64,000 nt of DNA from Hoylesella buccalis ATCC 35310 (GTDB taxonomy: Bacteria > Bacteroidota > Bacteroidia > Bacteroidales > Bacteroidaceae). Shown here one piece after another: positions 1 to 64,000 of the stretch (its first letter is position 1; each line of letters opens with the position of its first letter). The translations under genes were made by a program, and so were the position numbers. The DNA lies in assembly GCF_025151385.1 (NCBI RefSeq), contig NZ_CP102287.1:558001-622000 (forward strand), written 5' to 3'. Under the pieces are notes generated by a model. That model saw only the letters and a program-made list of their open reading frames with translations. It did not search any database and was not told the origin of the DNA.

Positions 1-406
1 AAGGGGAGTCAACGCTTTGACGGGAGCTGGTGTAGGTGCAATTACTGGTGCCGCTTCTGGTTTTAAATATGCTAGGGATAATAAAGTGAATCCGTGGACG
101 GGTAAAAAATATATATCTAATGATGTTATACAAAAGTTTAATGAACATGCTTTTTCAAATAATAGACATGAGGATATAGGAATATCTAAGTCAGATATTA
201 CAAGTCATGTGGAAGATTTTGTAATCAAAAATAAATTCAATTTGCGAGAAGGCAGTAATACTTTTCAAGGTACAATTAATGGCATACAAAAGTCTTTAAT
301 TATCAATGTGCACAATGGACAAATTCGTTCATTAAACTTATTTCCTGGATATTCAAACCGTCCGACGGCAAATCCTATTATTAAATTTGGAGAATTAAAA
401 TGGTAG
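1..406 (+). CDS. C-terminus of a polymorphic (RHS-type) toxin, 5' truncated by window edge
   Basis: The frame is open from base 2 with no real start, so only the last ~134 residues are present. It begins with a glycine/alanine-rich stretch and an 'NPWTGK' motif, a combination typical of the junction between the RHS core or pre-toxin region and the variable toxin tip in Bacteroidota. The last ~95 residues would be the toxin domain. It has a conserved-looking His (in 'NEHAF'), 'ITSHVEDFV' and a C-terminal beta-rich part 'NVHNGQIRSLNLFPG', which would suit a small RNase fold, but I cannot assign a family. It overlaps the next gene by 7 bases, as is usual for toxin/immunity pairs. The toxin call rests on the linker and context; the enzymatic activity is unknown. 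Confidence 0.6.
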   Translation, partial: RGVNALTGAGVGAITGAASGFKYARDNKVNPWTGKKYISNDVIQKFNEHAFSNNRHEDIGISKSDITSHVEDFVIKNKFNLREGSNTFQGTINGIQKSLIINVHNGQIRSLNLFPGYSNRPTANPIIKFGELKW

Positions 407-858
407 AAAATAAATCAATAATTATAAATGATGACAATTATTTAAAATATCAAAAAAATAATATAATCATAATAGAAGGTATTAGCAATGTGAATATTGA
501 CTTCAATTATTCTGAAATAAAAACACCTGTTTATATAAAAGAATGTGTAATAAAGAATATGTATTTGAATTCAACGTGGTTTCGCAAAGGATTTGTATTA
601 GAGAATTGCATAGTTCTTAATGATATAAATCATGAGATGGGCGGACATAATTATTCGGAAATACATATACATAATAATATCTTCCTTGGTTTTTTTGATT
701 TTTTTGATTGTCATTTTTTTGAAAGAATGACTGTTAATAATAATATTTTTATAAAAGGTACTAATTTGATAGGTAATACATGTAAAGGATATAAAAACAT
801 ATTTGATAAAGGATTGGAATTATATGAAAATATAGGACGATTGAATGAGGAAAATTAA
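400..858 (+). CDS. Probable immunity protein for the upstream toxin
   Basis: This 152-residue protein starts at an ATG inside the end of the toxin gene (7-base overlap), so the two are translationally coupled. It is strongly Asn/Ile-rich, has no signal peptide or membrane segment, and shows repeated short stretches of the type 'NNNIFIKG' and 'HIHNNIFLG', which look like rungs of a small beta-helix. Base composition is very AT-rich, unlike the housekeeping genes after 2.4 kb. I do not recognise a named immunity family. The role is inferred from position: a small cytoplasmic protein directly after a toxin tip is normally its cognate antidote. Confidence 0.5.
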   Translation: MVENKSIIINDDNYLKYQKNNIIIIEGISNVNIDFNYSEIKTPVYIKECVIKNMYLNSTWFRKGFVLENCIVLNDINHEMGGHNYSEIHIHNNIFLGFFDFFDCHFFERMTVNNNIFIKGTNLIGNTCKGYKNIFDKGLELYENIGRLNEEN

Positions 859-1018
859 CGTTGCTTATCCAAGTTATAATAACGTAAAAGATCAACCGAT
901 AGGTTTAAGCAATGCCCGAAATGCAAAATTAGCAGATGTTGTGATAAAGGAGAACCCCAAAATATTGTTTTCGCTATCTCAAAACGATAAAATCAGGCTA
1001 ATGGGACAAAGAAGTTAA
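845..1018 (+). CDS. Small ORF, 57 aa, possible toxin-module remnant
   Basis: An ATG at 845 overlaps the end of the preceding immunity-like gene and opens a frame for 57 residues. It includes 'IGLSNARNAKLADVV' and ends 'KIRLMGQRS'. Amino-acid composition is protein-like rather than random, but the ORF is short and matches no family I know. It may be the surviving tail of a displaced toxin tip rather than a functional gene. Confidence 0.25.
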   Translation: MRKINVAYPSYNNVKDQPIGLSNARNAKLADVVIKENPKILFSLSQNDKIRLMGQRS

Positions 1019-1065
1019 GCACATTTTTGTCACATTAGCCAAAAGATTATTTTTTGTGTTGTTGT

Positions 1066-1227
1066 ATGAATTATGGTTTTAAAACAACTGACTTAGTCCG
1101 CATAGACCGTTCTACAACGATTTATTTTGATGTGTTAAATTATACTTTGCCAGCATTACAAAAAGTTGATAGTTTAGCAAAAAGCTTCATTTCAACTATA
1201 GAAATTTTTATAAAAACAACAATTTAA
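1066..1227 (+). CDS. Small ORF, 53 aa, possible remnant
   Basis: The ATG at 1066 opens 53 codons ending in TAA at 1225. The same frame then stays open through 1228-1779, so this could be the 5' part of a gene now separated by one stop from the CPIC-containing protein that follows. No family is recognised. It could equally be a chance ORF in an AT-rich decayed segment. The region 859-1278 holds nothing else I can support. Confidence 0.2.
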   Translation: MNYGFKTTDLVRIDRSTTIYFDVLNYTLPALQKVDSLAKSFISTIEIFIKTTI

Positions 1228-1278
1228 GATGGACACCCTGGTAGCACATTTTTAATAGGAGGCGATGAACATGGTTTC

Positions 1279-1779
1279 ATGTATGATTCCACAGATGATC
1301 GCCCTGATATTTGTCCAATTTGTAAAAATAGGATAAAAGATGTTCCTAATCCTAATTATAAATTGAAAAGCCGTCGTAATATGGTAACGACGTATGACCA
1401 TTATACGATTGTTTCTGAGCAGTTTCGGGAGTTTTGTCTCTGTAACGAATATGCCAATATTCATTTTACTGAACTGATCAAGTGTAAAGGATATTATATA
1501 CTTGATGTGGGAAATGTTTGTTATTTAGATGAAGAGAGAGGTCATACACAATTTATTCGCCACCGCAATTGTTGTGGTAGTTATGACGAAGTAATAAGTC
1601 CTTCTATGTATCTCTCAATAGAAAACAACTTTCTATCAAACGATTTTATTTGTAGAAGTTACTATAGTTACGGCTCATTCTATTACAAATTATATAAAAT
1701 AATCATAGGGGTTGAAACCAAACAAAAGATGATGAAAGCTAACTTAAAAGGAATATATTATGGGAATATTTTTCAATAG
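1279..1779 (+). CDS. Hypothetical protein with CxxC motif, immunity-like cassette
   Basis: The predicted protein has 166 residues. A 'CPIC' pair near the N-terminus and later cysteines ('CLC', 'NCC') suggest a small metal-binding or disulfide motif. There is no signal peptide or membrane segment. The frame is open upstream to 1228 without an ATG; a GGAGG at 1258-1262 lies 16 bases before the ATG chosen here, so a non-standard upstream start is possible. The end overlaps the next gene by 20 bases, indicating a two-gene unit. Its place behind a toxin tip suggests an accumulated immunity gene, but no family is recognised. Confidence 0.45.
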   Translation: MYDSTDDRPDICPICKNRIKDVPNPNYKLKSRRNMVTTYDHYTIVSEQFREFCLCNEYANIHFTELIKCKGYYILDVGNVCYLDEERGHTQFIRHRNCCGSYDEVISPSMYLSIENNFLSNDFICRSYYSYGSFYYKLYKIIIGVETKQKMMKANLKGIYYGNIFQ

Positions 1780-2218
1780 GAAGAAAAAGTTTGAACTACA
1801 ATACGGGTCTTCTAAACCAATAGAAGATACAAGCCTTGAAGATTTTTTGCGATATCCAATTTGGTTATGGGACTATGCAAATGAAGGTGTGGGTGAACAG
1901 GACGAGACATGGATTCATCCTGTTGTTAACAGTTATGATGTAACTGATGATATGCAGGATGCTCATATCTTGTTGAGGGATACAAAAAACCGAGAATGGT
2001 ACGTGGCATTATTAGATGTAAAAAAGAACCAAATAACAGATTTATTCTTAATGACAAAGAATGTCGATATTTACATTAATGAGACAATGATGAAAGGTTT
2101 GCCTAAGAAAAAGATTACCTTGAAGGCTATCCCTACTATAAATGGTGAAAGTGGTGTCATATTTGAAGTCCAGGTTCCTGCCAATATCTATGAGTCTACT
2201 AACCTGTGTTCGGTATAA
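1760..2218 (+). CDS. Hypothetical protein, probable immunity family
   Basis: This 152-residue soluble protein overlaps the preceding gene by 20 bases. It has an acidic, tryptophan-rich N-terminal third ('YPIWLWDYANEG' and 'DETWIHPV') and a beta-rich C-terminal half, with no secretion signal. The Trp-rich/acidic pattern resembles small immunity proteins found behind bacterial polymorphic toxins, but I cannot name the family. It is the last gene of the toxin/immunity region. Beyond it, 2219-2367 holds only a short stretch readable as 'LADSTLGS', resembling a similar scrap near 18.3 kb. Confidence 0.45.
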   Translation: MGIFFNRKKKFELQYGSSKPIEDTSLEDFLRYPIWLWDYANEGVGEQDETWIHPVVNSYDVTDDMQDAHILLRDTKNREWYVALLDVKKNQITDLFLMTKNVDIYINETMMKGLPKKKITLKAIPTINGESGVIFEVQVPANIYESTNLCSV

Positions 2219-2367
2219 GAGAGATGCTTTAAAAGTTGGTAATCTAGCTAATTTATAGTACCTTTAATACTGTAAATGCAGATTCAAAATCGAAGTGCAA
2301 AACTTTCTGGCTGACTCTACGTTAGGCTCTACCGTGTTGTTTGCAAACTTAAAAAGGTTGAATAAAT

Positions 2368-2398
2368 TTTGTGGTGTCTGTAATTTGGTGTACTTTTG
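2368..2398 (+). promoter_or_regulatory. Bacteroidota-type promoter for map
   Basis: A -33 TTTG at 2368-2371 and a -7 TACTTTTG at 2391-2398 are separated by 19 bp, matching the primary sigma factor consensus of this phylum. Transcription would begin near 2405, which rules out an ATG at 2371 as the start of map. Confidence 0.75.
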
Positions 2399-2418
2399 TA
2401 CACTTGGTAAATTTAAGT

Positions 2419-3288
2419 ATGCAGATGAATTTTAAGAAGAAGAAAAGATGGCATGCCTTGTCAGGGCAGCCCTTAACTGATCTTGACAAACAGGTGATGT
2501 ACTGGGAAAATAAGGGTAAACTGGTTCCCACTCGCGAATTAATCAAAACTCCGGAGCAAATAGAAGGTATCAGAAAGTCAGGCGTGGTGAACACGGGTGT
2601 GCTGGACGAAGTGGCCAAACAGATTCACGAGGGGATGGATACGCAGGAAATTGATGATATCTGCATGAAATATTGCGAAGAACACCATGCCATTCCGGCT
2701 TGTCTCAACTATGAAGGCTTCCCTAAAAGTGTTTGTACCAGTATCAATGAAGTGGTGTGTCATGGCATCCCTAAGAAAGAAGATGTACTGAAAAACGGTG
2801 ATATTATCAATGTGGACATGACGACCATTGTGGACGGCTATTACGCAGATGCCTCGCGCATGTTTATCATCGGTAAGACAACTCCGGAGAAAGAGCAGCT
2901 GGTACGCGTTGCGAAAGAATGCCTGGAGATTGGTGCGGAAGCAGCGAAACCATATAGCTTTGTGGGCGATATAGGCCACGCTATTCAGAAACATGCCGAA
3001 AAATACCATTATGGAGTTGTAAGAGACTTATGCGGACACGGCGTTGGAATAAAATTTCACGAAGAACCTGATGTCATGCACTTCGGTCACAAAGGCACCG
3101 GCATGTTGCTGGTACCGGGTATGGTGTTTACCATAGAACCGATGATTAACATGGGCACCTGGAAAGTTTTCATCGATGCAGAAGATCCATACGGCTGGGA
3201 AATCGTCACTGGTGACGAACTGCCCAGTGCACAGTGGGAGCATACTTTTGTGATGACCGAACACGGCGTTGAGATTTTGACACACTAA
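2419..3288 (+). CDS. map: Type I methionine aminopeptidase
   Basis: It removes the initiator Met from nascent cytosolic proteins. From the start chosen here it is 289 residues: a short basic N-terminal extension ('FKKKKRW') typical of the longer Bacteroidota form, then the pita-bread catalytic domain. Expected metal ligands are visible: two Asp in 'VDGYYADASR', His in 'CGHGVG', Glu in 'TIEPM' and Glu near the end in 'WEHTF'. An in-frame ATG exists at 2371, but it lies inside the promoter, so 2419 (or the second Met at 2425) is the real start. It is first in a co-oriented block with tsaD and the CinA-domain gene. Confidence 0.95.
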   Translation: MQMNFKKKKRWHALSGQPLTDLDKQVMYWENKGKLVPTRELIKTPEQIEGIRKSGVVNTGVLDEVAKQIHEGMDTQEIDDICMKYCEEHHAIPACLNYEGFPKSVCTSINEVVCHGIPKKEDVLKNGDIINVDMTTIVDGYYADASRMFIIGKTTPEKEQLVRVAKECLEIGAEAAKPYSFVGDIGHAIQKHAEKYHYGVVRDLCGHGVGIKFHEEPDVMHFGHKGTGMLLVPGMVFTIEPMINMGTWKVFIDAEDPYGWEIVTGDELPSAQWEHTFVMTEHGVEILTH

Positions 3289-3330
3289 ATAGCTTTGATG
3301 GTGCAGTTAAATAGCTTTGATGGTGCTGTA
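3287..3330 (+). repeat. Tandem duplication of a 22-bp segment
   Basis: Two copies of a 22-bp segment (core 'AAATAGCTTTGATGGTGC') lie head to tail directly after the map stop codon, differing at the last few bases. It shares only its length with the dispersed 22-bp arrays elsewhere; the sequence is unrelated. Confidence 0.8.
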
Positions 3331-3381
3331 AAGATGCGAAGAAGCCGCTGACTGCGCCCCGCTGAAGGAAAGAATTTAATC

Positions 3382-4410
3382 ATGAAGGAAGACATATATA
3401 TATTAGGTATAGAGAGCAGTTGCGATGACACGTCAGCAGCTGTTCTGCGCAATGATGTGTTGTTGAGCAATGTAACAGCTTCGCAAGCCGTGCATGAAGC
3501 CTATGGTGGAGTGGTGCCAGAACTGGCATCACGCGCTCATCAACAAAACGTAGTGCCTGTTGTGGATCAGGCGTTGAAACGCGCGGGCATCACCAAAGAA
3601 CAATTAAGTGCAATAGCCTTTACGCGCGGGCCAGGCCTGATGGGGTCGCTGCTCGTAGGGGTGAGCTTTGCCAAAGGTTTCGCTCGCTCCCTGGGCATCC
3701 CTTTGATAGACGTCAATCATCTGCAAGGTCATGTCATGGCACATTTCATCAAAGAGGACGGTGACGACCATCAACAGCCTCCGTTGCCATTTCTTTGCTT
3801 GTTGGTGTCGGGTGGTAACTCGCAAATTGTGAAGGTCAATGCCTACAACGACATGCAGGTGCTGGGACAGACCATTGACGATGCCGCTGGTGAGGCGATA
3901 GACAAATGCTCGAAGGTGATGGGACTTGGATATCCCGGGGGACCCATCATCGATAAATTGGCACGGCAGGGAAATCCGCATGCTTACAAATTTGCAGAGC
4001 CACACGTCGCTGGTATGGATTATAGTTTTTCGGGATTGAAGACGTCATTCTTGTATAACTTACGCAAATGGGTGGCTGAAGAACCTGATTTCATAGAGAA
4101 CCATAAAAATGACATCGCAGCAAGTCTTGAGTTTACCATTGTGGATATCCTCATGAACAAACTGAGAATGGCTGTGAAAGAAACAGGCATCAACCATGTT
4201 GCCGTTGCCGGTGGAGTGTCGGCCAACAACGGATTGCGCAATGCTTTTCGTGAACATGCTGAGAAATATGGATGGACCATCTATATTCCTAAATTCAGTT
4301 ATACCACAGACAACGCAGCTATGATTGGCATCACAGGTTATTATAAATATCTAGACAAAGATTTTTGTAGCATCGATAAACCAGCATTCAGTAAAGTAAC
4401 GTTTAAATAA
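3382..4410 (+). CDS. tsaD: tRNA N6-threonylcarbamoyltransferase TsaD
   Basis: TsaD transfers the threonylcarbamoyl group to A37 of ANN-decoding tRNAs, acting with TsaB and TsaE. The 342-residue length is normal. The N-terminal ASKHA signature 'GIESSCDDTSAAV' is present, as are the metal-binding histidines in 'HLQGHVMAH' and the C-terminal nucleotide motif 'AVAGGVSANNGLR'. It follows map by 93 bp (which hold the short tandem duplication) and precedes the CinA-domain gene by 64 bp, so the three may share a transcript. Confidence 0.97.
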   Translation: MKEDIYILGIESSCDDTSAAVLRNDVLLSNVTASQAVHEAYGGVVPELASRAHQQNVVPVVDQALKRAGITKEQLSAIAFTRGPGLMGSLLVGVSFAKGFARSLGIPLIDVNHLQGHVMAHFIKEDGDDHQQPPLPFLCLLVSGGNSQIVKVNAYNDMQVLGQTIDDAAGEAIDKCSKVMGLGYPGGPIIDKLARQGNPHAYKFAEPHVAGMDYSFSGLKTSFLYNLRKWVAEEPDFIENHKNDIAASLEFTIVDILMNKLRMAVKETGINHVAVAGGVSANNGLRNAFREHAEKYGWTIYIPKFSYTTDNAAMIGITGYYKYLDKDFCSIDKPAFSKVTFK

Positions 4411-4474
4411 GTAGGCTGACACATCATGCGAAGATCAGACTAATAGGATAAAACAGAAGGCAACAGTTATAGAA

Positions 4475-4999
4475 ATGGACTTTGGAAGTAAAGTTATCAG
4501 TCGTGAGATACAACAGATGTTGTACGATACAAAGAAAACGCTTGGGACGGCAGAAAGCTGTACGGGCGGTCGCATTGCGGAAGTCATCATCGCCGTTCCG
4601 GGTGCTTCCAATTACTTTAAAGGCGGTATCATCGCTTATAGCAATGATGTGAAAGAGAAGTTGCTGGGTGTTGATCATGAGGTGATTGAAGCGCAAACAG
4701 CCGTCTGTGAAGAGGTGGCAAGGCAAATGGCCGTAGGGCTTTGTGAAACATTGGATTGCGACTATGTGATTTCTATCACTGGTGTCGCCGGACCAGGCGG
4801 AGGAACACCGGAGGTACCCGTTGGAACCATTTGGATAGGATATGGAGCGAAAGACGACATCAGGACCTTTCAGCTGACGGAAGACCATGGTAGAGATCTT
4901 AATCTGAACTTTGCAACTAACAAAGCACTGCGTCTTTTCTTAGAATATCTACAGGAAAACGCACCCGAACGCCAACCTGCCAATCAAGTGGAAAAGTAA
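4475..4999 (+). CDS. pncC: CinA C-terminal domain protein (nicotinamide-nucleotide amidase PncC)
   Basis: This single-domain protein of 174 residues corresponds to the C-terminal half of CinA. The family deamidates nicotinamide mononucleotide to nicotinic acid mononucleotide, recycling NMN. The diagnostic 'GTAESCTGGRIAEV' is near residue 23 and the glycine-rich 'GVAGPGGG' near 107. The N-terminal MoCF-like domain of full CinA is absent, which is common for stand-alone PncC. The last ~15 residues are Asn/Gln/Pro-rich and not part of the domain. Confidence 0.93.
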   Translation: MDFGSKVISREIQQMLYDTKKTLGTAESCTGGRIAEVIIAVPGASNYFKGGIIAYSNDVKEKLLGVDHEVIEAQTAVCEEVARQMAVGLCETLDCDYVISITGVAGPGGGTPEVPVGTIWIGYGAKDDIRTFQLTEDHGRDLNLNFATNKALRLFLEYLQENAPERQPANQVEK

Positions 5000-5068
5000 T
5001 GCAAAATAGTATTGCTACACGGTAAAACATCAAAAAAACTTAATAAAAAGGATTCTTTCAAGATTTCT

Positions 5069-5099
5069 TTTGGGTTTTCGATAAATATTTGTAATTTTG
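5069..5099 (+). promoter_or_regulatory. Promoter of the rpmB-rpmG operon
   Basis: A -33 TTTG at 5069-5072, a 19-bp spacer and a -7 TAATTTTG at 5092-5099 are an exact match to the phylum consensus. The ~50-base leader to rpmB is AT-rich with no evident structure. Confidence 0.8.
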
Positions 5100-5149
5100 C
5101 ACCCTGTTTGGAATAAGTATCAAAACGATAACAATAATTTAAGATAGCA

Positions 5150-5413
5150 ATGTCTAAGATTTGTCAAATCACAGGAAAGAAGGCACAGATTGGTAACAAT
5201 GTGTCTCACTCAAAGCATCGTACAAAGCGCAGCTTTGACGTAAACCTATTCAGCAAAAAGTTCTATTATGTAGAAGAAGGTTGCTGGATTAGCCTTAAGA
5301 TCAGTGCGGCTGGTCTTCGTCTCATTAATAAAGTCGGTCTTGACGCAGCGTTGAAGAAAGCCGTTTCTAATGGCTATTGCGATTGGAAAGACATTAAAGT
5401 AGTAGGAGAATAG
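5150..5413 (+). CDS. rpmB: 50S ribosomal protein bL28
   Basis: This 87-residue protein has the bL28 signature '[11 protein letters not shown]' and '[13 protein letters not shown]' and is the usual length for Bacteroidota. It is a large-subunit protein near the E site. It is first gene of a three-gene ribosomal operon, with only 5 bases between its stop and rpmG. Confidence 0.97.
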
Positions 5414-5418
5414 TCATT

Positions 5419-5607
5419 ATGCCAAAGAAAGCAAAAGGTAATAGAGTACAGGTAATCTTGGAATGCACCGAGATGAAGGATAGTGGACAGCCAGGAACAA
5501 GTCGTTATATAACGACGAAGAATCGTAAGAATTCTCCTGAGCGTCTTGAGTTAAAGAAGTACAATCCTATTTTGAAGAAGATGACTCTTCATAAGGAAAT
5601 TAAGTAA
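5419..5607 (+). CDS. rpmG: 50S ribosomal protein bL33
   Basis: This 62-residue bL33 has '[13 protein letters not shown]' near the N-terminus and the conserved '[19 protein letters not shown]' core. The two CxxC pairs of the zinc-binding version are absent (only one Cys), so this is the zinc-independent form. It lies between rpmB and the DUF4295 gene in one operon. Confidence 0.96.
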
Positions 5608-5622
5608 TAAGGAGATTATAGA

Positions 5623-5781
5623 ATGGCAAAGAAAGCGGTCGCTACCCTCCATGAAGGTAAGATGGATGGTCGAGCATATACAAAGGTAATCAAAATGGTG
5701 AAGAGCCCAAAGACGGGTGCTTACGTTTTTGATGAACAAATGGTTCCAAACGAAGCAGTGAAAGACTTCTTCAAGAACTAA
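5623..5781 (+). CDS. DUF4295 small basic protein (probable Bacteroidota-specific ribosomal protein)
   Basis: This ORF of only 52 codons begins 'MAKKAVATLHEGKMDG' and ends 'VPNEAVKDFFKN'. It is preceded by AAGGAG and sits 15 bases after rpmG, so it is the third gene of the ribosomal operon. It matches the DUF4295 family, which is confined to this phylum and always sits here. From memory, structural work on a Flavobacterium ribosome assigned a phylum-specific large-subunit protein (bL38) that I believe is this family; treat that link as probable rather than certain. A strong terminator follows, closing the operon. Confidence 0.88.
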   Translation: MAKKAVATLHEGKMDGRAYTKVIKMVKSPKTGAYVFDEQMVPNEAVKDFFKN

Positions 5782-5836
5782 TATTTATCGAAATTTGGAT
5801 AAGATGAATGCAGGTCATTTATCTTTTCACTTGATA

Positions 5837-5885
5837 AAAGCCACAGGCTCTATGGATAGATTTCCATAAGGTCTGTGGTTTTTTG
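5837..5885 (+). terminator. Rho-independent terminator of the rpmB operon
   Basis: CCACAG pairs with CTGTGG, extended by a second helix TATGGA/TCCATA towards the loop, followed by a run of T residues. It lies 56 bases after the DUF4295 stop. Confidence 0.85.
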
Positions 5886-5933
5886 TTTGAGTGGTTATTC
5901 GATAAAGATGTTACATAGTGAAGAAAACAGAAA

Positions 5934-5961
5934 CAGGAGGAAGCGTATAGGCTTCCTCCTG
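5934..5961 (-). terminator. Hairpin downstream of the TlpA-like gene
   Basis: There is a perfect 11-bp inverted repeat (CAGGAGGAAGC / GCTTCCTCCTG) with a 6-base loop, 31 bases beyond the minus-strand stop codon. The T tract on that strand is interrupted, so termination may be imperfect. Confidence 0.6.
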
Positions 5962-5991
5962 CATTATAGATTATCATTGTAAAATAGAAGG

Positions 5992-6522
5992 TTAGTCCAA
6001 CTTTTCTGCAATAAATTGGCGCAGGTCATCACCTCTGAGTCCCTGAACGAGAATGGTACCTTGCTCGTCAACCACAACCGTATGTGGTATGGAGTTGACA
6101 TTAAATAGTTGGGCGGCAGCATTATCCCATCCTTGAAGGTCCGAAAGGTGTATCCACTTCATGTCCAGTTTGTCTACAGCTTGTTTCCACGAAGCCTCGT
6201 CCTTATCGAGAGAGATGCCAATGATGCCCAATCCTTTAGCATGATAGTCGTTGTAGAGTGCCACCACACTTGGTGCTTCTTGGACGCAGGGGCCACACCA
6301 ACTGGCCCAAAAGTCAAGAATGGTAATCTTATTTTTGGCCACTTCGACTTTGACGGAAGTTTCGTTTCCATTGATGTCGTTCATCTTGATGTCAGGAATC
6401 GTATTGTCTTGAACAGCTACTTGCTGCGCTTCCGGCAGTTTGTCCTTCTTTTTTGATTGGCACCCTGTGAGTACAAAGGTACTCATCAAGGTGATTGCAA
6501 TAAGCGTGGATGGCTTCATCAT
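5992..6522 (-). CDS. TlpA-family thiol-disulfide oxidoreductase lipoprotein
   Basis: This 176-residue periplasmic redox lipoprotein has a signal peptide ending in the lipobox LTGC (Cys21), a Lys-rich linker, then a thioredoxin fold with the redox pair WCGPC at Cys76/Cys79 and the cis-Pro region 'SIPHTVVV' near residue 145. Family members reduce disulfides or support cytochrome c maturation and respond to extracytoplasmic stress. It lies 12 bases downstream of prs on the same strand, probably co-transcribed, though the two have no obvious functional link. Confidence 0.9.
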   Translation of the reverse strand: MMKPSTLIAITLMSTFVLTGCQSKKKDKLPEAQQVAVQDNTIPDIKMNDINGNETSVKVEVAKNKITILDFWASWCGPCVQEAPSVVALYNDYHAKGLGIIGISLDKDEASWKQAVDKLDMKWIHLSDLQGWDNAAAQLFNVNSIPHTVVVDEQGTILVQGLRGDDLRQFIAEKLD

Positions 6523-6534
6523 AGTTGCTTGGGA

Positions 6535-7473
6535 TTAAATTAAATATTGTGATGAGATACTCTCATTGTTGATTACACGGCGGATGGTCTCTGCAAACAT
6601 GTCTGCAACAGATAGTTGTTTGATCTTGGAACATCTTTGAGTGTATGGAATGGAGTCCGTAAAGACAATCTCTTCAATGGATGAAGCTTGCACTCTTTCT
6701 GTAGCCGGACCGCTCATGACAGCGTGTGATGCCAGTGCTCTCACGCTGATGGCGCCGGCATTCTTCATGACATCGGCTGCCACAGTGATGGTGCCTGCGG
6801 TGTCTATCATGTCATCAATCAAGACAACATTCTTACCTTTCACATCGCCAATGATTTGCATGCTTTCCACTTCATTGGCGCGAGCGCGGGTTTTATTGCA
6901 CAAAACGAGCGGGCATCCCAAATATTTTGCATACGTATTGGCACGTTTGGAACCACCAACGTCTGGAGAAGCAATAACCAGCTGATCTAACTTCAGACTC
7001 TGCAGATAGGGGAGCATAACGCCAGATGCATACAGATGATCCACAGGAACGTTGAAAAATCCTTGAATTTGATCGGCGTGGAGATCCATTGTAATGAGGC
7101 GATCAATGCCGGCGCAACTTAACAAGTCGGCAACAAGTTTGGCGCCAATGCTCACTCTTGGTTTGTCTTTGCGATCTTGTCTTGCCCATCCGAAATAAGG
7201 AATCACAGCAATGATGTGTCTTGCCGACGCACGTTTTGCAGCGTCAATCATCAGCAAAAGCTCCATCAGGTTATCAGAGTTGGGGAATGTACTTTGAACG
7301 AGAAAAACATTCTGTCCACGAATGGATTGTTCGTAGGATACTGCAAATTCACCATCAGAAAATTTCGTCATGACCAACTTTCCCAATGGGCAATTCAAAC
7401 TTGCGCAAATCTTCTCTGCAAGGTATCTCGATTTTGTACCTGAGAAGATTAAAAAAGAGTCTTTGTCACTCAT
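6535..7473 (-). CDS. prs: Ribose-phosphate pyrophosphokinase
   Basis: It makes PRPP from ribose 5-phosphate and ATP for nucleotide, His and Trp synthesis. It is 312 residues, normal length. Visible signatures are the Arg/Asp-rich 'FGWARQDRKDKPR' loop, the Mg/PRPP-binding 'MDLHADQIQGFF' and the PRPP-binding 'VLIDDMIDTAGT'. The ATG lies in an AT-rich spacer between this gene and the next minus-strand gene. Confidence 0.96.
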   Translation of the reverse strand: MSDKDSFLIFSGTKSRYLAEKICASLNCPLGKLVMTKFSDGEFAVSYEQSIRGQNVFLVQSTFPNSDNLMELLLMIDAAKRASARHIIAVIPYFGWARQDRKDKPRVSIGAKLVADLLSCAGIDRLITMDLHADQIQGFFNVPVDHLYASGVMLPYLQSLKLDQLVIASPDVGGSKRANTYAKYLGCPLVLCNKTRARANEVESMQIIGDVKGKNVVLIDDMIDTAGTITVAADVMKNAGAISVRALASHAVMSGPATERVQASSIEEIVFTDSIPYTQRCSKIKQLSVADMFAETIRRVINNESISSQYLI

Positions 7474-7537
7474 TACTAATTAGCATTTATGATTTATAGT
7501 GTTATAGAATATTCTTCAGTTGTAAGGATTATTATTC

Positions 7538-8146
7538 CTATCCGACAACCTTTCGTAGCTTTTCAAAGTGTGCCATCAAATCTTTGAAATCCGTCTCATT
7601 GTGGATGTCAAACCTACTCCACAAGTCGCCTCTTATCACCACTCCGCCAAAGCCATAATCCTTGGCAAGTTTCACATTATCTATATTCATGCCTCCCGCG
7701 GCAAATACGTGTCGGTCTATGAGACCCCTTTTGGCAGCCTCTTCAATTTGCTGCATGTTGAAGTTGGCTTTATGATTTTCTTCCTCAATGCTGTCGAAGA
7801 TGTATGTCAAAAAGGTATCATCGGCTTTTTTCTTCGTTTCCTTCAGCAAACTCAAATCTGAGCAATTGCGAGTAATCCGTCCCCGATAGCCTGCGGGCGG
7901 CTGATCGGTTAATTGGTCCAGATGAATTCCTGATAAGTTGTATTCGTTCTTCAGATAATAGTGCTCGTGAACCGTAATTCTCTTGTGGTACTTTTCGGGT
8001 AGCAGTGACAGTAAACGCTCTGAATAAAGGGGTGACGAACCAGGCTTGTGTAAATGCAAGTTGTCCATTCCTTCATCAAAAAGGGCAGTAAGTATTTTGT
8101 CTTCTTCCACAAAAAATGTGGATTTAGTCATGATTACGAGCTTCAT
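7538..8146 (-). CDS. ThiE/TenI-like thiamine phosphate synthase family protein
   Basis: This 202-residue TIM-barrel protein begins 'MKLVIMTKSTFFVEED' and has 'DNLHLHKPG', 'ITVHEHYYLK' and the phosphate-binding 'FAAGGMNIDNVKLAKDYGFGGVVIRG'. The fold matches ThiE/TenI, but the usual 'GPVF.T.SK' loop of true ThiE is not clear and no thi genes are nearby, so it is better called TenI-like. An in-frame ATG at 8170 overlaps the likely -7 box (TACATTTG), so 8146 is preferred. It is divergent from nspC. Confidence 0.75.
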   Translation of the reverse strand: MKLVIMTKSTFFVEEDKILTALFDEGMDNLHLHKPGSSPLYSERLLSLLPEKYHKRITVHEHYYLKNEYNLSGIHLDQLTDQPPAGYRGRITRNCSDLSLLKETKKKADDTFLTYIFDSIEEENHKANFNMQQIEEAAKRGLIDRHVFAAGGMNIDNVKLAKDYGFGGVVIRGDLWSRFDIHNETDFKDLMAHFEKLRKVVG

Positions 8147-8218
8147 CACTATTTTGATTTGATGTTGCAAATGTATGAAAATAATATCAAATTAGCAATT
8201 TTATAAGAAATAAAAAGT

Positions 8219-8226
8219 TACCTTTG
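8219..8226 (+). promoter_or_regulatory. -7 box of the nspC promoter
   Basis: TACCTTTG matches the TAnnTTTG consensus 25 bases before the nspC ATG; the -33 box is weak. It shares a ~75-bp divergent spacer with the opposite-facing -7 box of the TenI-like gene. Confidence 0.6.
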
Positions 8227-8868
8227 CCCAGAAATACATATCTAGGAGACATGAAAGTTGACGCGAGAACATTTGAGAACATAAGGAACTCCATCTATAT
8301 ACTTGAAGAAACAAAACTGAGACGAAATCTTCAATTGATTAGCAGCGTAGCCGATAGAGCCGGTGTGGAGATTATATTGGCGTTTAAGGCCTATGCGCTG
8401 TGGAAAACTTTTCCGGTCTTTCGCGAGTATATTCACAGTACAACAGCCAGCTCACTGAATGAAGCCTTGTTGGGTTTTCACACATTTGGCGCTCCTACTC
8501 ATACTTATTCTCCTGCCTATGTGGAAGACGAGATTGAAGAGATAGCCCGTATGTCAAGCCATCTCACGTTTAATTCCCTATCACAATTGGAACGTTTCGG
8601 GCAAACTGTCAAAAGCGTGAATCCATCCATTAACGTGGGACTGCGTATCAATCCAGAATATTCTGAGGTGGGTACAGACTTGTATAATCCATGTGCGCCG
8701 GGAACAAGATTTGGCGTAACGGCTAATAAACTACCTTGCGAGTTGCCTTCTGTGGTCACTGGATTTCATTGTCATTGTCATTGTGAAAGCGGTGCTGATG
8801 TGTTTCAGCGAACGCTTGCTCATATTGAAGAGAGGTTTTCTCCATGGTTTTCGCAAATCAAGTGGATT

Positions 8869-10226
8869 CACTACTGTCCACGAAAATCTTTTAATAATCT
8901 CTTGAAACGCCTATAAATACAAGCTTGTAGGAGATAAAATAGACTCCCTACTTTTGAAAAGAGTATCTTTGCCACAAATTACAATTTGAAAGCAGATACT
9001 TATGAACAAAGGTCGATACGTATTTTCACAGCTGTGCGACTTTCTGCCGACAGACCATTTCAAATGGTTGATAAAAAAGTATGAAGGTAATAAATATGTG
9101 AAGAGTTTCACTTGTTGGAATCATCTGATGGTTCTTCTATTTGGTCAGTTGTCTAATCGTGAGGGATTACGAGACCTTATTGTAACCATCACTCCGTTCA
9201 AGTCAGCGTTCCACCATCTTGGTTTTGGAAAGAATGTCAGTAGAAGCAATTTGAGCAAGGCCAATGAAATACGCGAAGTCAAGATATTCCAAGAGTTTGC
9301 AGACAAGATGGTTTCCATAGCAAGAGAGAAACGAGGAGTCGTCAAGGACTTCTTCATATCGAACAATGTCTATGCGTTTGACTCCTCAACAATATCATTG
9401 TGCCTTTCTGTATACTGGTGGACTAAACTGCATCATGGGAAAGGAGGAGTGAAATTGCATGAACTGTATGACGTGAAGACAGACATTCCGACATTTTCTG
9501 TCATTACAGACGCTTCAGTTCACGATTCTCAAGTGATGGAGCTAATTCCCTATGAGAAAGAGAGTTTCTATATATTTGACAGAGCGTATATGGCAACTAG
9601 GAAACTTTATATAATAGAAGGAGCAGAAGCTTACTTTGTCGTGAGAGAGAAGCATAAAATGCCGTTTGAGGTCATAGAGGATAAAGAATACAACAACCCT
9701 TCATCTGGAATTATGGCTGACCAAATTATACGTTTCAAGGGATACAAGACTAAGAAGCAATATCCAAATAAACTTCGACGAGTGGTATTCTATGACTATG
9801 ATGGTAATAGGACATTTGTATTTTACACGAACAATTTTGAAATTACAGCGGAACAGGTTGCTATGCTTTACAAATACAGATGGAGAGTAGAACTGTTCTT
9901 CAAATGGCTGAAGCAACATCTGCGCATCAAAGAGTTTTATGGAACCTCGGAGAATGCTGTAAAAATACAAATCTATGCAGCTATCATTGCATATTGTCTT
10001 GTCGTTATCGTACAAGAATGTATGGGGCTAAAGCTTCAAACCTATGATGTTCTAAGAATTTTAAGCACGGCATTGTTGACAAAAATGCCATTGTGTGACT
10101 TGCTCATTGAACAGAAAGAGGAAGAATTTACTGAAGGAAAAAACCTGCAGCTCTGCCTCAATTTTGATGGGTAACTATCAATTTGTTACTTTTTGAAATG
10201 TTAAAGGGTTTTCGTGGACAGTAGTG
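8869..10226 (+). mobile_element. IS4-family insertion sequence, copy 1 (1358 bp)
   Basis: The ends are inverted repeats: the left end starts CACTACTGTCCACGAAAA and the right end is its complement, with further partial matching. A 9-bp target duplication AAGTGGATT flanks it (8860-8868 and 10227-10235). One transposase gene fills the element. It is inserted in nspC in the same orientation. It appears identical base for base to the copy at 14693-16050. Confidence 0.97.
9002..10174 (+). CDS. IS4-family transposase (DUF4372 N-terminal domain), copy 1
   Basis: The 390-residue DDE transposase has an N-terminal DUF4372-like domain (~1-75, 'FSQLCDFLPTDHF') followed by the RNase H-like catalytic domain. 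Catalytic candidates are Asp in 'YAFDSSTI', Asp in 'YIFDRAYM' and Glu in 'YRWRVELFFKWLKQHL', the last being the Y-(2)-R-(3)-E-(6)-K signature of IS4. It starts with ATG 133 bases inside the left end. It appears intact and identical to the second copy, so both can be active. Confidence 0.95.
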   Translation: MNKGRYVFSQLCDFLPTDHFKWLIKKYEGNKYVKSFTCWNHLMVLLFGQLSNREGLRDLIVTITPFKSAFHHLGFGKNVSRSNLSKANEIREVKIFQEFADKMVSIAREKRGVVKDFFISNNVYAFDSSTISLCLSVYWWTKLHHGKGGVKLHELYDVKTDIPTFSVITDASVHDSQVMELIPYEKESFYIFDRAYMATRKLYIIEGAEAYFVVREKHKMPFEVIEDKEYNNPSSGIMADQIIRFKGYKTKKQYPNKLRRVVFYDYDGNRTFVFYTNNFEITAEQVAMLYKYRWRVELFFKWLKQHLRIKEFYGTSENAVKIQIYAAIIAYCLVVIVQECMGLKLQTYDVLRILSTALLTKMPLCDLLIEQKEEEFTEGKNLQLCLNFDG

Positions 10227-10825
10227 AAGTGGATTAATTTCGGCGGTGGACACTTGATGACGCGCAAGGATTATGATATCGATTTGTTGGTACAAACCCT
10301 TCTTGATTTTAAGAAAAGATACCCACATCTGAAAGTAATTCTAGAACCAGGCAGCGCCTTTGCGTGGCAAACGGGACCGCTGGTGTCGCAGGTTGTCGAT
10401 GTAGTAGAAGATCACGGCATCCGAACGGCTATCCTCAACGTGAGCTTTACGTGTCACATGCCCGACTGCTTGGAAATGCCATACATGCCAACGGTGCGGT
10501 TTGCCGATATCGTTGAGGAGGAAAAACATCTGCCAACCAAAGAACATATATATAGATTAGGTGGAAACTCGTGCCTCAGTGGCGACTACATGGGCTCGTG
10601 GCGCTTTGACCATGAACTACAGGTTGGTGAAAACATTATTTTTGAAGATATGATGCATTACACTACGGTTAAGACCAATATGTTCAATGGAGTGGGGCAT
10701 CCAGCAATAGGTTTCTTGCGTCAGGATGGCGAATTAGAAGTGCTACGCAAATATACTTTTGACGATTACGCAGATAGGATGGATTAAATAAATAGCAATC
10801 CATTCAGAAAAAAAAGATGATTTTA

Positions 10826-10856
10826 TTTGTACAGTCAGAAAAAAGCATTACCTTTG
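10826..10856 (+). promoter_or_regulatory. Promoter of the tRNA Gly-Leu-Leu-Gly cluster
   Basis: A -33 TTTG at 10826-10829, a 19-bp spacer and a -7 TACCTTTG at 10849-10856 lie 40 bases before the first tRNA. Confidence 0.8.
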
Positions 10857-10895
10857 CACAGCATTTGGAGAAATGTCCCTTGCTAAAAGGGTGAT

Positions 10896-10968
10896 GCGGC
10901 AATAGCTCAGTTGGTAGAGCACAACCTTGCCAAGGTTGGGGTCGCGAGTTCGAGTCTCGTTTGCCGCT
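10896..10968 (+). tRNA. tRNA-Gly(GCC), copy 1
   Basis: This is a 73-nt cloverleaf with a GCGGCAA/TTGCCGC acceptor stem, anticodon loop with GCC and T-loop TTCGAGT. CCA is not encoded. It is first of a four-tRNA cluster. Confidence 0.95.
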
Positions 10969-11009
10969 CTCGTTCTGAATAAAACCAATAGGGTAACTTT
11001 ACCCAACTT

Positions 11010-11091
11010 GCCCAGGTGGCGGAATTGGTAGACGCGCACGTTTCAGGTGCGTGTGTTTAACAACGTGCAGGTTCGATCCCTGTTCTGGGCA
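11010..11091 (+). tRNA. tRNA-Leu(CAG)
   Basis: This 82-nt class II tRNA has a GCCCAGG acceptor strand, the D arm typical of tRNA-Leu ('GCGGAATTGGTAGACGCGC'), anticodon loop TTCAGGT (anticodon CAG) and a variable arm. CCA is not encoded. Confidence 0.93.
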
Positions 11092-11118
11092 CTTTTATTC
11101 AGGATGGTAACAAATGTT

Positions 11119-11202
11119 GGAGAGGTGGCGGAATTGGTAGACGCGCTACTTTGAGGGGGTAGTGAAAATTGCTTCGTGGGAGTTCGAGTCTCCTCCTCTT
11201 CA
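11119..11202 (+). tRNA. tRNA-Leu(GAG)
   Basis: This 84-nt class II tRNA has a GGAGAGG acceptor strand, a Leu-type D arm and anticodon loop TTGAGGG (anticodon GAG). CCA is not encoded. Confidence 0.93.
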
Positions 11203-11225
11203 CGTTTTGTTGTTATTATATTGAT

Positions 11226-11298
11226 GCGGCAATAGCTCAGTTGGTAGAGCACAACCTTGCCAAGGTTGGGGTCGCGAGTTCAAGTCTCGTTTGCCGCT
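11226..11298 (+). tRNA. tRNA-Gly(GCC), copy 2
   Basis: It is a duplicate of the tRNA at 10896 with a single difference in the T loop (TTCAAGT in place of TTCGAGT). The anticodon is GCC and CCA is not encoded. Confidence 0.95.
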
Positions 11299-11325
11299 CT
11301 TTTTTTCAGAGAAACATACTCATTC

Positions 11326-11880
11326 ATGAATTTATATTTAAGATACTTTGATCGTGAGACATTAGTTTATAATGTTGAAGAAGCTTTAGAGTTTTTGCGT
11401 TCTATACCCGAGATAGTGGTAGACATGGATTTGGAATCAGACATCCGCGATTATGTTGCAAGCGACGTCTTCTATCCAAAACGTTATAAGGTACGCCCCC
11501 GAGTATATTTCATCATTATCAAGACCACGGCAGAAACGATGCTCGATTTTAAGCAAAAAAAAGCGTTACACCCATCCAATCATCCAGCGAGTCCTATTGA
11601 TAAGCGGGATATTGCTGCCACAGCTATGACGCGTTTGACCGAAATTCATGAAGGCTGGTATGAGGGTTCTCTAGATTTCAAGAGAGTGGTTTTGATTCCT
11701 TCCACAGGTAAGCATGAGTACAAGGATACGCAATTCATCGCTCAATGCAAGGCCAATTCCGGACAAGATTGTTACAATCGTATTGTCGACTATCTCAAAG
11801 ATCGTGTGGACAGTCGCTCCCAATTTCCTTCTGCAAAAGGCAAAAATTTCCGTTTCAAGTATTTAGGCATGTGGAAATAG
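11326..11880 (+). CDS. Conserved hypothetical protein
   Basis: The ATG at 11326 lies 28 bases after the last tRNA; the frame is open further upstream, but that part is tRNA sequence. The protein is 184 residues, soluble, with mixed charge: 'DMDLESDIRDYV' near the N-terminus and a basic C-terminus ending 'FRFKYLGMWK'. No signal peptide or membrane segment is seen and I do not recognise the family. There is no separate promoter in the 27-bp gap, so it may be read from the tRNA promoter. ssb follows after 28 bases. Confidence 0.7.
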   Translation: MNLYLRYFDRETLVYNVEEALEFLRSIPEIVVDMDLESDIRDYVASDVFYPKRYKVRPRVYFIIIKTTAETMLDFKQKKALHPSNHPASPIDKRDIAATAMTRLTEIHEGWYEGSLDFKRVVLIPSTGKHEYKDTQFIAQCKANSGQDCYNRIVDYLKDRVDSRSQFPSAKGKNFRFKYLGMWK

Positions 11881-11908
11881 CATATTCTTCATCAAATAGT
11901 ACATTGTC

Positions 11909-12331
11909 ATGAATAAAGTAATGCTCATCGGTAATGTTGGTAAAGACCCAGAAGTAAGATATTTTGAGGCCGATCAAGCGGTTGCGCAGTTAACGCTGGC
12001 AACAACTGAGCGTGGCTATACGTTGCAAAATGGAACTCGGGTTCCAGATCACACTGATTGGCATAACATCGTTTTCTATCGAGGTTTGGCCAAGGTTGTC
12101 GAGAAATATGTACATAAGGGTGACAAACTGTACGTTGAAGGGCGTCTGAGATATAGGACATACGATGACCAACGTGGTATCAAACGATATGTCACAGAGG
12201 TACTGGCTGATAACATGGAACTCCTTTCCCCTAAGCGTGGCGCCTCGTCAGAAGCGGAAGATAAAACAGAGAAGAGTGGTTCTTCTGAGACGACCACTCC
12301 GACAAATGATACAACTAAACTACCCTTTTGA
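11909..12331 (+). CDS. ssb: Single-stranded DNA-binding protein
   Basis: This 140-residue SSB has an N-terminal OB fold (~1-105) starting 'MNKVMLIGNVGKDPEVRY', with 'DWHNIVFYRGLAKV' and 'GDKLYVEGRLRYR' as typical motifs, then a flexible acidic Ser/Thr-rich linker and a C-terminal tip 'TKLPF' related to the DDIPF partner-binding tail. It coats ssDNA in replication and repair. Its stop overlaps the next gene (TTGA), indicating coupling with gldE, an arrangement seen throughout the phylum. Confidence 0.96.
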   Translation: MNKVMLIGNVGKDPEVRYFEADQAVAQLTLATTERGYTLQNGTRVPDHTDWHNIVFYRGLAKVVEKYVHKGDKLYVEGRLRYRTYDDQRGIKRYVTEVLADNMELLSPKRGASSEAEDKTEKSGSSETTTPTNDTTKLPF

Positions 12332-13680
12332 AATTGGATATCTCCTCTATTAGCTCTTCTTTATCAGATGTCACCTTCCAGTATCCAACAGTAGGCGTCA
12401 TCTTTGCAGCCGTTCTGGCGGCTCTTTTGTTGCTGGCCTCCGGCTTCGCAAGCGGTTCTGAAATAGCTTTTTTCAGTCTTTCTCCTACCGATCTCGCTGC
12501 ATTAGACGGTGAAAGAAGCGTCCGTGACCGCAAGATTCAAATGCTACGTGATGACAGTCAACGTACGCTGGCTACCATTCTGATTACCAACAACTTTGTC
12601 AACGTCACCATCATCATGCTGTGCAACTATGTGTTTGGTTCGCTATTTCATTTTGGACCAAAGGCTTATTGGTTGCAATTTCTCACCATTACAGTGTTGT
12701 TGACGTTCTTGTTATTGCTGTTTGGTGAAATCATGCCCAAGGTTTATAGTCGTCAAAACCCCTTGAAGTTTTGCAGAAACAGTGTCAATGGCATCTTGTT
12801 CTTCCGAAAAATGTTTTGGCCTATCGAGAATATCTTGCTGCGAAGCGGGGTGATAGCCGAACGGGTCATACAAAAACAAAACCATGTTCTCAGCGTTGAT
12901 GATTTGGAACAGGCATTGGAATTGACAGACAAGGAAGACATTAAAGACGAACAGAGCATGCTGCAAGGCATTATTCGTTTTGGGGATGAGACGGCAAAAG
13001 AGGTGATGACGCCACGAAAAGACATAGTTGACATAGACATTCATTCTAATTTTAATGAAGTCATGCAGTGCATCATCGAAAACAACTATAGCCGCATTCC
13101 GGTGTATCAGGACAATGATGACAATATTCGCGGCGTTTTGTACATCAAAGATTTGCTCCCTCATCTCAATAAGCCTGCCGCTTTTCGTTGGCAGAGTCTT
13201 ATCAGACCAGCCTACTTCGTACCAGGCACGAAGAAGATTGATGACTTGATGACTGAGTTTCAGGAGAATAAGGTGCACATTGCCATCGTTGTTGACGAGT
13301 TTGGAGGAACATGTGGATTGATTACCTTGGAAGACATTCTGGAAGAAATTGTCGGAGAAATCAATGATGAATATGATGAGGAAGAACGTACATTTTCTAA
13401 ATTAAACGAAAATACGTACCTGTTTGAAGGCAAGACCCCATTGTCCGATTTCTTCAAAATCTTAGACATCCATGATGATGAGTTCAGTGATGTGCAGGGT
13501 GATGCCGACTCTTTAGCCGGATTGCTGTTAGAGATGAAGGGCGATTTTCTTCATCTTCACGAGAAGATCAGCTATAAGAACTATACTTTTGAAATTGTGG
13601 GAATAGAGGAGAGGCGTATCAGTCAGGTGAAATTGGTGGTCCATCCCATTGCTACGGATGAGAACGAAGTAAACGAATAG
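12328..13680 (+). CDS. gldE: GldE-like CNNM/CBS-domain membrane protein
   Basis: This 450-residue protein has three parts: an N-terminal CNNM (DUF21) transmembrane domain with several helices (~30-190), a tandem CBS pair (~205-330, 'VMTPRKDIVDID' and 'FGGTCGLITLEDILEEIVGEI') and a C-terminal CorC/HlyC domain. The family includes Mg/Co efflux proteins. In gliding Bacteroidota the orthologue is GldE, but most Prevotella-like species do not glide, so ion homeostasis is a reasonable alternative. The start is a TTG overlapping the ssb stop by 4 bases; no better in-frame ATG precedes the first helix. Confidence 0.88.
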   Translation: MKLDISSISSSLSDVTFQYPTVGVIFAAVLAALLLLASGFASGSEIAFFSLSPTDLAALDGERSVRDRKIQMLRDDSQRTLATILITNNFVNVTIIMLCNYVFGSLFHFGPKAYWLQFLTITVLLTFLLLLFGEIMPKVYSRQNPLKFCRNSVNGILFFRKMFWPIENILLRSGVIAERVIQKQNHVLSVDDLEQALELTDKEDIKDEQSMLQGIIRFGDETAKEVMTPRKDIVDIDIHSNFNEVMQCIIENNYSRIPVYQDNDDNIRGVLYIKDLLPHLNKPAAFRWQSLIRPAYFVPGTKKIDDLMTEFQENKVHIAIVVDEFGGTCGLITLEDILEEIVGEINDEYDEEERTFSKLNENTYLFEGKTPLSDFFKILDIHDDEFSDVQGDADSLAGLLLEMKGDFLHLHEKISYKNYTFEIVGIEERRISQVKLVVHPIATDENEVNE

Positions 13681-13682
13681 CA

Positions 13683-14276
13683 ATGCCCGTCCTCAGTATT
13701 AGCCAGTTGACAAAGGATGTGAAACTTGGACTGTGGAAGATTGATGAGTCCATAGATGAGTTTCTGTCTGCCTATCCACACCTTGAACAAGTTGTTTCCG
13801 GTTATCATCATTTTGAGCGCAAGCGCCAAAAAATGGCGGTCTACGCATTGTTATATGCCATGAATGGCAACCAGCATGTCGTCATCAATCATGATTCGCA
13901 TGGCAAACCTTTACTGAAAGATTTTTTTATTAGTATCAGTGATACAGCGGGATATGTAGCCATCATCTTGAGCAAAACGAAAGAGGTGGCCGTTGATATC
14001 GAATATTACAGCAACCGGGTGGACCGCATAGCCAAGCGGTTTCTTCGTGAAGATGAAGTGGCTGGCACTACAGAGAGCCGGCTCATCCATTGGAGCGCCA
14101 AGGAAACGGTGTTCAAATACTTCTCTGCACACCGGTTACAATATGCGGACATGCGACTGCATCCATTCCAAGTGGCCAGCGAAGGGTGTGTCAACGTCGA
14201 CAATTTGAAGGCCAACCAGACAGTTCCCGTTTATTATCGTCTCAACGATAGGTATGTTTTAACCTACACCTACTAA
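13683..14276 (+). CDS. 4'-phosphopantetheinyl transferase superfamily protein
   Basis: This 197-residue protein transfers the phosphopantetheine arm of CoA to carrier proteins. The Mg-binding signatures are visible: 'VAVDIEYYSNRV' around residue 102 and 'WSAKETVFKYF' around residue 140, giving the (V/I)D..WxxKE(A/T) pattern of the Sfp-like group. It begins 2 bases after gldE, so ssb, gldE and this gene form one operon. Its target (acyl carrier protein or a secondary-metabolite carrier) cannot be told from this window. Confidence 0.9.
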   Translation: MPVLSISQLTKDVKLGLWKIDESIDEFLSAYPHLEQVVSGYHHFERKRQKMAVYALLYAMNGNQHVVINHDSHGKPLLKDFFISISDTAGYVAIILSKTKEVAVDIEYYSNRVDRIAKRFLREDEVAGTTESRLIHWSAKETVFKYFSAHRLQYADMRLHPFQVASEGCVNVDNLKANQTVPVYYRLNDRYVLTYTY

Positions 14277-14381
14277 CCTGAGTTAGGATAAGAATGTTCC
14301 GTTCTCGATATCTTTCCTAAGGACATAAATATATTTGAGATAGAGGTTATCAATAAATTTCCATCAAGCTCTGATATATGA

Positions 14382-14495
14382 TTCCAATATTATGCTTTCA
14401 GAATAGATAGAACAACAGGTAGTCAATTAGGAAATTGGATGCAGCAAAGTGTAAACGGGAGTGCAGGAATAATAGGTAATAATAATAGACGATAA
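14382..14495 (+). pseudogene. Toxin C-terminus remnant
   Basis: A 37-residue open stretch reads 'YYAFRIDRTTGSQLGNWMQQ' and then a Gly/Asn-rich end, with a stop just upstream and no start. Composition and place, immediately before a small AT-rich gene in a region with RHS scraps, suggest the tail of a displaced toxin tip. 14277-14381 shows nothing else supportable. Confidence 0.35.
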
Positions 14496-14692
14496 AGCAA
14501 AATGTTTTTAAAAATCACACTATTAGAATCTTTTAAAATTAGGAATAACATTGTTTTAAAGAATGTTATTCCTGAACTTGGTAAAAAAAATTTGCTAAAT
14601 CTCCATTTGTAAACACATGTTACGGTCTTGCTAATCCTTCGTTATACATATATGAGCTGTGTCGGTTAGTTGATTGTCAGTATATAGAATTT

Positions 14693-16050
14693 CACTACTG
14701 TCCACGAAAATCTTTTAATAATCTCTTGAAACGCCTATAAATACAAGCTTGTAGGAGATAAAATAGACTCCCTACTTTTGAAAAGAGTATCTTTGCCACA
14801 AATTACAATTTGAAAGCAGATACTTATGAACAAAGGTCGATACGTATTTTCACAGCTGTGCGACTTTCTGCCGACAGACCATTTCAAATGGTTGATAAAA
14901 AAGTATGAAGGTAATAAATATGTGAAGAGTTTCACTTGTTGGAATCATCTGATGGTTCTTCTATTTGGTCAGTTGTCTAATCGTGAGGGATTACGAGACC
15001 TTATTGTAACCATCACTCCGTTCAAGTCAGCGTTCCACCATCTTGGTTTTGGAAAGAATGTCAGTAGAAGCAATTTGAGCAAGGCCAATGAAATACGCGA
15101 AGTCAAGATATTCCAAGAGTTTGCAGACAAGATGGTTTCCATAGCAAGAGAGAAACGAGGAGTCGTCAAGGACTTCTTCATATCGAACAATGTCTATGCG
15201 TTTGACTCCTCAACAATATCATTGTGCCTTTCTGTATACTGGTGGACTAAACTGCATCATGGGAAAGGAGGAGTGAAATTGCATGAACTGTATGACGTGA
15301 AGACAGACATTCCGACATTTTCTGTCATTACAGACGCTTCAGTTCACGATTCTCAAGTGATGGAGCTAATTCCCTATGAGAAAGAGAGTTTCTATATATT
15401 TGACAGAGCGTATATGGCAACTAGGAAACTTTATATAATAGAAGGAGCAGAAGCTTACTTTGTCGTGAGAGAGAAGCATAAAATGCCGTTTGAGGTCATA
15501 GAGGATAAAGAATACAACAACCCTTCATCTGGAATTATGGCTGACCAAATTATACGTTTCAAGGGATACAAGACTAAGAAGCAATATCCAAATAAACTTC
15601 GACGAGTGGTATTCTATGACTATGATGGTAATAGGACATTTGTATTTTACACGAACAATTTTGAAATTACAGCGGAACAGGTTGCTATGCTTTACAAATA
15701 CAGATGGAGAGTAGAACTGTTCTTCAAATGGCTGAAGCAACATCTGCGCATCAAAGAGTTTTATGGAACCTCGGAGAATGCTGTAAAAATACAAATCTAT
15801 GCAGCTATCATTGCATATTGTCTTGTCGTTATCGTACAAGAATGTATGGGGCTAAAGCTTCAAACCTATGATGTTCTAAGAATTTTAAGCACGGCATTGT
15901 TGACAAAAATGCCATTGTGTGACTTGCTCATTGAACAGAAAGAGGAAGAATTTACTGAAGGAAAAAACCTGCAGCTCTGCCTCAATTTTGATGGGTAACT
16001 ATCAATTTGTTACTTTTTGAAATGTTAAAGGGTTTTCGTGGACAGTAGTG
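14693..16050 (+). mobile_element. IS4-family insertion sequence, copy 2 (1358 bp)
   Basis: It has the same ends and same length as the copy at 8869 and appears identical throughout. Its own 9-bp target duplication ATAGAATTT lies at 14684-14692 and 16051-16059, which shows independent transposition rather than segmental duplication. It is in direct orientation relative to copy 1, 4466 bp away end to start. Confidence 0.97.
14826..15998 (+). CDS. IS4-family transposase (DUF4372 N-terminal domain), copy 2
   Basis: The 390 residues are identical to the transposase at 9002-10174, with the same DDE residues and the Y-R-E-K signature. It is intact. The lack of any difference between copies means very recent transposition or gene conversion. 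Confidence 0.95.
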   Translation: MNKGRYVFSQLCDFLPTDHFKWLIKKYEGNKYVKSFTCWNHLMVLLFGQLSNREGLRDLIVTITPFKSAFHHLGFGKNVSRSNLSKANEIREVKIFQEFADKMVSIAREKRGVVKDFFISNNVYAFDSSTISLCLSVYWWTKLHHGKGGVKLHELYDVKTDIPTFSVITDASVHDSQVMELIPYEKESFYIFDRAYMATRKLYIIEGAEAYFVVREKHKMPFEVIEDKEYNNPSSGIMADQIIRFKGYKTKKQYPNKLRRVVFYDYDGNRTFVFYTNNFEITAEQVAMLYKYRWRVELFFKWLKQHLRIKEFYGTSENAVKIQIYAAIIAYCLVVIVQECMGLKLQTYDVLRILSTALLTKMPLCDLLIEQKEEEFTEGKNLQLCLNFDG

Positions 16051-16440
16051 ATAGAATTTATTACCATATATATTAGTAAAAGGGATTCTTATATTCAAAT
16101 TTATCTGAATATATTCGAATTATCTCCTAGACTAAATGATATTTACCAATTAGAGAATATTGATGGTTTAAATTTTCATTTGTTACCAAATAATAAAAAG
16201 AGAGCAAGACTTGACATGGATTTGTTACATACAATTCCTTTATTTAGTAAAAGATTTATGTTTGATTATTATAAATTGCATACAGCTTGGTCAAAAAAAG
16301 GAATGGAAAGACAAATAGAAAAACTAAAAAGAAGATTAGAAAAGGATATTTCTAATATAGAGAACTTCATTAATAAATGGCTTTCTATTTATACTCCTAA
16401 TATTACACAATGGAATGGGGAAGTTATTAAAGAAAGGTAG

Positions 16441-16591
16441 GTCAGAATAACAGCCTGATAATCAATTTTGTTCAAAATAATTAGGTATAAAGGCAGGGAA
16501 AGATTCTCTGCCTTTTGTTATATTTGTAGTCCAAAAGAAAGAAAAATGAATATATGAGAACGCGTCGGCACTTTATGCTCCAGATTGGGAA
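16441..16591 (+). repeat. 151-bp direct repeat, copy R1 (with terminator hairpin)
   Basis: It is closely similar, without apparent gaps, to 18089-18239. It starts GTCAGAATAAC directly after a stop codon and includes a GGCAG/CTGCC hairpin with a T tract (16489-16517), a TATATTTG -7-like box (16519-16526) and a short ORF start (ATGAATATA) broken by a stop in this copy. R1 and R2 bracket the RHS fragment and two ORFs, which looks like a module boundary reused by recombination. Confidence 0.85.
16489..16517 (+). terminator. Terminator hairpin in repeat R1
   Basis: AAAGGCAG pairs with CTGCCTTT, extended by GGGAA/TTCT(C), with a 3-base loop and TTTTG following. It closes the transcription unit of the interrupted gene. 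Confidence 0.75.
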
Positions 16592-16747
16592 GTTGAGTTT
16601 CAATGTCTGCATTGCAATTTAACGGAAGTAATCAAAGGTGCGAAGAATGGTATGGGTATAACAAAAACGAGAGCAATAAACAGGAAAGAACGACGTTAAA
16701 TAGTTGATAACCATAAACAATCGTACGTTATGACAGAATTAAAGGTA

Positions 16748-16948
16748 ATGAAAATAACGAAACTTCTTTCTGTAAGTACAAGAGACAAGCCGAATGAAGG
16801 GTACGAGAAGATGTAGTTCTACTACCATCTTGATCACTTGGGCAGCAGTAGCTACATCACCAACCTTGACGGCGAGGTATCGTAGCACATCGAATATGTG
16901 CCGTTCGGTGAAGTGTTCATAGAGGAGCGCAACAAAACAAGGACAAAA
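16748..16948 (+). pseudogene. RHS core fragment with two internal stops
   Basis: In one frame the sequence reads 'KPNEGYEKM', stop (TAG 16814-16816), 'FYYHLDHLGSSSYITNLDGE', stop (TAG 16883-16885), 'HIEYVPFGEVFIEERN'. This is the hallmark end of the RHS core ('DHLGSSSYI...YVPFGE'). Both stops are consistent with single-base changes (CAG to TAG fits the first). After 'EERN' the normal continuation is lost and the sequence runs into an immunity-like gene. Region 16592-16747 also holds a start-less stretch with 'CLHCNLTEVIKGAKNG'. It is a decayed end of an RHS gene. Confidence 0.85.
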
Positions 16949-16960
16949 ATATCTTGGAGA

Positions 16961-17404
16961 ATGATTGTTTTTAATAAAAAAATGATGCTCTTTCTGAAAA
17001 GACAGCTTATTTCAAATAGGCTGTCCAAAGGGCTTGCAGATCTTTTAAAAGAAGGAATCACTGTTAATGGACAATGTATTTTCTTTAAACGTTTTTATGT
17101 CAATAATCCACATATAACATTAGATTTGTTTGATGATATGACGGCGTATGAATGTTTTCTCAATAATGTTCACATTGAGGATTTTTGTCGTAAGGATATT
17201 GTATCAAATGCTTTTATTTTTGCAGATAGATTGGAGAATATACTTAAAGAAATGAAATGTGGATATGAGATTATATTAACCATACAAAGAGAGTCATGTG
17301 TACTTACATTCCATTCGTTGCATGAATCTGAAGCAGATTGGATGGATCTCTGTAAAATCGATGATTATAAATGTGGAATAGCTCTTTTTAGGTCTCAAGT
17401 GTAA
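16961..17404 (+). CDS. Hypothetical protein, orphan immunity-like
   Basis: The frame is open back to 16898, but that part is RHS core sequence; the first sensible start is ATG at 16961 preceded by GGAGA, giving 147 residues. The protein is soluble, with a basic N-terminus ('FLKRQLISNRLSKGLADLLKEG') and a beta-rich rest containing 'YVNNPHITLDLFDDMTAYECF'. No family is recognised. Location directly behind a broken RHS end suggests an immunity gene that outlived its toxin. The next gene starts 37 bases on. Confidence 0.5.
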   Translation: MIVFNKKMMLFLKRQLISNRLSKGLADLLKEGITVNGQCIFFKRFYVNNPHITLDLFDDMTAYECFLNNVHIEDFCRKDIVSNAFIFADRLENILKEMKCGYEIILTIQRESCVLTFHSLHESEADWMDLCKIDDYKCGIALFRSQV

Positions 17405-17441
17405 TGCTCAAAACTGAGGTCGCCAAAATAAAAGATTAGTA

Positions 17442-18053
17442 ATGAGATTTTGTGCTATATTGATACTTTCTGTGATTTCAATTCTAAATAGTTTAGAATT
17501 GAAATCACAAACTGTTGTAAAAATTTTAAGCAATGGTTGTAAGGTAGAGAGAAGTTTATTTCTAAACGAAAAAAAAATCGGGGTGTATAATAAACGAGGT
17601 AGATTGGTTAAATTGTCCGCAGATGATATCAAATATCAAAAGATATTTTTAGATCAATCTTATAGCCTGATTGATTATGGAATAATTCTAAAATATCCCG
17701 AGGTCATATATAAAGATGCGTGTATTATTGCTGATATTTTGTCAAGTTATGACCCAAGCGAAATCTTATCGTTTACAAAGCCTATAGGGGAGCGAAAAAA
17801 GATTTCTATACAAGATATCAATAAGTATTACACGTATCTTGATGCCAGTGTTGACTATGTAGTTAGTATTAACATTATAGTCAAGGATAGTCTTATTACC
17901 CAATATAGTTATACCTACAAGCCCAATATGTCTGACGTCATTATTTCATATACATGTGTATTTACTTATGATAAAAATAACCGAATAGTAAAATTAGAAA
18001 AAATATATAGACGACACTATGAAACAAAAGAAATTATATATGAAAACAAATAA
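17442..18053 (+). CDS. Hypothetical secreted protein with a perfect palindrome in its signal-peptide region
   Basis: This 203-residue protein has an N-terminal hydrophobic signal ('MRFCAILILSVISILNSLELKSQ') and then a polar, beta-rich body with a repeat-like 'YSYTYKPNM...YTCVFTYDKNNRIVKL' end. It may be exported to the periplasm. Codons 10-22 are encoded by an 18-bp perfect inverted repeat (17471-17509). AT-rich. No family is recognised. It lies between a broken RHS end and repeat R2, so it may be cargo of the toxin island. Confidence 0.55.
   Translation: MRFCAILILSVISILNSLELKSQTVVKILSNGCKVERSLFLNEKKIGVYNKRGRLVKLSADDIKYQKIFLDQSYSLIDYGIILKYPEVIYKDACIIADILSSYDPSEILSFTKPIGERKKISIQDINKYYTYLDASVDYVVSINIIVKDSLITQYSYTYKPNMSDVIISYTCVFTYDKNNRIVKLEKIYRRHYETKEIIYENK
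17471..17509 (+). repeat. Perfect 18-bp inverted repeat, 3-base spacer, inside a coding region
   Basis: Arms 17471-17488 (TGTGATTTCAATTCTAAA) and 17492-17509 (its exact complement) are separated by TAG. The full dyad is in frame with the signal-peptide codons. Confidence 0.97.
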
Positions 18054-18088
18054 CACATGATTTTTGGTAATGTTCCAAATTGGGACTT

Positions 18089-18239
18089 GTCAGAATAACT
18101 ACTTAATAATCAATTTGGTTCTAAATAATTAGGTATAAAGGCAGGGAAAGATTCTCTGCCTTTTGCTATATTTGTAGTCCAAAACAAAGAAAAATGAATA
18201 TACAAGAACACATCGGCACTTTGCACTCCAGATTGGGAG
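18089..18239 (+). repeat. 151-bp direct repeat, copy R2 (with terminator hairpin)
   Basis: It matches R1 at 16441-16591 with scattered substitutions. The hairpin is at 18137-18165. In this copy the short ORF start is not interrupted ('MNIQEHIGTLHSRLGV') but stops soon after. The following 18240-18484 contains a scrap readable as 'LLVDSTAGGSKSD', resembling one at ~2.3 kb, and no gene I can support. Confidence 0.85.
18137..18165 (+). terminator. Terminator hairpin in repeat R2
   Basis: It is the same AAAGGCAG/CTGCCTTT hairpin with trailing T residues as in R1, located 84 bases after the stop of the secreted protein gene. Confidence 0.75.
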
Positions 18240-18484
18240 TGAAAAACTCAAGTTTTCAACACCAAACAAGAGTTTTATAAAAGGATTGACTAATTTTGCA
18301 CTTGCTGGTTGACTCTACGGCTGGTGGTTCAAAATCAGATATAAAAGGCGATTAATAAATTTGTATCAACAATGGAATAAGAAGCATCCCGGATAGTTTG
18401 AATCTACAGTTGAGTAATTAACTTTCTGCAATGTATTGGCAATCTATTGTTGCAAATACATTGCTAATGATAACAATTTAAAAT

Positions 18485-18793
18485 ATGAATGATAGTATAA
18501 TCGTATATGCTATTTCTTTAATATGCATAATATTACTACTAATAGAATGGATTTTTATTAGTCACAAAAAATATTCAATAAATGCAATTGTGTTTATTGT
18601 TTATTCATTTCCTTTGTACTACTTAATGACCTATAAAGGTGCAGGTGGAGCTGCTTTTACGTGGTGGTTCTATTTGGTGTTATTTACATCTATCCATGTA
18701 ATAATCTTATTGATTATAGTTTTGCATTTTTTTAGAACTACTTCGAATAGAAGAAGTAGTGCAAATAAAAAGAAACGATGTTGTGACAAGTAA
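18485..18793 (+). CDS. Small membrane protein
   Basis: This 102-residue protein has three hydrophobic segments (~5-24, ~33-49, ~58-84) and a strongly basic C-terminal tail ('RRSSANKKKRCC'), so it is likely an inner-membrane protein with a cytoplasmic C-terminus. No family is recognised. Small three-helix proteins also act as immunity proteins against membrane-targeting or periplasmic toxins, which would fit the surroundings, but this is inference only. Confidence 0.5.
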   Translation: MNDSIIVYAISLICIILLLIEWIFISHKKYSINAIVFIVYSFPLYYLMTYKGAGGAAFTWWFYLVLFTSIHVIILLIIVLHFFRTTSNRRSSANKKKRCCDK

Positions 18794-18951
18794 AGCAAAA
18801 GGAAACTCTGTCAAGGATGAGAACATGATGATTGTCTACGGAAGAAAAGTGTATGTCATATTCGAATATGTGACAAAGGTTTTCAATCCTTAAATGAAAG
18901 TGTAAAATAAACTGTATCAAGCTATGACAAGGTAGTTTACAACAGTTTATT

Positions 18952-19490
18952 GTACGCTCAGCATGAGCATTATCTAACGGGTGCAACTCCCGAGTATGGC
19001 CTAATAGCGCGAATTACATAACTAAAGGCAAGGGTGTTCATCGTGAGGTGAAATCTGAAGGAAGCTGGCGACAAACATCTGACTTAACGTACAGAAACTT
19101 TTTATAAGGCATTTGGCCATGGATGAGATTGTCAAACAAATCAAAGTCTTATAGCTATTCGGAATGGTTGGCGGAGTTCCCTTGAGCTTAACGAAAAATA
19201 AAGTAGATATAAGGTGGAAAGATATTGTTCATATCCGAGGAGGACTCACGGACGCATCAAATAGTTTTTTTACGAAAGAAACGGAGTAACGCTTGCTGTG
19301 AAAAGTCAGCAGATGCCATAGTAGTGGAGTACTCGATAACGCTCCACGAAAGGCAGACCTGTCAATTAAACGGTAGTAACTGAAACGTATATCGAAGGCA
19401 TGGCTGAAAACAACATGCCGCACACCGTAAGGTGTAAAAACGCGAAACTGCCGTATGCCAAACGGCACGTACGGTGATGGGGAGGTCGGC
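18952..19490 (+). ncRNA. Group II intron relic, ORF-less and 3' truncated
   Basis: The sequence has the conserved secondary-structure motifs of bacterial group II introns. The putative 5' end is GTACGCTCAGC (for GUGYG) with 'GGGTGCAACTCCCGAGT'; domain I has 'AAGGCAAGGGTG', 'CATCGTGAGGTG' and 'GAAGGAAGCTGGCG', then 'AACGTACAGAAAC'. Domain V lies at about 19448-19478 (CCGTA/TACGG, CG bulge, TGCC/GGCA). No reverse transcriptase ORF is present in domain IV, which is reduced to small stems. The 5' strand of domain VI (GGGAGGTCGGC) is there but its complementary strand, branch-point A and 3' splice site are missing before the pgk terminator. It therefore cannot splice. Boundaries are approximate. 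Confidence 0.8.
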
Positions 19491-19497
19491 AAATGTG

Positions 19498-19542
19498 AAA
19501 AATAGGAGGTAAATGTCTTTTATGAATAACATTTACCTCCTA
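19498..19542 (-). terminator. Terminator of pgk
   Basis: There is a perfect 14-bp inverted repeat (TAGGAGGTAAATGT and complement) with a 12-base loop, followed on the minus strand by five T. It lies 47 bases beyond the pgk stop and also abuts the broken intron end. Confidence 0.85.
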
Positions 19543-19589
19543 CCCAATTTTATTTATGCCTGCAAGGAAATATCCCTTGCATGCTGTTT

Positions 19590-20840
19590 TCAGCCTTTAA
19601 TGGCAGCTACACCGGGAAGAGTTTTTCCCTCAATGGCCTCAAGCATTGCGCCACCACCAGTAGAAACGTAAGAAACCTTGTCGGCCAAGCCAAACTTGTT
19701 GACAGCTGCCACTGAGTCGCCACCGCCAACCAGAGAGAATGCACCATTCTCTTGCGTGGCTTGAGCTACGTATTTGGCAATTTCACCAGTACCGTGTGCG
19801 AAGTTTTCCAACTCGAACACACCAACAGGACCGTTCCACAAGATAGTCTTAGAATCGAGAATAATCTTCTTCCAGTTCTCCAAACTCTCTTCCGATGCGT
19901 CCATGCCTTCCCATTCGTCTGGAATTTCATTGATGGGGAACACTTTGCGTTCGGTGTCGTTGGAGAATTCCTTTCCGCAAACGGTTGCTACCGACAATGA
20001 CAGGTTCACGCCCTTTTCTTTGGCGGCTTTCATCACATTAAGAGCCTCTGGCATCAAATCATCTTCGTGCAACGACTTACCAATCTTGCCACCTTGTGCT
20101 TTGATGAAGGTGTAACCCATGCCGCCGCCGATAATCAAGTTGTCTACCTTGTCAAGCAAGTTCTTGATAACACCCAGCTTAGAGCTTACCTTGCTGCCAC
20201 CGATGATGGCCGTGAAAGGATGTTGTGCGTTCTTCAACACGTTGTCAATGGCAGTAACCTCTTTCTCCATCAGGTAGCCTAACATCTTGCTATCGGCGTC
20301 AAAATAGTCGGCGATCACAGCTGTTGAAGCGTGCTTGCGGTGAGCGGTACCAAAGGCATCGTTTACATATACGTCTGCATACGAAGCCAGTTTCTTGGCA
20401 AAGTCTGCCTGGCTGGTCTTCATGGCCTTCTTTGCCTCGTCATATTCTGGTGTGCCTTTTTCTACGCCTACAGGCTTGCCTTCTTCTTCAGCATAGAAGC
20501 GAAGATTTTCCAGCAACAGTGCTTCACCCATCTTCAAGTCAGCTGCCTCTTTCTCAGCATGGGCGCAGTCTTTCGCAAATTTCACGTTAACGCCTAAAGC
20601 ATCTGAAACGTTCTTAACGATTTGTTCGAGTGATAATTCAGCCTTCACTTTGCCTTTGGGCTTGCCCATGTGGCTCATCATGATGACAGCACCGCCGTCT
20701 GCAAGAATTTTCTTCAGCGTAGGCAGAGCACCACGAATGCGGGTGTCGTCGGTTACCTTTCCATTTTCATCCAATGGAACATTGAAGTCTACGCGTACAA
20801 TTGCTTTCTTTCCAGCAAAATTGAATTGATCAATTTTCAT
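19590..20840 (-). CDS. pgk: Phosphoglycerate kinase
   Basis: It is the glycolytic enzyme transferring phosphate from 1,3-bisphosphoglycerate to ADP. It has 416 residues, normal length. Visible: N-terminal '[19 protein letters not shown]', the substrate loop '[10 protein letters not shown]', 'TAHRKHAS', the nucleotide site '[12 protein letters not shown]' and 'WNGPVGVFE', and the C-terminal '[13 protein letters not shown]...STGGGAMLE'. A TAnnTTTG box (TAACTTTG) lies 48-55 bases upstream on the minus strand. It is monocistronic with its own terminator. Confidence 0.98.
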
Positions 20841-20887
20841 TTTCGAATCTTTTATTTGTTAATGATAATTTATTCTCGTTGTGTTGA

Positions 20888-20895
20888 CAAAGTTA
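20888..20895 (-). promoter_or_regulatory. -7 box of the pgk promoter
   Basis: TAACTTTG on the minus strand, 47 bases before the pgk ATG. No clear -33 TTTG at the expected distance. Confidence 0.5.
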
Positions 20896-20990
20896 CGAAA
20901 AATAGCTGTGAATTCACTCTATTTTATGGGTTCTTTTTATTTTGTCATCACTCTGTAGCTCGATTGATTCCATTGTTTTTCTTTCGAAAA

Positions 20991-21078
20991 CCAATCTCCA
21001 TGACTTTGGCAGCCAATCTCTTTGACTTTGACTGCCAAACTCTTTGACTTTGACTGCCAAACTCTATGAGATTGCACG
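20991..21078. repeat. 22-bp repeat array A (four units)
   Basis: Four consecutive 22-bp units start at 20991, 21013, 21035 and 21057. Each begins CCAAT/ACTC, then two bases, then TGACTTTG (TGAGATTG in unit 4), then four variable bases. Within a unit CCAAA-TCA faces TGA-TTTG, so the array is alternating inverted 11-bp half-sites. It lies between the pgk promoter and the end of the DUF1460 gene. The remainder of 20841-21156 shows nothing else. Confidence 0.92.
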
Positions 21079-21156
21079 ACAATGGTAAAAGCCTGAAAAC
21101 AACAGCGTTTTGAGGTTGAATAAATGAGCTGTTCAAGTGGTCGGCAACCCTTGTGT

Positions 21157-22005
21157 TTACAGTCCGGCACACCTGACCGCCCTGATGCCAATTTGTGAGC
21201 GTTGTCTACTCATGTACTTGTTGAGCGTCATCGATTCTTCCACCACTTTTCCGTGAATGGAGGAGGCATTGAGCAGATGTAGGCCATCTTCGTGCCAGAT
21301 GGCTATGCCGACGTGACTGGTATCCAGCCCTTTTCGGCTGGTGAGCATGGCCAGGATGTCACCGTCTTTGATGCACCGCCTGAGGAGGGGCGTATTGCGA
21401 ATGCTGTCCTTGGGAATGTACAGATATTCGTTGCCACTTAGCTCAATCTCCATTTCTCGAATGGCTGCGATGACCTCCGGCTTGCCCTTCATCATCGGAT
21501 AATATTGCGGATGGGTTGTCATGTAGTGCAGGTCAAGCACCTGTGTAGCCGAGAAAGGCGGGTCAAGCTCTTCAACATGCTGGATGTAGCCCATGCGCAC
21601 GTTGTCTTCTATCCAGGATGAGAAGTAGTGAAGACGGTTGGGATAAGCTACTTTTCCATTGCGATATCTGACGAGTCGCAGAAATTGACAAAAGTCTTGA
21701 AAACGCTTTTGATGGTTCTTGTGGCATAAGAAAAGTGCCAAAACATTTTCCACATACGTTGTACAGTCAAGTTCGCGCAAGTTGATAACCAGGTTCTCCC
21801 GGTCGTTGTTTTCCAAGGTCTTGGCGATATAGGGCGTTCCAATCAACTGACGAGCAAAAAATATCACCATGTTTGTGCCTTTGTCTTGCTGACGGGCAGA
21901 AGCGAGAAGTTGTTCAACCTTGACACTGTCAGCTTTTTCATATTGCAGGGTTTGCCCGAAGACCTGTAGGCAGAAGGTGGATAATAGTAAAAATAGCAGT
22001 CGCAT
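21157..22005 (-). CDS. DUF1460 amidase-like secreted protein
   Basis: This 282-residue exported protein has a signal peptide 'MRLLFLLLSTFCLQVFGQ'. The body has 'LIGTPY', 'LRELDCTTYVENVLA' (Cys as the likely nucleophile of an NlpC/P60-like papain fold), 'DGDILAMLTSRKGLDTSHVGIAIW' with the His, and a basic end. DUF1460 proteins are thought to cleave peptidoglycan peptides. Last gene of a tight minus-strand series; the DUF4421 gene ends 8 bases before its start. Confidence 0.85.
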   Translation of the reverse strand: MRLLFLLLSTFCLQVFGQTLQYEKADSVKVEQLLASARQQDKGTNMVIFFARQLIGTPYIAKTLENNDRENLVINLRELDCTTYVENVLALFLCHKNHQKRFQDFCQFLRLVRYRNGKVAYPNRLHYFSSWIEDNVRMGYIQHVEELDPPFSATQVLDLHYMTTHPQYYPMMKGKPEVIAAIREMEIELSGNEYLYIPKDSIRNTPLLRRCIKDGDILAMLTSRKGLDTSHVGIAIWHEDGLHLLNASSIHGKVVEESMTLNKYMSRQRSQIGIRAVRCAGL

Positions 22006-22013
22006 ATATCAAA

Positions 22014-23108
22014 TTATTTTTGTTTTATTTTTCCAAAATTAAATCCTACATAGATGTTGAAGTTACCGAAAATGGTACTTGTTGAAAACTGACCTTTCTG
22101 ATAGTTGTATACGTGGAATATGGTACTTGTGCCTACATAATAGCGCGTATTGTTCCACACAACGCCAACCCGGCCTACTGCATCGACGTTGAATTTTTTC
22201 AGATTGTAATCATGGGTGGTCGTTTGTTCTTTCAAAACGTCACCCACGCTGTGCTTGTACGCCAGTCCCAGGCATAGGGAAGAGGCGAACAGCCAGTTGT
22301 GGGCAAACACCCAGTTGTAAGCATATCCGCCAGAAACTGAAATGTCGGAGTAGTGATAATTACCAAATGTCAGACGTGTGTCTTCTTTCGTTTTTCCCTC
22401 TTCCCCTGGTTTTAACACCGATCTGACCAGATGATTAAGTTCAGACAGGTCGATGCTCATCTTGTGCTTGGTATAGCCAATGCCCACCATAGGCGACCCA
22501 TAACTTCTTCGTTGTACCGTGGATTGGCTGAAAGCAGCTGGGTAAGAGAATTTTCGGTGATTGAAAATGTAGTAGAGATTGAAGCCCTTGATGCTCGACT
22601 TGAAGCCACTGAACGGTTGCTTCTCAAGAGGTTTGGTGTCGATTTTATCATCAATATACAGGCTTCTGATACTATATAAGTTGCCCGTTTTACGATAAAA
22701 CAAATCTATGGTGAGGCGCGAAGAATAGAGGCTCAGGTCTATTTCTTGGCGATCCTTATTCTTGTCGTAGTGTTTGAGATCGAAGGTATAGCCCAGAAAA
22801 AACCACCTGTAGCCTACGAAAGGGCCTATCTTGATGCTGGGTTGGGGAGCCAAGGTGACAGTTTGTCCTTGTTGGTTGCGCAAACGATAGCCTTCATAGG
22901 TGTTGGTGTTTTGCAGCATCACGGTGTAGTAGTAATGCTGTGGTTCGACATAATTGGTGTCTACTTCCGAGAAACTCTCTACGAACCTGACCGCCCCCTG
23001 GGTTAGTTTCTTGAAGAAACCTTTTCTCTCAGGGATGGTATCAGCCAGCATGTGGGTCGAAAATACGACCAACAACAGTAGTGTGTATCGTTTGTAGTGT
23101 AGCATCAA
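22014..23108 (-). CDS. DUF4421 outer-membrane beta-barrel-like protein
   Basis: This 364-residue protein has a signal peptide (~1-22), a short polar region ('SFSEVDTNYVEPQHYYY') and then alternating amphipathic strands to the end ('GYRWFFLGYTFDLKHY', 'FGNFNIYVGFNFGKIKQ'), as expected for a barrel. It matches DUF4421, a Bacteroidota family of unknown function. The spacing of 8 bases to the DUF1460 gene and 13 to the oxidoreductase suggests one transcript. Confidence 0.82.
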   Translation of the reverse strand: MMLHYKRYTLLLLVVFSTHMLADTIPERKGFFKKLTQGAVRFVESFSEVDTNYVEPQHYYYTVMLQNTNTYEGYRLRNQQGQTVTLAPQPSIKIGPFVGYRWFFLGYTFDLKHYDKNKDRQEIDLSLYSSRLTIDLFYRKTGNLYSIRSLYIDDKIDTKPLEKQPFSGFKSSIKGFNLYYIFNHRKFSYPAAFSQSTVQRRSYGSPMVGIGYTKHKMSIDLSELNHLVRSVLKPGEEGKTKEDTRLTFGNYHYSDISVSGGYAYNWVFAHNWLFASSLCLGLAYKHSVGDVLKEQTTTHDYNLKKFNVDAVGRVGVVWNNTRYYVGTSTIFHVYNYQKGQFSTSTIFGNFNIYVGFNFGKIKQK

Positions 23109-23121
23109 AATAGGTATGCAG

Positions 23122-24105
23122 TTAAAATTTACCCAATATTCTGTCCATCACCCAATTTACTGGCGTGGCACTGACGCTCGTGCAGGTGCAGACACCGATA
23201 CCTTGCAGGTCTTCGGTAACCGCTTTGATGATGGGTAGCTGAACGTATGATGGGTTAGGAACCGTGATGTTTCGGATGCCGTCAGAGGTGATTAACTGAA
23301 TGGGATGATAGTTGTAAACCGAGAACGACAGTGAGCCTTGCTCGCCAACCACGTCGATGCTGTCTTCCTTTGCACTCTGATGACCTACGAAGCACCATGA
23401 CCCGCTTCCCGGAAGACCATTCTCAAACAGGAAACAAGCACTGATGGTGTCCTCGGCAGAGTATAGGTGTGCGCGGTTGGCACAATAGCCATGCGCCTGG
23501 GTAATCACACCAAAGAATTCTTGCAGCAAGTCAAGTTGATGAGGTGCCAGGTCATAAAAGTAGCCACCGCCAGCGATGTCGGGTTGCAGTCGCCACGGAA
23601 GATGGCGGCTGCCGCTGTAGTCCAGATCCCGAGGAGGAACGGAAAAACGCACTTGCACGTTGGTCACCGTGCCGATGGTTCCACTGTCCAGGATGCTTTT
23701 CACCTTCTGAAAATAGGGTAGGTATCTTCTGTAGTAGGCTACAAAGCAGGGAACTCCCGTTTGCTGGCTTACTCTGTTGATGCGCGCGCAATCTTCATAA
23801 CTGGCAGCCAAAGGCTTCTCAATGTAGACCGGCTTGCCCGCCTTCATGGCCATGATAGCGTAGGTGGCATGGCTGGAGGGTGGGGTAGCGATGTAAATGG
23901 CGTTCACCTCGGGGTCGTCTATGAGCTGCTGCGCATCGGTATACCATTTCTTGATGTGGTGACGCTCGGCGTACGATAGCACTTTCTCCTTGCTCCTGCT
24001 GTACACAGCTTCTACATGCGATCCCTCAACCTCATTGAAGGCAGGTCCCGATTTCAATTCGGTGACCTCGCCGCATCCGATGAATCCCCAACTGATATGT
24101 TTCAT
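23122..24105 (-). CDS. Gfo/Idh/MocA family oxidoreductase
   Basis: This 327-residue NAD(P)-dependent dehydrogenase has an N-terminal Rossmann fold with 'WGFIGCGEVTELKSGPAF', the 'YIATPPSSHATYAIMAMKAGKPVYIEKPLA' motif (EKP at ~98, containing the conserved Lys), and a C-terminal alpha/beta domain with 'HQLDLLQEFFG'. The family oxidises sugars or sugar acids; the substrate is not evident. It has one base to the permease downstream on the strand order and 13 to DUF4421. Confidence 0.9.
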   Translation of the reverse strand: MKHISWGFIGCGEVTELKSGPAFNEVEGSHVEAVYSRSKEKVLSYAERHHIKKWYTDAQQLIDDPEVNAIYIATPPSSHATYAIMAMKAGKPVYIEKPLAASYEDCARINRVSQQTGVPCFVAYYRRYLPYFQKVKSILDSGTIGTVTNVQVRFSVPPRDLDYSGSRHLPWRLQPDIAGGGYFYDLAPHQLDLLQEFFGVITQAHGYCANRAHLYSAEDTISACFLFENGLPGSGSWCFVGHQSAKEDSIDVVGEQGSLSFSVYNYHPIQLITSDGIRNITVPNPSYVQLPIIKAVTEDLQGIGVCTCTSVSATPVNWVMDRILGKF

Positions 24106-24106
24106 A

Positions 24107-25408
24107 TTAATTGAAAACGAAGTTAATGATGAACAGAATGGCTAACGTTACGAGTGTGATGTTGAGTTGTTTCCAACGGCCAACACACAACTTCAAAATC
24201 ACATAGCTCAAGATGCCAAGGCAGATACCGTCGGCAATGGAATAGCAAAGTACCATGGTAATCATGGTAATGAAGGCAGGGAATGACTCGCTTACATCAC
24301 TCAAATCGAGCTTTTTCACCGAGTCGAGCATCAGCACACCTACCAACACCAATGCGCCACTGGTAGCAGCACCGGGGATGAGGAGAAAGATAGGCGATAC
24401 CAAAAGGGAAAGGAGGAAGAGAATACCCACAAACGCTGATGTCACACCGCTTCGGCCACCTTCCGCAATACCCGATGCACTTTCAATATAGGTGGTGATG
24501 GTGGAGGATCCGAGCATGGCTCCACAGGTGGTACCAATGGCATCGCTCATCATCGCTTCTTTCACTCTTGGAATGGAACCGTCGGGTTGTACGATGCCCG
24601 TTTTCTCTGCCAAACCGACCAAGGTGCCGATGGTATCGAAGATGTTGACAATGAGCAACGAGAAAATCACCAACAGGGTCTTGATGTTGAGGAACCCGTT
24701 GAAGTCGAAATGACAGAAGATGGGGGAGATGTCTTGTGGCGCGGAAACCGGCAGCCAGCCATCAGGTATCATGGTGACGCCCATAGGTATGCCAATGAGC
24801 GTTGCGGCAACGATGCCATAGAACAGCGACCCTTTGACATTGCGGGCCATCAGGATACCACTCAGCAGAATGGCGATGATGCCCAATGTCGACTCGGGGG
24901 TGAAGGCACCCAAGCCCACAAACGTGCCTTCTTTGGCCACGATGATGCCCGCATTCTTGAGGCCGATAAACGCAATGAACATGCCAATGCCCGCAGAGAT
25001 GGCGTACCGCAGGTTTTTGGGTATGCTGTCGAGAATTAATTCGCGTACATTGAAAAAGGTAATGAGTAGAAACACGAGCCCCTCAATGAGCATGATGGCC
25101 AGGGCTTGTTCCCATGAATAGCCCATAGCCTGACAGAGCGTGTAGGCAAAAAAGGCATTCAGTCCCATGCTGGGAGCCTGTGCAAAGGGCAGTTTGGCCA
25201 TGAAGGCCAGCAGCAAGGTGGCTATAGCAGCTGACAAAGCTGTAGCCGTGAAGAGCGCACCCTTATCCATTCCCGTGCTCGAGAGAATGGCTGGATTGAC
25301 GGCGAGGATATAACTCATTGTTAAGAATGTGGTTGCTCCGGCAATCAATTCTGTTTTCATTTTCATGCTCTTGGTATCGAAGCCAAGAAGTTTTGCGAAT
25401 GGTTTCAT
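24107..25408 (-). CDS. NCS2-family purine permease (AzgA-like)
   Basis: This inner-membrane nucleobase:cation symporter has 433 residues from the Met chosen here. About 12-14 hydrophobic segments are present, with family motifs 'TFLTMSYILAVNPAILS' near the N-terminus and 'NIFDTIGTLVG' in the middle. This AzgA/GhxP branch takes up adenine, guanine or hypoxanthine. An upstream in-frame ATG at 25468 would overlap the end of nudC and add a non-conserved basic leader, so 25408 is preferred. The neighbouring 5'-nucleotidase and NudC would supply nucleosides and bases, so the run may serve purine salvage. Confidence 0.9.
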   Translation of the reverse strand: MKPFAKLLGFDTKSMKMKTELIAGATTFLTMSYILAVNPAILSSTGMDKGALFTATALSAAIATLLLAFMAKLPFAQAPSMGLNAFFAYTLCQAMGYSWEQALAIMLIEGLVFLLITFFNVRELILDSIPKNLRYAISAGIGMFIAFIGLKNAGIIVAKEGTFVGLGAFTPESTLGIIAILLSGILMARNVKGSLFYGIVAATLIGIPMGVTMIPDGWLPVSAPQDISPIFCHFDFNGFLNIKTLLVIFSLLIVNIFDTIGTLVGLAEKTGIVQPDGSIPRVKEAMMSDAIGTTCGAMLGSSTITTYIESASGIAEGGRSGVTSAFVGILFLLSLLVSPIFLLIPGAATSGALVLVGVLMLDSVKKLDLSDVSESFPAFITMITMVLCYSIADGICLGILSYVILKLCVGRWKQLNITLVTLAILFIINFVFN

Positions 25409-25439
25409 GAGATATGTTTTGAAGATTCTTACAGTTTGG

Positions 25440-26219
25440 TTATTCTTCGCCTTTCTCCAGCCAGGCATCTATGAGCATTCTGGCAATAGAAAGCTTCTCT
25501 GGAATGGTGGGGAGATTATTCTTAGAGAACCAGCCACCCTTGCTTAATTCTGATCGCTGCAACCTTAACTCACCGCTAACATAGTCGGCATTGAAGCCCA
25601 CCATCAAGCCGGAGGGGTAGGGCCATGGCTGCGAACTGAAGTAGGTTACGTTCTTAATCTTGATGCCCGTTTCCTCCATGACCTCGCGATGCACGGCTTC
25701 CTCCAGCGTTTCACCAGTTTCAACGAATCCCGCCACCAGTCCATAAAAGTCGGATTTGAAGTTTTTTGCATGAACCAATAGCACCTCATCTCCGCGGTGT
25801 ATCAGCACGATGACGGCTGTGGCTAACTGTGGCCACACTTCTTTTCCGCATTGGGTGCAGCGTTTTGAAATGGCGGTGTGCATCTGCATTGGGCCACCAC
25901 ATACGCCGCAAAACTTGGTGTTGAAGTCCCAATAGAGCAGCTCGTGGCACTTTCCGGCCATTAAATATAAGTCGTGGGGCAGCTTGTAGAATGAAGCGCG
26001 CAGTCCACACATCTCATATTGTGGGTTGTTGGTGATGGGTTCATCTATTCGAAATGCCCGAACAGGAGTGCCGTCTGCCATGTTTTCCACATCCATAATA
26101 TGTGTCCAAGGTTTTGTGTGTATCGGTGGTTCATCGGCAAGCGGTATGGTATATAGTCCGTTTGCTTGTTTTTCGAGCACGAGGTCTGTTTTACAAAATA
26201 TAAAAAACAGGGTTTTCAT
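25440..26219 (-). CDS. nudC: NAD(+) diphosphatase / RNA decapping NUDIX hydrolase
   Basis: This 259-residue protein has an N-terminal domain, a zinc ribbon ('CGVCGG' and 'CTQCGKE', around 105-127), and a Nudix domain with the full box 'GFVETGETLEEAVHREVMEETGI' read as GX5EX7REVXEEXGI, followed by 'SQPWPYPSGLMVGF', the NudC-specific SQPWPFPxS-like motif. It hydrolyses NADH/NAD to NMN(H) and AMP and removes NAD caps from RNA. Its ATG overlaps the 5'-nucleotidase stop by 4 bases (coupled). Confidence 0.94.
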   Translation of the reverse strand: MKTLFFIFCKTDLVLEKQANGLYTIPLADEPPIHTKPWTHIMDVENMADGTPVRAFRIDEPITNNPQYEMCGLRASFYKLPHDLYLMAGKCHELLYWDFNTKFCGVCGGPMQMHTAISKRCTQCGKEVWPQLATAVIVLIHRGDEVLLVHAKNFKSDFYGLVAGFVETGETLEEAVHREVMEETGIKIKNVTYFSSQPWPYPSGLMVGFNADYVSGELRLQRSELSKGGWFSKNNLPTIPEKLSIARMLIDAWLEKGEE

Positions 26220-27997
26220 TTCTCATCTTCCTCTCTTTGTGGTTGTCCAAAGATAAGCATTTTATCTCGTTTCAATGCAGGTATGGTCCACGCTGCGGGT
26301 ACAAACTTCCAATTGTTATTGGGTTTGGGATTTATTTCTCCACATTTTTCAATCCATTGCATGAGATAATAACGCTGATCATGCTTGCTTTCGAACACGA
26401 TACGTTGCTTCAATTCGGCCATGGAGATGCCCGCGCCACGTGTCAAGAGTTCACCTCCGCCGTTGCCTCTGTAACTGTTCATGGCAACCTTATACGTCTT
26501 CTTGAGGCTGAATGGCGTACCATCACTCATTTTCAGGATGTTAACTTTGTTTCCTTTTGGCTTGGTGACATCAACTTCATAATCGATGCCGGCAGCACTG
26601 TCGAAATTGAATGTGAAGTTTTTGAAGCCATAACGTTGTTGGTCATCCTTGGTCTTGTTGTCGATGAGGAGAATGTGGTCGCCGGGAGAGGTCATGGTGC
26701 TGACCCACAAATCGTAGCTCATTTCTAAGTAATTGCGAATTTCTTCGCCTGTCATCTTGAGCGCATAGATGTTGTTTTCGTATTTGTAGAGGTTGAAAAG
26801 GTCACTTACAAACACGTCGCCTGCCTTGATTTGGGCATCAAAAGCAAGGGGTGCGTTGAACGAGATGTCGGCTCCAGTAACCGTTAGTTGTAGGTTGTGA
26901 ATCAAATCCGTAAAGGCTGAACTGCCAAAATAGCAATCACGACTGTAAATAGTGTGTTGAAATGAGCCAATCTTCCTATTGACAAAGGCGTTGACGGCAT
27001 TGATGTCGTCTTGAAAATGCGCCATGAATTTTTGGTCAATCTGCTCATTTCGAATGTCTACCACGCGTCCGTTGACCTGCTTGCGCAATACGACATGGGC
27101 TTTCTTTCCTTTTCGTATCTGCTCATTCAGCGTAATCCTAATTTCGCTGTCGGTTACGTTGATAGCATTACAACCAGGATTGAGACAAACAACAGGTTGG
27201 CCTTTGCTGTTGAGAATGGTGCTGCTGTGAGGGGTATGATCGTGTCCAAAGAGTATCAAATCGAAGCCCGGAACCTCTTTTGCCACGCGCAAGGAGGCAT
27301 CTTCTTCGTAGGTTGGGGTGGTAATGCCACCCTGTTTGCCCGAATGAAACAAACCAATGACGATGTCGGGGTGTTCGGTTGTTTGCAATACATTCATCCA
27401 GTGGCGTGCCGATTGCACCATGTTTTCAAACCGAAGTCCACTCCATAACTTTTCTTGAAGCCAGTTGGGTATGGCCGGAGTGAGCATGCCAAGGACGGCA
27501 ATCTTGATACCATCCCGCTCAAGAATGGTGTATGGATGAACGTATGGTTGTTGAGTTTGGGTATTGACAATGTTGGCTCCGAGGGTAGGACACGACACTT
27601 CACGAATCCACTTGTCGTAAACGGCATGCCCGGTTTCGATGTCATGATTGCCTATGGTCTGTGCGTCATACTGCATGTAGTTGACAACAGATGCTGCGAT
27701 ATTAGGGCCTTGCGGGTTGACATAGTTGCTGTAATAGCAGATAGGCTGACCTTGTAATATGTCGCCGTTGTCTAATAGAATGAGATTCTTCCCATATTTT
27801 GCCCGCAGAGAGTCAACATAGGTCGTCACTCGGGCAAGACTACCTGCCTTTGGTCTGCGATTGATGAAGTCGTAAGGGAAGAAACTACCGTGGACATCAC
27901 TGGTTTGGATGATGCGAAGATCAATTGTTTTGTTCTTGGCCATGATGCTTGTACTGCAACAAAGTGCAATGAGGCACCCCGTAATATATCTTTTCAT
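26216..27997 (-). CDS. Secreted 5'-nucleotidase / 2',3'-cyclic phosphodiesterase family
   Basis: The protein is 593 residues from the preferred Met (27997; three codons earlier, 28006, is an alternative). The signal peptide is 'MKRYITGCLIALCCSTSIMA'. The metallophosphatase domain has 'IQTSDVHGSFFPYDF', 'GDILQG', 'TIGNHDIETG' and 'FGHDHTPH'; the C-terminal 5'-nucleotidase domain has 'FNAPLAFDAQIKAGD' and 'YRGNGGGELLTRG'. It dephosphorylates nucleotides in the periplasm. It is first gene of the run leading to the purine permease; TAACTTTG lies just upstream (28016-28023 minus). Confidence 0.92.
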   Translation of the reverse strand: MKRYITGCLIALCCSTSIMAKNKTIDLRIIQTSDVHGSFFPYDFINRRPKAGSLARVTTYVDSLRAKYGKNLILLDNGDILQGQPICYYSNYVNPQGPNIAASVVNYMQYDAQTIGNHDIETGHAVYDKWIREVSCPTLGANIVNTQTQQPYVHPYTILERDGIKIAVLGMLTPAIPNWLQEKLWSGLRFENMVQSARHWMNVLQTTEHPDIVIGLFHSGKQGGITTPTYEEDASLRVAKEVPGFDLILFGHDHTPHSSTILNSKGQPVVCLNPGCNAINVTDSEIRITLNEQIRKGKKAHVVLRKQVNGRVVDIRNEQIDQKFMAHFQDDINAVNAFVNRKIGSFQHTIYSRDCYFGSSAFTDLIHNLQLTVTGADISFNAPLAFDAQIKAGDVFVSDLFNLYKYENNIYALKMTGEEIRNYLEMSYDLWVSTMTSPGDHILLIDNKTKDDQQRYGFKNFTFNFDSAAGIDYEVDVTKPKGNKVNILKMSDGTPFSLKKTYKVAMNSYRGNGGGELLTRGAGISMAELKQRIVFESKHDQRYYLMQWIEKCGEINPKPNNNWKFVPAAWTIPALKRDKMLIFGQPQREEDEK

Positions 27998-28015
27998 GTT
28001 TATCACTCATTTGTG

Positions 28016-28023
28016 CAAAGTTA
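28016..28023 (-). promoter_or_regulatory. -7 box for the 5'-nucleotidase operon
   Basis: TAACTTTG on the minus strand 18 bases before the Met at 27997; it supports that start over 28006. No convincing -33 element. Confidence 0.5.
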
Positions 28024-28100
28024 GTAGAAAAAAATGACTAACCGAAACGAATGATAAGGTTATTTAGTCAATTCGTTGACAGTTTGTTTGGTAGCACAAT

Positions 28101-28535
28101 TCACCATTTCCACCAACGCTTTTTGGGTTTGGGTTCTTCGGCAGTTTGTCCTCGCAAGTATGCTTCACGAATCAGGTCTTTGGTTGTTTTATGATCGTGT
28201 ATCATGTGATATATTTGTCCCCAGTCGGGCAATCCGCCAATATTTCGGTCGTCGATAAAGATATCGGCCTTAATCTTTCTGGAGAAATGGTTGTTGTTGG
28301 AGGTTCCTTCCTCTTCTGGATAGTCCTTGTTGACAGTCCAAAACTCAACCCCGCGTTCTTTGCACCAATCCACAGCCTCTTGCAGGAGAGTTCCCTCACG
28401 CACGCTCCATAAGATGAGTCGATGATGCTCATTGATGAGCATTTTGAGCGTTTCGGTAGCGAAAGGTATCTCTTGTCCTATCGCGGGGTATTTATGTTCT
28501 ACGATGGTTCCGTCAAAATCAACTGCTATTGTCAT
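28101..28535 (-). CDS. Small HAD-like hydrolase (BT0820 type)
   Basis: This 144-residue cytoplasmic protein begins 'MTIAVDFDGTIVEHKYPAIG', the HAD motif I with the nucleophile Asp, and has 'LILWSVREG' (motif II) and 'ADIFIDDRNIGG' (motif IV acidic pair). No cap domain is present. The basic Trp-rich tail 'KPKKRWWKW' is unusual. The substrate is unknown for the family. It has its own transcription unit between the nucleotidase promoter and the wzc gene. Confidence 0.85.
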   Translation of the reverse strand: MTIAVDFDGTIVEHKYPAIGQEIPFATETLKMLINEHHRLILWSVREGTLLQEAVDWCKERGVEFWTVNKDYPEEEGTSNNNHFSRKIKADIFIDDRNIGGLPDWGQIYHMIHDHKTTKDLIREAYLRGQTAEEPKPKKRWWKW

Positions 28536-28598
28536 CTATTTGAAATCAGTTTAAATGGTGGCAAATATAAAAATGATATTAGCACGCCATCAAGTGCA

Positions 28599-31115
28599 TT
28601 AACGCTTGATGGACGTGTCGTTCTTGTCTCCATAGTGGCTGTTTGCATAGTTGCCGTAAGTACCGTAATTGCCATAGTGACCGTACGATCCGTATTTCCC
28701 ATATTTTCCACCGTATCGTCCATACCTCCCATACTTTCCGTATCTGCCATATCCATAATAATATCCATGCTTCTTCTTGGACATGTCGATACCATTGATG
28801 ACGATGGATATGTTAGGAAGTTTCTTCTCTTTTGCCAAGCTGTTGATCAGTCCGAAGCTTTCTTTGGGCGTGTAATCGGCACGGCACATGTAAACTGTGG
28901 CGTCTGCTACACGTCCTATTTGCAACGTGTCGGTGACGAGACCAACCGGAGCAGTGTCGATGAGAATGTAGTCATATTTCTCTTTCAACTGGTTGATGAT
29001 GACGTCGAGTGAAGGGCGAGCTATTAATTCGGCAGGGTTGGGAGGAATGGGTCCTGACATGAGAAGATCCAGGTTGTTGTTCACGCCCGATGGCAAAATT
29101 TGGCTTTGGATTTCTTCCCAACTAGGCTGCTCCTTGGTTAACAACATGGTAATGCCATGATGATGATCGTTGATTTCAAAGAGCTCGGCCAAGCGTGGCT
29201 TGCGGATATCCAGTCCAACAAGAATTACTTTTTTACCAAGCAGTGCGAAGCTGACAGCCAGGTTGGAGGCGTTGAATGTCTTTCCTTCGCCAGAGGTACT
29301 CGACGTGAAGAGGATAACCTTCTGGTTTTCTTTCAGCATGAATTGGAGATTGGTTCGCATGCTTCGGAAGATTTCTTCCATCTGGTTGTTCTGGTTCTCG
29401 TGAACAACAATGTCGGCTTTTGTCTTAGCCGTATCACTGGCAACGGCGACGTCGGCCAAGATGGGAAGCTTGGTAAGCTTGGCAACATCATCGTGTCCTT
29501 CTATCCTATAGCGGAAGAAGTTGATTAAGAATAAGATGAGTGCAGGAATGCCCAGTCCCAAGAGCAAGGCGATGAGGAATATGAGTTGTCTGTTTGGACT
29601 TACTTGTCCACCGTTGGCGGGTTCGTCTATCAGAATGCCTTTGTCGGCTGTTGCTGCAAGCGAGATAGAGTTTTCTTCTCGCTTCTGTAATAACATCAAG
29701 TAGAGTCCTGATTTAACATCTTGCTGTCGGCCAATCTGAGTAAGCATTCTTTCTTGCTCTGGACTGGCAGTGAGTTGTCCTTGGTACTTGCCATATTGCG
29801 AAGCAACATTGTTGCGCTGAATTTGAAGTCCCTTCTTAGCTTGGGCCATGGCACGGTGGATGCTGTTGTTCAAATCATCCAATTGAGAAGTGAGGGGTGT
29901 TACCGTCGGTGAGGTCTCAGAAGCACTGCGAAGGAGTTTTTTTCTCTCCAATGCGATTTCGTTGTACTTATTGATCAAGCCGTTTACCGTAGGGTCTGAG
30001 ATGCCCACGTTAGCTGGTAGCGTCTGATATTGGTTACTGGGTTGCGACATGCTTTCTTGTACGCTGTTGAGCAGGGCCACCTGTGTATTAGCTTCTGCCA
30101 GCTTCTGATCGTACTCGTTAGCGTTTTGCATAGCTTGACCAGCATTCATCGCTTGGTCTACCATTCTGTTGCGTTTCTTGTAGCTTTCCAGCTGTCCTTC
30201 AGTGGCTCCCAATTCTTCACTGATCTTTTCCAGACGGCTATTGATGAAGGCTTCTGTATTGCGTGCTACCTCATTCTTGTCCATGTTGGCCTGTCGGTTG
30301 TAACAGATGACCAATTGCTTTAAGTAATCGCTGGCGCGAGATGGTACTTCGTCCTTGACTCCCAGAAGAGCAATGGATGTTGTTTTATTGTTCTGCGCTA
30401 CAGAGAAAGCACCTCTGTATCCTGCTGCTACACTTTTGGGTGGAAGAATGGAAACCTTGAACGATTGTCCGTCTTTCATGGAGCCTGCATTTTCGTTCAT
30501 GAACGATAGAATACCAACTTTGGTTACTATTGTGGATGGCAGTTGACTAATCTTCTTGTCAATGTTCGTGGTTTGCCATCCTCTGCCTTCAACGGGGCTA
30601 CTGTAACTTCCTGTGACATGATATGTGTTGCCTACTCTCTGGATAACCATAGAGATGGGTGAGCGCAGCTTATCGAGATGGGCAGGATCGAGGTCCACGC
30701 TGATGGGCTGACTCTTATAGATAACCATGTCTCTCACTCTTCCTTCAGAGGTATATTTAACGTAGAGCTTCAGGTCTTTCACCGTCTGTTCTGCCAGGTT
30801 CAGGGAAGATAAGATCTCCATTTCATTATCTATACCCGTTGAGTTTGACATCATGCCAAGGTTTGATGAATAGAGCAATGAGCTTCTTCCTCTTCTAGTT
30901 TCTTCCTCTTTAATTAGCAGCTTGGCGAACGACTGATAGATGCGTGGCGTGTAACGCAAATAGATAGCAGCCGCTCCCAGACAAATAATTACAGACAGTA
31001 CAAACCATTTCCAGTTGAGGATGAGTGTCTGTATAATCGTTTGTAAATTGAAGAATGAATTCTCCTCTTGTCCTTCGACGTTCTCCAATTCCTGATTCTT
31101 TATCTCTTCTTCCAT
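28599..31115 (-). CDS. Polysaccharide biosynthesis tyrosine autokinase (Wzc-like)
   Basis: This 838-residue inner-membrane co-polymerase and BY-kinase controls export and chain length of capsule or exopolysaccharide. It has a Wzz domain with the first membrane helix at ~37-55, a long periplasmic coiled coil (~275-470), a second helix at ~515-535, and a cytoplasmic kinase with Walker A 'SSTSGEGKT' (~605), Walker A' 'VGLDIRKPRL' and Walker B 'YILIDTAPVG'. The final ~57 residues are an extraordinary Gly/Tyr tail ('GRYGKYGRYGRYGGKYG') with 16 Tyr, the autophosphorylation cluster. It lies 55 bases downstream of rfbA. Confidence 0.95.
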   Translation of the reverse strand: MEEEIKNQELENVEGQEENSFFNLQTIIQTLILNWKWFVLSVIICLGAAAIYLRYTPRIYQSFAKLLIKEEETRRGRSSLLYSSNLGMMSNSTGIDNEMEILSSLNLAEQTVKDLKLYVKYTSEGRVRDMVIYKSQPISVDLDPAHLDKLRSPISMVIQRVGNTYHVTGSYSSPVEGRGWQTTNIDKKISQLPSTIVTKVGILSFMNENAGSMKDGQSFKVSILPPKSVAAGYRGAFSVAQNNKTTSIALLGVKDEVPSRASDYLKQLVICYNRQANMDKNEVARNTEAFINSRLEKISEELGATEGQLESYKKRNRMVDQAMNAGQAMQNANEYDQKLAEANTQVALLNSVQESMSQPSNQYQTLPANVGISDPTVNGLINKYNEIALERKKLLRSASETSPTVTPLTSQLDDLNNSIHRAMAQAKKGLQIQRNNVASQYGKYQGQLTASPEQERMLTQIGRQQDVKSGLYLMLLQKREENSISLAATADKGILIDEPANGGQVSPNRQLIFLIALLLGLGIPALILFLINFFRYRIEGHDDVAKLTKLPILADVAVASDTAKTKADIVVHENQNNQMEEIFRSMRTNLQFMLKENQKVILFTSSTSGEGKTFNASNLAVSFALLGKKVILVGLDIRKPRLAELFEINDHHHGITMLLTKEQPSWEEIQSQILPSGVNNNLDLLMSGPIPPNPAELIARPSLDVIINQLKEKYDYILIDTAPVGLVTDTLQIGRVADATVYMCRADYTPKESFGLINSLAKEKKLPNISIVINGIDMSKKKHGYYYGYGRYGKYGRYGRYGGKYGKYGSYGHYGNYGTYGNYANSHYGDKNDTSIKR

Positions 31116-31170
31116 TTTTTAGCTAAAATATAAATTCTTGTTTCTTGTTCATTCCTTCCCAGCCATCCCG

Positions 31171-32052
31171 TTAAATAGTCCTGCTCGCGATGTCTAAAAG
31201 GTATTTTCCATAATTGTTTTTCAACATTGGCTCTGCCAATTTCTTGAGTTGTTTGGCATCAATCCATCCTTGCTTGAAAGCAATTTCTTCCAAGCAGGCC
31301 ACTTTCAATCCCTGTCTTTTTTCAATCACCTCGATAAAGGTGCTTGCTTCCGAAAGACTATCGTGTGTTCCCGTGTCCAACCATGCGAACCCACGTTGCA
31401 GAGTCTTTACTTGAAGTTGCTGTCGTTCAAGAAATGTTTGGTTAACAGTCGTGATTTCCAGTTCTCCTCGTTCGCTTGGTTTGATATTCTTGGCAATGTC
31501 AATTACAGAGTTTGGATAGAAGTACAGTCCCACTACAGCATAATTGCTTTTAGGGTGTGCGGGTTTTTCTTCAATGCTCAGGCATTTCCCTTGACCATCA
31601 AATTCCACCACGCCATACCGTTCTGGGTCGTTCACATAGTAGCCGAAAACGGTTGCCTTATCTTTTTGTTCGGCGTCTTTTAAGCTCTGTTTCAGCAGAG
31701 CGGTGAATCCCGAACCATAAAAAATATTATCACCCAGCACCAGGCATGCGGAGTCGTCACCAATAAAGTCTTCACCCAGGATAAACGCTTGTGCCAAACC
31801 GTCAGGGCTTGGCTGTTCAACGTATGAAAACTCCACGCCGAGGTCATGCCCATCGCCAAGGAGTCTCTTGAACCCTGGTAGGTCATAGGGAGTCGAAATG
31901 ATGAGAATTTCTTTAATTCCAGCCAGCATCAAGACTGATACTGGATAATAAATCATGGGTTTGTCAAAAATGGGAATGAGCTGTTTGCTTATTCCTTTGG
32001 TGATGGGATAAAGGCGTGTTCCGGAGCCACCGGCTAAAACGATTCCTTTCAT
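31171..32052 (-). CDS. rfbA: Glucose-1-phosphate thymidylyltransferase
   Basis: It makes dTDP-glucose, the first step to dTDP-rhamnose. It has 293 residues. Signature: '[35 protein letters not shown]', given here only as its parts GGSGTRL, KQL and DKPMIYYP; also '[11 protein letters not shown]' and '[12 protein letters not shown]'. rfbB/C/D are not next to it, so the rest of the pathway must be elsewhere. The pairing with wzc indicates surface polysaccharide synthesis. Confidence 0.96.
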
Positions 32053-32268
32053 TCTTCGAATCTAATTGGTTATTAATCTGATAATCGCAACAGAATTAAA
32101 CTTACTATGGCTATCACTTGAATAATCAACTTGCATGATTAGATTGTTCCTTTTGTTACCAACAGGAATCAAGCGTCATGCTTGTTGTACTTTTTTCTAA
32201 AGTTGTGTACAAAGGTATAAATAATTATTGAAAGCGGAAAGTGCTACAGCTAAAATTGTTTCTTTTGT

Positions 32269-32299
32269 TTTGTATATTTATGGTTTTATCATACCTTTG
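32269..32299 (+). promoter_or_regulatory. Promoter of the 32354 gene
   Basis: TTTG at 32269-32272, 19 bp, TACCTTTG at 32292-32299. The rest of the 301-bp spacer 32053-32353 shows no other feature I can support. Confidence 0.75.
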
Positions 32300-32353
32300 T
32301 AGAGATTTAGGAAAAAACTCTTAGTTACGAAATGAATTTAATTTTACAATATA

Positions 32354-32983
32354 ATGGCAAATTTATTATCAAAACTGTTTGGAAAGAAAGATCGAAATGA
32401 CACTACTGGTGGGATGGAAGACTACATGACACTCATCAGGGTTTACTTTCAATCGGCTATAGCAGCCCAGTTGGGTATCAATAACTTAAAGATGCTGCCC
32501 GACCTCAGGACGTTCAAAATCACTCTACGCGTGCCCACTGTCAACAACAAACTGGGAGTGGGCGAGAAAGCACGGTGCAAAAACATGTTGAAAGAAATGT
32601 ATCATACAGATGATCTTTTTTTCAAAGAAATCGATCAGAGTATACGAAAGAATTGTCGAAGGTTGGAAGATGTGCAACCTTACTTGCTACAGTTTCAGGG
32701 GTTTACTCAAGAACTGATGATGCTTGTCGGAAACTTGATGAAGTTTAAATTGCGTATGCCGTCCATTTTCAAAAGTGCATTGTACACCATGACAGAAAAG
32801 ACCGTGAACGACATCTTTACTAAAAATGACTATAAGGATGCAGGCGTCATCAAAGCTGTGGTCGCTGTTCGGCAGTACAACAAACGACTGGGATTCTCTC
32901 AAAAATGGACTACCGATTTCATTCATCAGGTAGTAATGCTGGCTAAAAAAGAACCGAAGCCAGGAAATGAGAACCAAAAATAA
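32354..32983 (+). CDS. Conserved hypothetical protein
   Basis: This 209-residue basic soluble protein starts 'MANLLSKLFGKKDRND' and is largely helical by composition ('GVGEKARCKNMLKEMY', 'QELMMLVGNLMKFKLRMPS'). There is no signal peptide, membrane segment or catalytic motif. It has a clear own promoter 55 bases upstream. I do not recognise the family. The next gene has a separate promoter. Confidence 0.65.
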   Translation: MANLLSKLFGKKDRNDTTGGMEDYMTLIRVYFQSAIAAQLGINNLKMLPDLRTFKITLRVPTVNNKLGVGEKARCKNMLKEMYHTDDLFFKEIDQSIRKNCRRLEDVQPYLLQFQGFTQELMMLVGNLMKFKLRMPSIFKSALYTMTEKTVNDIFTKNDYKDAGVIKAVVAVRQYNKRLGFSQKWTTDFIHQVVMLAKKEPKPGNENQK

Positions 32984-33071
32984 CCATCAATCACACAAAA
33001 CATTACGACAACTTGGCGTTGCTCGCACAACCAGCTAAGATTAAAGTGATGGACAAAAAAACAACCGATAA

Positions 33072-33103
33072 TTTGTGATTGTCAATTTATTACGCTAAAT
33101 TTG
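33072..33103 (+). promoter_or_regulatory. Promoter of the coiled-coil/zapA unit
   Basis: TTTG at 33072-33075, a 20-bp spacer and TAAATTTG at 33096-33103, 12 bases before the ATG. Confidence 0.7.
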
Positions 33104-33115
33104 TGACCAAATTGT

Positions 33116-33415
33116 ATGTCGATGGATGCTAATGAGAAAACTCTAACGCTCTTTACCACTCGCATGAGGCAGATGATTCTCCAGTACAAGGAAACAAAAC
33201 AGGAGAACAACAGCTTGTATGCCATGGTTGACGAGCGTGATGCCAAGATAAAACAGCTCGAGGCGAAGTTGAATCAAGCACAAAATGACTACAACAGTCT
33301 CAAACTAGCCAAGATGATAGAAATTTCCACCACTGACATCGAAGTGGCCAAAAAACGGTTGTCAAAGCTGATAAGAGACGTTAACAAATGTATCACGCTA
33401 CTGAATGAAAAGTAA
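33116..33415 (+). CDS. Coiled-coil protein preceding zapA
   Basis: This 99-residue protein has a central heptad-rich helix ('QENNSLYAMVDERDAKIKQ' onwards to ~65) and basic ends, a plain coiled-coil protein without membrane segment. It is 8 bases upstream of zapA and shares its promoter. Its size, coiled coil and coupling to ZapA recall ZapB, the Z-ring stabiliser that binds ZapA, but no homology is claimed. Either Met1 (33116) or Met3 (33122) could be the start. Confidence 0.7.
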   Translation: MSMDANEKTLTLFTTRMRQMILQYKETKQENNSLYAMVDERDAKIKQLEAKLNQAQNDYNSLKLAKMIEISTTDIEVAKKRLSKLIRDVNKCITLLNEK

Positions 33416-33423
33416 TCGGAGCG

Positions 33424-33726
33424 ATGGCAGGAGACAATAGAGATAAACTACAGATAAGATTGCATGTTTACGATACCGACATGAGCGTCACGGTCATGCG
33501 GGAGGATGAGGAGTATTATCGTAAGGCAGCCAAACTTATTACTGATACTGTAAACACTTACGCTTCTGTTTTCAAGGCAAAGAGAAGCGAGAAGGATATA
33601 CTCTATATGGCATTGATTGACATAGCATTGCGTTACGAGAAAGAGTTTGCACGCAATGATGTCACCCCGTATAGTAAAATCATATCTCAATTAACTTCTG
33701 AAATTGAAGAGGCACTGAAGGATTAA
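33424..33726 (+). CDS. zapA: Cell division protein ZapA
   Basis: This 100-residue protein has the N-terminal ZapA beta-fold ('LQIRLHVYDTDMSVTVMREDEEYYRKAAK') written here as a span of residues 9-37, and a C-terminal helix that forms the tetrameric coiled coil. It cross-links FtsZ filaments at midcell. It is co-transcribed with the coiled-coil protein upstream; rny follows after 173 bases. Confidence 0.88.
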   Translation: MAGDNRDKLQIRLHVYDTDMSVTVMREDEEYYRKAAKLITDTVNTYASVFKAKRSEKDILYMALIDIALRYEKEFARNDVTPYSKIISQLTSEIEEALKD

Positions 33727-33899
33727 ACCAACCTTCCACAACGTGCATTCTTGTACCAGGAAGTTATTTATCTTTCTAAGCCGTTCTGATTTTAAGCGGA
33801 AATGTATGGTGCAACGTGCGGATTGCCGCGCTTACGCATGATTCTTCCAACCTCTTTCATTTATGTAGTTATTATAAATGAAATTTAAATTTAAAAATA
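33727..33899 (+). ncRNA. Structured zapA-rny spacer, candidate small RNA (6S-like position)
   Basis: The 173-bp spacer has a higher GC content than neighbouring spacers and a strong local hairpin GTGCGG-ATTG-CCGCGC near 33817-33832, with GGAAG...CTTCC able to enclose it. The 6S RNA gene follows zapA in many bacteria, so this is a plausible place for it, but I cannot see a convincing 6S consensus bubble. Treat as a candidate only. Confidence 0.3.
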
Positions 33900-35432
33900 A
33901 TGAGTATAGTAATTGTTGCCATCGTAGCGCTGATTCTTGGCGGACTGGGTGGCTATGCGATTTTCCGTTACATTGTTAAAGGAAAATATAATGAAATGGT
34001 AGCAGCCGCTAATAAAGAGGCTGATGTGATTAAGGAAAAGAAATTGTTGGAGGTCAAGGAGAAATTCCTGAACAAGAAATCTGAGTTGGAGAAGGAAGTT
34101 CAACTGCGCAACCAGAAAATCCAACAGACCGAGAACAAGCTCAAGCAAAGAGAAATTGGATTGAGTCAGCGTCAGGAAGAACTCGGACGCAGAAAACAGG
34201 AGGTAGACCATCAGCAACAGCGCATCGACAATGAAAAGAAATTGTTGCAAATTAAGCAGGCCGAACTCGAAAAAATGCAACTGCAAGAGCGCGAAATGCT
34301 GGAAGAACTCTCTGGACTTAGTGCAGAAGAAGCAAAAAGCAGATTGATAGAAAGCCTGAAAGACGAGGCCCGTACAGATGCAGCCGGCTACATCAATGAA
34401 ATTATAGACGAAGCCAAGCTCAATGCCAACCAAGAGGCTAAGAAAATTGTCATCCAGACTATCCAGCGCGTAGCCACCGAGACGGCTATTGAAAATTCTG
34501 TCAGCGTCTTCCATATAGACAATGACGAGGTAAAAGGTCGCATCATTGGTCGCGAAGGACGCAACATCCGTGCCTTGGAAGCTGCAACGGGAGTAGAAAT
34601 CGTTGTCGACGACACACCCGAAGCCATCGTTATTTCTGCGTTCGATCCAGTGCGTCGAGAGGTTTGCCGTTTGGCTCTTCACCAGCTCGTTGCTGATGGA
34701 CGTATCCACCCCGCACGTATAGAAGAGGTGGTGGCAAAGGTGAAGAAGCAACTTGATAACGAAATCATCGAAACGGGAAAACGTACCGTGATCGACCTAG
34801 GCATTCATGGTTTGCACCCCGAACTGGTACGCATCGTAGGCAAAATGAAATATCGCTCAAGCTATGGACAGAACCTCCTTCAGCATGCACGCGAAACCGC
34901 TAATCTCTGTGCGGTGATGGCGTCAGAACTGGGACTCAATCCCAAAAAGGCAAAGCGTGCAGGACTTTTACACGATATTGGTAAGGTACCTGATGAGGAG
35001 AGTGAACTGCCTCACGCACTATACGGTGGCAAATTGGCCGAAAAATACAAGGAGAAACCGGATATCTGCAACGCTATCGCAGCCCACCATGATGAGGTAG
35101 AGATGCAAACACTGCTGGCTCCCATTGTCCAGGTGTGTGATGCCATCTCGGGTGCGCGCCCTGGTGCACGTCGCGAAATTGTGGAAGCATACATCAAACG
35201 ACTGAATGACCTCGAGGCCATCGCGATGAGTTATCCTGGCGTGACGAAGACTTATGCCATACAGGCTGGCCGCGAACTTCGCGTTATCGTAGGTGCCGAC
35301 CAGATGGATGATGCCGAGTCGCTGAAGTTGTCAGATGATATTGCCACCAAGATACAAAACGAGATGACCTATCCTGGACAGGTAAAAATCACTGTCATTC
35401 GCGAAACACGCAGTGTGGCCTACGCTAAATAA
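33900..35432 (+). CDS. rny: Ribonuclease Y
   Basis: This membrane-anchored endoribonuclease starts mRNA decay. It has 510 residues: an N-terminal membrane helix ('[21 protein letters not shown]'-type, residues 1-21), a long charged coiled coil (~30-180), a KH domain with '[15 protein letters not shown]' (~218) and an HD domain with '[13 protein letters not shown]' and '[11 protein letters not shown]', carrying the catalytic His-Asp. The C-terminal region is complete. Terminator follows. Confidence 0.97.
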
Positions 35433-35474
35433 GAGGCGCTAAGATTATAATTATATCCACTAAGATCATAAGTA

Positions 35475-35509
35475 AAGGGTGTGTCAAGCTGTTGATGCAC
35501 CTTTTTTTG
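35475..35509 (+). terminator. Terminator of rny
   Basis: A hairpin pairs GGTGTGTCA-type bases (35478-35487) with TTGATGCACC (one bulge), followed by seven T. Confidence 0.8.
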
Positions 35510-35697
35510 TTTCGTCATTCCCAAAAATATACCGCTATAGGCGTTTCTCCTATGTATGGCCGAGCACAAAATACGAAAGAAAGTTCAGGCTGCGATAGCG
35601 TGCTAGATGCTGGCAGCCATACAGATGAAATGTAAGTGGTGGCGTTCCGACAAGCACGTCGTCTGGTCAGCCACCGACTGCTTGACGTGTAGTGGAT

Positions 35698-35779
35698 TCA
35701 ATCCCATTGAGTTTAGCATCCAATCTCTATGACTTTGCCAATCAAAAGCATTGACTTTGGATGTCAAACTCATTGACTT
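35698..35779. repeat. 22-bp repeat array B (four units, last one split by an IS)
   Basis: Units start at 35698, 35720, 35742 and 35764. Unit 4 is cut by the IS3 element at 35780; joining the left part to the sequence at 37384 (after one CTT duplication) gives TCAAACTC-ATTGACTTTG-AAAA, a perfect fourth unit of 22 bp. The pattern of alternating inverted half-sites is the same as in arrays A, C and D. Confidence 0.9.
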
Positions 35780-35949
35780 TGTCATTTCCTAAAATCGCTT
35801 GACAGTTTTTAGTTGTTTATTCTATATTACTTGTCAATATTTTTTTATTGTACTATTTTACTTGTCAATCTCCGTTTTTCGAGGCTTATAAGCATTTCCT
35901 TTGGTGGAGAAATGAAATAGCCTAAAGAGGAGCGAGCCTTGTTTTGGGC

Positions 35950-35984
35950 AAGTTCTTCAGGGGCTCGATGCCCCTGGAGAACTT
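35950..35984. repeat. 15-bp inverted repeat in the IS3 tail, flanked by a 12-bp direct repeat
   Basis: Arms AAGTTCTTCAGGGGC (35950-35964) and GCCCCTGGAGAACTT (35970-35984), 5-base loop, one G-T pair. CTTGTTTTGGGC occurs on both sides (near 35938 and 36018). Stable enough to terminate or block incoming transcription. Confidence 0.85.
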
Positions 35985-36041
35985 AGGTAAGCTAGCCTGT
36001 AAGCGTCGCTCACCTTGTTTTGGGCTTGGCAAAGATAGTTC

Positions 36042-36947
36042 TTATTTTGCTGACGCACGACTGTTTTTCTCTTTTTTCCAAAGATTCGGCCCAGGTTCCT
36101 CTCCTGAGTATACGGCCATGGGCGTTTTCTTTCCGATGCTCATGTGCGGTCGCTTGAGGTTGTAGAAATCAATCATTTGCGCTATTTCACGCTGGGCGTG
36201 ATTGAAGTCTTGATACATCTGATGCTGATATATCCATTCCACTTTGAACGTGCCGTTTTGTCTTTCGGCCATGGCGTTGTCCGTTGGTTTGTAACATTCG
36301 GTCATGCTGACTCGGATGTGGTGACTCATAAGCGTGTCAATGTATTCGTTACAGGCATATTGCACGCCTCTGTCAGAGTGGTGTATGGTTCCGCAAAGGT
36401 TGTCTCCTCCGGCTTTTTGGATGGCCATGAGCAGTGCCTTCCGGGTGTTCTCCGCCTCCATGGTCTCTGACAGGCACCAGCCTATCACTGCGTGGGAATA
36501 GGCGTCCGTGACCAGATGCAGATACAGCACGTCATGGGCAATCCAGATATAGGTGATGTCCGCAACCCACAACTGGTTAACCTGATTCACCTCAAGGCCT
36601 TGTGCCAGATTCGAATATTTCTTGTAGAGATGGTTGGAGTTTGTCGTTCGCCGGCGTTTGGGCTTTTTCAACATCAGCCCATTACTGGAAAGCAGGCGGA
36701 GGAAGGCATCCCTCCCATGGGTGATTTCCACTCCCAAGTCCTGCTTTAGCAGGTGATGTAATTTCACGCCTCCCAGTCCCGGGCAGTACTGGCGATAGTA
36801 GTCTACCATGGAGAGGATCAGGCGCACGCGCTGTTGCTCGGAAACGACAGTCTTGCGCTTGTTGTAATACCATTGGCGTCGTTTGTCAAACAGACCACAC
36901 AATTTTTCGATGGATACCTTGGAGTATTCATTGTGCAGCGCCGTCAC
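36042..36947 (-). CDS. IS3-family transposase OrfB (integrase core)
   Basis: These 301 residues have an HTH_21-like N-terminal part and the rve DDE core: Asp in 'WVADITYIW', Asp in 'HHSDRGVQY' and Glu in 'NAMAERQNGTFK', the usual D-D-35-E arrangement. It begins with GTG overlapping the orfA stop by 4 bases. A run of seven A at the end of orfA allows a -1 frameshift that joins the two frames into one OrfAB transposase. Confidence 0.93.
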   Translation of the reverse strand: MTALHNEYSKVSIEKLCGLFDKRRQWYYNKRKTVVSEQQRVRLILSMVDYYRQYCPGLGGVKLHHLLKQDLGVEITHGRDAFLRLLSSNGLMLKKPKRRRTTNSNHLYKKYSNLAQGLEVNQVNQLWVADITYIWIAHDVLYLHLVTDAYSHAVIGWCLSETMEAENTRKALLMAIQKAGGDNLCGTIHHSDRGVQYACNEYIDTLMSHHIRVSMTECYKPTDNAMAERQNGTFKVEWIYQHQMYQDFNHAQREIAQMIDFYNLKRPHMSIGKKTPMAVYSGEEPGPNLWKKEKNSRASAK

Positions 36948-37324
36948 TGTTTGACACCACCTTTTTTTAATATGGAAATGCCCTCCTCGGCTTCGGCGAT
37001 GTCTATCAATTTCTTGTAAGCGTAATTGCGAAGACGCTCATATTCAAGAGCTTTCTCTAAATCAGCTATCCGCTTTTCTAAAGCGTCTTGAGCTGTGAAT
37101 TCTACGTTGGGATGTGCCATTTTGTAAGTGTTGATTATTTCTTCCGGCAAAGATAAGCATTTTGAATCAACAGGCCACTTCTTCATCCACGCCAGCAGAA
37201 GGCCGTGCGAGAGCCCATACTTGCGAGCCACCGATAATTTAGAACCGCCGCCAGAAAAATATTCACTTAACACTTGCAGCTTGAACGCGTCACTAAATTC
37301 TCTTCTTTTGCTTGATTTCGTCAT
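36944..37324 (-). CDS. IS3-family transposase OrfA
   Basis: This 126-residue protein has an N-terminal helix-turn-helix ('FSDAFKLQVLSEYFSGGGSK' region, residues 9-50) that binds the IS ends, and a leucine-zipper-like helix (~85-110). The 3' end carries TTAAAAAAAGG, a slippery run in the right phase for a -1 shift into orfB. The start is 56 bases inside the right inverted repeat. Confidence 0.9.
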   Translation of the reverse strand: MTKSSKRREFSDAFKLQVLSEYFSGGGSKLSVARKYGLSHGLLLAWMKKWPVDSKCLSLPEEIINTYKMAHPNVEFTAQDALEKRIADLEKALEYERLRNYAYKKLIDIAEAEEGISILKKGGVKQ

Positions 37325-37425
37325 GTCTTTTTACTTTTTTTTGAGTTTGATTATGTGTCAAGCTATTTCAGTATAAGACACTTTGAAAATGGATTGATAG
37401 TTTGTTGCCGAACAAAGCAAAAGCT

Positions 37426-38091
37426 TTACTCAATACTTTTTACCGTAACTCCCTCAAAATGAGATATTAAAGACAAAATGTGGTTATTGGCTTTGGCTCG
37501 CTTAATGGTTATTTCCATTTCGACGTTGTAGTTAGCTCCTATGCTAGTTTTTTCAGGGTGAATCTCGTATGAGTTGATGGTTATCTTTTCTTGGTCAAGA
37601 TGATTCAGGATTTCTTGGATGTGTGTCTTGTCAGAAGCGGTAAATGTGAGATTAATGTTTCGGTTGCCAAAACGTTTCATCGTATAATTCAACGTTTCCA
37701 AGCAGGCAAGCACCATGATTGTTGAAGCCACAGCAATTACATACATGCTAGCTCCGCATGCCAGACCGATGGCGGCCGTTGCCCATAAACCTGCGGCCGT
37801 TGTGAGTCCGCGAATCACCTGTTTTTGGAAAATAATGGTGCCGGCACCGATGAAACCTATGCCCGACACAACTTGTGAAGCAATGCGCGAAGGGTCTAAA
37901 GACACATTTGGCTGTGTGGCAAGAATGTGTTCAAAACCGTACTGAGATACCACCATGAAGAGTGCACTGCCCAGGCCTACGAGAAAGTGTGTGCGAAAAC
38001 CTGCTTCTTTGGCTCTGTATTCGCGTTCTAAACCGATGATACCGCCTAACAATGCAGCTATCATTATGCGAAGAATCAAATCAATGTCCAT
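37426..38091 (-). CDS. MgtC/SapB family membrane protein
   Basis: This 221-residue inner-membrane protein has five hydrophobic segments in residues 1-135 with the family motif 'AALLGGIIGLEREYRAKEAGFRTH' (spans ~12-35) and 'GIGFIGAGTI', followed by a cytoplasmic ACT-like domain ('NLTFTASDKTHIQEIL'). MgtC proteins affect Mg homeostasis, F-ATPase activity and acid or Mg-limited growth. Single gene, convergent side facing the IS3. Confidence 0.93.
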   Translation of the reverse strand: MDIDLILRIMIAALLGGIIGLEREYRAKEAGFRTHFLVGLGSALFMVVSQYGFEHILATQPNVSLDPSRIASQVVSGIGFIGAGTIIFQKQVIRGLTTAAGLWATAAIGLACGASMYVIAVASTIMVLACLETLNYTMKRFGNRNINLTFTASDKTHIQEILNHLDQEKITINSYEIHPEKTSIGANYNVEMEITIKRAKANNHILSLISHFEGVTVKSIE

Positions 38092-38161
38092 ATTATACCT
38101 TTATTCGTGCGAAGATAAATAAAAATTCATGGAATAGCAAACTAGCATTAGAAAAAATAGC

Positions 38162-38169
38162 TACCTTTG
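38162..38169 (+). promoter_or_regulatory. -7 box of the sdaA promoter
   Basis: TACCTTTG 65 bases before the sdaA ATG; the -33 position is poor. Its position excludes a start at 38177. Confidence 0.55.
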
Positions 38170-38233
38170 TACCAGATTGTATTTCGAAGTTTCAAGACAT
38201 CGATTTGAGTCGATCAAAAACAAACGTGAAGTT

Positions 38234-39439
38234 ATGAAATCGTTGAAAGAATTGTATAAAATAGGTAGGGGACCCTCCAGCAGTCATACCATGGGACCTC
38301 AATTGGCTTCAAAGATATTCTTGGAGAAATATCCTCATGCCCATAGTTACGAAGTGACGCTCTATGGCAGTTTGGCCGCAACGGGCAAAGGGCACATGAC
38401 CGACGTGGCTATCATTGACGTACTGGGAGTGAACCATAAGTTGGAAATAGTGTGGAAACCCAAGATATTTCTTCCATTCCATCCCAACGGAATGGAGTTC
38501 AAGGCTTTTGGTGAGCACCAGGAACTGTTGGGCAGCTGGGTGGTATATAGTGTCGGTGGCGGTGCCTTGTCGGAAGGAAAAGGCGATGATGATCTGTTCA
38601 ATACCCAGGATGTGTACGATTTGAACACCATGAAGGACATTATGAAATGGTGTGAAACCAATGGTCGAAGCTACTGGGAATATGTCGCCATGTGTGAAGG
38701 TGATGATATTTGGGACTATCTCATGGAATGTTGGAACGTGATGAAAGCGGCTGTAGAACGAGGCATCAATCATGAAGGAGTGCTGCCCGGTCCCCTGAAT
38801 CTTCGTCGAAAAGCGCCCAGCTACTATGTGAAGGCGACGGGGTACAAGAGGTCTTTGCAAACACGTGGACTTGTATATGCATACGCACTGGGGGTGAGTG
38901 AGGAGAATGCTTCCGGTGGAACTATTGTCACAGCCCCCACCTGTGGTGCATCTGGTGTGATGCCAGCGGTGTTGTATCATTTGGCCAAGGGACACGAATT
39001 CAGTGATACGCGCATCCTACACGCTATGGCCACGGCTGGACTGTTTGGTAACATCGTGAAGCACAATGCGTCTATCTCTGGCGCTGACGTAGGATGTCAG
39101 GGCGAGGTGGGCGTGGCTTGCGCTATGGTTGCTGCGGCAGCGTGCCAGTTGTTTGGTGGCAGTACCATGCAAATAGAGTATGCGGCCGAGATGGGGCTTG
39201 AACACCATTTGGGTATGACCTGTGATCCAGTATGTGGTTTGGTTCAGATTCCGTGTATCGAGCGCAACGCTTTTGCCGCAACCCGGGCATTGGATGCGAA
39301 CTTATACTCCTCGTTTTCAGACGGCAAACATCGTGTGTCGTTTGATAAGGTGGTGAGAGTGATGAAGAGAACAGGACACGACTTACCTTCGCTTTATAAA
39401 GAAACCAGCGAAGGAGGATTGGCCGCAGAGAAGTTTTAG
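38234..39439 (+). CDS. sdaA: L-serine ammonia-lyase (iron-sulfur)
   Basis: This 401-residue single-chain serine dehydratase deaminates L-serine to pyruvate with a [4Fe-4S] cluster. Seen: N-terminal beta domain with 'GPSSSHTMGPQLAS', alpha domain with 'APTCGASGVMPAVL', 'GADVGCQGEVGVACAMVAAA' and 'CDPVCGLVQIPCIERNA', supplying the cluster cysteines. The frame extends upstream to 38177 but that part overlaps the promoter; 38234 gives the normal N-terminus 'MKSLKELYKIG'. Confidence 0.95.
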   Translation: MKSLKELYKIGRGPSSSHTMGPQLASKIFLEKYPHAHSYEVTLYGSLAATGKGHMTDVAIIDVLGVNHKLEIVWKPKIFLPFHPNGMEFKAFGEHQELLGSWVVYSVGGGALSEGKGDDDLFNTQDVYDLNTMKDIMKWCETNGRSYWEYVAMCEGDDIWDYLMECWNVMKAAVERGINHEGVLPGPLNLRRKAPSYYVKATGYKRSLQTRGLVYAYALGVSEENASGGTIVTAPTCGASGVMPAVLYHLAKGHEFSDTRILHAMATAGLFGNIVKHNASISGADVGCQGEVGVACAMVAAAACQLFGGSTMQIEYAAEMGLEHHLGMTCDPVCGLVQIPCIERNAFAATRALDANLYSSFSDGKHRVSFDKVVRVMKRTGHDLPSLYKETSEGGLAAEKF

Positions 39440-39466
39440 TCTAGTTCGTCAATTTGCGTGTCAGCG

Positions 39467-41014
39467 CTATCGTGAGCTTTGAAAGCCTTCCAGCAGTTGG
39501 TATTTCTTGCGCATCATCCTGTTATAAATATTGCGAAGCCAAAACTTACTGGTGGCGATGAAAGCTACGCCTACGACCAACATGAAGGCATAGACCTGTT
39601 GTTCGCTCATGAAACCGCTCAATGTGGTAATGAGAATGCTGGGTACAAAGAGACATCCCATGGTGACAACCAGCTGTCTGTAGTTGTTTTCCATTCCGGC
39701 CTTACTTATGTATTTGGTGTTGAGCGGTAAGGTTTGCTTGTTGTAGACGGCCATTTGGAAAAGGATGAAATATTGAAAACCTGCCGTAAATACAGCATAA
39801 GCCAGAAGCATGAGCAATGACCATTTGCCAACAACGACTGTTTGGATCATCAACAGGAAGGGTACTAACAACATAGCGCAGTAGAATATATATTTCGCTT
39901 TGAGTAGTGATAGAATGTTTTCCTGGTGCACCATGAGGCAATCTATGTAGTTGCCTTCATTGCACATGATGCGTGTCAGCATCACCGCACCAAAGACAAC
40001 AAAGTTGTAACAACCCAAGAACGAGACCATGGCGCCGCTGTCGTAGATGTCTGTAAAAGAGAGGAAGACAGAGAAAACGAACACCACACTGACGGAGGTA
40101 ATGAAGCTTTTTCGGGGATTCTTGTTGCGCAATAAGTTTTTTACCTCAAGTTGTAGGTAAAGACCTGTTTGTCCAAATCGCTCAAAGAACGAAAGCTTAT
40201 TGACATGGCGCAGGTTCGTTTTTTCTAAATGCATCAATTCTGACTGGATGTGTGCATACTGGATGCGTCGGTTGAGGAAGAAAAGAAGAACCAATAAGGC
40301 TACAAGGACGAGGTAGGGGAGAAGGCTACCATCTGTGATGAAATGTCCTATGCCAGTATAAAAGTCAAACAGGTGATCTATTCTGGCATGCTTGCCTAAA
40401 TACCAAGGCATGGCCATGATGGCATAAACCACGCCCACCAATATCCACCAAAGTGCGCTGTCATTGGTTAAGGTTCGTGCAATATAATACCATTGTGTAT
40501 TGATCAGCATGAGTAGCCAAAAGAAGAATAACACGCCGAGTGATACCCATACACCAGAACTGAAGACGACCGACATCAGTACATAGGGAACATAAAAGGA
40601 GAACCAGGTGAAGTTGTATCCAGAAAGAAGTGATGTTCCGATGAAATTGTCAATGCAAGCATACTTGGAAATGGGCAACAGAACGTAGGGCTTAATGAGC
40701 TGTGCGGGGATTTCTTGGAAGGCAAATCTAAATAAAAAATCAAGCACAAGGATGAAAGGAACTGTTCCGCAGACGAATTCAACTGGGGTGTAGGAGCGGC
40801 TGTCATTGGCTGCCAATGAAAAAAGAATGGCGATGAAGCAAAAATAAACGAACCCAAAAATGGTCATTCCCCACATGACGTACTTGGCAGCCTTGTTTTG
40901 TTCAAAACTTAAATTGCGTTTCTCGGCTAGTTTCCGATGGCGCCAAATCATCTTGAACAAGTCAAATCGTTGTTTGAAATCTGCTAACAGCTGTGATCGT
41001 TCCATTGACTTCAT
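39467..41014 (-). CDS. DUF5687 multi-pass membrane protein (ABC-2-like permease)
   Basis: This 515-residue protein has about twelve hydrophobic segments arranged like two halves of an ABC-2 exporter permease, with a basic cytoplasmic N-terminus ('FKMIWRHRKLAEKR'). It matches DUF5687, usually next to an ABC ATPase gene; none is adjacent here, so the partner must be elsewhere or lost. Start at 41014 or Met4 (41005). Convergent with sdaA across 27 bases. Confidence 0.8.
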   Translation of the reverse strand: MKSMERSQLLADFKQRFDLFKMIWRHRKLAEKRNLSFEQNKAAKYVMWGMTIFGFVYFCFIAILFSLAANDSRSYTPVEFVCGTVPFILVLDFLFRFAFQEIPAQLIKPYVLLPISKYACIDNFIGTSLLSGYNFTWFSFYVPYVLMSVVFSSGVWVSLGVLFFFWLLMLINTQWYYIARTLTNDSALWWILVGVVYAIMAMPWYLGKHARIDHLFDFYTGIGHFITDGSLLPYLVLVALLVLLFFLNRRIQYAHIQSELMHLEKTNLRHVNKLSFFERFGQTGLYLQLEVKNLLRNKNPRKSFITSVSVVFVFSVFLSFTDIYDSGAMVSFLGCYNFVVFGAVMLTRIMCNEGNYIDCLMVHQENILSLLKAKYIFYCAMLLVPFLLMIQTVVVGKWSLLMLLAYAVFTAGFQYFILFQMAVYNKQTLPLNTKYISKAGMENNYRQLVVTMGCLFVPSILITTLSGFMSEQQVYAFMLVVGVAFIATSKFWLRNIYNRMMRKKYQLLEGFQSSR

Positions 41015-41062
41015 GTGGTTAAATATTGATAGGTGATTTCTTGTTCGCTAGCTTGGCTGTGA

Positions 41063-41695
41063 CTATCTCAAGTCAATAACCTCGGCAGACGGCAAGTCTT
41101 TCGATTGGAATACGAAAGTGCTGTTGGGAAGGTTCTTGGCTTTAAAGTTGCTGATGTTGATGACGGTCCAGCTACCCCCTTGTTTGATTTTTACTTGCGA
41201 CGGATTGTAGGTTCGCTTGTTGATGGAGATGTACATTTCAGGTATGCCATTGTTCTTGTTTTGGGCAACCATGTGTACTTCGTAATTGTTTCCTTTTACA
41301 CGGTGACTCAGTCGATATCCCGCCTTATACATGTTGATGAAGGTGTAGGGATTCATGGAGATTTGCTGCGAACGCGATGGGGTAGAGATGTTCACCTCGT
41401 TGGTGCTCTTCATGTAGCTCCACTGCGTTTTGCCGTCAAACCACACCATGGCTTGGGGTGTTCGTGCATGAAACTTGTTGCCCTTGATGGCAATAGTACC
41501 GGAAGTCTTTCCCATTTTCGCACTTGCAATCGTGAAGTTTACACTCGCACCACCTGCTCTTCCAACCACTTGGGCTGTCCTATCCAGTATTTTTCGGGTC
41601 TGCGAATTACTTTGACTGCTTGCATTTGTATATAAGGTGACTGCAAATAGGAATATAATTACTCTCTGTACGTTTAAAAATAGATATCTTTTCAT
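41063..41695 (-). CDS. LolA-like outer-membrane lipoprotein carrier family protein
   Basis: This 210-residue periplasmic protein has a signal peptide (~1-30, '...IIFLFAVTLYTNASSQ') then a LolA-type beta-sheet ('GTIAIKGNKFHARTPQAMVWFDGKTQWSYM'-type region, residues ~65-95). It would chaperone lipoproteins to the outer membrane. The frame extends into the end of ftsK, so 41695 (MKRYLFLN) is chosen, 13 bases after the ftsK stop. ftsK-lolA is a common pair in this phylum. Confidence 0.85.
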   Translation of the reverse strand: MKRYLFLNVQRVIIFLFAVTLYTNASSQSNSQTRKILDRTAQVVGRAGGASVNFTIASAKMGKTSGTIAIKGNKFHARTPQAMVWFDGKTQWSYMKSTNEVNISTPSRSQQISMNPYTFINMYKAGYRLSHRVKGNNYEVHMVAQNKNNGIPEMYISINKRTYNPSQVKIKQGGSWTVINISNFKAKNLPNSTFVFQSKDLPSAEVIDLR

Positions 41696-41708
41696 TTTAT
41701 ATTTTCTT

Positions 41709-44183
41709 TTATGTTGAATGGATGGCAGCAATGATTGAGTTGAGTGAAGCTTCGTCTTGCACCAGCACATCCCTTGGTTTGCTGCCTTGAGCGGGACCAA
41801 CAATGCCGGCCGCTTCGAGCTGATCCATCAGCCTTCCCGCGCGGTTGTACCCGATAGAGAACCGCCTTTGAATCATACTGGTTGAGCCTATCTGACTTGT
41901 GACGATGGCATGGGCTGCTTCTTCGAAGAAGGGATCGAGACTTTGTATGTCGCCACCTCCCGCACCCGCGGTACCAGTTTTCCCGTCAACAGCAGGTTCG
42001 GGCAACTCCAAAGGTGACACCGGACCGGGCTGACTGGCTATGAATTGATTGATTCTCTCAATCTCTGGTGTGTCAACAAATGCACACTGAACGCGGACAG
42101 GCTCGTTTCCATTGAGGAAAAGCAGGTCGCCTCGTCCCACCAATTGGTTGGCACCAGGACGGTCAAGGATGGTTCTCGAGTCGATCATGGCACTTACCTT
42201 GAAGGCCATTCTGCCGGGGAAGTTGGCCTTGATGTTACCAGTAATGATGTTGGCGGTGGGTCGTTGAGTGGCGATAACCATGTGTATGCCCACGGCACGG
42301 GCCAACTGTGCGATACGAGTGATGGGGGCTTCAACCTCTCTTCCAGCAGTCATAATCAGATCGCCATACTCATCAATTACGACAACGATGTAGGGCATGT
42401 ATTCATGTCCTTTGGTTAAGTTTAGCTGGTGATTGATGAATTTCTTGTTATACTCCTTGATGTTTCGTGCTCCGGCTATCTTCAGCATGTCATAGCGATG
42501 ATCCATCAAGGTGCAAAGTGAATTTAGCGTCCTAACAACTTTCGTCACATCGGTGATGATAGGCTCATCATCATTGTCTGGAACTGATGCCATGAAGTGG
42601 TCTGTAATAGGAGAGTAAACACTGAATTCCACCTTTTTGGGGTCGATTAAGACAATCTTCAACTCATTGGGGTGCTTCTTGTAAAGCAGCGAAGTGATGA
42701 TGGCATTCAGCCCGACAGACTTACCTTGTCCCGTTGCACCAGCGACTAAAAGATGGGGAATCTTTGCCAAATCCACCATAAACACCTCGTTAGTGATGGT
42801 CTTTCCTATGGCTAAAGGCAGCTCCATGGTTGACTCTTGGAACTTTTTAGAGTTCAATATGCTTTCCATGGATACGATAGTCGGTTTCTTGTTTGGCACC
42901 TCAATACCAATGGTACCCTTTCCTGGGATGGGAGCGATGATGCGTATTCCCAATGCGGCAAGGCTTAAAGCGATGTCATCCTCCAGGTTTCTGATTTTAG
43001 AGATGCGCACTCCTTCGGCTGGCGTAATCTCATAGAGGGTGATAGTTGGGCCTACCGTGGCCTTAATCTCACGGATTGAAACACCAAAACTGTTAAGTAC
43101 TTCTACGATACGAGCATTGTTAGCCTTGATTTCGTCCATGTCTACCAATGGCTTGTTGTCGCTCTCGTATTTCTTTAACAAGTCAAGCCCGGGATATTTA
43201 TACTTCAAGAAAGGCTCTTTGGGGTTGATAGGTGTCTTCAAAACCTCTTCTGCTGTCAATGTCTTGCCAGACGCTTTCTCATCTTCAGCAGCCACTTCGA
43301 CCGTCAGATGTGATGCCCCGTCTTCACTTGAAGGCTGTGTGGAAGCAGTCTTTCCGTTGGATTTTTTCGTAGAGGTGTTTGTAAATTTAGATACATCTGT
43401 TAAATCTACCACTGTTGGCTTTGAGTCTTCTTCATCATCAGATGACGTGTTGCCAATGGGCTGAGCCTCATCTTCCTCCTCTGACTTAACCGCAGAAGCA
43501 GTGTTATCATGACGGGTGAGATTCGTTACCGTGAATGGAATCTTACGAGTTAAGTACTTCACGGGGTTCAATGCCTTTCGAATCACTTCTATTGTTTCGG
43601 CACTTAAATAAGTTAAAAACGCCAGTGCCACCAACAACAAAATGGCTGTTAAACCGGGAGGACCTACTAAATTCTCTAATTGTTGTACGCAGAACATGCC
43701 ATGTCGGCCACCAGGATTGAACACAAGTTCACCCATCAGCGGTGTTGCAAACTTGGCAAGCGTGACAGAACTCCATATCATAACGAGAGCCATGCCAAGA
43801 AACCATTTCCATAGGTTAATCTTGTAGACTTTCATTAAGCTAAGTCCCAGCAAAATAATGAACAGAGGTATCAGAAATGCGGGAATACCAAAGTTGACTG
43901 TAATCAGCGTATAAGCGATGATAGCACCGATACTTCCGCAATAATTTGAGAAGGTACGATCAGCATTCATCCATTCTCTTGGCCGCAAATCCTCCAGGAT
44001 ACTTTGGTCTGCCTGTCCCGTATAAAAATAATTAACCATTGCAACGATGACGTACAGTGCAATGACCGATAGGATAGCACCTAAGAGAAAATCTGTTTTT
44101 TCGTTGCTGAAGATATTTTGAAAGCCTACAGCTTCACCCACATTCTTTGGTTTTCGCTCGGGCTTCTTTCTTTTTATTCCCAT
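41709..44183 (-). CDS. ftsK: DNA translocase FtsK/SpoIIIE
   Basis: This 824-residue septal DNA pump helps chromosome dimer resolution and segregation. Four to five membrane helices occupy residues ~25-200; an acidic Ser/Thr-rich linker follows (~235-310); the motor has Walker A 'VAGATGQGKSVGLN' (~485) and Walker B 'IVVVIDEYGDLI'; the C-terminal winged-helix gamma domain ('IQRRFSIGYNRAGRLMDQLE') would read KOPS sequences. A TATTTTTG box lies 24-31 bases upstream on the minus strand. Confidence 0.97.
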   Translation of the reverse strand: MGIKRKKPERKPKNVGEAVGFQNIFSNEKTDFLLGAILSVIALYVIVAMVNYFYTGQADQSILEDLRPREWMNADRTFSNYCGSIGAIIAYTLITVNFGIPAFLIPLFIILLGLSLMKVYKINLWKWFLGMALVMIWSSVTLAKFATPLMGELVFNPGGRHGMFCVQQLENLVGPPGLTAILLLVALAFLTYLSAETIEVIRKALNPVKYLTRKIPFTVTNLTRHDNTASAVKSEEEDEAQPIGNTSSDDEEDSKPTVVDLTDVSKFTNTSTKKSNGKTASTQPSSEDGASHLTVEVAAEDEKASGKTLTAEEVLKTPINPKEPFLKYKYPGLDLLKKYESDNKPLVDMDEIKANNARIVEVLNSFGVSIREIKATVGPTITLYEITPAEGVRISKIRNLEDDIALSLAALGIRIIAPIPGKGTIGIEVPNKKPTIVSMESILNSKKFQESTMELPLAIGKTITNEVFMVDLAKIPHLLVAGATGQGKSVGLNAIITSLLYKKHPNELKIVLIDPKKVEFSVYSPITDHFMASVPDNDDEPIITDVTKVVRTLNSLCTLMDHRYDMLKIAGARNIKEYNKKFINHQLNLTKGHEYMPYIVVVIDEYGDLIMTAGREVEAPITRIAQLARAVGIHMVIATQRPTANIITGNIKANFPGRMAFKVSAMIDSRTILDRPGANQLVGRGDLLFLNGNEPVRVQCAFVDTPEIERINQFIASQPGPVSPLELPEPAVDGKTGTAGAGGGDIQSLDPFFEEAAHAIVTSQIGSTSMIQRRFSIGYNRAGRLMDQLEAAGIVGPAQGSKPRDVLVQDEASLNSIIAAIHST

Positions 44184-44206
44184 ATCAAGTCTATGTGATT
44201 TGAATG

Positions 44207-44214
44207 CAAAAATA
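44207..44214 (-). promoter_or_regulatory. -7 box for ftsK
   Basis: TATTTTTG on the minus strand, 23 bases before the ftsK ATG; back to back with the -7 box of the divergent exonuclease gene (TATTTTTG, 44258-44265). Confidence 0.5.
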
Positions 44215-44286
44215 GCGTAAATATGTCAGAATCCTTCACGTTTTGATAACTTTTTTCTATTTTTGCAATTCATAAGAATATGGGTT

Positions 44287-44955
44287 ATGAAGAGAATTAT
44301 CTATAGCAAATTCAACAAGGAAGCCATCCACACACTCCCACAAGTTTTATTTTCAGGTCGAATCATTGTCGTGACCACCGAAAAAATGGCAGAAAAAGCG
44401 GTGAAATTCTTGTTGGCTCAAGACATTTTAGGCGTAGATACCGAAACGCGTCCCGTATTCAGAAAAGGACAATCTTACCAAGTTTCATTGTTTCAGGTCG
44501 CTACCAGGGAGATTTGTTTCTTGTTCCGTCTTAATATGTTAGGCATCACTCCAGCCATCAAACTCTTGCTGGAGAACACGAAAACCAAGATGATTGGATT
44601 GTCGTGGCATGACGACTTGTTGATGTTGCATAAAAGATGTGATTTTGAGAAAGGATATTTCATTGATTTACAAGATATTGTCGGTGAACTCGGAATCAAA
44701 GATTTAAGTCTTCAGAAGTTGTATGCAAATATCTTTCATCAAAAGATTAGCAAGCGTCAGCGCCTCACCAATTGGGACCAGGAGAACCTCACAGATAAAC
44801 AAAAGCTATACGCAGCCACTGACGCATGGGCCTGTATCATGTTGTATGAAGAAATACTTAGGCTGAAAGAAACAGGCGATTATACGCTCATACCTGACGA
44901 AGAAGAAAATAACGCTAAACAAGTAAAAGATGACAACCAAAACCATACAGCTTAA
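44287..44955 (+). CDS. 3'-5' exonuclease (RNase D-like DEDD domain)
   Basis: This 222-residue protein has 'ILGVDTETRPVF' (DE of Exo I), 'MIGLSWHDDLLML' (Exo II region) and 'KQKLYAATDAWACIMLYEEI' (Exo III with the Tyr/Asp), the DEDDy set. The HRDC domain of true RNase D is absent. It trims RNA or DNA 3' ends. The ATG at 44287 is preferred over an upstream TTG at 44263 that would lie on the -7 box. It overlaps the RlmI-like gene by 26 bases. Confidence 0.9.
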   Translation: MKRIIYSKFNKEAIHTLPQVLFSGRIIVVTTEKMAEKAVKFLLAQDILGVDTETRPVFRKGQSYQVSLFQVATREICFLFRLNMLGITPAIKLLLENTKTKMIGLSWHDDLLMLHKRCDFEKGYFIDLQDIVGELGIKDLSLQKLYANIFHQKISKRQRLTNWDQENLTDKQKLYAATDAWACIMLYEEILRLKETGDYTLIPDEEENNAKQVKDDNQNHTA

Positions 44956-46114
44956 AAAGGGTAAAGAAGAGTCGCTCAAACGCTTCCATCCCTGGATTTT
45001 TTCTGGTGCAATCCTTCGGATGGATGATGGGATTGAAGAAGGCGAACTTGTCAAAGTAGTGACCTTTCACCGAGAGTTCATTGCGATAGGGCATTACCAA
45101 ATCGGCTCCATCGCTGTGCGAGTATTGTCGTTTAGGGATATCACTATTGACCAAGAGTTTTGGGAGTCAAGACTAAAGGCTGCCCTGAATATGCGCATTG
45201 CCATTGGTATTGCCGACAATCCAACAAACAACACCTACCGATTGGTGCATGGTGAAGGCGACATGTTGCCAGGCTTAATCATTGATTGTTATGGGAAAAC
45301 GGCTGTCATGCAAGCGCATAGCGTCGGAATGCACGTGGAAAGACTGCCTATATGTGAGGCTCTTAGGAGCGTGATGGGCAGTCGTATCGAGCATGTTTTC
45401 TATAAAAGTGAGACCACTTTGCCGTTCAAAGCCGAATTGGGACAACAGGATGGATTCCTCTATGGTGGCAGCGATGACAACGTAGCTATCGAGAACGGAC
45501 TGAAATTTCATGTGGATTGGTTGAAAGGGCAAAAGACTGGCTTTTTCGTAGACCAGCGTGAAAACCGCACTTTGCTGGAAAAATATGCCAAAAACCGCTC
45601 GGTACTCAACATGTTTTGCTACACTGGAGGCTTCTCAGTGTATGCCATGCGCGGTGGGGCCAAGCTCGTTCATTCGGTTGACAGCAGTGCTAAAGCCGTA
45701 GAGTTGACCAATGCGAACATCGAGTTGAACTTCCCGTCGGATGCCAGGCATGCGGCTTTCTGTGACGATGCTTTCAAGTATCTCGACGCTCACGATGCAC
45801 AATACGATCTGGTGGTGCTGGATCCTCCCGCCTTTGCCAAGCATCGGGCGGCGCTACGCAATGCTTTGAAGGGCTATACCCGACTGAACGTGAAGGGGTT
45901 CGAGCGCATCAAGCCCGGAGGAATACTGTTTACGTTCAGTTGTTCACAGGTGGTGACGAAAGAAAACTTTAGGAATGCCGTGTTTACAGCGGCCGCCCAG
46001 GCCAAGCGCAAGGTTCGCATTCTGCACCAATTGCACCAGCCTGCCGATCATCCCATCAACATTTACCATCCCGAAGGAGAATATCTGAAGGGCCTCGTCT
46101 TATACGTTGAATAA
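44930..46114 (+). CDS. Class I rRNA methyltransferase, RlmI-like
   Basis: This 394-residue protein has an N-terminal PUA domain (~5-80, 'FHPWIFSGAI'), a linker and a C-terminal Rossmann methyltransferase with 'VLNMFCYTGGFSVYAMRGGA' (SAM motif I, ~222), 'DLVVLDPPAFAKH' (motif IV, DPP) and 'FSCSQVV' with the catalytic Cys. This layout is that of RlmI, which makes m5C1962 in 23S rRNA. It overlaps the exonuclease gene in front and tilS (8 bases) behind, so three RNA-modifying or processing genes form one operon. Confidence 0.92.
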   Translation: MTTKTIQLKKGKEESLKRFHPWIFSGAILRMDDGIEEGELVKVVTFHREFIAIGHYQIGSIAVRVLSFRDITIDQEFWESRLKAALNMRIAIGIADNPTNNTYRLVHGEGDMLPGLIIDCYGKTAVMQAHSVGMHVERLPICEALRSVMGSRIEHVFYKSETTLPFKAELGQQDGFLYGGSDDNVAIENGLKFHVDWLKGQKTGFFVDQRENRTLLEKYAKNRSVLNMFCYTGGFSVYAMRGGAKLVHSVDSSAKAVELTNANIELNFPSDARHAAFCDDAFKYLDAHDAQYDLVVLDPPAFAKHRAALRNALKGYTRLNVKGFERIKPGGILFTFSCSQVVTKENFRNAVFTAAAQAKRKVRILHQLHQPADHPINIYHPEGEYLKGLVLYVE

Positions 46115-47432
46115 GTTTGAGCATCATATTCAGAACTATATCTCATCTTTGTCATTGCTTCACAAAGATGAGTTGTATCTGGTAGCCCTTTCAGGCGGAG
46201 CCGACAGCGTGTGCCTGCTTCGCTGCCTCAAGACACTGGGTTACCGCCTAGAAGCCATCCATTGCAATTTTCGTTTACGCGGTGAAGAGTCGGATAGGGA
46301 TGAGCTTTTTTGCCAAGAGTTGTGCCGAAAACTTGACATTCCCCTGCATTTGGCGCATTTTGACACGCGCTCTTATGCCGAGTTGCACCATGTGAGCATT
46401 GAAATGGCGGCCCGCGAGCTGAGATACGACCATTTCAAAAACCTTTGTAAGGACATGGGTGCTGGCGGCGTTTGTGTGGGTCATCATCAGGACGACAGCG
46501 TAGAGACCATTTTAATCAACCTGGTTCGCTCAACGGGCATTCATGGGTTGACGGGCATTGCGCCTAAAAACGATTATATATACAGGCCACTACTTTGTGT
46601 AAGTCGCAAAGAGATAACGGATTACCTGCAAAGCATTCAACAAAATTATATCACCGACAGCACCAATTTAGTGCCCGATGTTCAGCGCAATAAAATGCGG
46701 TTGGAAGTGATTCCGCTTTTGGAAAGCATCAATCCAGCGGCACAGCAAAACATCTTACAAACGGCCCTGCGCCTGGCTGATGCTGTGAGTATCCTTGACG
46801 GGTGGATGGAACGAGTGGCCCAATGGAAACCCCGTGGATCTTATTGGTATTTCCACCTCAAGGAGGTTACGCACGAATACATATTGTGGTATTTGCTGAA
46901 AAACCATCAATTCACCTCCAAGCAGATTGACAACATTTATGAAAACAGAAACAACGGTAGCGGAAGAGTGTGGACCTCCAAGACGCACGAGTTGCTGATT
47001 GACCGCGACCAACTGGTGTTGGCGCAGCGCAACAATGAACCACAGAAGCCACTCACCATTCCGGAACCAGGTGTTTACCGCTTTGATACTAAGTTGAAAG
47101 TGAGGCTTTCCGTTATCGCCGCCCCCATATCGGCTCAAACCGTCAAGGATAAACGCTGTGCCTATATTGATTTTGACCAAGTAAGTTTTCCATTAGTACT
47201 CAGACCTGTCCAGCCGGCCGACCGCTTCCAGCCTTTCGGCATGAATGGAACTAAATTGTTGAGCGACTACATGACCGACCGAAAGATGTCGCTGTTTGAG
47301 AAACGGCAGCAACTGGTGCTGACCGATCATCAAGGACATATACTGTGGGTGGTTGAGGAGAGGCTGGCCGATCCCTATAAGATGACAAAAGAAACGCAAA
47401 CGGTTTTAAAAGTAGAAATGCTTCACGAATGA
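46107..47432 (+). CDS. tilS: tRNA(Ile)-lysidine synthase
   Basis: This 441-residue protein changes C34 to lysidine in the CAU-anticodon tRNA-Ile so that it reads AUA. It has the PP-loop 'LVALSGGADSVCLL' near residue 27, the 'VGHHQDDSVETILINL' motif (~130) and the C-terminal TilS domain. The start is TTG overlapping the previous stop; no ATG lies before the PP-loop. The convergent gap to kdsB contains repeat array C. Confidence 0.95.
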   Translation: MNKFEHHIQNYISSLSLLHKDELYLVALSGGADSVCLLRCLKTLGYRLEAIHCNFRLRGEESDRDELFCQELCRKLDIPLHLAHFDTRSYAELHHVSIEMAARELRYDHFKNLCKDMGAGGVCVGHHQDDSVETILINLVRSTGIHGLTGIAPKNDYIYRPLLCVSRKEITDYLQSIQQNYITDSTNLVPDVQRNKMRLEVIPLLESINPAAQQNILQTALRLADAVSILDGWMERVAQWKPRGSYWYFHLKEVTHEYILWYLLKNHQFTSKQIDNIYENRNNGSGRVWTSKTHELLIDRDQLVLAQRNNEPQKPLTIPEPGVYRFDTKLKVRLSVIAAPISAQTVKDKRCAYIDFDQVSFPLVLRPVQPADRFQPFGMNGTKLLSDYMTDRKMSLFEKRQQLVLTDHQGHILWVVEERLADPYKMTKETQTVLKVEMLHE

Positions 47433-47499
47433 ACATCATCTTATCATATACCAGCGGTGCTTCCAACCAATTGAAAACCATGATGATACATAGATGGCT

Positions 47500-47587
47500 T
47501 TAAAAGCATTGAGTTTGGCGTTCAAACTCAATGCAATTGAGCCCCAAACTCAATGACTTTGGCGGCCAAAGTCCATGCTATTGAAAA
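47500..47587. repeat. 22-bp repeat array C (four units)
   Basis: Units start at 47500, 47522, 47544 and 47566. Units 1 and 2 form a perfect 12-bp hairpin (GCATTGAGTTTG / CAAACTCAATGC). Unit 3 is closest to the family consensus (CCAAACTC, AA, TGACTTTG, GCGG). The array fills the spacer between the convergent tilS and kdsB genes. Confidence 0.92.
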
Positions 47588-47606
47588 TCCATCATTAGGA
47601 CATTAG

Positions 47607-48359
47607 TTACTCCACCTGCTGCAAATGTCCTAAAAAGCGTTCGGCCCGCTCCAAATCTTCGGGTGTATCTATTCCTACAGTCTCAATGTCAGTGAGACCA
47701 ACCTTGATACGATAACCATTCTGCAACCACCTTAACTGTTCCAAACTTTCGGCCAATTCCAACGAAGATTGCGGCAGCTGTGTGATTTCCCTGAGAACAT
47801 CCCTGCGGTAAGCGTAAATGCCCAGATGCTTTAAAAAAGGATATTGGCTCATCCACTCGTCACCTTTTTTGTTTCTGATGAATGGGATGACCGACCTTGA
47901 GAAATACAGCGCATACCCATCTTTATCCACCACAATCTTAGGTGAGTTGGGATTTTCCAGCGCCTCCTGGCTTTCAAACCGTTTTCCCAGCGTTGCTATT
48001 TGCGTCTTGGAGTCGTCGAAGCAATGGCACAACGTTTCTATTTGCTGTCGCTGAATGAAAGGCTCGTCGCCCTGAATGTTGAGCACAACGTCACACGTCA
48101 GTCCCAATTGCTCTACTGCTTCCTCGATTCTGTCTGTTCCACTTTGATGGTTAGGGCTGGTCATCACCGCTTTTCCGCCAAATGCTGTGACGGCATCAAA
48201 GATGCGCTGGTCGTCAGTTGCGACGAAAGCATCTTCCAATACCTGTGAAACCTGTTCGTACACCCGTTGGATAACGGTCTTGCCACCCAGCATGGCCAAA
48301 GGCTTTCCGGGGAAACGGGACGACCCGTAGCGCGCCGGTATGATACCTGTAAACTTCAT
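47607..48359 (-). CDS. kdsB: 3-deoxy-manno-octulosonate cytidylyltransferase
   Basis: It activates Kdo to CMP-Kdo for lipid A-core assembly. It has 250 residues; 'IPARYGSSRFPGKPLAMLGGK' (start, residues 6-26), 'NIQGDEPFI' (~95) and 'LGIYAYRRDVL' (~180) are typical. The minus-strand TATCTTTG at 48382-48389 is a likely -7 box, divergent from the MORN gene promoter. Confidence 0.97.
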   Translation of the reverse strand: MKFTGIIPARYGSSRFPGKPLAMLGGKTVIQRVYEQVSQVLEDAFVATDDQRIFDAVTAFGGKAVMTSPNHQSGTDRIEEAVEQLGLTCDVVLNIQGDEPFIQRQQIETLCHCFDDSKTQIATLGKRFESQEALENPNSPKIVVDKDGYALYFSRSVIPFIRNKKGDEWMSQYPFLKHLGIYAYRRDVLREITQLPQSSLELAESLEQLRWLQNGYRIKVGLTDIETVGIDTPEDLERAERFLGHLQQVE

Positions 48360-48408
48360 AAAAAATCTAATTTAAGACGTACAAAGATACTAAATAATAC
48401 TAATAGTC

Positions 48409-48439
48409 TTTGCTGTCTCAGTAAAAATAAGTACTTTTG
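48409..48439 (+). promoter_or_regulatory. Promoter of the MORN-repeat gene
   Basis: TTTG at 48409-48412, a 19-bp spacer and TACTTTTG at 48432-48439, 26 bases before the GTG start. Confidence 0.75.
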
Positions 48440-48465
48440 GACGGTACAACAAAACCCGTTATCAC

Positions 48466-49599
48466 GTGAAGAAAGAACTATTATCCATCATATTGTTACT
48501 ATTTCCATTCTATGTTTTTGCCCAAAAACTCACCTTGGGCTCTTGTACAATATCCGAAGGCGAGGGCAAAGCTCGCGTCACTGGACAATACAAAGGTGAA
48601 ATGTCTGGCGGTAAGCCTCAGGGGAAGGGCAACGTGCTATACAGCAATGGCAATACTTACGAGGGCGAGTTTGTAAAAGGCAGACGACAGGGGTATGGCA
48701 TCTATACGTTTGCCGATGGAGAAAAATATGAAGGTCAGTGGTTTCAAAACCAGCAGCACGGACGGGGCACCTATTATTTCGCAAACAACAACAAGTATGT
48801 GGGATTGTGGTTTCGCGACTATCAGCAAGGTCACGGTGTGATGTATTATTACAATGGCGACCGCTATGAGGGTAACTGGTATCAAGACAAACGCCAAGGC
48901 AAGGGAACTTACACCTTTTCTACGGGCGCCTATTACAAAGGGCAGTGGAAAGATGATGAGAAAAGTGGCAAGGGATACTTTGATTGGGGCGATGGTTCCA
49001 GCTATGACGGTCAGTGGCAGAACAATGTGCGTGAAGGAAAAGGACTTTACAAATATGCCGACGGCGACGTCTATTCAGGCGACTGGTATGGAGATATCCA
49101 GAACGGAAAAGGTATCTATAAATTCCAAAACGGCGACTTGTACGAAGGCGAATACGTTGACGGCGAACGAACTGGAGAAGGCATCTTCCGTTTGGCCAAC
49201 GGTGATAAATATACCGGAACGTTCAAAGATGGCGAGAAAAATGGTGTGGGAACGATGACATGGGCCAATGGCGACCGCTACACCGGGTTGTGGAAAAATG
49301 ACTTGCAGAACGGCAAGGGGAAGTTGGTGAAGAAGAATGGCGATGTTTTTGAAGGTGACTTTAAGGCCGGGAAGGTGCATGGTGAAGTGATTATTCACTA
49401 TGCTGACGGCAGCAAATACAAGGGTACGTTCAAGAATGGCAAGCGCAATGGCCCTGCCATAGAAGAAACTAAAGACGGCAAGCGATTTGAAGGGTCGTAT
49501 GTAGACGATGCCAGAGACGGCAAGTTTGTAGAGAAAGATCGCAATGGAAAGATTCTTCAGCGTGGGCATTACGAACGTGGTCGTCGTTATGTGGATTAG
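48466..49599 (+). CDS. Secreted MORN-repeat protein
   Basis: This 377-residue protein starts with GTG, has a signal peptide 'MKKELLSIILLLFPFYVFAQ', then about 13 MORN repeats of 23 residues ('YEGEFVKGRRQGYGIYTF' is one) up to ~360. MORN arrays form an extended beta ladder used in lipid or protein binding; location would be periplasm or cell surface. The repeats are regular enough that recombination between them could vary their number. glgB follows 43 bases on. Confidence 0.9.
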   Translation: MKKELLSIILLLFPFYVFAQKLTLGSCTISEGEGKARVTGQYKGEMSGGKPQGKGNVLYSNGNTYEGEFVKGRRQGYGIYTFADGEKYEGQWFQNQQHGRGTYYFANNNKYVGLWFRDYQQGHGVMYYYNGDRYEGNWYQDKRQGKGTYTFSTGAYYKGQWKDDEKSGKGYFDWGDGSSYDGQWQNNVREGKGLYKYADGDVYSGDWYGDIQNGKGIYKFQNGDLYEGEYVDGERTGEGIFRLANGDKYTGTFKDGEKNGVGTMTWANGDRYTGLWKNDLQNGKGKLVKKNGDVFEGDFKAGKVHGEVIIHYADGSKYKGTFKNGKRNGPAIEETKDGKRFEGSYVDDARDGKFVEKDRNGKILQRGHYERGRRYVD

Positions 49600-49642
49600 A
49601 CATTTCATATATATCAACATCCTATATTAAGTCAGGTCTATC

Positions 49643-51712
49643 ATGAAAAATAATACATCACACCACCCAAAGGGTGCAGAAACAAAACATCAGGAAGAGG
49701 TAGCGAGTGAGTTGGGTATCATCAAGAATGATCCTTATCTGGAACCTTACGCCAACGCCATCTGCGGCAGGCATGAGCATGCGATGGCAACCCAAAGACG
49801 TTTAACGCAAAACGGAAAGTTTACTTTAAGCGAATTTGCTTCGGGACACCATTATTTTGGTTTGCATCCAACTGCAGAAGGGTGGGTGTTCAGAGAGTGG
49901 GCACCCCATGCGACGGCCATTTATCTGGTTGGTGACTTCAACAACTGGGAAGAACGGCCTGAATATGCCGCCAAGCGTGTTGAGGGAACGGGCAACTGGG
50001 AACTGATGATGGACAAAACTTCCATCCACCATGGTGATCTTTACAAGATGCATGTTCATTGGGAAGGTGGACAGGGTGAGCGCATTCCGGCTTGGGTGAA
50101 CCGCGTGGTTCAAGACAATCAGACTAAGATTTTCTCGGCTCAGGTATGGTGTCCAGAGGTTCCTTACGCATGGAAGACAACCAACTTTAAAGCCTCCAGA
50201 GATCCGTTGTTCATCTACGAATGCCACATAGGCATGGCGCAGGATGCCGAGAAGGTTGGTACATACACCGAATTCAAGGATTATGTGCTGCCGCGCATCG
50301 TGAAAGCTGGTTATAACTGCATACAGATTATGGCCATACAAGAGCATCCTTATTATGGCTCTTTTGGCTATCATGTCAGCTCATTCTTTGCAGCATCCTC
50401 GAGATTTGGTACACCAGAAGAACTGAAAGAGTTGATAGATGCAGCCCATCAGCAGGGCGTGGCTGTCATCATGGATATCGTGCACAGTCATGCAGTCAAG
50501 AACGTGGTTGAGGGACTGGGTAATCTTGCGGGCGATCCTAATCAGTATTTCTGTCCCGGTGACAGACGCGAACATCCTGCATGGGACAGTTTGTGCTTTG
50601 ATTATGGCAAGGACGAGGTGATGCACTTCTTGCTGTCCAACTGTAAATATTGGTTGGAAGAATTCCATTTCGATGGGTTTCGTTTCGACGGAGTCACCTC
50701 GATGCTCTATTATAGCCATGGATTGGGGGAGGCGTTTACCAACTATTCCGATTATTATAACGGTCACCAGGACGGTGATGCCATTTGTTATCTGACATTG
50801 GCAAACCAGGTTATTCATGAAGTGAACCCAGATGCGATAACTATTGCCGAAGAGGTTAGCGGCATGCCGGGCTTGGCTGCCAAGGTGAAGGATGGCGGCT
50901 TGGGCTTTGATTACCGCATGTCCATGAACATACCCGATTTCTGGATCAAGACCATCAAAGAGCTGAAGGATGAAGATTGGAAACCCAGCTCCATCTTTTG
51001 GGAAATCAAGAACCGGCGTTCTGACGAGCAGACCATCTCGTATTGCGAGAGTCATGACCAGGCCTTGGTAGGTGATAAAACCATCATCTTCAGGCTGATT
51101 GACGCTGACATGTATTGGCACTTCAAGAAAGGTGATGAAAATGCACTGGTTCATCGTGGTATAGCACTTCACAAGATGATCAGGTTGGTTACTGCATCCA
51201 CAATGAATGGAGGTTATCTTAACTTCATGGGAAACGAGTTCGGGCATCCTGAATGGATTGATTTTCCAAGAGAAGGAAATGGATGGAGCCATAAATATGC
51301 TCGAAGACAGTGGAACCTGGTGGACAATCAGGAACTGGATTATCATTATTTGGGCGACTTCGACCGCGCGATGGTCAACCTGTTGAAATCACAGAAGGGA
51401 TTCAACAAAACGGTGGTTCAGGAGATTTGGCATCATGATGGCGATCAAATATTGTGCTACATGCGGGGAGATTTGGTGTTTGTGTTTAACTTCTCGCCCT
51501 CCCAATCATTTGTTGATTATGGCTTTCTCGCTCCGGCAGGAAGCTATCAAGTTGTGTTGAATACGGATGATCCCCAGTTTGGCGGTAATGGTTTGACAGA
51601 TGATAGCGTGGAGCATTTGACCAACTTCGACCCTCTGTACGAAGAAGCAAACAAGGGGTGGCTTAAATTATACATCCCGGCACGCAGTGCTATGGTCTTG
51701 AAAAAAAAGTAA
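49643..51712 (+). CDS. glgB: 1,4-alpha-glucan branching enzyme
   Basis: This 689-residue enzyme makes alpha-1,6 branches in glycogen. It has an N-terminal CBM48 (~75-165, 'VFREWAPHATAIYLVGDFNNW' region), then a GH13 barrel with 'DIVHSHAVKN', the nucleophile Asp in 'DGFRFDGVTSM', the acid Glu in 'ITIAEEVSG' and 'YCESHDQALVGD', and a C-terminal beta domain. No other glg gene is nearby. It is the short eukaryote-like branching enzyme type common in this phylum. Confidence 0.95.
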   Translation: MKNNTSHHPKGAETKHQEEVASELGIIKNDPYLEPYANAICGRHEHAMATQRRLTQNGKFTLSEFASGHHYFGLHPTAEGWVFREWAPHATAIYLVGDFNNWEERPEYAAKRVEGTGNWELMMDKTSIHHGDLYKMHVHWEGGQGERIPAWVNRVVQDNQTKIFSAQVWCPEVPYAWKTTNFKASRDPLFIYECHIGMAQDAEKVGTYTEFKDYVLPRIVKAGYNCIQIMAIQEHPYYGSFGYHVSSFFAASSRFGTPEELKELIDAAHQQGVAVIMDIVHSHAVKNVVEGLGNLAGDPNQYFCPGDRREHPAWDSLCFDYGKDEVMHFLLSNCKYWLEEFHFDGFRFDGVTSMLYYSHGLGEAFTNYSDYYNGHQDGDAICYLTLANQVIHEVNPDAITIAEEVSGMPGLAAKVKDGGLGFDYRMSMNIPDFWIKTIKELKDEDWKPSSIFWEIKNRRSDEQTISYCESHDQALVGDKTIIFRLIDADMYWHFKKGDENALVHRGIALHKMIRLVTASTMNGGYLNFMGNEFGHPEWIDFPREGNGWSHKYARRQWNLVDNQELDYHYLGDFDRAMVNLLKSQKGFNKTVVQEIWHHDGDQILCYMRGDLVFVFNFSPSQSFVDYGFLAPAGSYQVVLNTDDPQFGGNGLTDDSVEHLTNFDPLYEEANKGWLKLYIPARSAMVLKKK

Positions 51713-51722
51713 ACACCTCCTC

Positions 51723-52883
51723 TTGATCACACAGTCTATAGCTCGTTTGAATGATACGTTGTTGATACGTTGGGTGAGCAGCATTCTCTTTTGTTGCTTT
51801 ACTTTCGTGTATCTATATGTGTACCAAGCTGATGTTTTGGCCGTGGCGCAACATATACTGTCAGAGGGAAAAACCTCTTACCATGCTGGTGTCGGGGCAA
51901 TATTGATTACCTTGACACTCTATCTGGTGCACCTTGGCGTATCTTATTTTTGTCGTCCTTCAGGAATAGGGTACTCGCTTACCTTTTTCCCCTCATTACT
52001 ACTGCTGACGATTCTGACAGATATTAGTGATAACATTGACCGCAACTTCTCGTTGGGAGGATGGTGGATAGCGGCACCTTTGCTGCTGTTGGCCTATGGA
52101 GGCCTGATGTGGGTTCTCAAGAGAAACAGGCACCAAGTGGAAGAAGGAAAAGCGTATGAGGTGTTTGTGCATCTCTTGTGGCAAAATATCATGTCGCTGG
52201 GCGTGATGTTTGTGCTGGTAGGTCTGTTTAGTAATCATGACGTGGCATTTCATGAGCGCGCAAAAATGGAACAGGCTATCGTCAACAAGGAATACAAAGA
52301 TGCGCTGGAGGTGGGGAAAAACAATTTGAAAACCGATTCAAACCTTGTGATGCTGCGTGCTTATTGCTTGTCAAAGACGCATAAAATGGGGGAGAGTCTG
52401 TTTGAATATCCTTTGATGGGCGAGTCTCAATCGCTGCTGCCAAATGGCAGTTCAGTGAGAATGTTGATGACACCAGATAAAGACGTGTATCGTTACATCG
52501 GTGTCATACCTAGACAGCAGATGCCTGTCATGCGCTATTTGAAACTCATCACGGAGAGCAGAAAGGCCAAGAAACCAGCCGGAGATTATTTGTTATGCGG
52601 CTATTTGTTGGATAAAAATTTGGACAAGTTTGTGGTTCATCTTCCTCGTTACTATCATGTTGACAGCTTGTTGCCTAAACATTATCGTGAGGCATTAGTG
52701 CTTTATACCCATTCGCGTTCAAATCCAAAGCTGGTATATCATGATGCGGTGACAGATGCGGATTACAGAGATTATCAGGATTTGGAAAAAAAATATCCCG
52801 AAAAGATGGTCAGACAAACCAAAATTCGGGATATCTATGGGAAAACATATTGGTACTACTTTCATTATCACCAAAAGAAGTGA
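51723..52883 (+). CDS. DUF6057-like membrane protein
   Basis: This 386-residue protein has about five hydrophobic segments in residues 15-185 followed by a soluble C-terminal half with TPR-like helices ('MEQAIVNKEYKDALEVGKNN'). It resembles the DUF6057 family of Bacteroidota membrane proteins (family call from memory). The TTG start lies 10 bases after glgB; a later start would cut into the first helix. Confidence 0.7.
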   Translation: MITQSIARLNDTLLIRWVSSILFCCFTFVYLYVYQADVLAVAQHILSEGKTSYHAGVGAILITLTLYLVHLGVSYFCRPSGIGYSLTFFPSLLLLTILTDISDNIDRNFSLGGWWIAAPLLLLAYGGLMWVLKRNRHQVEEGKAYEVFVHLLWQNIMSLGVMFVLVGLFSNHDVAFHERAKMEQAIVNKEYKDALEVGKNNLKTDSNLVMLRAYCLSKTHKMGESLFEYPLMGESQSLLPNGSSVRMLMTPDKDVYRYIGVIPRQQMPVMRYLKLITESRKAKKPAGDYLLCGYLLDKNLDKFVVHLPRYYHVDSLLPKHYREALVLYTHSRSNPKLVYHDAVTDADYRDYQDLEKKYPEKMVRQTKIRDIYGKTYWYYFHYHQKK

Positions 52884-52933
52884 GTGCCAATGTGCCTGAT
52901 GAGTTGGGAACACCCCTTAGGTGCAACCTCTTG

Positions 52934-53401
52934 TTATTTCACTGCATTTAATGCTTTTACCCAATCGGTGTCAATGGAAAACTGCGTGATGAATTTTTCA
53001 TTGTCAACATATGCGTAGGTGATTTCTTTCTCCGGATCGTTAAAAAGAGGATTTTGAACGGTGGCATTTTTGAATCGAGCCATCAAGATTTCTTTGTCCT
53101 GCTTATTGGATGAGCGAGCCAACCGCTTGACATAGCTATTGACAAAGTCAATCATGGCATTGGTCTGTTTCCCCAATTCCAACTCGGTGAAATGGTCGTT
53201 TTGCGCCGCTTTCGTGATAAGGTAGAAGATAGCATCGGCCTTGAAAGTGGCTATTTTCCGCTCTTCCAAGTTTCTTTTCGTATCATTTTTGATGGCTTCA
53301 GCCTGGTGCATGATGCGATTTACTTCATTGTAAATTTCTTGTGACATGGCATTCACTGCAAATGTGCAGGTGAAAGCGAGTAGCATAATGATTTTTTTCA
53401 T
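52934..53401 (-). CDS. Hypothetical secreted protein
   Basis: This 155-residue protein has a signal peptide 'MKKIIMLLAFTCTFAVNAMSQ' and a helical body with 'MHQAEAIKNDTKRNLEER' and a short acidic-aromatic end. No membrane anchor beyond the signal, no catalytic motif; family not recognised. Probably periplasmic. Convergent with the DUF6057-like gene; ruvC lies upstream on the same strand after 84 bases. Confidence 0.75.
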   Translation of the reverse strand: MKKIIMLLAFTCTFAVNAMSQEIYNEVNRIMHQAEAIKNDTKRNLEERKIATFKADAIFYLITKAAQNDHFTELELGKQTNAMIDFVNSYVKRLARSSNKQDKEILMARFKNATVQNPLFNDPEKEITYAYVDNEKFITQFSIDTDWVKALNAVK

Positions 53402-53485
53402 AATTCTCTTATGTTTTTTGTTCTTGTTCTTAATTTGATATAATTGGGTGGTTATGAATCTTTTGAATGTTCTTTTGTCGTTCTG

Positions 53486-54079
53486 TTACTTGGTAGACGA
53501 TTGTGAAAGTCTGTTTTTATTCTTATTGATAAAGTCTTTCCAGCCGTGGTACTTGTTGTCTGCGCTGGGTCTTCCCATCTGAAGAAAATGGCAATAGGCA
53601 GCCCCGAGGGCGTCTGTAGCGTCCATGAAATGCGGCATTTCGCTTTGATTTATTTTCAAAAGTCTTTGAAGCATCCCAGCCACTTGTTCCTTACTGGCCT
53701 GACCTTGACCAGTGATAGCCATCTTAATCTTGAGCGGAGCATATTCATGAATGGGTACATCGTGGTGAATGGCCGCAGCGATGGCCACTCCTTGGGCACG
53801 TCCCAACTTTAACATGGACTGCACGTTTTTTCCGAAGAAAGGTGCTTCAATGGCCATCTCATCGGGTAGATATTCATCAATAATGCCAGTGATACGATCA
53901 AAAATATGTCCCAATCGAAGGTAAGGGTCATCAGTCTTTCGCATGTCAATCACCCCCATGGCTACCATGGAAGGCTTTCTTTCAAGAATCTTAATGACGC
54001 CATAACCCATTACATTGGTACCAGGATCGATTCCCAGTATCACTTTTTCTTTGATTTGCTGTTGTTGGGGAGTTGTCAT
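53486..54079 (-). CDS. ruvC: Holliday junction endonuclease RuvC
   Basis: This 197-residue resolvase has the catalytic acids in '[14 protein letters not shown]' (Asp ~18), 'EAPFFGKN' (Glu) and '[13 protein letters not shown]' (two Asp). It cuts four-way junctions after RuvAB migration. The N-terminal Gln-rich ~12 residues are not conserved. The neighbouring MBL gene ends 12 bases before its start. Confidence 0.96.
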
Positions 54080-54091
54080 TGCGTATTCGTT

Positions 54092-54736
54092 TTAGCGATC
54101 CATGTAGGGATTTCCTGCGAGTTCAGTGCCGATTGTTGTTGGTTCACCATGTCCAGGGTATATCTTAGTGTTGTCAGGAAGCTGTGAAAGCATCCTTAAA
54201 CTCTGAATCATCTGGAACATGGAGCCTCCCTGAAGATCAGTTCTTCCGATGGATAGGTGAAACAATGTATCGCCTGAAAATGCAACATCCTCTTCTTGAC
54301 AATAAAAGAACACGCTTCCAGGTGTGTGTCCCGGAGTTTCTATCAATGTGAATTGGTGTGTTCCGAAGGATATGATATCATCTTGGTTGAGATACTGACC
54401 CACACTTGGGAAATCGTCAGAAAGCTTAACACCCACAAACGCTTCAGCTTGTTCTTGCAGTAGTTGCATCAAAAAAGCGTCAGCACGATGAACTTTCACC
54501 TTTAATCCGTATTTTGTATAGACAAACTGATCGCCGAAATGGTGATCGACATGTCCGTGCGTGGCGATGAAATCAACAGGTTTTAAACCTTGAGCTTCGA
54601 TGTATTGTGCTATGGCTTTCTGCTCTTTTTCATGAAAGGCCCCACAATCAATGATGATACATTCCTTGGTTTCATCACTGACTACATAGCAGTTTTCTTG
54701 CAGCATATTGCACTCGAAGCATTTGATATTGAGCAT
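54092..54736 (-). CDS. MBL-fold metallo-hydrolase (glyoxalase II-like)
   Basis: This 214-residue protein has the metal motif 'THGHVDHHFGD' (HxHxDH, ~60), 'ETPGHTPGSVFFY' with the next His, 'FSGDTLFH' with Asp and 'PGHGEPT' with the last His. These are the standard two-metal ligands of the glyoxalase II/thiolesterase branch. The substrate is unknown. Between rsmG and ruvC in a same-strand series. Confidence 0.93.
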   Translation of the reverse strand: MLNIKCFECNMLQENCYVVSDETKECIIIDCGAFHEKEQKAIAQYIEAQGLKPVDFIATHGHVDHHFGDQFVYTKYGLKVKVHRADAFLMQLLQEQAEAFVGVKLSDDFPSVGQYLNQDDIISFGTHQFTLIETPGHTPGSVFFYCQEEDVAFSGDTLFHLSIGRTDLQGGSMFQMIQSLRMLSQLPDNTKIYPGHGEPTTIGTELAGNPYMDR

Positions 54737-54771
54737 AACTTATCGTCTTTTAGTGTTGTTGTTTTATGAAA

Positions 54772-55398
54772 TTAAAGTGGCAGATAGACAATGTTCTTTT
54801 CTTTGAACCACTCTTCGTCAAACCAATTTGATATCGAACAGTTCTCAACGATGCGTTTGAACGGTTTAATTTCAGCGTCAAGATCTCCTCCTTTCAAGCA
54901 GATGATTCCGTTTGGCAAAACATTTCGTTGCTCTTTGGATATGTTCTTCTTGGCGATTTTGGCCAAGTCGGGGAGAGACATGGCGGCTCTACTCACCACA
55001 AAATCATAGATACCTTTTTCTTCTTCACCTCTGATATGCTTGGTTGTGACATTCTTTAGACCGATGGAATGGGCGATTTCTTCGGCCACTCGAACCTTTT
55101 TTCCCGTTCCATCGATGAGCGTGAAGTTGCATTTTGGAAACATAATGGCCAAGGGAATACCAGGAAAACCACCTCCTGTCCCTAAGTCTAAAATCTTTGT
55201 TTCATCGATGAAACCGATCAATTTAGCAATAGACAGCGAATGCAAAACATGATGTTCATACAGATGGTCAATGTCTTTGCGTGAAATGACATTGATTTTT
55301 GCGTTCCAATCGCTATACAGTTCTTGAAGCATGCCATATTGTTTTTTCTGCTCTTCCGTTATGGAAGGAAAATATTTCAGTATCGCTTCTATGTTCAT
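54772..55398 (-). CDS. rsmG: 16S rRNA m7G527 methyltransferase
   Basis: This 208-residue methyltransferase has 'NVISRKDIDHLYEHHVLHSL', the SAM motif 'ILDLGTGGGFPGIPLA' (~70) and 'FVVSRAAMSLPDLA' (~130), all RsmG marks. Loss of it gives low-level streptomycin resistance in other bacteria. It overlaps the upstream lipoprotein gene by 4 bases (coupled). Confidence 0.97.
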   Translation of the reverse strand: MNIEAILKYFPSITEEQKKQYGMLQELYSDWNAKINVISRKDIDHLYEHHVLHSLSIAKLIGFIDETKILDLGTGGGFPGIPLAIMFPKCNFTLIDGTGKKVRVAEEIAHSIGLKNVTTKHIRGEEEKGIYDFVVSRAAMSLPDLAKIAKKNISKEQRNVLPNGIICLKGGDLDAEIKPFKRIVENCSISNWFDEEWFKEKNIVYLPL

Positions 55399-56192
55399 TT
55401 TAAGTATTTCTTTAATTCAGATTTGCTTAAATCAACCCTCACCTCGCCATATTCATGGGACACAATCTCATCTTCACAATAGATGAAAGTTATTTTATTC
55501 TTGCCAATGACATAATTATCAGTGATGTAAATATCGCCATCTGTCAAACTTCCTTCGTGTTTTTGGAATCCAGTTCGATGATTTTTCAAACGTTTTTGAA
55601 GCTTTTCAAGAATGATGTCTTTTACAGATTCTTCATAACCCTCAATGAACAGGTCTGACAAAGTGATTAACTCTCCAGTCTTCAAGTTGAAGTTTTTTGC
55701 AATTGTTTGATTTGATGTTTGCGACGTTCCCGCAGCTGTTGACAAGTAAATGATGTATGTGAGGATGTCTTTTTGGTTATTTTGGAGTTCCGATTTCAGT
55801 TGATAACGTCTGTTATAGGTGGTTGGATTGGTAGAATCTGCACGGTAAAGCGGACCATAAGTATTGATGTATTCATTCATATATTGGCTTACAAAGGTAC
55901 GCAGGGCCTTCTCCATGTCGGTCGACTCGTTTGTTTGAGATAAGCTATTTGTCACCAGAAAACCAGATTGAATCAATGTTTGGTTGATTTTCAGAGCGTT
56001 TTTTCCTCGCATACATTGCATTTGGATGGATACTTCGCACTTGGGGGAGTGAGCGTTGTTTGCCAGATACGTGGTTGAATCTATCGCAAAGGATATGGCT
56101 TGTAAACCATTTTTCTTCAACACGTTGTTGTGATTGTCATCACATCCTGATGCAAAAAGGGTGAGGACAATGACCCACAACAGATTCCTCAT
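55395..56192 (-). CDS. DUF3298/DUF4163 lipoprotein (RsiV-like domain)
   Basis: This protein has 265 residues from the Met at 56192; the frame extends to 56240 but only this start gives a clean lipobox signal, 'MRNLLWVIVLTLFASGC'. The body has an N-terminal DUF4163-like part and a C-terminal DUF3298-like part ('FNLKTGELITLSDLF' is typical). Homologous modules occur in the anti-sigma factor RsiV that binds lysozyme; a role as a surface or periplasmic binding lipoprotein is inferred. Confidence 0.83.
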   Translation of the reverse strand: MRNLLWVIVLTLFASGCDDNHNNVLKKNGLQAISFAIDSTTYLANNAHSPKCEVSIQMQCMRGKNALKINQTLIQSGFLVTNSLSQTNESTDMEKALRTFVSQYMNEYINTYGPLYRADSTNPTTYNRRYQLKSELQNNQKDILTYIIYLSTAAGTSQTSNQTIAKNFNLKTGELITLSDLFIEGYEESVKDIILEKLQKRLKNHRTGFQKHEGSLTDGDIYITDNYVIGKNKITFIYCEDEIVSHEYGEVRVDLSKSELKKYLK

Positions 56193-56207
56193 CTTCTCTT
56201 TTTTGTG

Positions 56208-56236
56208 CAAAAATACGAATATTTTTTGTACCTTTG
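56208..56236. promoter_or_regulatory. Divergent -7 boxes between the lipoprotein and HAD genes
   Basis: Minus-strand TATTTTTG at 56208-56215 serves the lipoprotein-rsmG unit; plus-strand TACCTTTG at 56229-56236 serves the HAD gene. Both are the expected distance from their starts; -33 boxes are weak. Confidence 0.5.
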
Positions 56237-56265
56237 ACATGTCATACTATAAAATAAGGTAAATA

Positions 56266-56901
56266 ATGTTTAACACAGCACTTTTTGATTTAGACGGAGT
56301 CGTACTGGATACCGAGTCTCAGTATACTGTTTGTTGGGATCGGTTAGGTAAGATTTACAAACCTGACATACCGCATTTTGCCCATCTTATTAAGGGACAG
56401 ACCCTAACTCAGATATTCGATCGGTATTTTAAAGATGAAAAAAAGGCGCAACATGAAATAGAAAATCAGCTCATTGAGTTTGAAAAAAATATGGATTACG
56501 CATTCATTCCTGGAGTTATTGCCTTTATCAAAGACCTGAAACAGCATCACGTTAATACGGCCATTGTAACAAGTAGCAACCAACAGAAAATGGCAAATGT
56601 ATATCAACGTCACCCAGAATTTGAAACGTTCTTTGACGTTATCCTTACCAGTGAAGACTTTAAACGCAGTAAACCTGATCCGGATTGTTACCTTACAGCT
56701 GCTGCTCATTTTGCTGTTTCGCACAACCAATGTGTTGTATTTGAAGATAGTATCAACGGATTGAAAGCGGGAAAGGCCGCTCAAATGAAGGTTTGTGGAC
56801 TGGCAACAACAAACTCTGTTGAGTTGATTGAGCCTTTGTCAGATATGGTTATTAATGACTTTGTTGGGATGAGTTATGAAAAGTTGTGTGCAATGGTTTA
56901 A
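56266..56901 (+). CDS. HAD phosphatase, beta-phosphoglucomutase-like
   Basis: This 211-residue protein begins 'MFNTALFDLDGVVLDTES' (motif I DxD), with a helical cap domain (~16-75), 'AIVTSSNQQKM' (motif II), 'RSKPDPDCYLTAA' (motif III Lys) and 'VVFEDSINGLKAG' (motif IV). This set is that of the beta-PGM/sugar-phosphatase branch. Substrate unassigned; single gene. Confidence 0.9.
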   Translation: MFNTALFDLDGVVLDTESQYTVCWDRLGKIYKPDIPHFAHLIKGQTLTQIFDRYFKDEKKAQHEIENQLIEFEKNMDYAFIPGVIAFIKDLKQHHVNTAIVTSSNQQKMANVYQRHPEFETFFDVILTSEDFKRSKPDPDCYLTAAAHFAVSHNQCVVFEDSINGLKAGKAAQMKVCGLATTNSVELIEPLSDMVINDFVGMSYEKLCAMV

Positions 56902-57011
56902 ACACAGCTGTGTTGCCTCGCTTGCATTGACCATTGCTTATTTTACATTTCTTGTCAAGACTTTATTGGGGTTGTCAAAAATAAATAATCACTTTTAGCG
57001 TTTATTCATTA

Positions 57012-58448
57012 ATGAATATACGATTTTCTATTATAGTTTGTTTGTTTGCACTGATTGGTTTCACCGCATGTCATGATGAAGATACCTTTTCTTCATCACC
57101 TAATCATTTGCTGACATTCTCCTCTGACAGTATCAAACTTGATACCGTCTTTTCCAATATTCCCTCGGCAGCCAAATCTTTTTGGGTTTATAACCATTCA
57201 GGAGGAGGCATTAGATGTTCTAACGTCAGGTTAGAACGGGGCAATCAGACGGGGTTTAGAGTCAATGTAGACGGTATTTATCTGGGTAAAGATGTGGGAT
57301 ATGCAACTTCAGAGATTGAAATTAGAAAGAATGACAGCATTCGTGTGTATGTAGAATTAACCGCTCCGCCTAAATATGCAGATGTGCCGCAACGCATTGA
57401 AGACAATATTGTGTTTGCATTGGAGAATGGAAAGGAGCAAAAAGTTAATCTGAATGCCTATGCTTGGGATGCCATTTTCTTACGCGATCATCATGTTAAG
57501 AACGATACAGTACTATCAGGAACCAAGCCCATTGTGGTGTTTGGAAAACTGACAGTTGAAGAAAACAAGACTTTGCGCATAGCTGCTGGTACGACATTGT
57601 ATTTCGATCAACGTGCAGGCATTGATGTCTATGGTCGACTGTCCATTGAGGGAGAACCGCAAAAAGAAGTTGTTTTGCGAGGCAACCGACTGGATCGTAT
57701 GTTCGATTACCTGCCTTATGATGGGCTGAGTGGTCAGTGGCAGGGCGTACATATTTATCCTTCTTCCAACGAGAATGCCATTTCGTACGCCGATATCCAT
57801 GGCGCATACAATGGTTTGGTTATTGATTCTGCCGACATAGCGAAGCAAAAACTGATCATGGCCAATTCAACCATCCACAATTGTCAAGGATATGGCTTGC
57901 TGACTCGTCATTCGCAAGTTTCCATCAACAATTCTGTTTTCAGTAATACCCTCAACGATTGCGTTTCAATTGATGGCGGCGATGTGGTGATGAACGGATG
58001 TACCTTGGCGCAATTTTATCCATTTGACTCTAACAGAGGTGTGGCTCTAAGATTGAGTGCGGCATCTTCGCCCTTAATTCAATTCGTTTGTAACAACTCA
58101 CTTGTTACGGGCTACTCCGCCCATGAGGTGATGAGAAACCCTGGAAAAGATGCCTCTCAGTTGCATTTCGCCTTTGAGAACTGTTTGCTACGCATGCCTC
58201 GTGAAGAGTCAGCAGATAGTGTTTATTTTAAAAACGTGATATATGAAGATGTAAAAGATACGATTCAGGCTGGTCACAAGAACTTCCTTTTGATTGACAC
58301 TGATAGCCTGAGATATGATTTCAGATTGCGAGAAAAATCTTTGGCCATAGGAAAAGCCAACCAAGCAACATCCTTACCCTTGGATAGGGATGGCAGAAAG
58401 AGAGATGAACGGCCGGATATCGGCGCCTATGAATACTTTAAACCCTAA
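57012..58448 (+). CDS. Lipoprotein with right-handed beta-helix
   Basis: This 478-residue lipoprotein has a lipobox at 'IGFTAC' (Cys ~20), an N-terminal Ig-like part ('SAAKSFWVYNHSGGGIR'), a beta-helix from ~175 to ~400 ('TIHNCQGYGLLTRHSQVSI'), and the C-terminal 'RDGRKRDERPDIGAYEY' motif seen in choice-of-anchor/beta-helix surface proteins. Likely surface exposed; ligand unknown. cdd starts 5 bases after it. Confidence 0.85.
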   Translation: MNIRFSIIVCLFALIGFTACHDEDTFSSSPNHLLTFSSDSIKLDTVFSNIPSAAKSFWVYNHSGGGIRCSNVRLERGNQTGFRVNVDGIYLGKDVGYATSEIEIRKNDSIRVYVELTAPPKYADVPQRIEDNIVFALENGKEQKVNLNAYAWDAIFLRDHHVKNDTVLSGTKPIVVFGKLTVEENKTLRIAAGTTLYFDQRAGIDVYGRLSIEGEPQKEVVLRGNRLDRMFDYLPYDGLSGQWQGVHIYPSSNENAISYADIHGAYNGLVIDSADIAKQKLIMANSTIHNCQGYGLLTRHSQVSINNSVFSNTLNDCVSIDGGDVVMNGCTLAQFYPFDSNRGVALRLSAASSPLIQFVCNNSLVTGYSAHEVMRNPGKDASQLHFAFENCLLRMPREESADSVYFKNVIYEDVKDTIQAGHKNFLLIDTDSLRYDFRLREKSLAIGKANQATSLPLDRDGRKRDERPDIGAYEYFKP

Positions 58449-58453
58449 CATGC

Positions 58454-58933
58454 ATGGAACAGATTGACATTAATATCTCGATTGAGAGTTATCAGCTTGG
58501 TGAACTTTCACCACAAGACCAAGAGTTGGTTCAGGCCGCCATAGAAGCTACCAAGAACGCATACGCGAATTACAGCCGATTCTATGTGGGCGCTGCTTTA
58601 AGACTTGAAAATGGAAAAATAGTGATAGGAGCCAACCAAGAAAATGCTGCATTCCCATCAGGTTTATGCGCAGAGCGTACTGCTGTCTTTGCGGCTCAAG
58701 CCAACTATCCCGACAGTCCCATTGAAACTTTGGCCATTGCAGGCCGGAACGAGAAAGGCGTATTGCCTAGTCCCATCACACCTTGTGGAGCTTGTCGACA
58801 GGTCATACTGGAGATAGAAGACCGATACAAAAAGCCTATCAAAATTCTCTTGTACGGTACTCAGAAAATCTATTGTGTCAGAAGCGTGAAAGATCTGCTT
58901 CCGCTGTCGTTTGTAGACGATAACATGCGCTGA
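58454..58933 (+). CDS. cdd: Cytidine deaminase
   Basis: This 159-residue enzyme converts cytidine to uridine in pyrimidine salvage. The zinc site is visible: 'GLCAERTAVFAA' (CAE, with the proton-shuttling Glu) and 'PCGACRQVILE' (PCxxC); 'NAAFPSG' precedes. The N-terminal ~20 residues are an extra leader. It is probably co-transcribed with the beta-helix lipoprotein (5-base gap). Confidence 0.96.
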   Translation: MEQIDINISIESYQLGELSPQDQELVQAAIEATKNAYANYSRFYVGAALRLENGKIVIGANQENAAFPSGLCAERTAVFAAQANYPDSPIETLAIAGRNEKGVLPSPITPCGACRQVILEIEDRYKKPIKILLYGTQKIYCVRSVKDLLPLSFVDDNMR

Positions 58934-58982
58934 AATCAACTTGTTAATAAATTTTAAAAACATTCTTTTTTCATTACATTGG

Positions 58983-59014
58983 TTGCGGTATTCAGAAATA
59001 AACCATTACCTTTG
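58983..59014 (+). promoter_or_regulatory. Promoter of the tRNA-Ser/tRNA-Glu unit
   Basis: TACCTTTG at 59007-59014 with a TTG at 58983-58985 as a partial -33 box; tRNA-Ser begins 49 bases downstream. Confidence 0.65.
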
Positions 59015-59062
59015 CAACCGCATTTGAGACACAGTGCATTCTCCTTTACGATGAAAAGGAAG

Positions 59063-59152
59063 GGAAGTGTGGGTGAGTGGCTGAAACCACCAGTTTGCTA
59101 AACTGACGTGCGGGTTACCGTACCGGGGGTTCGAATCCCCCCGCTTCCGCCA
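59063..59152 (+). tRNA. tRNA-Ser(GCT)
   Basis: This 90-nt class II tRNA (with encoded CCA) has a GGAAGTG/CGCTTCC acceptor stem, anticodon loop TTGCTAA (GCT), a long variable arm and T loop TTCGAAT. Confidence 0.93.
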
Positions 59153-59170
59153 AAGATGCGTATGCAAAAC

Positions 59171-59242
59171 GGTCGGTTCATCTAATGGTTAGGATACAAG
59201 ATTCTCAATCTTGGCATACGAGTTCGATTCTCGTACCGACTA
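59171..59242 (+). tRNA. tRNA-Glu(CTC)
   Basis: This 72-nt cloverleaf has a GGTCGGT/ACCGACT acceptor stem, anticodon stem CAAGA/TCTTG with loop TTCTCAA (CTC) and T loop TTCGATT. CCA not encoded. Confidence 0.92.
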
Positions 59243-59253
59243 CAAAGTAACAA

Positions 59254-59291
59254 AACGCCTGTAAACTATTTATGTTTTGCAGGCGTTTTTC
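59254..59291 (+). terminator. Terminator of the tRNA-Ser/Glu unit
   Basis: AACGCCTG pairs with CAGGCGTT, extended by AAAC/GTTT with a bulge, followed by five T. The rest of 59292-59482 has only an orphan TACCTTTG box at 59466 and no gene. Confidence 0.85.
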
Positions 59292-59482
59292 TTTCCCCTT
59301 CACCGCTGGTTTTCAAAAGTTGCCGCTGTTTCAGCATAAAGCTGCTAACTTACATTCCTTATCATTTTGTCATCATGTCGTTGAAACTTGAACTTCAGCT
59401 GATGGTGCGAAGTTAAGAAAAAAGTAAAAGGTAAACCAAAATGTCCTCATTCAGACCTATTGATTTACCTTTGTAGTGATTG

Positions 59483-59555
59483 TACACCCTTAGGGATTCG
59501 AACCCTAGACCCACTGATTAAGAGTCAGTTGCTCTACCAACTGAGCTAAGGGTGC
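59483..59555 (-). tRNA. tRNA-Lys(CTT), copy 1
   Basis: This 73-nt cloverleaf on the minus strand has a GCACCCT/AGGGTGT acceptor stem, anticodon loop CTCTTAA (CTT) and T loop TTCGAAT. It is identical to the copy at 59570. Confidence 0.94.
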
Positions 59556-59569
59556 AAGCGAGAAAGAAG

Positions 59570-59642
59570 TACACCCTTAGGGATTCGAACCCTAGACCCA
59601 CTGATTAAGAGTCAGTTGCTCTACCAACTGAGCTAAGGGTGC
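59570..59642 (-). tRNA. tRNA-Lys(CTT), copy 2
   Basis: An identical 73-nt tandem duplicate, 14 bases upstream of copy 1 in transcription order, sharing its promoter. Confidence 0.94.
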
Positions 59643-59662
59643 AAGTTTCTTTTTTGCGTGTG

Positions 59663-59694
59663 CAAAGGTACATTGATTTTCTTAAAATGCCAAA
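59663..59694 (-). promoter_or_regulatory. Promoter of the tRNA-Lys pair
   Basis: Minus-strand TTTG (59691-59694), a 20-bp spacer and TACCTTTG (59663-59670), 20 bases before the first tRNA-Lys. Confidence 0.75.
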
Positions 59695-59745
59695 CATTTC
59701 GTTTATTTTTTTGAAATTAATGTTGGACAGTCCAAGAATATGCAA

Positions 59746-62175
59746 CTATGAGATAAACAGACTTCCTATTTGATAGAAGGCTGCAGATACAATCCATGCC
59801 AGAAGCGTGGTATAACCGGCCGAGAACAATGCCCATTTCCAACTGCCTGTTTCGCCTTTGATGGCAGCTATAACGGCCACGCAGGGGAAGTATAACAGGA
59901 TAAAGAGCAAGAAAGCGTATGCGGTTAGCGGCGTGATGCCATCGGCTGTCATTTGTTTTCTCAGTCGTGAATACTTCTCGGGCTCATCTGATGTTGCGTC
60001 ATCTTCCTCAACACTCCCTTCTGACGAATAGAGTACACCTATTGTTGAAGCCACGATCTCTTTAGCTCCAACACCTGCCACGATGCCCACATCCAGTTTC
60101 CAACTAAAACCTTGAACTCTGAATACTGGTTCTATGGCCTTGCCAATGCGTCCAATATAGCTCTGCTCTTGCTGTTCAGCCCTGGACAGATGCTCGTTAT
60201 GGGGAAAATAGCCCAATGCCCAGACAATGATACTGGCCACCAAGATGATGCCACCCATCTTCTTGAGGTACAATTTTCCTTTCTCCCAAGTATGTCTGGT
60301 GATGGCTTTCCAGGTCGGTAATCGGTACGGGGGAAGTTCCATCACAAAGGGGGTGTCTTCACCCTTGATGACAAATTTGCTGAACAACCAGCCCAGAAAG
60401 ACGGCCATGAGGATGCCAATGAGATACAGCGACATCATCATCGTTGACCGATACTGGGTCGAGAAGAACGTTCCGATAATCATGATATAAACGGGAAGTC
60501 GGGCCGAACAGCTCATCATGGGTAAGATGAGCATGGTGATGAGCCTTGACTTTCGGCTTTCAATGGTTCGTGTTGCCATCACTGCCGGCACATTACAGCC
60601 GAAACCCACAATGAGAGGAATGAACGATTTGCCGTGCAATCCCATCTTGTGCATCAGCTTGTCCATGATGAAAGCCGCACGAGACATGTAACCGCTGTCC
60701 TCCATATAAGAGATGAAGAAATACAGAATTAATATCTGTGGCAAGAAGACGATGACGGCACCTACACCCCCAATGACACCGTCGACGAGCATATCTTTGA
60801 TGGGGCCGTCAGGAAAATAGGTGGAAATGGCCTGTCCCAGCCAGGCAACGCCGGATTCTATCCAATCCATGGGGTATTGACCAAGTGAGAAAGTTACTTC
60901 GAACATCAGCCACATCAAGGCTATGAAGATAGGGAAACCCAATACTTTATGCGTGATAAAGCTGTCCAGCCAGTGCGTAAGCTGGTAGGTGTCTTTCTTG
61001 TTTCCTGTTTTGTAGGCAGCCTCTTTCAGTGCTCCATGAATAAAGCCGTATTTCGCATCCATCACCGCAGTCTCACTGTCGGTATTCGTTTCCTCCCTTA
61101 CGCGTCTGTCAGCTTTGTCCCTGGCAGCAAATATCTTGTCTGCCTGGGGCATGGAGCTGATCATTTTTTCCACGTCATGGTCGTGTTCCATCAGCTTGAT
61201 GCCAAGATATCGGGTAGAGTAGCGCTGCCGAATATTTTCGTCTTGTTTCAAGAAAGCCTGGATGTCAGCAATGCCTTGCTCTATTTCATGCCCATGATTG
61301 ATATGTACATGGCGGAATTGTGGTTGGGCGTCTTCCTTGCCTTCGTATGTCTCAATAACCTGATGGAACAGCTCCTTAACGCCTCTTCCATTTTTAAATA
61401 CAGTAGGAACCATCGGGATGCCGAAAAGTTCGGAAAGCTTGTCGATATGAATCCGGTCTCCTCGGTCTTCAGACTCGTCGTACATGTTTAATGCGCAGAC
61501 GATACGAAGGTGCATGTCAATGAGTTGTGTCGTTAGATAAAAGTTTCGCTCCAAGTTTGAGGTATCTATGACATTGATGACGACATCTGGTGTTTTCTCG
61601 ATGATTTGTTTTCTCACATAGAGTTCTTCCGGCGAATAAGCCGAAAGCGAATAAGTGCCGGGAAGGTCAACTATGTTGAAATGATAGCCTTCAAAGCTGG
61701 CATGACCTTCCTTGGCATCGACGGTGACACCCGAATAATTGCCCACTCTTTCGTGTGCGCCGGATGCAAAATTGAACAATGATGTCTTCCCGCAGTTAGG
61801 GTTTCCCACCAAGGCTACATTGATGGTTCGGCTCTTCTGCATCGCAACAGCACGGATTTGCTGTTCTGTTACACGTTGGATTCCATCGACGTCGTCATCA
61901 GAAATGGCTCCTTGGTAATTGTTTTCAGCTGGTTTTTGCGTTCGGGCCTCTTCAAGTGACACCACCTCAATCATATCGGCCTCGGAGTGTCTTAGTGACA
62001 CTTCGTAACCCATCACTTTGTATTTCACGGGGTCTTTCAAGGGCGCATTCAATAGCACTTCAACCTTTTTCCCGCTGATAAAGCCCATTTCAACGATGCG
62101 TTTGCGAAAGCCACCGTGACCGGTAACTTTAACAATTACCCCTGTTTCGCCTGTTTTTAAGTCTGATAACTTCAT
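59746..62175 (-). CDS. feoB: FeoA-FeoB fusion, ferrous iron transporter
   Basis: This 809-residue inner-membrane Fe(II) transporter has an N-terminal FeoA (SH3-like) domain at ~1-75 ('VEMGFISGKKVEVLL'), a G domain with G1 'GNPNCGKTSLFN' (~128), G3 'DLPGTYSLS', G4 'NMYDE', a helical GDI domain, then the gate/core membrane segments (~400-800). The FeoA fusion is normal for the phylum. TATTTTTG on the minus strand (62198-62205) is the probable -7 box. Confidence 0.96.
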   Translation of the reverse strand: MKLSDLKTGETGVIVKVTGHGGFRKRIVEMGFISGKKVEVLLNAPLKDPVKYKVMGYEVSLRHSEADMIEVVSLEEARTQKPAENNYQGAISDDDVDGIQRVTEQQIRAVAMQKSRTINVALVGNPNCGKTSLFNFASGAHERVGNYSGVTVDAKEGHASFEGYHFNIVDLPGTYSLSAYSPEELYVRKQIIEKTPDVVINVIDTSNLERNFYLTTQLIDMHLRIVCALNMYDESEDRGDRIHIDKLSELFGIPMVPTVFKNGRGVKELFHQVIETYEGKEDAQPQFRHVHINHGHEIEQGIADIQAFLKQDENIRQRYSTRYLGIKLMEHDHDVEKMISSMPQADKIFAARDKADRRVREETNTDSETAVMDAKYGFIHGALKEAAYKTGNKKDTYQLTHWLDSFITHKVLGFPIFIALMWLMFEVTFSLGQYPMDWIESGVAWLGQAISTYFPDGPIKDMLVDGVIGGVGAVIVFLPQILILYFFISYMEDSGYMSRAAFIMDKLMHKMGLHGKSFIPLIVGFGCNVPAVMATRTIESRKSRLITMLILPMMSCSARLPVYIMIIGTFFSTQYRSTMMMSLYLIGILMAVFLGWLFSKFVIKGEDTPFVMELPPYRLPTWKAITRHTWEKGKLYLKKMGGIILVASIIVWALGYFPHNEHLSRAEQQEQSYIGRIGKAIEPVFRVQGFSWKLDVGIVAGVGAKEIVASTIGVLYSSEGSVEEDDATSDEPEKYSRLRKQMTADGITPLTAYAFLLFILLYFPCVAVIAAIKGETGSWKWALFSAGYTTLLAWIVSAAFYQIGSLFIS

Positions 62176-62355
62176 CTTTGTCTCTCTATCTCAAGTACAA
62201 AAATACAAAATTTAATGCGCAACAGAGTTGCAAATGACGATGCATTGTATAAAATACCTAAAAATAATGATGTGACTCCCGATGAAATGGGCTTTTATTG
62301 GATATCTATCCTCATAAATCAGTATACGGGAAAAGTTATAAACATTCCTATGATG

Positions 62356-62521
62356 CTATAATTTGATGGCTTTTCCTGTCCTGTTGCTTTCGATGGCTGC
62401 TTCAAGAATTTGAACAACCGTCAGGTTGTTTCGGTGTAACATTGCGTACTGGCCGGTTGGTTTTTGTCCTTTCATTAGTGCTTGTCATCAAAAGCAGCAG
62501 TGTAAATAAAAACTTTTTCAT
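62356..62521 (-). pseudogene. Deletion scar: signal-peptide start joined to an oxidoreductase tail
   Basis: From 62521 the minus strand reads a secretion signal ('MKKFLFTLLLLMTST'). In another frame 62475-62356 reads 'LHRNNLTVVQILEAAIESN' with 'RTGKAIKL' at the end, which resembles the C-terminal helix of Gfo/Idh/MocA oxidoreductases. A TATTTTTG box lies upstream. It looks as if a secreted oxidoreductase lost its middle. The rest of 62176-62929 holds repeat array D and no convincing gene. Confidence 0.45.
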
Positions 62522-62624
62522 TGTTTGATGTCTTTAGTTTGGTTATGCCTGCAAAAATACAAAACAATACTCGTATAGAATGTAGCTATTTCGGTGTTTG
62601 TTTACATCTGATATCCAAGCGAAA

Positions 62625-62712
62625 TCAATAGCGTTGAGTTTGGCTACCAAACTGTATGACATTGGCAGTTAAAGTCATTGACTTTGGAGTCCAAACTCAA
62701 TGAGTTTGAACC
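62625..62712. repeat. 22-bp repeat array D (four units)
   Basis: Units start at 62625, 62647, 62669 and 62691. Unit 1 (with TTGAGTTTGG) matches unit 1 of arrays B and C better than its own neighbours, so the arrays share a positional order. It lies between feoB and the AAA/DUF4143 gene. Confidence 0.92.
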
Positions 62713-62929
62713 GCTTGTTTTTAAGTATTCGTAATTGATTGTCTGTTAATCAATTATATAACTTATGGTTCATTTTTTTCATAGAAAGCTATCAATAAAA
62801 CCAAGAGCCGTTACAGCCTTTTCTGTTAAGGGCAAAATTGGTGAACAACAAATACAAATGAGGTTCATTATGGAAATGGAGTGGCGCTATAATAAGAGCT
62901 ATCACTCCAAATTTCGGATGACCTTTATT

Positions 62930-64000
62930 TTATCCTCTCCGCACAAACCTTTTCAATAAGAAAGACAAAAAATATGGAAAGATATAGAATTTGCCATTGA
63001 AACCGATATTCTTATATCCTAATTTGATGCCGTATTTAACATCTGGATATTTATCATCACTTAGTAACTTGTTCAATGACGGTGTGGCACCATCATTAGC
63101 TTTTACTTCAACTGGAATAAGGGAGTCAGCATCTCTGATAAAAAAATCCATTTCCAGAGAAGGCCTGTCTTTGCTGTAGTAATAAAGGCTATAACCCTGC
63201 TTTACCAACATATCACCTACAATGTTTTCATATATAGCTCCTTTATATGTACCCAGATTCTTATTGGCTCTCAAATCATCTTGTGCTTCCTCATCGAGTG
63301 ACGCAATCAAAAGTCCAGTGTCTTTATAGTAAATCTTGTATAGCTTAGGATCATAGTTCCCTTTAAGCGGGAGCTCAGGTTGATTCAAACAGTAGCAGAT
63401 GTTTATAACGCCAGCATCAGAAAGCCATTCTACACAACCAATGTAATCTCTATTACGCGCATTCTTTGCAATTTTAGTAATCTGGAAACGCTTGTTTTCT
63501 TTTGCCAAGAAGGTAGAAATGTGGTTATAAACGGCTTGAATCTTTGCTTTATCCAAACCTTCTACATATTTTGTAATATCCTCCTCATAGTCTTTGAGCA
63601 ATTGCTTCTGTATGGCCAAAGTTCCACTGAAATTCTTGTTCTTGATATATGTGTTTACAACCTCTGGCATACCTCCGATAGTAGCATAATCACGGAACAA
63701 TTCAAAGAGAACATCCATTTGCAGTTTGGCAAGTGGTTTGACTTCCAACATGTGCTGATACAACTCATCCACAAAATCATCATTGTATCCTTTAGCCCAA
63801 AGAAACTCCTCAAAATCCATGGAATACATCTCATAATCTTCCTTATAGCCTACACTGTTAGATTCAATTTCCCGATAACTAATACCCATCAATGAACCGG
63901 AACAGATAACATCGAAGCGTCCATCAAGTTTAAAAAACTTCAATGATGTAGCACAATTTGGACAAGCTTGAAGCTCATCAAAGAAGAAAAGAGTTTCACC
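62930..64000 (-). CDS. AAA ATPase with DUF4143 domain, 5' truncated by window edge
   Basis: The frame is open to the end of the window; the 356 residues present are the C-terminal part. Seen: Walker B 'TLFFFDELQACP' (Asp-Glu), sensor 'FDVICSGSLMGI', a middle helical part and the C-terminal DUF4143 domain with a PD-(D/E)xK-like set 'LEMDFFIRD' and 'LIPVEVKAND'. Walker A lies beyond the window. These ATPases are frequent in accessory regions of gut Bacteroidota; their function is unknown. The AT-rich composition differs from feoB. Confidence 0.9.
   Translation of the reverse strand, partial: GETLFFFDELQACPNCATSLKFFKLDGRFDVICSGSLMGISYREIESNSVGYKEDYEMYSMDFEEFLWAKGYNDDFVDELYQHMLEVKPLAKLQMDVLFELFRDYATIGGMPEVVNTYIKNKNFSGTLAIQKQLLKDYEEDITKYVEGLDKAKIQAVYNHISTFLAKENKRFQITKIAKNARNRDYIGCVEWLSDAGVINICYCLNQPELPLKGNYDPKLYKIYYKDTGLLIASLDEEAQDDLRANKNLGTYKGAIYENIVGDMLVKQGYSLYYYSKDRPSLEMDFFIRDADSLIPVEVKANDGATPSLNKLLSDDKYPDVKYGIKLGYKNIGFNGKFYIFPYFLSFLLKRFVRRG

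Follow-up and report, generated by a model that had tools for sequence, protein, structure and literature searches.

The 64-kb window, the whole stretch of DNA analysed here, lies in the 3,307,707-bp single contig of its source genome (G000) and holds four intergenic arrays, A to D, each of four 22-bp units and entered without a strand. Array A (20991..21078) occupies a codirectional gap between genes for phosphoglycerate kinase (19590-20840, -) and an amidase-like protein (21157-22005, -). Array B (35698..35785) lies downstream of an RNase Y-like gene (33900-35432, +), array C (47500..47587) in the convergent gap between a PP-loop gene (46107-47432, +) and kdsB (47607-48359, -), and array D (62625..62712) between feoB (59746-62175, -) and a DUF4143 gene (62930-63943, -). 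The initial annotation had reported four 22-bp units at each of these four coordinates; this was borne out, and the units are in register. The window also contained two equal-length transposase genes 5.8 kb apart with identical Pfam scores (9002-10174, which matches an IS4 family in NCBIfam, and 14826-15998), two Rfam group II intron matches at 19037-19354 (D1-D4-3 and D1-D4-1), and a tRNA-Lys gene tandemly duplicated at 59482-59645 with an 87-bp period and 100% matches in TRF.

The repeat unit was yCAAAnTCA-w-TGAnTTTGr plus a loose linker, with two inverted half-sites flanking a central A/T. TRF described each window array as period 22 with 2.4-3.6 copies. All 16 window units had 0-4 mismatches to the 19-bp palindrome CCAAANTCANTGANTTTGG, which occurred with three or fewer mismatches at 12 plus-strand places in the 64 kb, 12/12 of them within arrays; exactly four mismatches were found at three plus-strand places outside the arrays. 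Dispersed intergenic arrays of alternating inverted half-sites with a two-turn period are therefore supported. The half-sites had been described as about one helical turn apart. Their alternation was confirmed and the distance holds as a mean of 11 bp, with consensus centres alternately 10 and 12 bp apart.

Array B is interrupted by an IS3-family insertion sequence (35782..37380, -; ORFs 36042-36947 and 36944-37324) that sits inside, and breaks, its last half-site, and the sequence CTTTG is present on either side of it, at 35777-35781 and 37381-37385. The element was missing at the array B site in the close relatives G060 and G061. A second full copy in G000 (C1:861373-862979) was identical and lay at the same half-site point, again with CTTTG at both junctions, and remnants at 461916-462008 and 639317-639410 were 10 and 55 bp from arrays. 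All four IS3-family matches in G000 at E <= 1e-10 were at arrays, and the element appears to target them.

An 88-column model built from 15 arrays and searched on both strands of G000 returned at least 171 matches at E <= 0.01 (150 of 1,813 candidates scored), and the listed matches merged to at least 75 loci, distributed along its entire length. An initial set of matches had suggested that the arrays cluster in one chromosomal region; this whole-chromosome profile search ruled that out. Scoring four consecutive units with a motif of two unit classes, we found 81 arrays in 1.26 Mb of contiguous G000 sequence (8,000 bases masked as N). Training and scanning of the motif used the same sequence, with reversed sequence as the safeguard; the threshold was set 3 bits above the best reversed-sequence score, which gives zero arrays in the control by construction. 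The first model found 42 arrays at >=30 bits and 0 in reversed sequence. Class 1 half-sites were CAAA(C/G)TCA and class 2 half-sites were CAAAAGCA-like. A genome-wide motif search, proposed in the initial annotation as a check, thus found many further loci; the observation is confirmed and extends beyond the window. Scaling the 81 arrays of this 1.26 Mb to the full 3.31 Mb gives roughly 200 for the whole chromosome.

Placement was overwhelmingly intergenic, as anticipated from the window: 78/81 arrays were clear of predicted genes (simple codon-based calling, with 83% of the sequence coding), and two of the three that overlapped predicted ORFs were low-scoring. Together with a period that is not a multiple of 3, this upholds the earlier view that the arrays are non-coding and rules out a coding repeat. 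Class 1 was enriched between convergent genes (14/36 non-overlapping arrays vs 86/471 gaps >=100 bp, p = 0.007). Unit number was four in 35, three in 17, five in 9, and six in 3 of 66 tallied rows, in which one 12-unit locus enters twice. Four units per locus is therefore usual, as annotated, but not fixed, with 3, 4, 5, 6, 8, and 12 all occurring in a modest variation. A CRISPR array was ruled out by linkers of only 5 bp and degenerate units. At arrays in the window, L111, L118, L167, and L168, the five sources scanned, no Rfam family reached its gathering score, and we met no named repeat with such a layout in Rfam or in the open-access literature, in agreement with the initial annotation; several of these queries were narrow and subscription papers mostly fell outside them.

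We evaluated spacing for the 75 arrays scoring >=25 (40 class 1, 35 class 2) against 20,000 draws from intergenic gaps >=150 bp. The six of 81 arrays below that score, including a second match on the 12-unit array, were left out. The median gap was 11.8 kb. Only 1/74 gaps was <7.4 kb vs 25.3 expected (minimum 12 in 20,000 draws), and 49/74 fell between 7.4 and 15.5 kb vs 19.7 expected (maximum 38 in the draws). The smallest gap was 5.1 kb within class 1, 7.6 kb within class 2, and 7.4 kb between classes, so the exclusion crosses classes. With all 81 arrays, the gaps <7.4 kb were 220 (one locus matched twice), 2352, 5056, and 5146 bp. The gap coefficient of variation was 0.84, within the null range (mean 0.955, minimum 0.643), and 1.05 vs 0.98 in the null for the incomplete list of at least 75 genome-wide loci. 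Long gaps of 34-106 kb occurred in G000; some coincided with regions absent from relatives, and insertions may therefore account for part of them. In the relative G060, neighbors among the 12 arrays of contig C52 were 6.7-20.4 kb apart, with P about 2e-5 of a smallest gap this large, and C50 had one gap of 84.5 kb. The spacing is thus an avoidance of close neighbors with a preferred range and not a strict lattice, and positional order, by which the initial annotation would have judged the element, was strong in this form. Array polarity was correlated with neither gene direction (0.07) nor GC skew (-0.03).

The internal anatomy was examined in the 29 class-1 arrays of exactly four units. Half-site positions 3 and 4 were A in 97-100%. 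The outermost half-sites carried AGC at positions 6-8 more often than inner ones (17/58 vs 9/174, Fisher p = 4e-6); this end specificity indicates that the 88 bp behaves as a whole. Arm complementarity within units was below the shuffled expectation at pairs 5/15, 6/14, and 7/13, while one of the remaining two of five tested pairs was lower at the edge of the null and the other no different. The palindrome therefore appears to act as a pair of independent half-sites rather than a selected stem, which disfavors an RNA hairpin. Similarity was 0.744 for units of the same array, against 0.713 and 0.699 for units of different arrays at the same or another index, respectively, so local homogenization is ongoing. 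The small same-index excess fits the reported likeness of first units between loci. The conclusion drawn from that likeness, that the whole 88 bp was copied and not re-amplified at each place, was unsupported as stated: units resembled their array-mates most, the variance of array polarity was 17.3 vs 6.1 in shuffles, and orthologous arrays differed by whole units. Overall, the earlier interpretation is partly supported.

Comparison with the close relatives G060, G061, and G062 showed that arrays are kept in place. Aligned G060 and G061 blocks were mostly 91-96% identical to G000. Arrays orthologous to A, B, and C were present in both genomes, and one orthologous to D in G061. All 8 mappable arrays on G060:C50 and G061:C27, corresponding to five G000 loci, were at the G000 site, leaving no empty site from which to measure a target-site duplication; the 12 arrays of G060:C52 lie outside the G000 sequence compared. 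The array site also agreed with G000 at L089, L091, L095, and L106, where genes mapped on both sides, and gene order across arrays was kept in most mappable cases. Identity was 93.7% (860/918) in the 17-bp cores, 78.4% (211/269) in the 5-bp spacers (Fisher p = 2e-17 vs cores), and 83.5% (3260/3905) in flanking intergenic sequence (p = 8e-12 vs cores), from 14 pairings of 8 loci that are not independent. Some alignment ends were poor ('coding' columns averaged 86.6%), and the flank value may therefore be too low; the contrast of cores with spacers lies inside the arrays and is unaffected. Apart from one end base, gaps within aligned arrays were whole 22-bp units. Orthologues differed in unit number at 81554 (3 vs 4, where one of the four 'units' is flank), 479467 (5 vs 4), 415853 (12, 8, and 4), and 593698 (4 vs 6). 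Draft contigs of the relatives stopped at or beside arrays (G060:C50 start, G061:C27 end, and G060:C52 start), and arrays may thus break short-read assemblies.

Some arrays were part of larger dispersed elements. Many class-2 arrays lay inside a ~400-bp element found in both orientations, with copies mostly 65-80% alike and no terminal inverted repeats seen by eye. Flanks of class 1 were mostly unrelated: a strong match between 593698 and 861291 was a shared IS, and weaker matches linked 448060, 869448, and 1018347. Genome G205 contained a 200-bp element with four units and, by eye, imperfect inverted ends. It was present in dozens of copies, 78-93% identical; of 296 candidates, 40 were scored, and these included 39 additional copies that shared 86-93% identity with the query copy. 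Some copies were 2.5-4 kb apart, 2.5 kb being the smallest distance among the 40 copies with known positions under 900 kb. The G205 element (L256, L274-L287) has the appearance of a MITE-like carrier that multiplied recently. Arrays can therefore spread with a carrier, and whole-array copying, which failed as a general claim, does fit class 2 and the G205 element. Since some carriers look MITE-like, a mobile origin of the arrays is likely. The REP-associated Y1 transposase (PF01797) had 0 matches in G000, in a search whose control detected it in 5/14 known genomes; its absence ruled out a RAYT/REP system.

The genus Prevotella has oral, gut, and rumen members, and the same 22-bp pitch was found with other unit sequences in four other Prevotella genomes, G006, G016, G005, and G024. 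Unit CAAAAnCATAGGTTTTG formed 13 arrays in 233 kb of G006 and unit CAnATTACnnnGTnATnTG 15 arrays in 200 kb of G016, and G024 had 3 arrays in 200 kb. Period 22 stood out in the raw sequence of these three genomes; in G005 it was no higher than period 21 (2 and 2), and the model matches were three-unit arrays with a 22-bp period. A model of the G000 unit matched at least 8/60 genomes at E <= 1e-6, G000 included, with part of the candidates scored. The loose three-unit skeleton CAAn11TTG matched 41/100 genomes of the genus, counting G000. Among the other 99, 40 had any match and 26 had at least three, or 48 with at least three when both registers were used; the second register, GTT-n11-AAC, was a 'control' pattern that is not neutral and captures the same kind of array. 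Across the order, the skeleton matched 7/118 other genomes at all and three of these at least three times, and the other register gave five matches in G097 (same family) and three in G131. Three 20-kb outgroup pieces showed no period-22 signal, a small sample for which the order-wide scan is the better evidence, and the exact class-1 pair pattern had zero matches in a viral contig collection. At loci L240, L241, and L243 (G128, G121, and G108, from other families of the order), arrays consisted of CAATTGTCATT-like units that seemed to recur every 11 bp.

A few array sites may be shared over these larger distances. Two consecutive G016 arrays 9,542 bp apart flanked a five-gene operon whose G000 counterpart (25-59% identity) also lay between arrays, 9,519 bp apart. 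One G006 array and the G000 array at 361446 both lay downstream of the same gene (47% identity). Candidate site matches also came from G006 44522, G005 53817, and L061, where a related gene is flanked on the corresponding side. Most arrays of distant species with a mappable neighbor were at sites that differed from G000.

Two known repeat families resemble the arrays in part. REP/BIME elements are described as short palindromic intergenic repeats of high copy number and alternating orientation that are targets of specific ISs (PMC1525189, PMC2817692), with entry of such elements into REP sequences described in PMC1525189. The Prevotella arrays are, like REP/BIME of E. coli and Pseudomonas, intergenic, high-copy, alternating in orientation, and apparently IS-targeted. 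They differ in a fixed 22-bp pitch, about four putative dimer sites, avoidance of close neighbors, and a unit sequence that changes among species while the pitch stays constant; unlike REP/BIME with RAYT, G000 is without a Y1 transposase and shows no sign of selected stem pairing. BrickBuilt of Porphyromonas gingivalis, as described in PMC4596501, is a MITE present at 19 loci, with a minisatellite of as many as 22.8 repeats of the 23-nt unit AGAYCATARTATCCTCTCRTRTG and a leader and tail with inverted-repeat ends. It shares with our arrays an oral Bacteroidales setting, dispersed intergenic tandem repeats of about two helical turns, and changes in whole-repeat number. The arrays here are instead 22 bp in period, about four units long, palindromic, spaced apart, and at many more loci, with class 1 mostly lacking shared flanks and a unit sequence that, compared by eye, differs from the printed BrickBuilt consensus.

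We propose, with a probability of about 0.45, that the arrays are docking sites of a dimeric, cooperative DNA-binding protein with a role in chromosome structure. Such a sequence-specific protein would bind the 17-bp palindrome as a dimer, and dimers would assemble cooperatively over about four adjacent sites at the fixed 22-bp pitch. The roughly 200 arrays, most 7.4-15.5 kb apart, would then serve as distributed anchors or barriers that split the chromosome into segments of similar size. We infer the protein binding, its dimeric and cooperative mode, and the role in chromosome structure from sequence patterns: the strict pitch, the independent and end-specific half-sites, and the slow evolution of the cores suggest cooperative protein binding, and the avoidance of close neighbors and independence from gene direction suggest a structural role and not the control of particular genes. 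On the protein side, BldC of Streptomyces, a developmental regulator described as forming cooperative multimers on short direct repeats (PMC5859096), may be an analogy. The closest functional analogy may be a topological insulator such as BIME. One review names BIMEs as candidate domain barriers: the ~600 in E. coli possibly delimit topological domains of the chromosome, and one of them impeded supercoil diffusion (PMC6907758). Retention at the mappable orthologous sites, the class 1 enrichment between convergent genes, the constant pitch in congeners, and the operon between arrays in both G016 and G000 also speak for docking. Against it are the long gaps, a gap coefficient of variation inside the null range, the sparse arrays of G024, the mobile carriers, the drifting unit number, and the mostly unshared sites in distant species. 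No DNA-binding protein stood out by eye among the translation starts between the two closest arrays, at 150124 and 155270.

The arrays could instead be transposase recognition arrays of a selfish, non-autonomous MITE-like element without host function, with avoidance arising from target immunity or the purging of close copies. The common ~400-bp flanks of class 2 in both orientations, the ~200 bp common to G205 copies with their partly inverted ends, the precedent of BrickBuilt, and the distance of at least 2.5 kb kept even by those G205 copies whose positions are known speak for this reading. We consider it rather unlikely: the flanks of class 1 are mostly unrelated, 8/8 mappable arrays are kept at orthologous sites, and the cores change more slowly than the spacers between them, unlike what is expected of a dead insertion. 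A mobilizing transposase was likewise not found in G000 in a search of the Y1 family.

A role in transcription or RNA, in which RNA hairpins or regulator operators in the arrays serve as terminators, 3' end stabilizers, or promoter modules, would account for the intergenic placement and the class 1 enrichment between convergent genes, and BrickBuilt segments are described as having promoter activity (PMC4596501). The sub-random arm complementarity and the zero Rfam matches at arrays in the five sources argue against it, and avoidance on a kilobase scale is unexpected for terminators or a regulon, making this reading improbable. We regard it as less probable still that the arrays are recombination points bordering exchanged chromosome segments. 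The operon common to G016 and G000 does lie between two arrays with outer neighbors that had no counterpart, or a single weak one at another place, in the 200 kb of G016 compared, and ISs and contig ends occur at arrays. Gene pairs flanking arrays were conserved in 0/7 cases between congeners (0/2 where both genes map), against 3/12 for other gaps of 100-400 bp; with counts this small, we dropped array sites as synteny breaks. Close relatives, moreover, keep gene order across arrays in most mappable cases.

Protein docking may extend to a chromosome-folding lattice, a speculative version that we hold with less confidence than docking itself. Four-dimer arrays spaced ~11 kb apart would nucleate a filament of a lineage-specific architectural protein and set domain size, with protein and sites co-evolved between species at a constant 22-bp pitch. 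What sets the size of bacterial topological domains and what organizes Bacteroidota chromosomes are open questions; one Hi-C study reports no homologues of known condensins in two Bacteroidetes (PMC10197239). The review of domain barriers describes their placement as random (PMC6907758), and the barriers proposed here would, in contrast, keep their distance. Sequence-defined, distance-keeping sites would make both questions directly testable, as they can be deleted, moved, counted, and used as bait. Different units on a constant pitch would also provide a model of the co-evolution of a protein and its sites across the genus.
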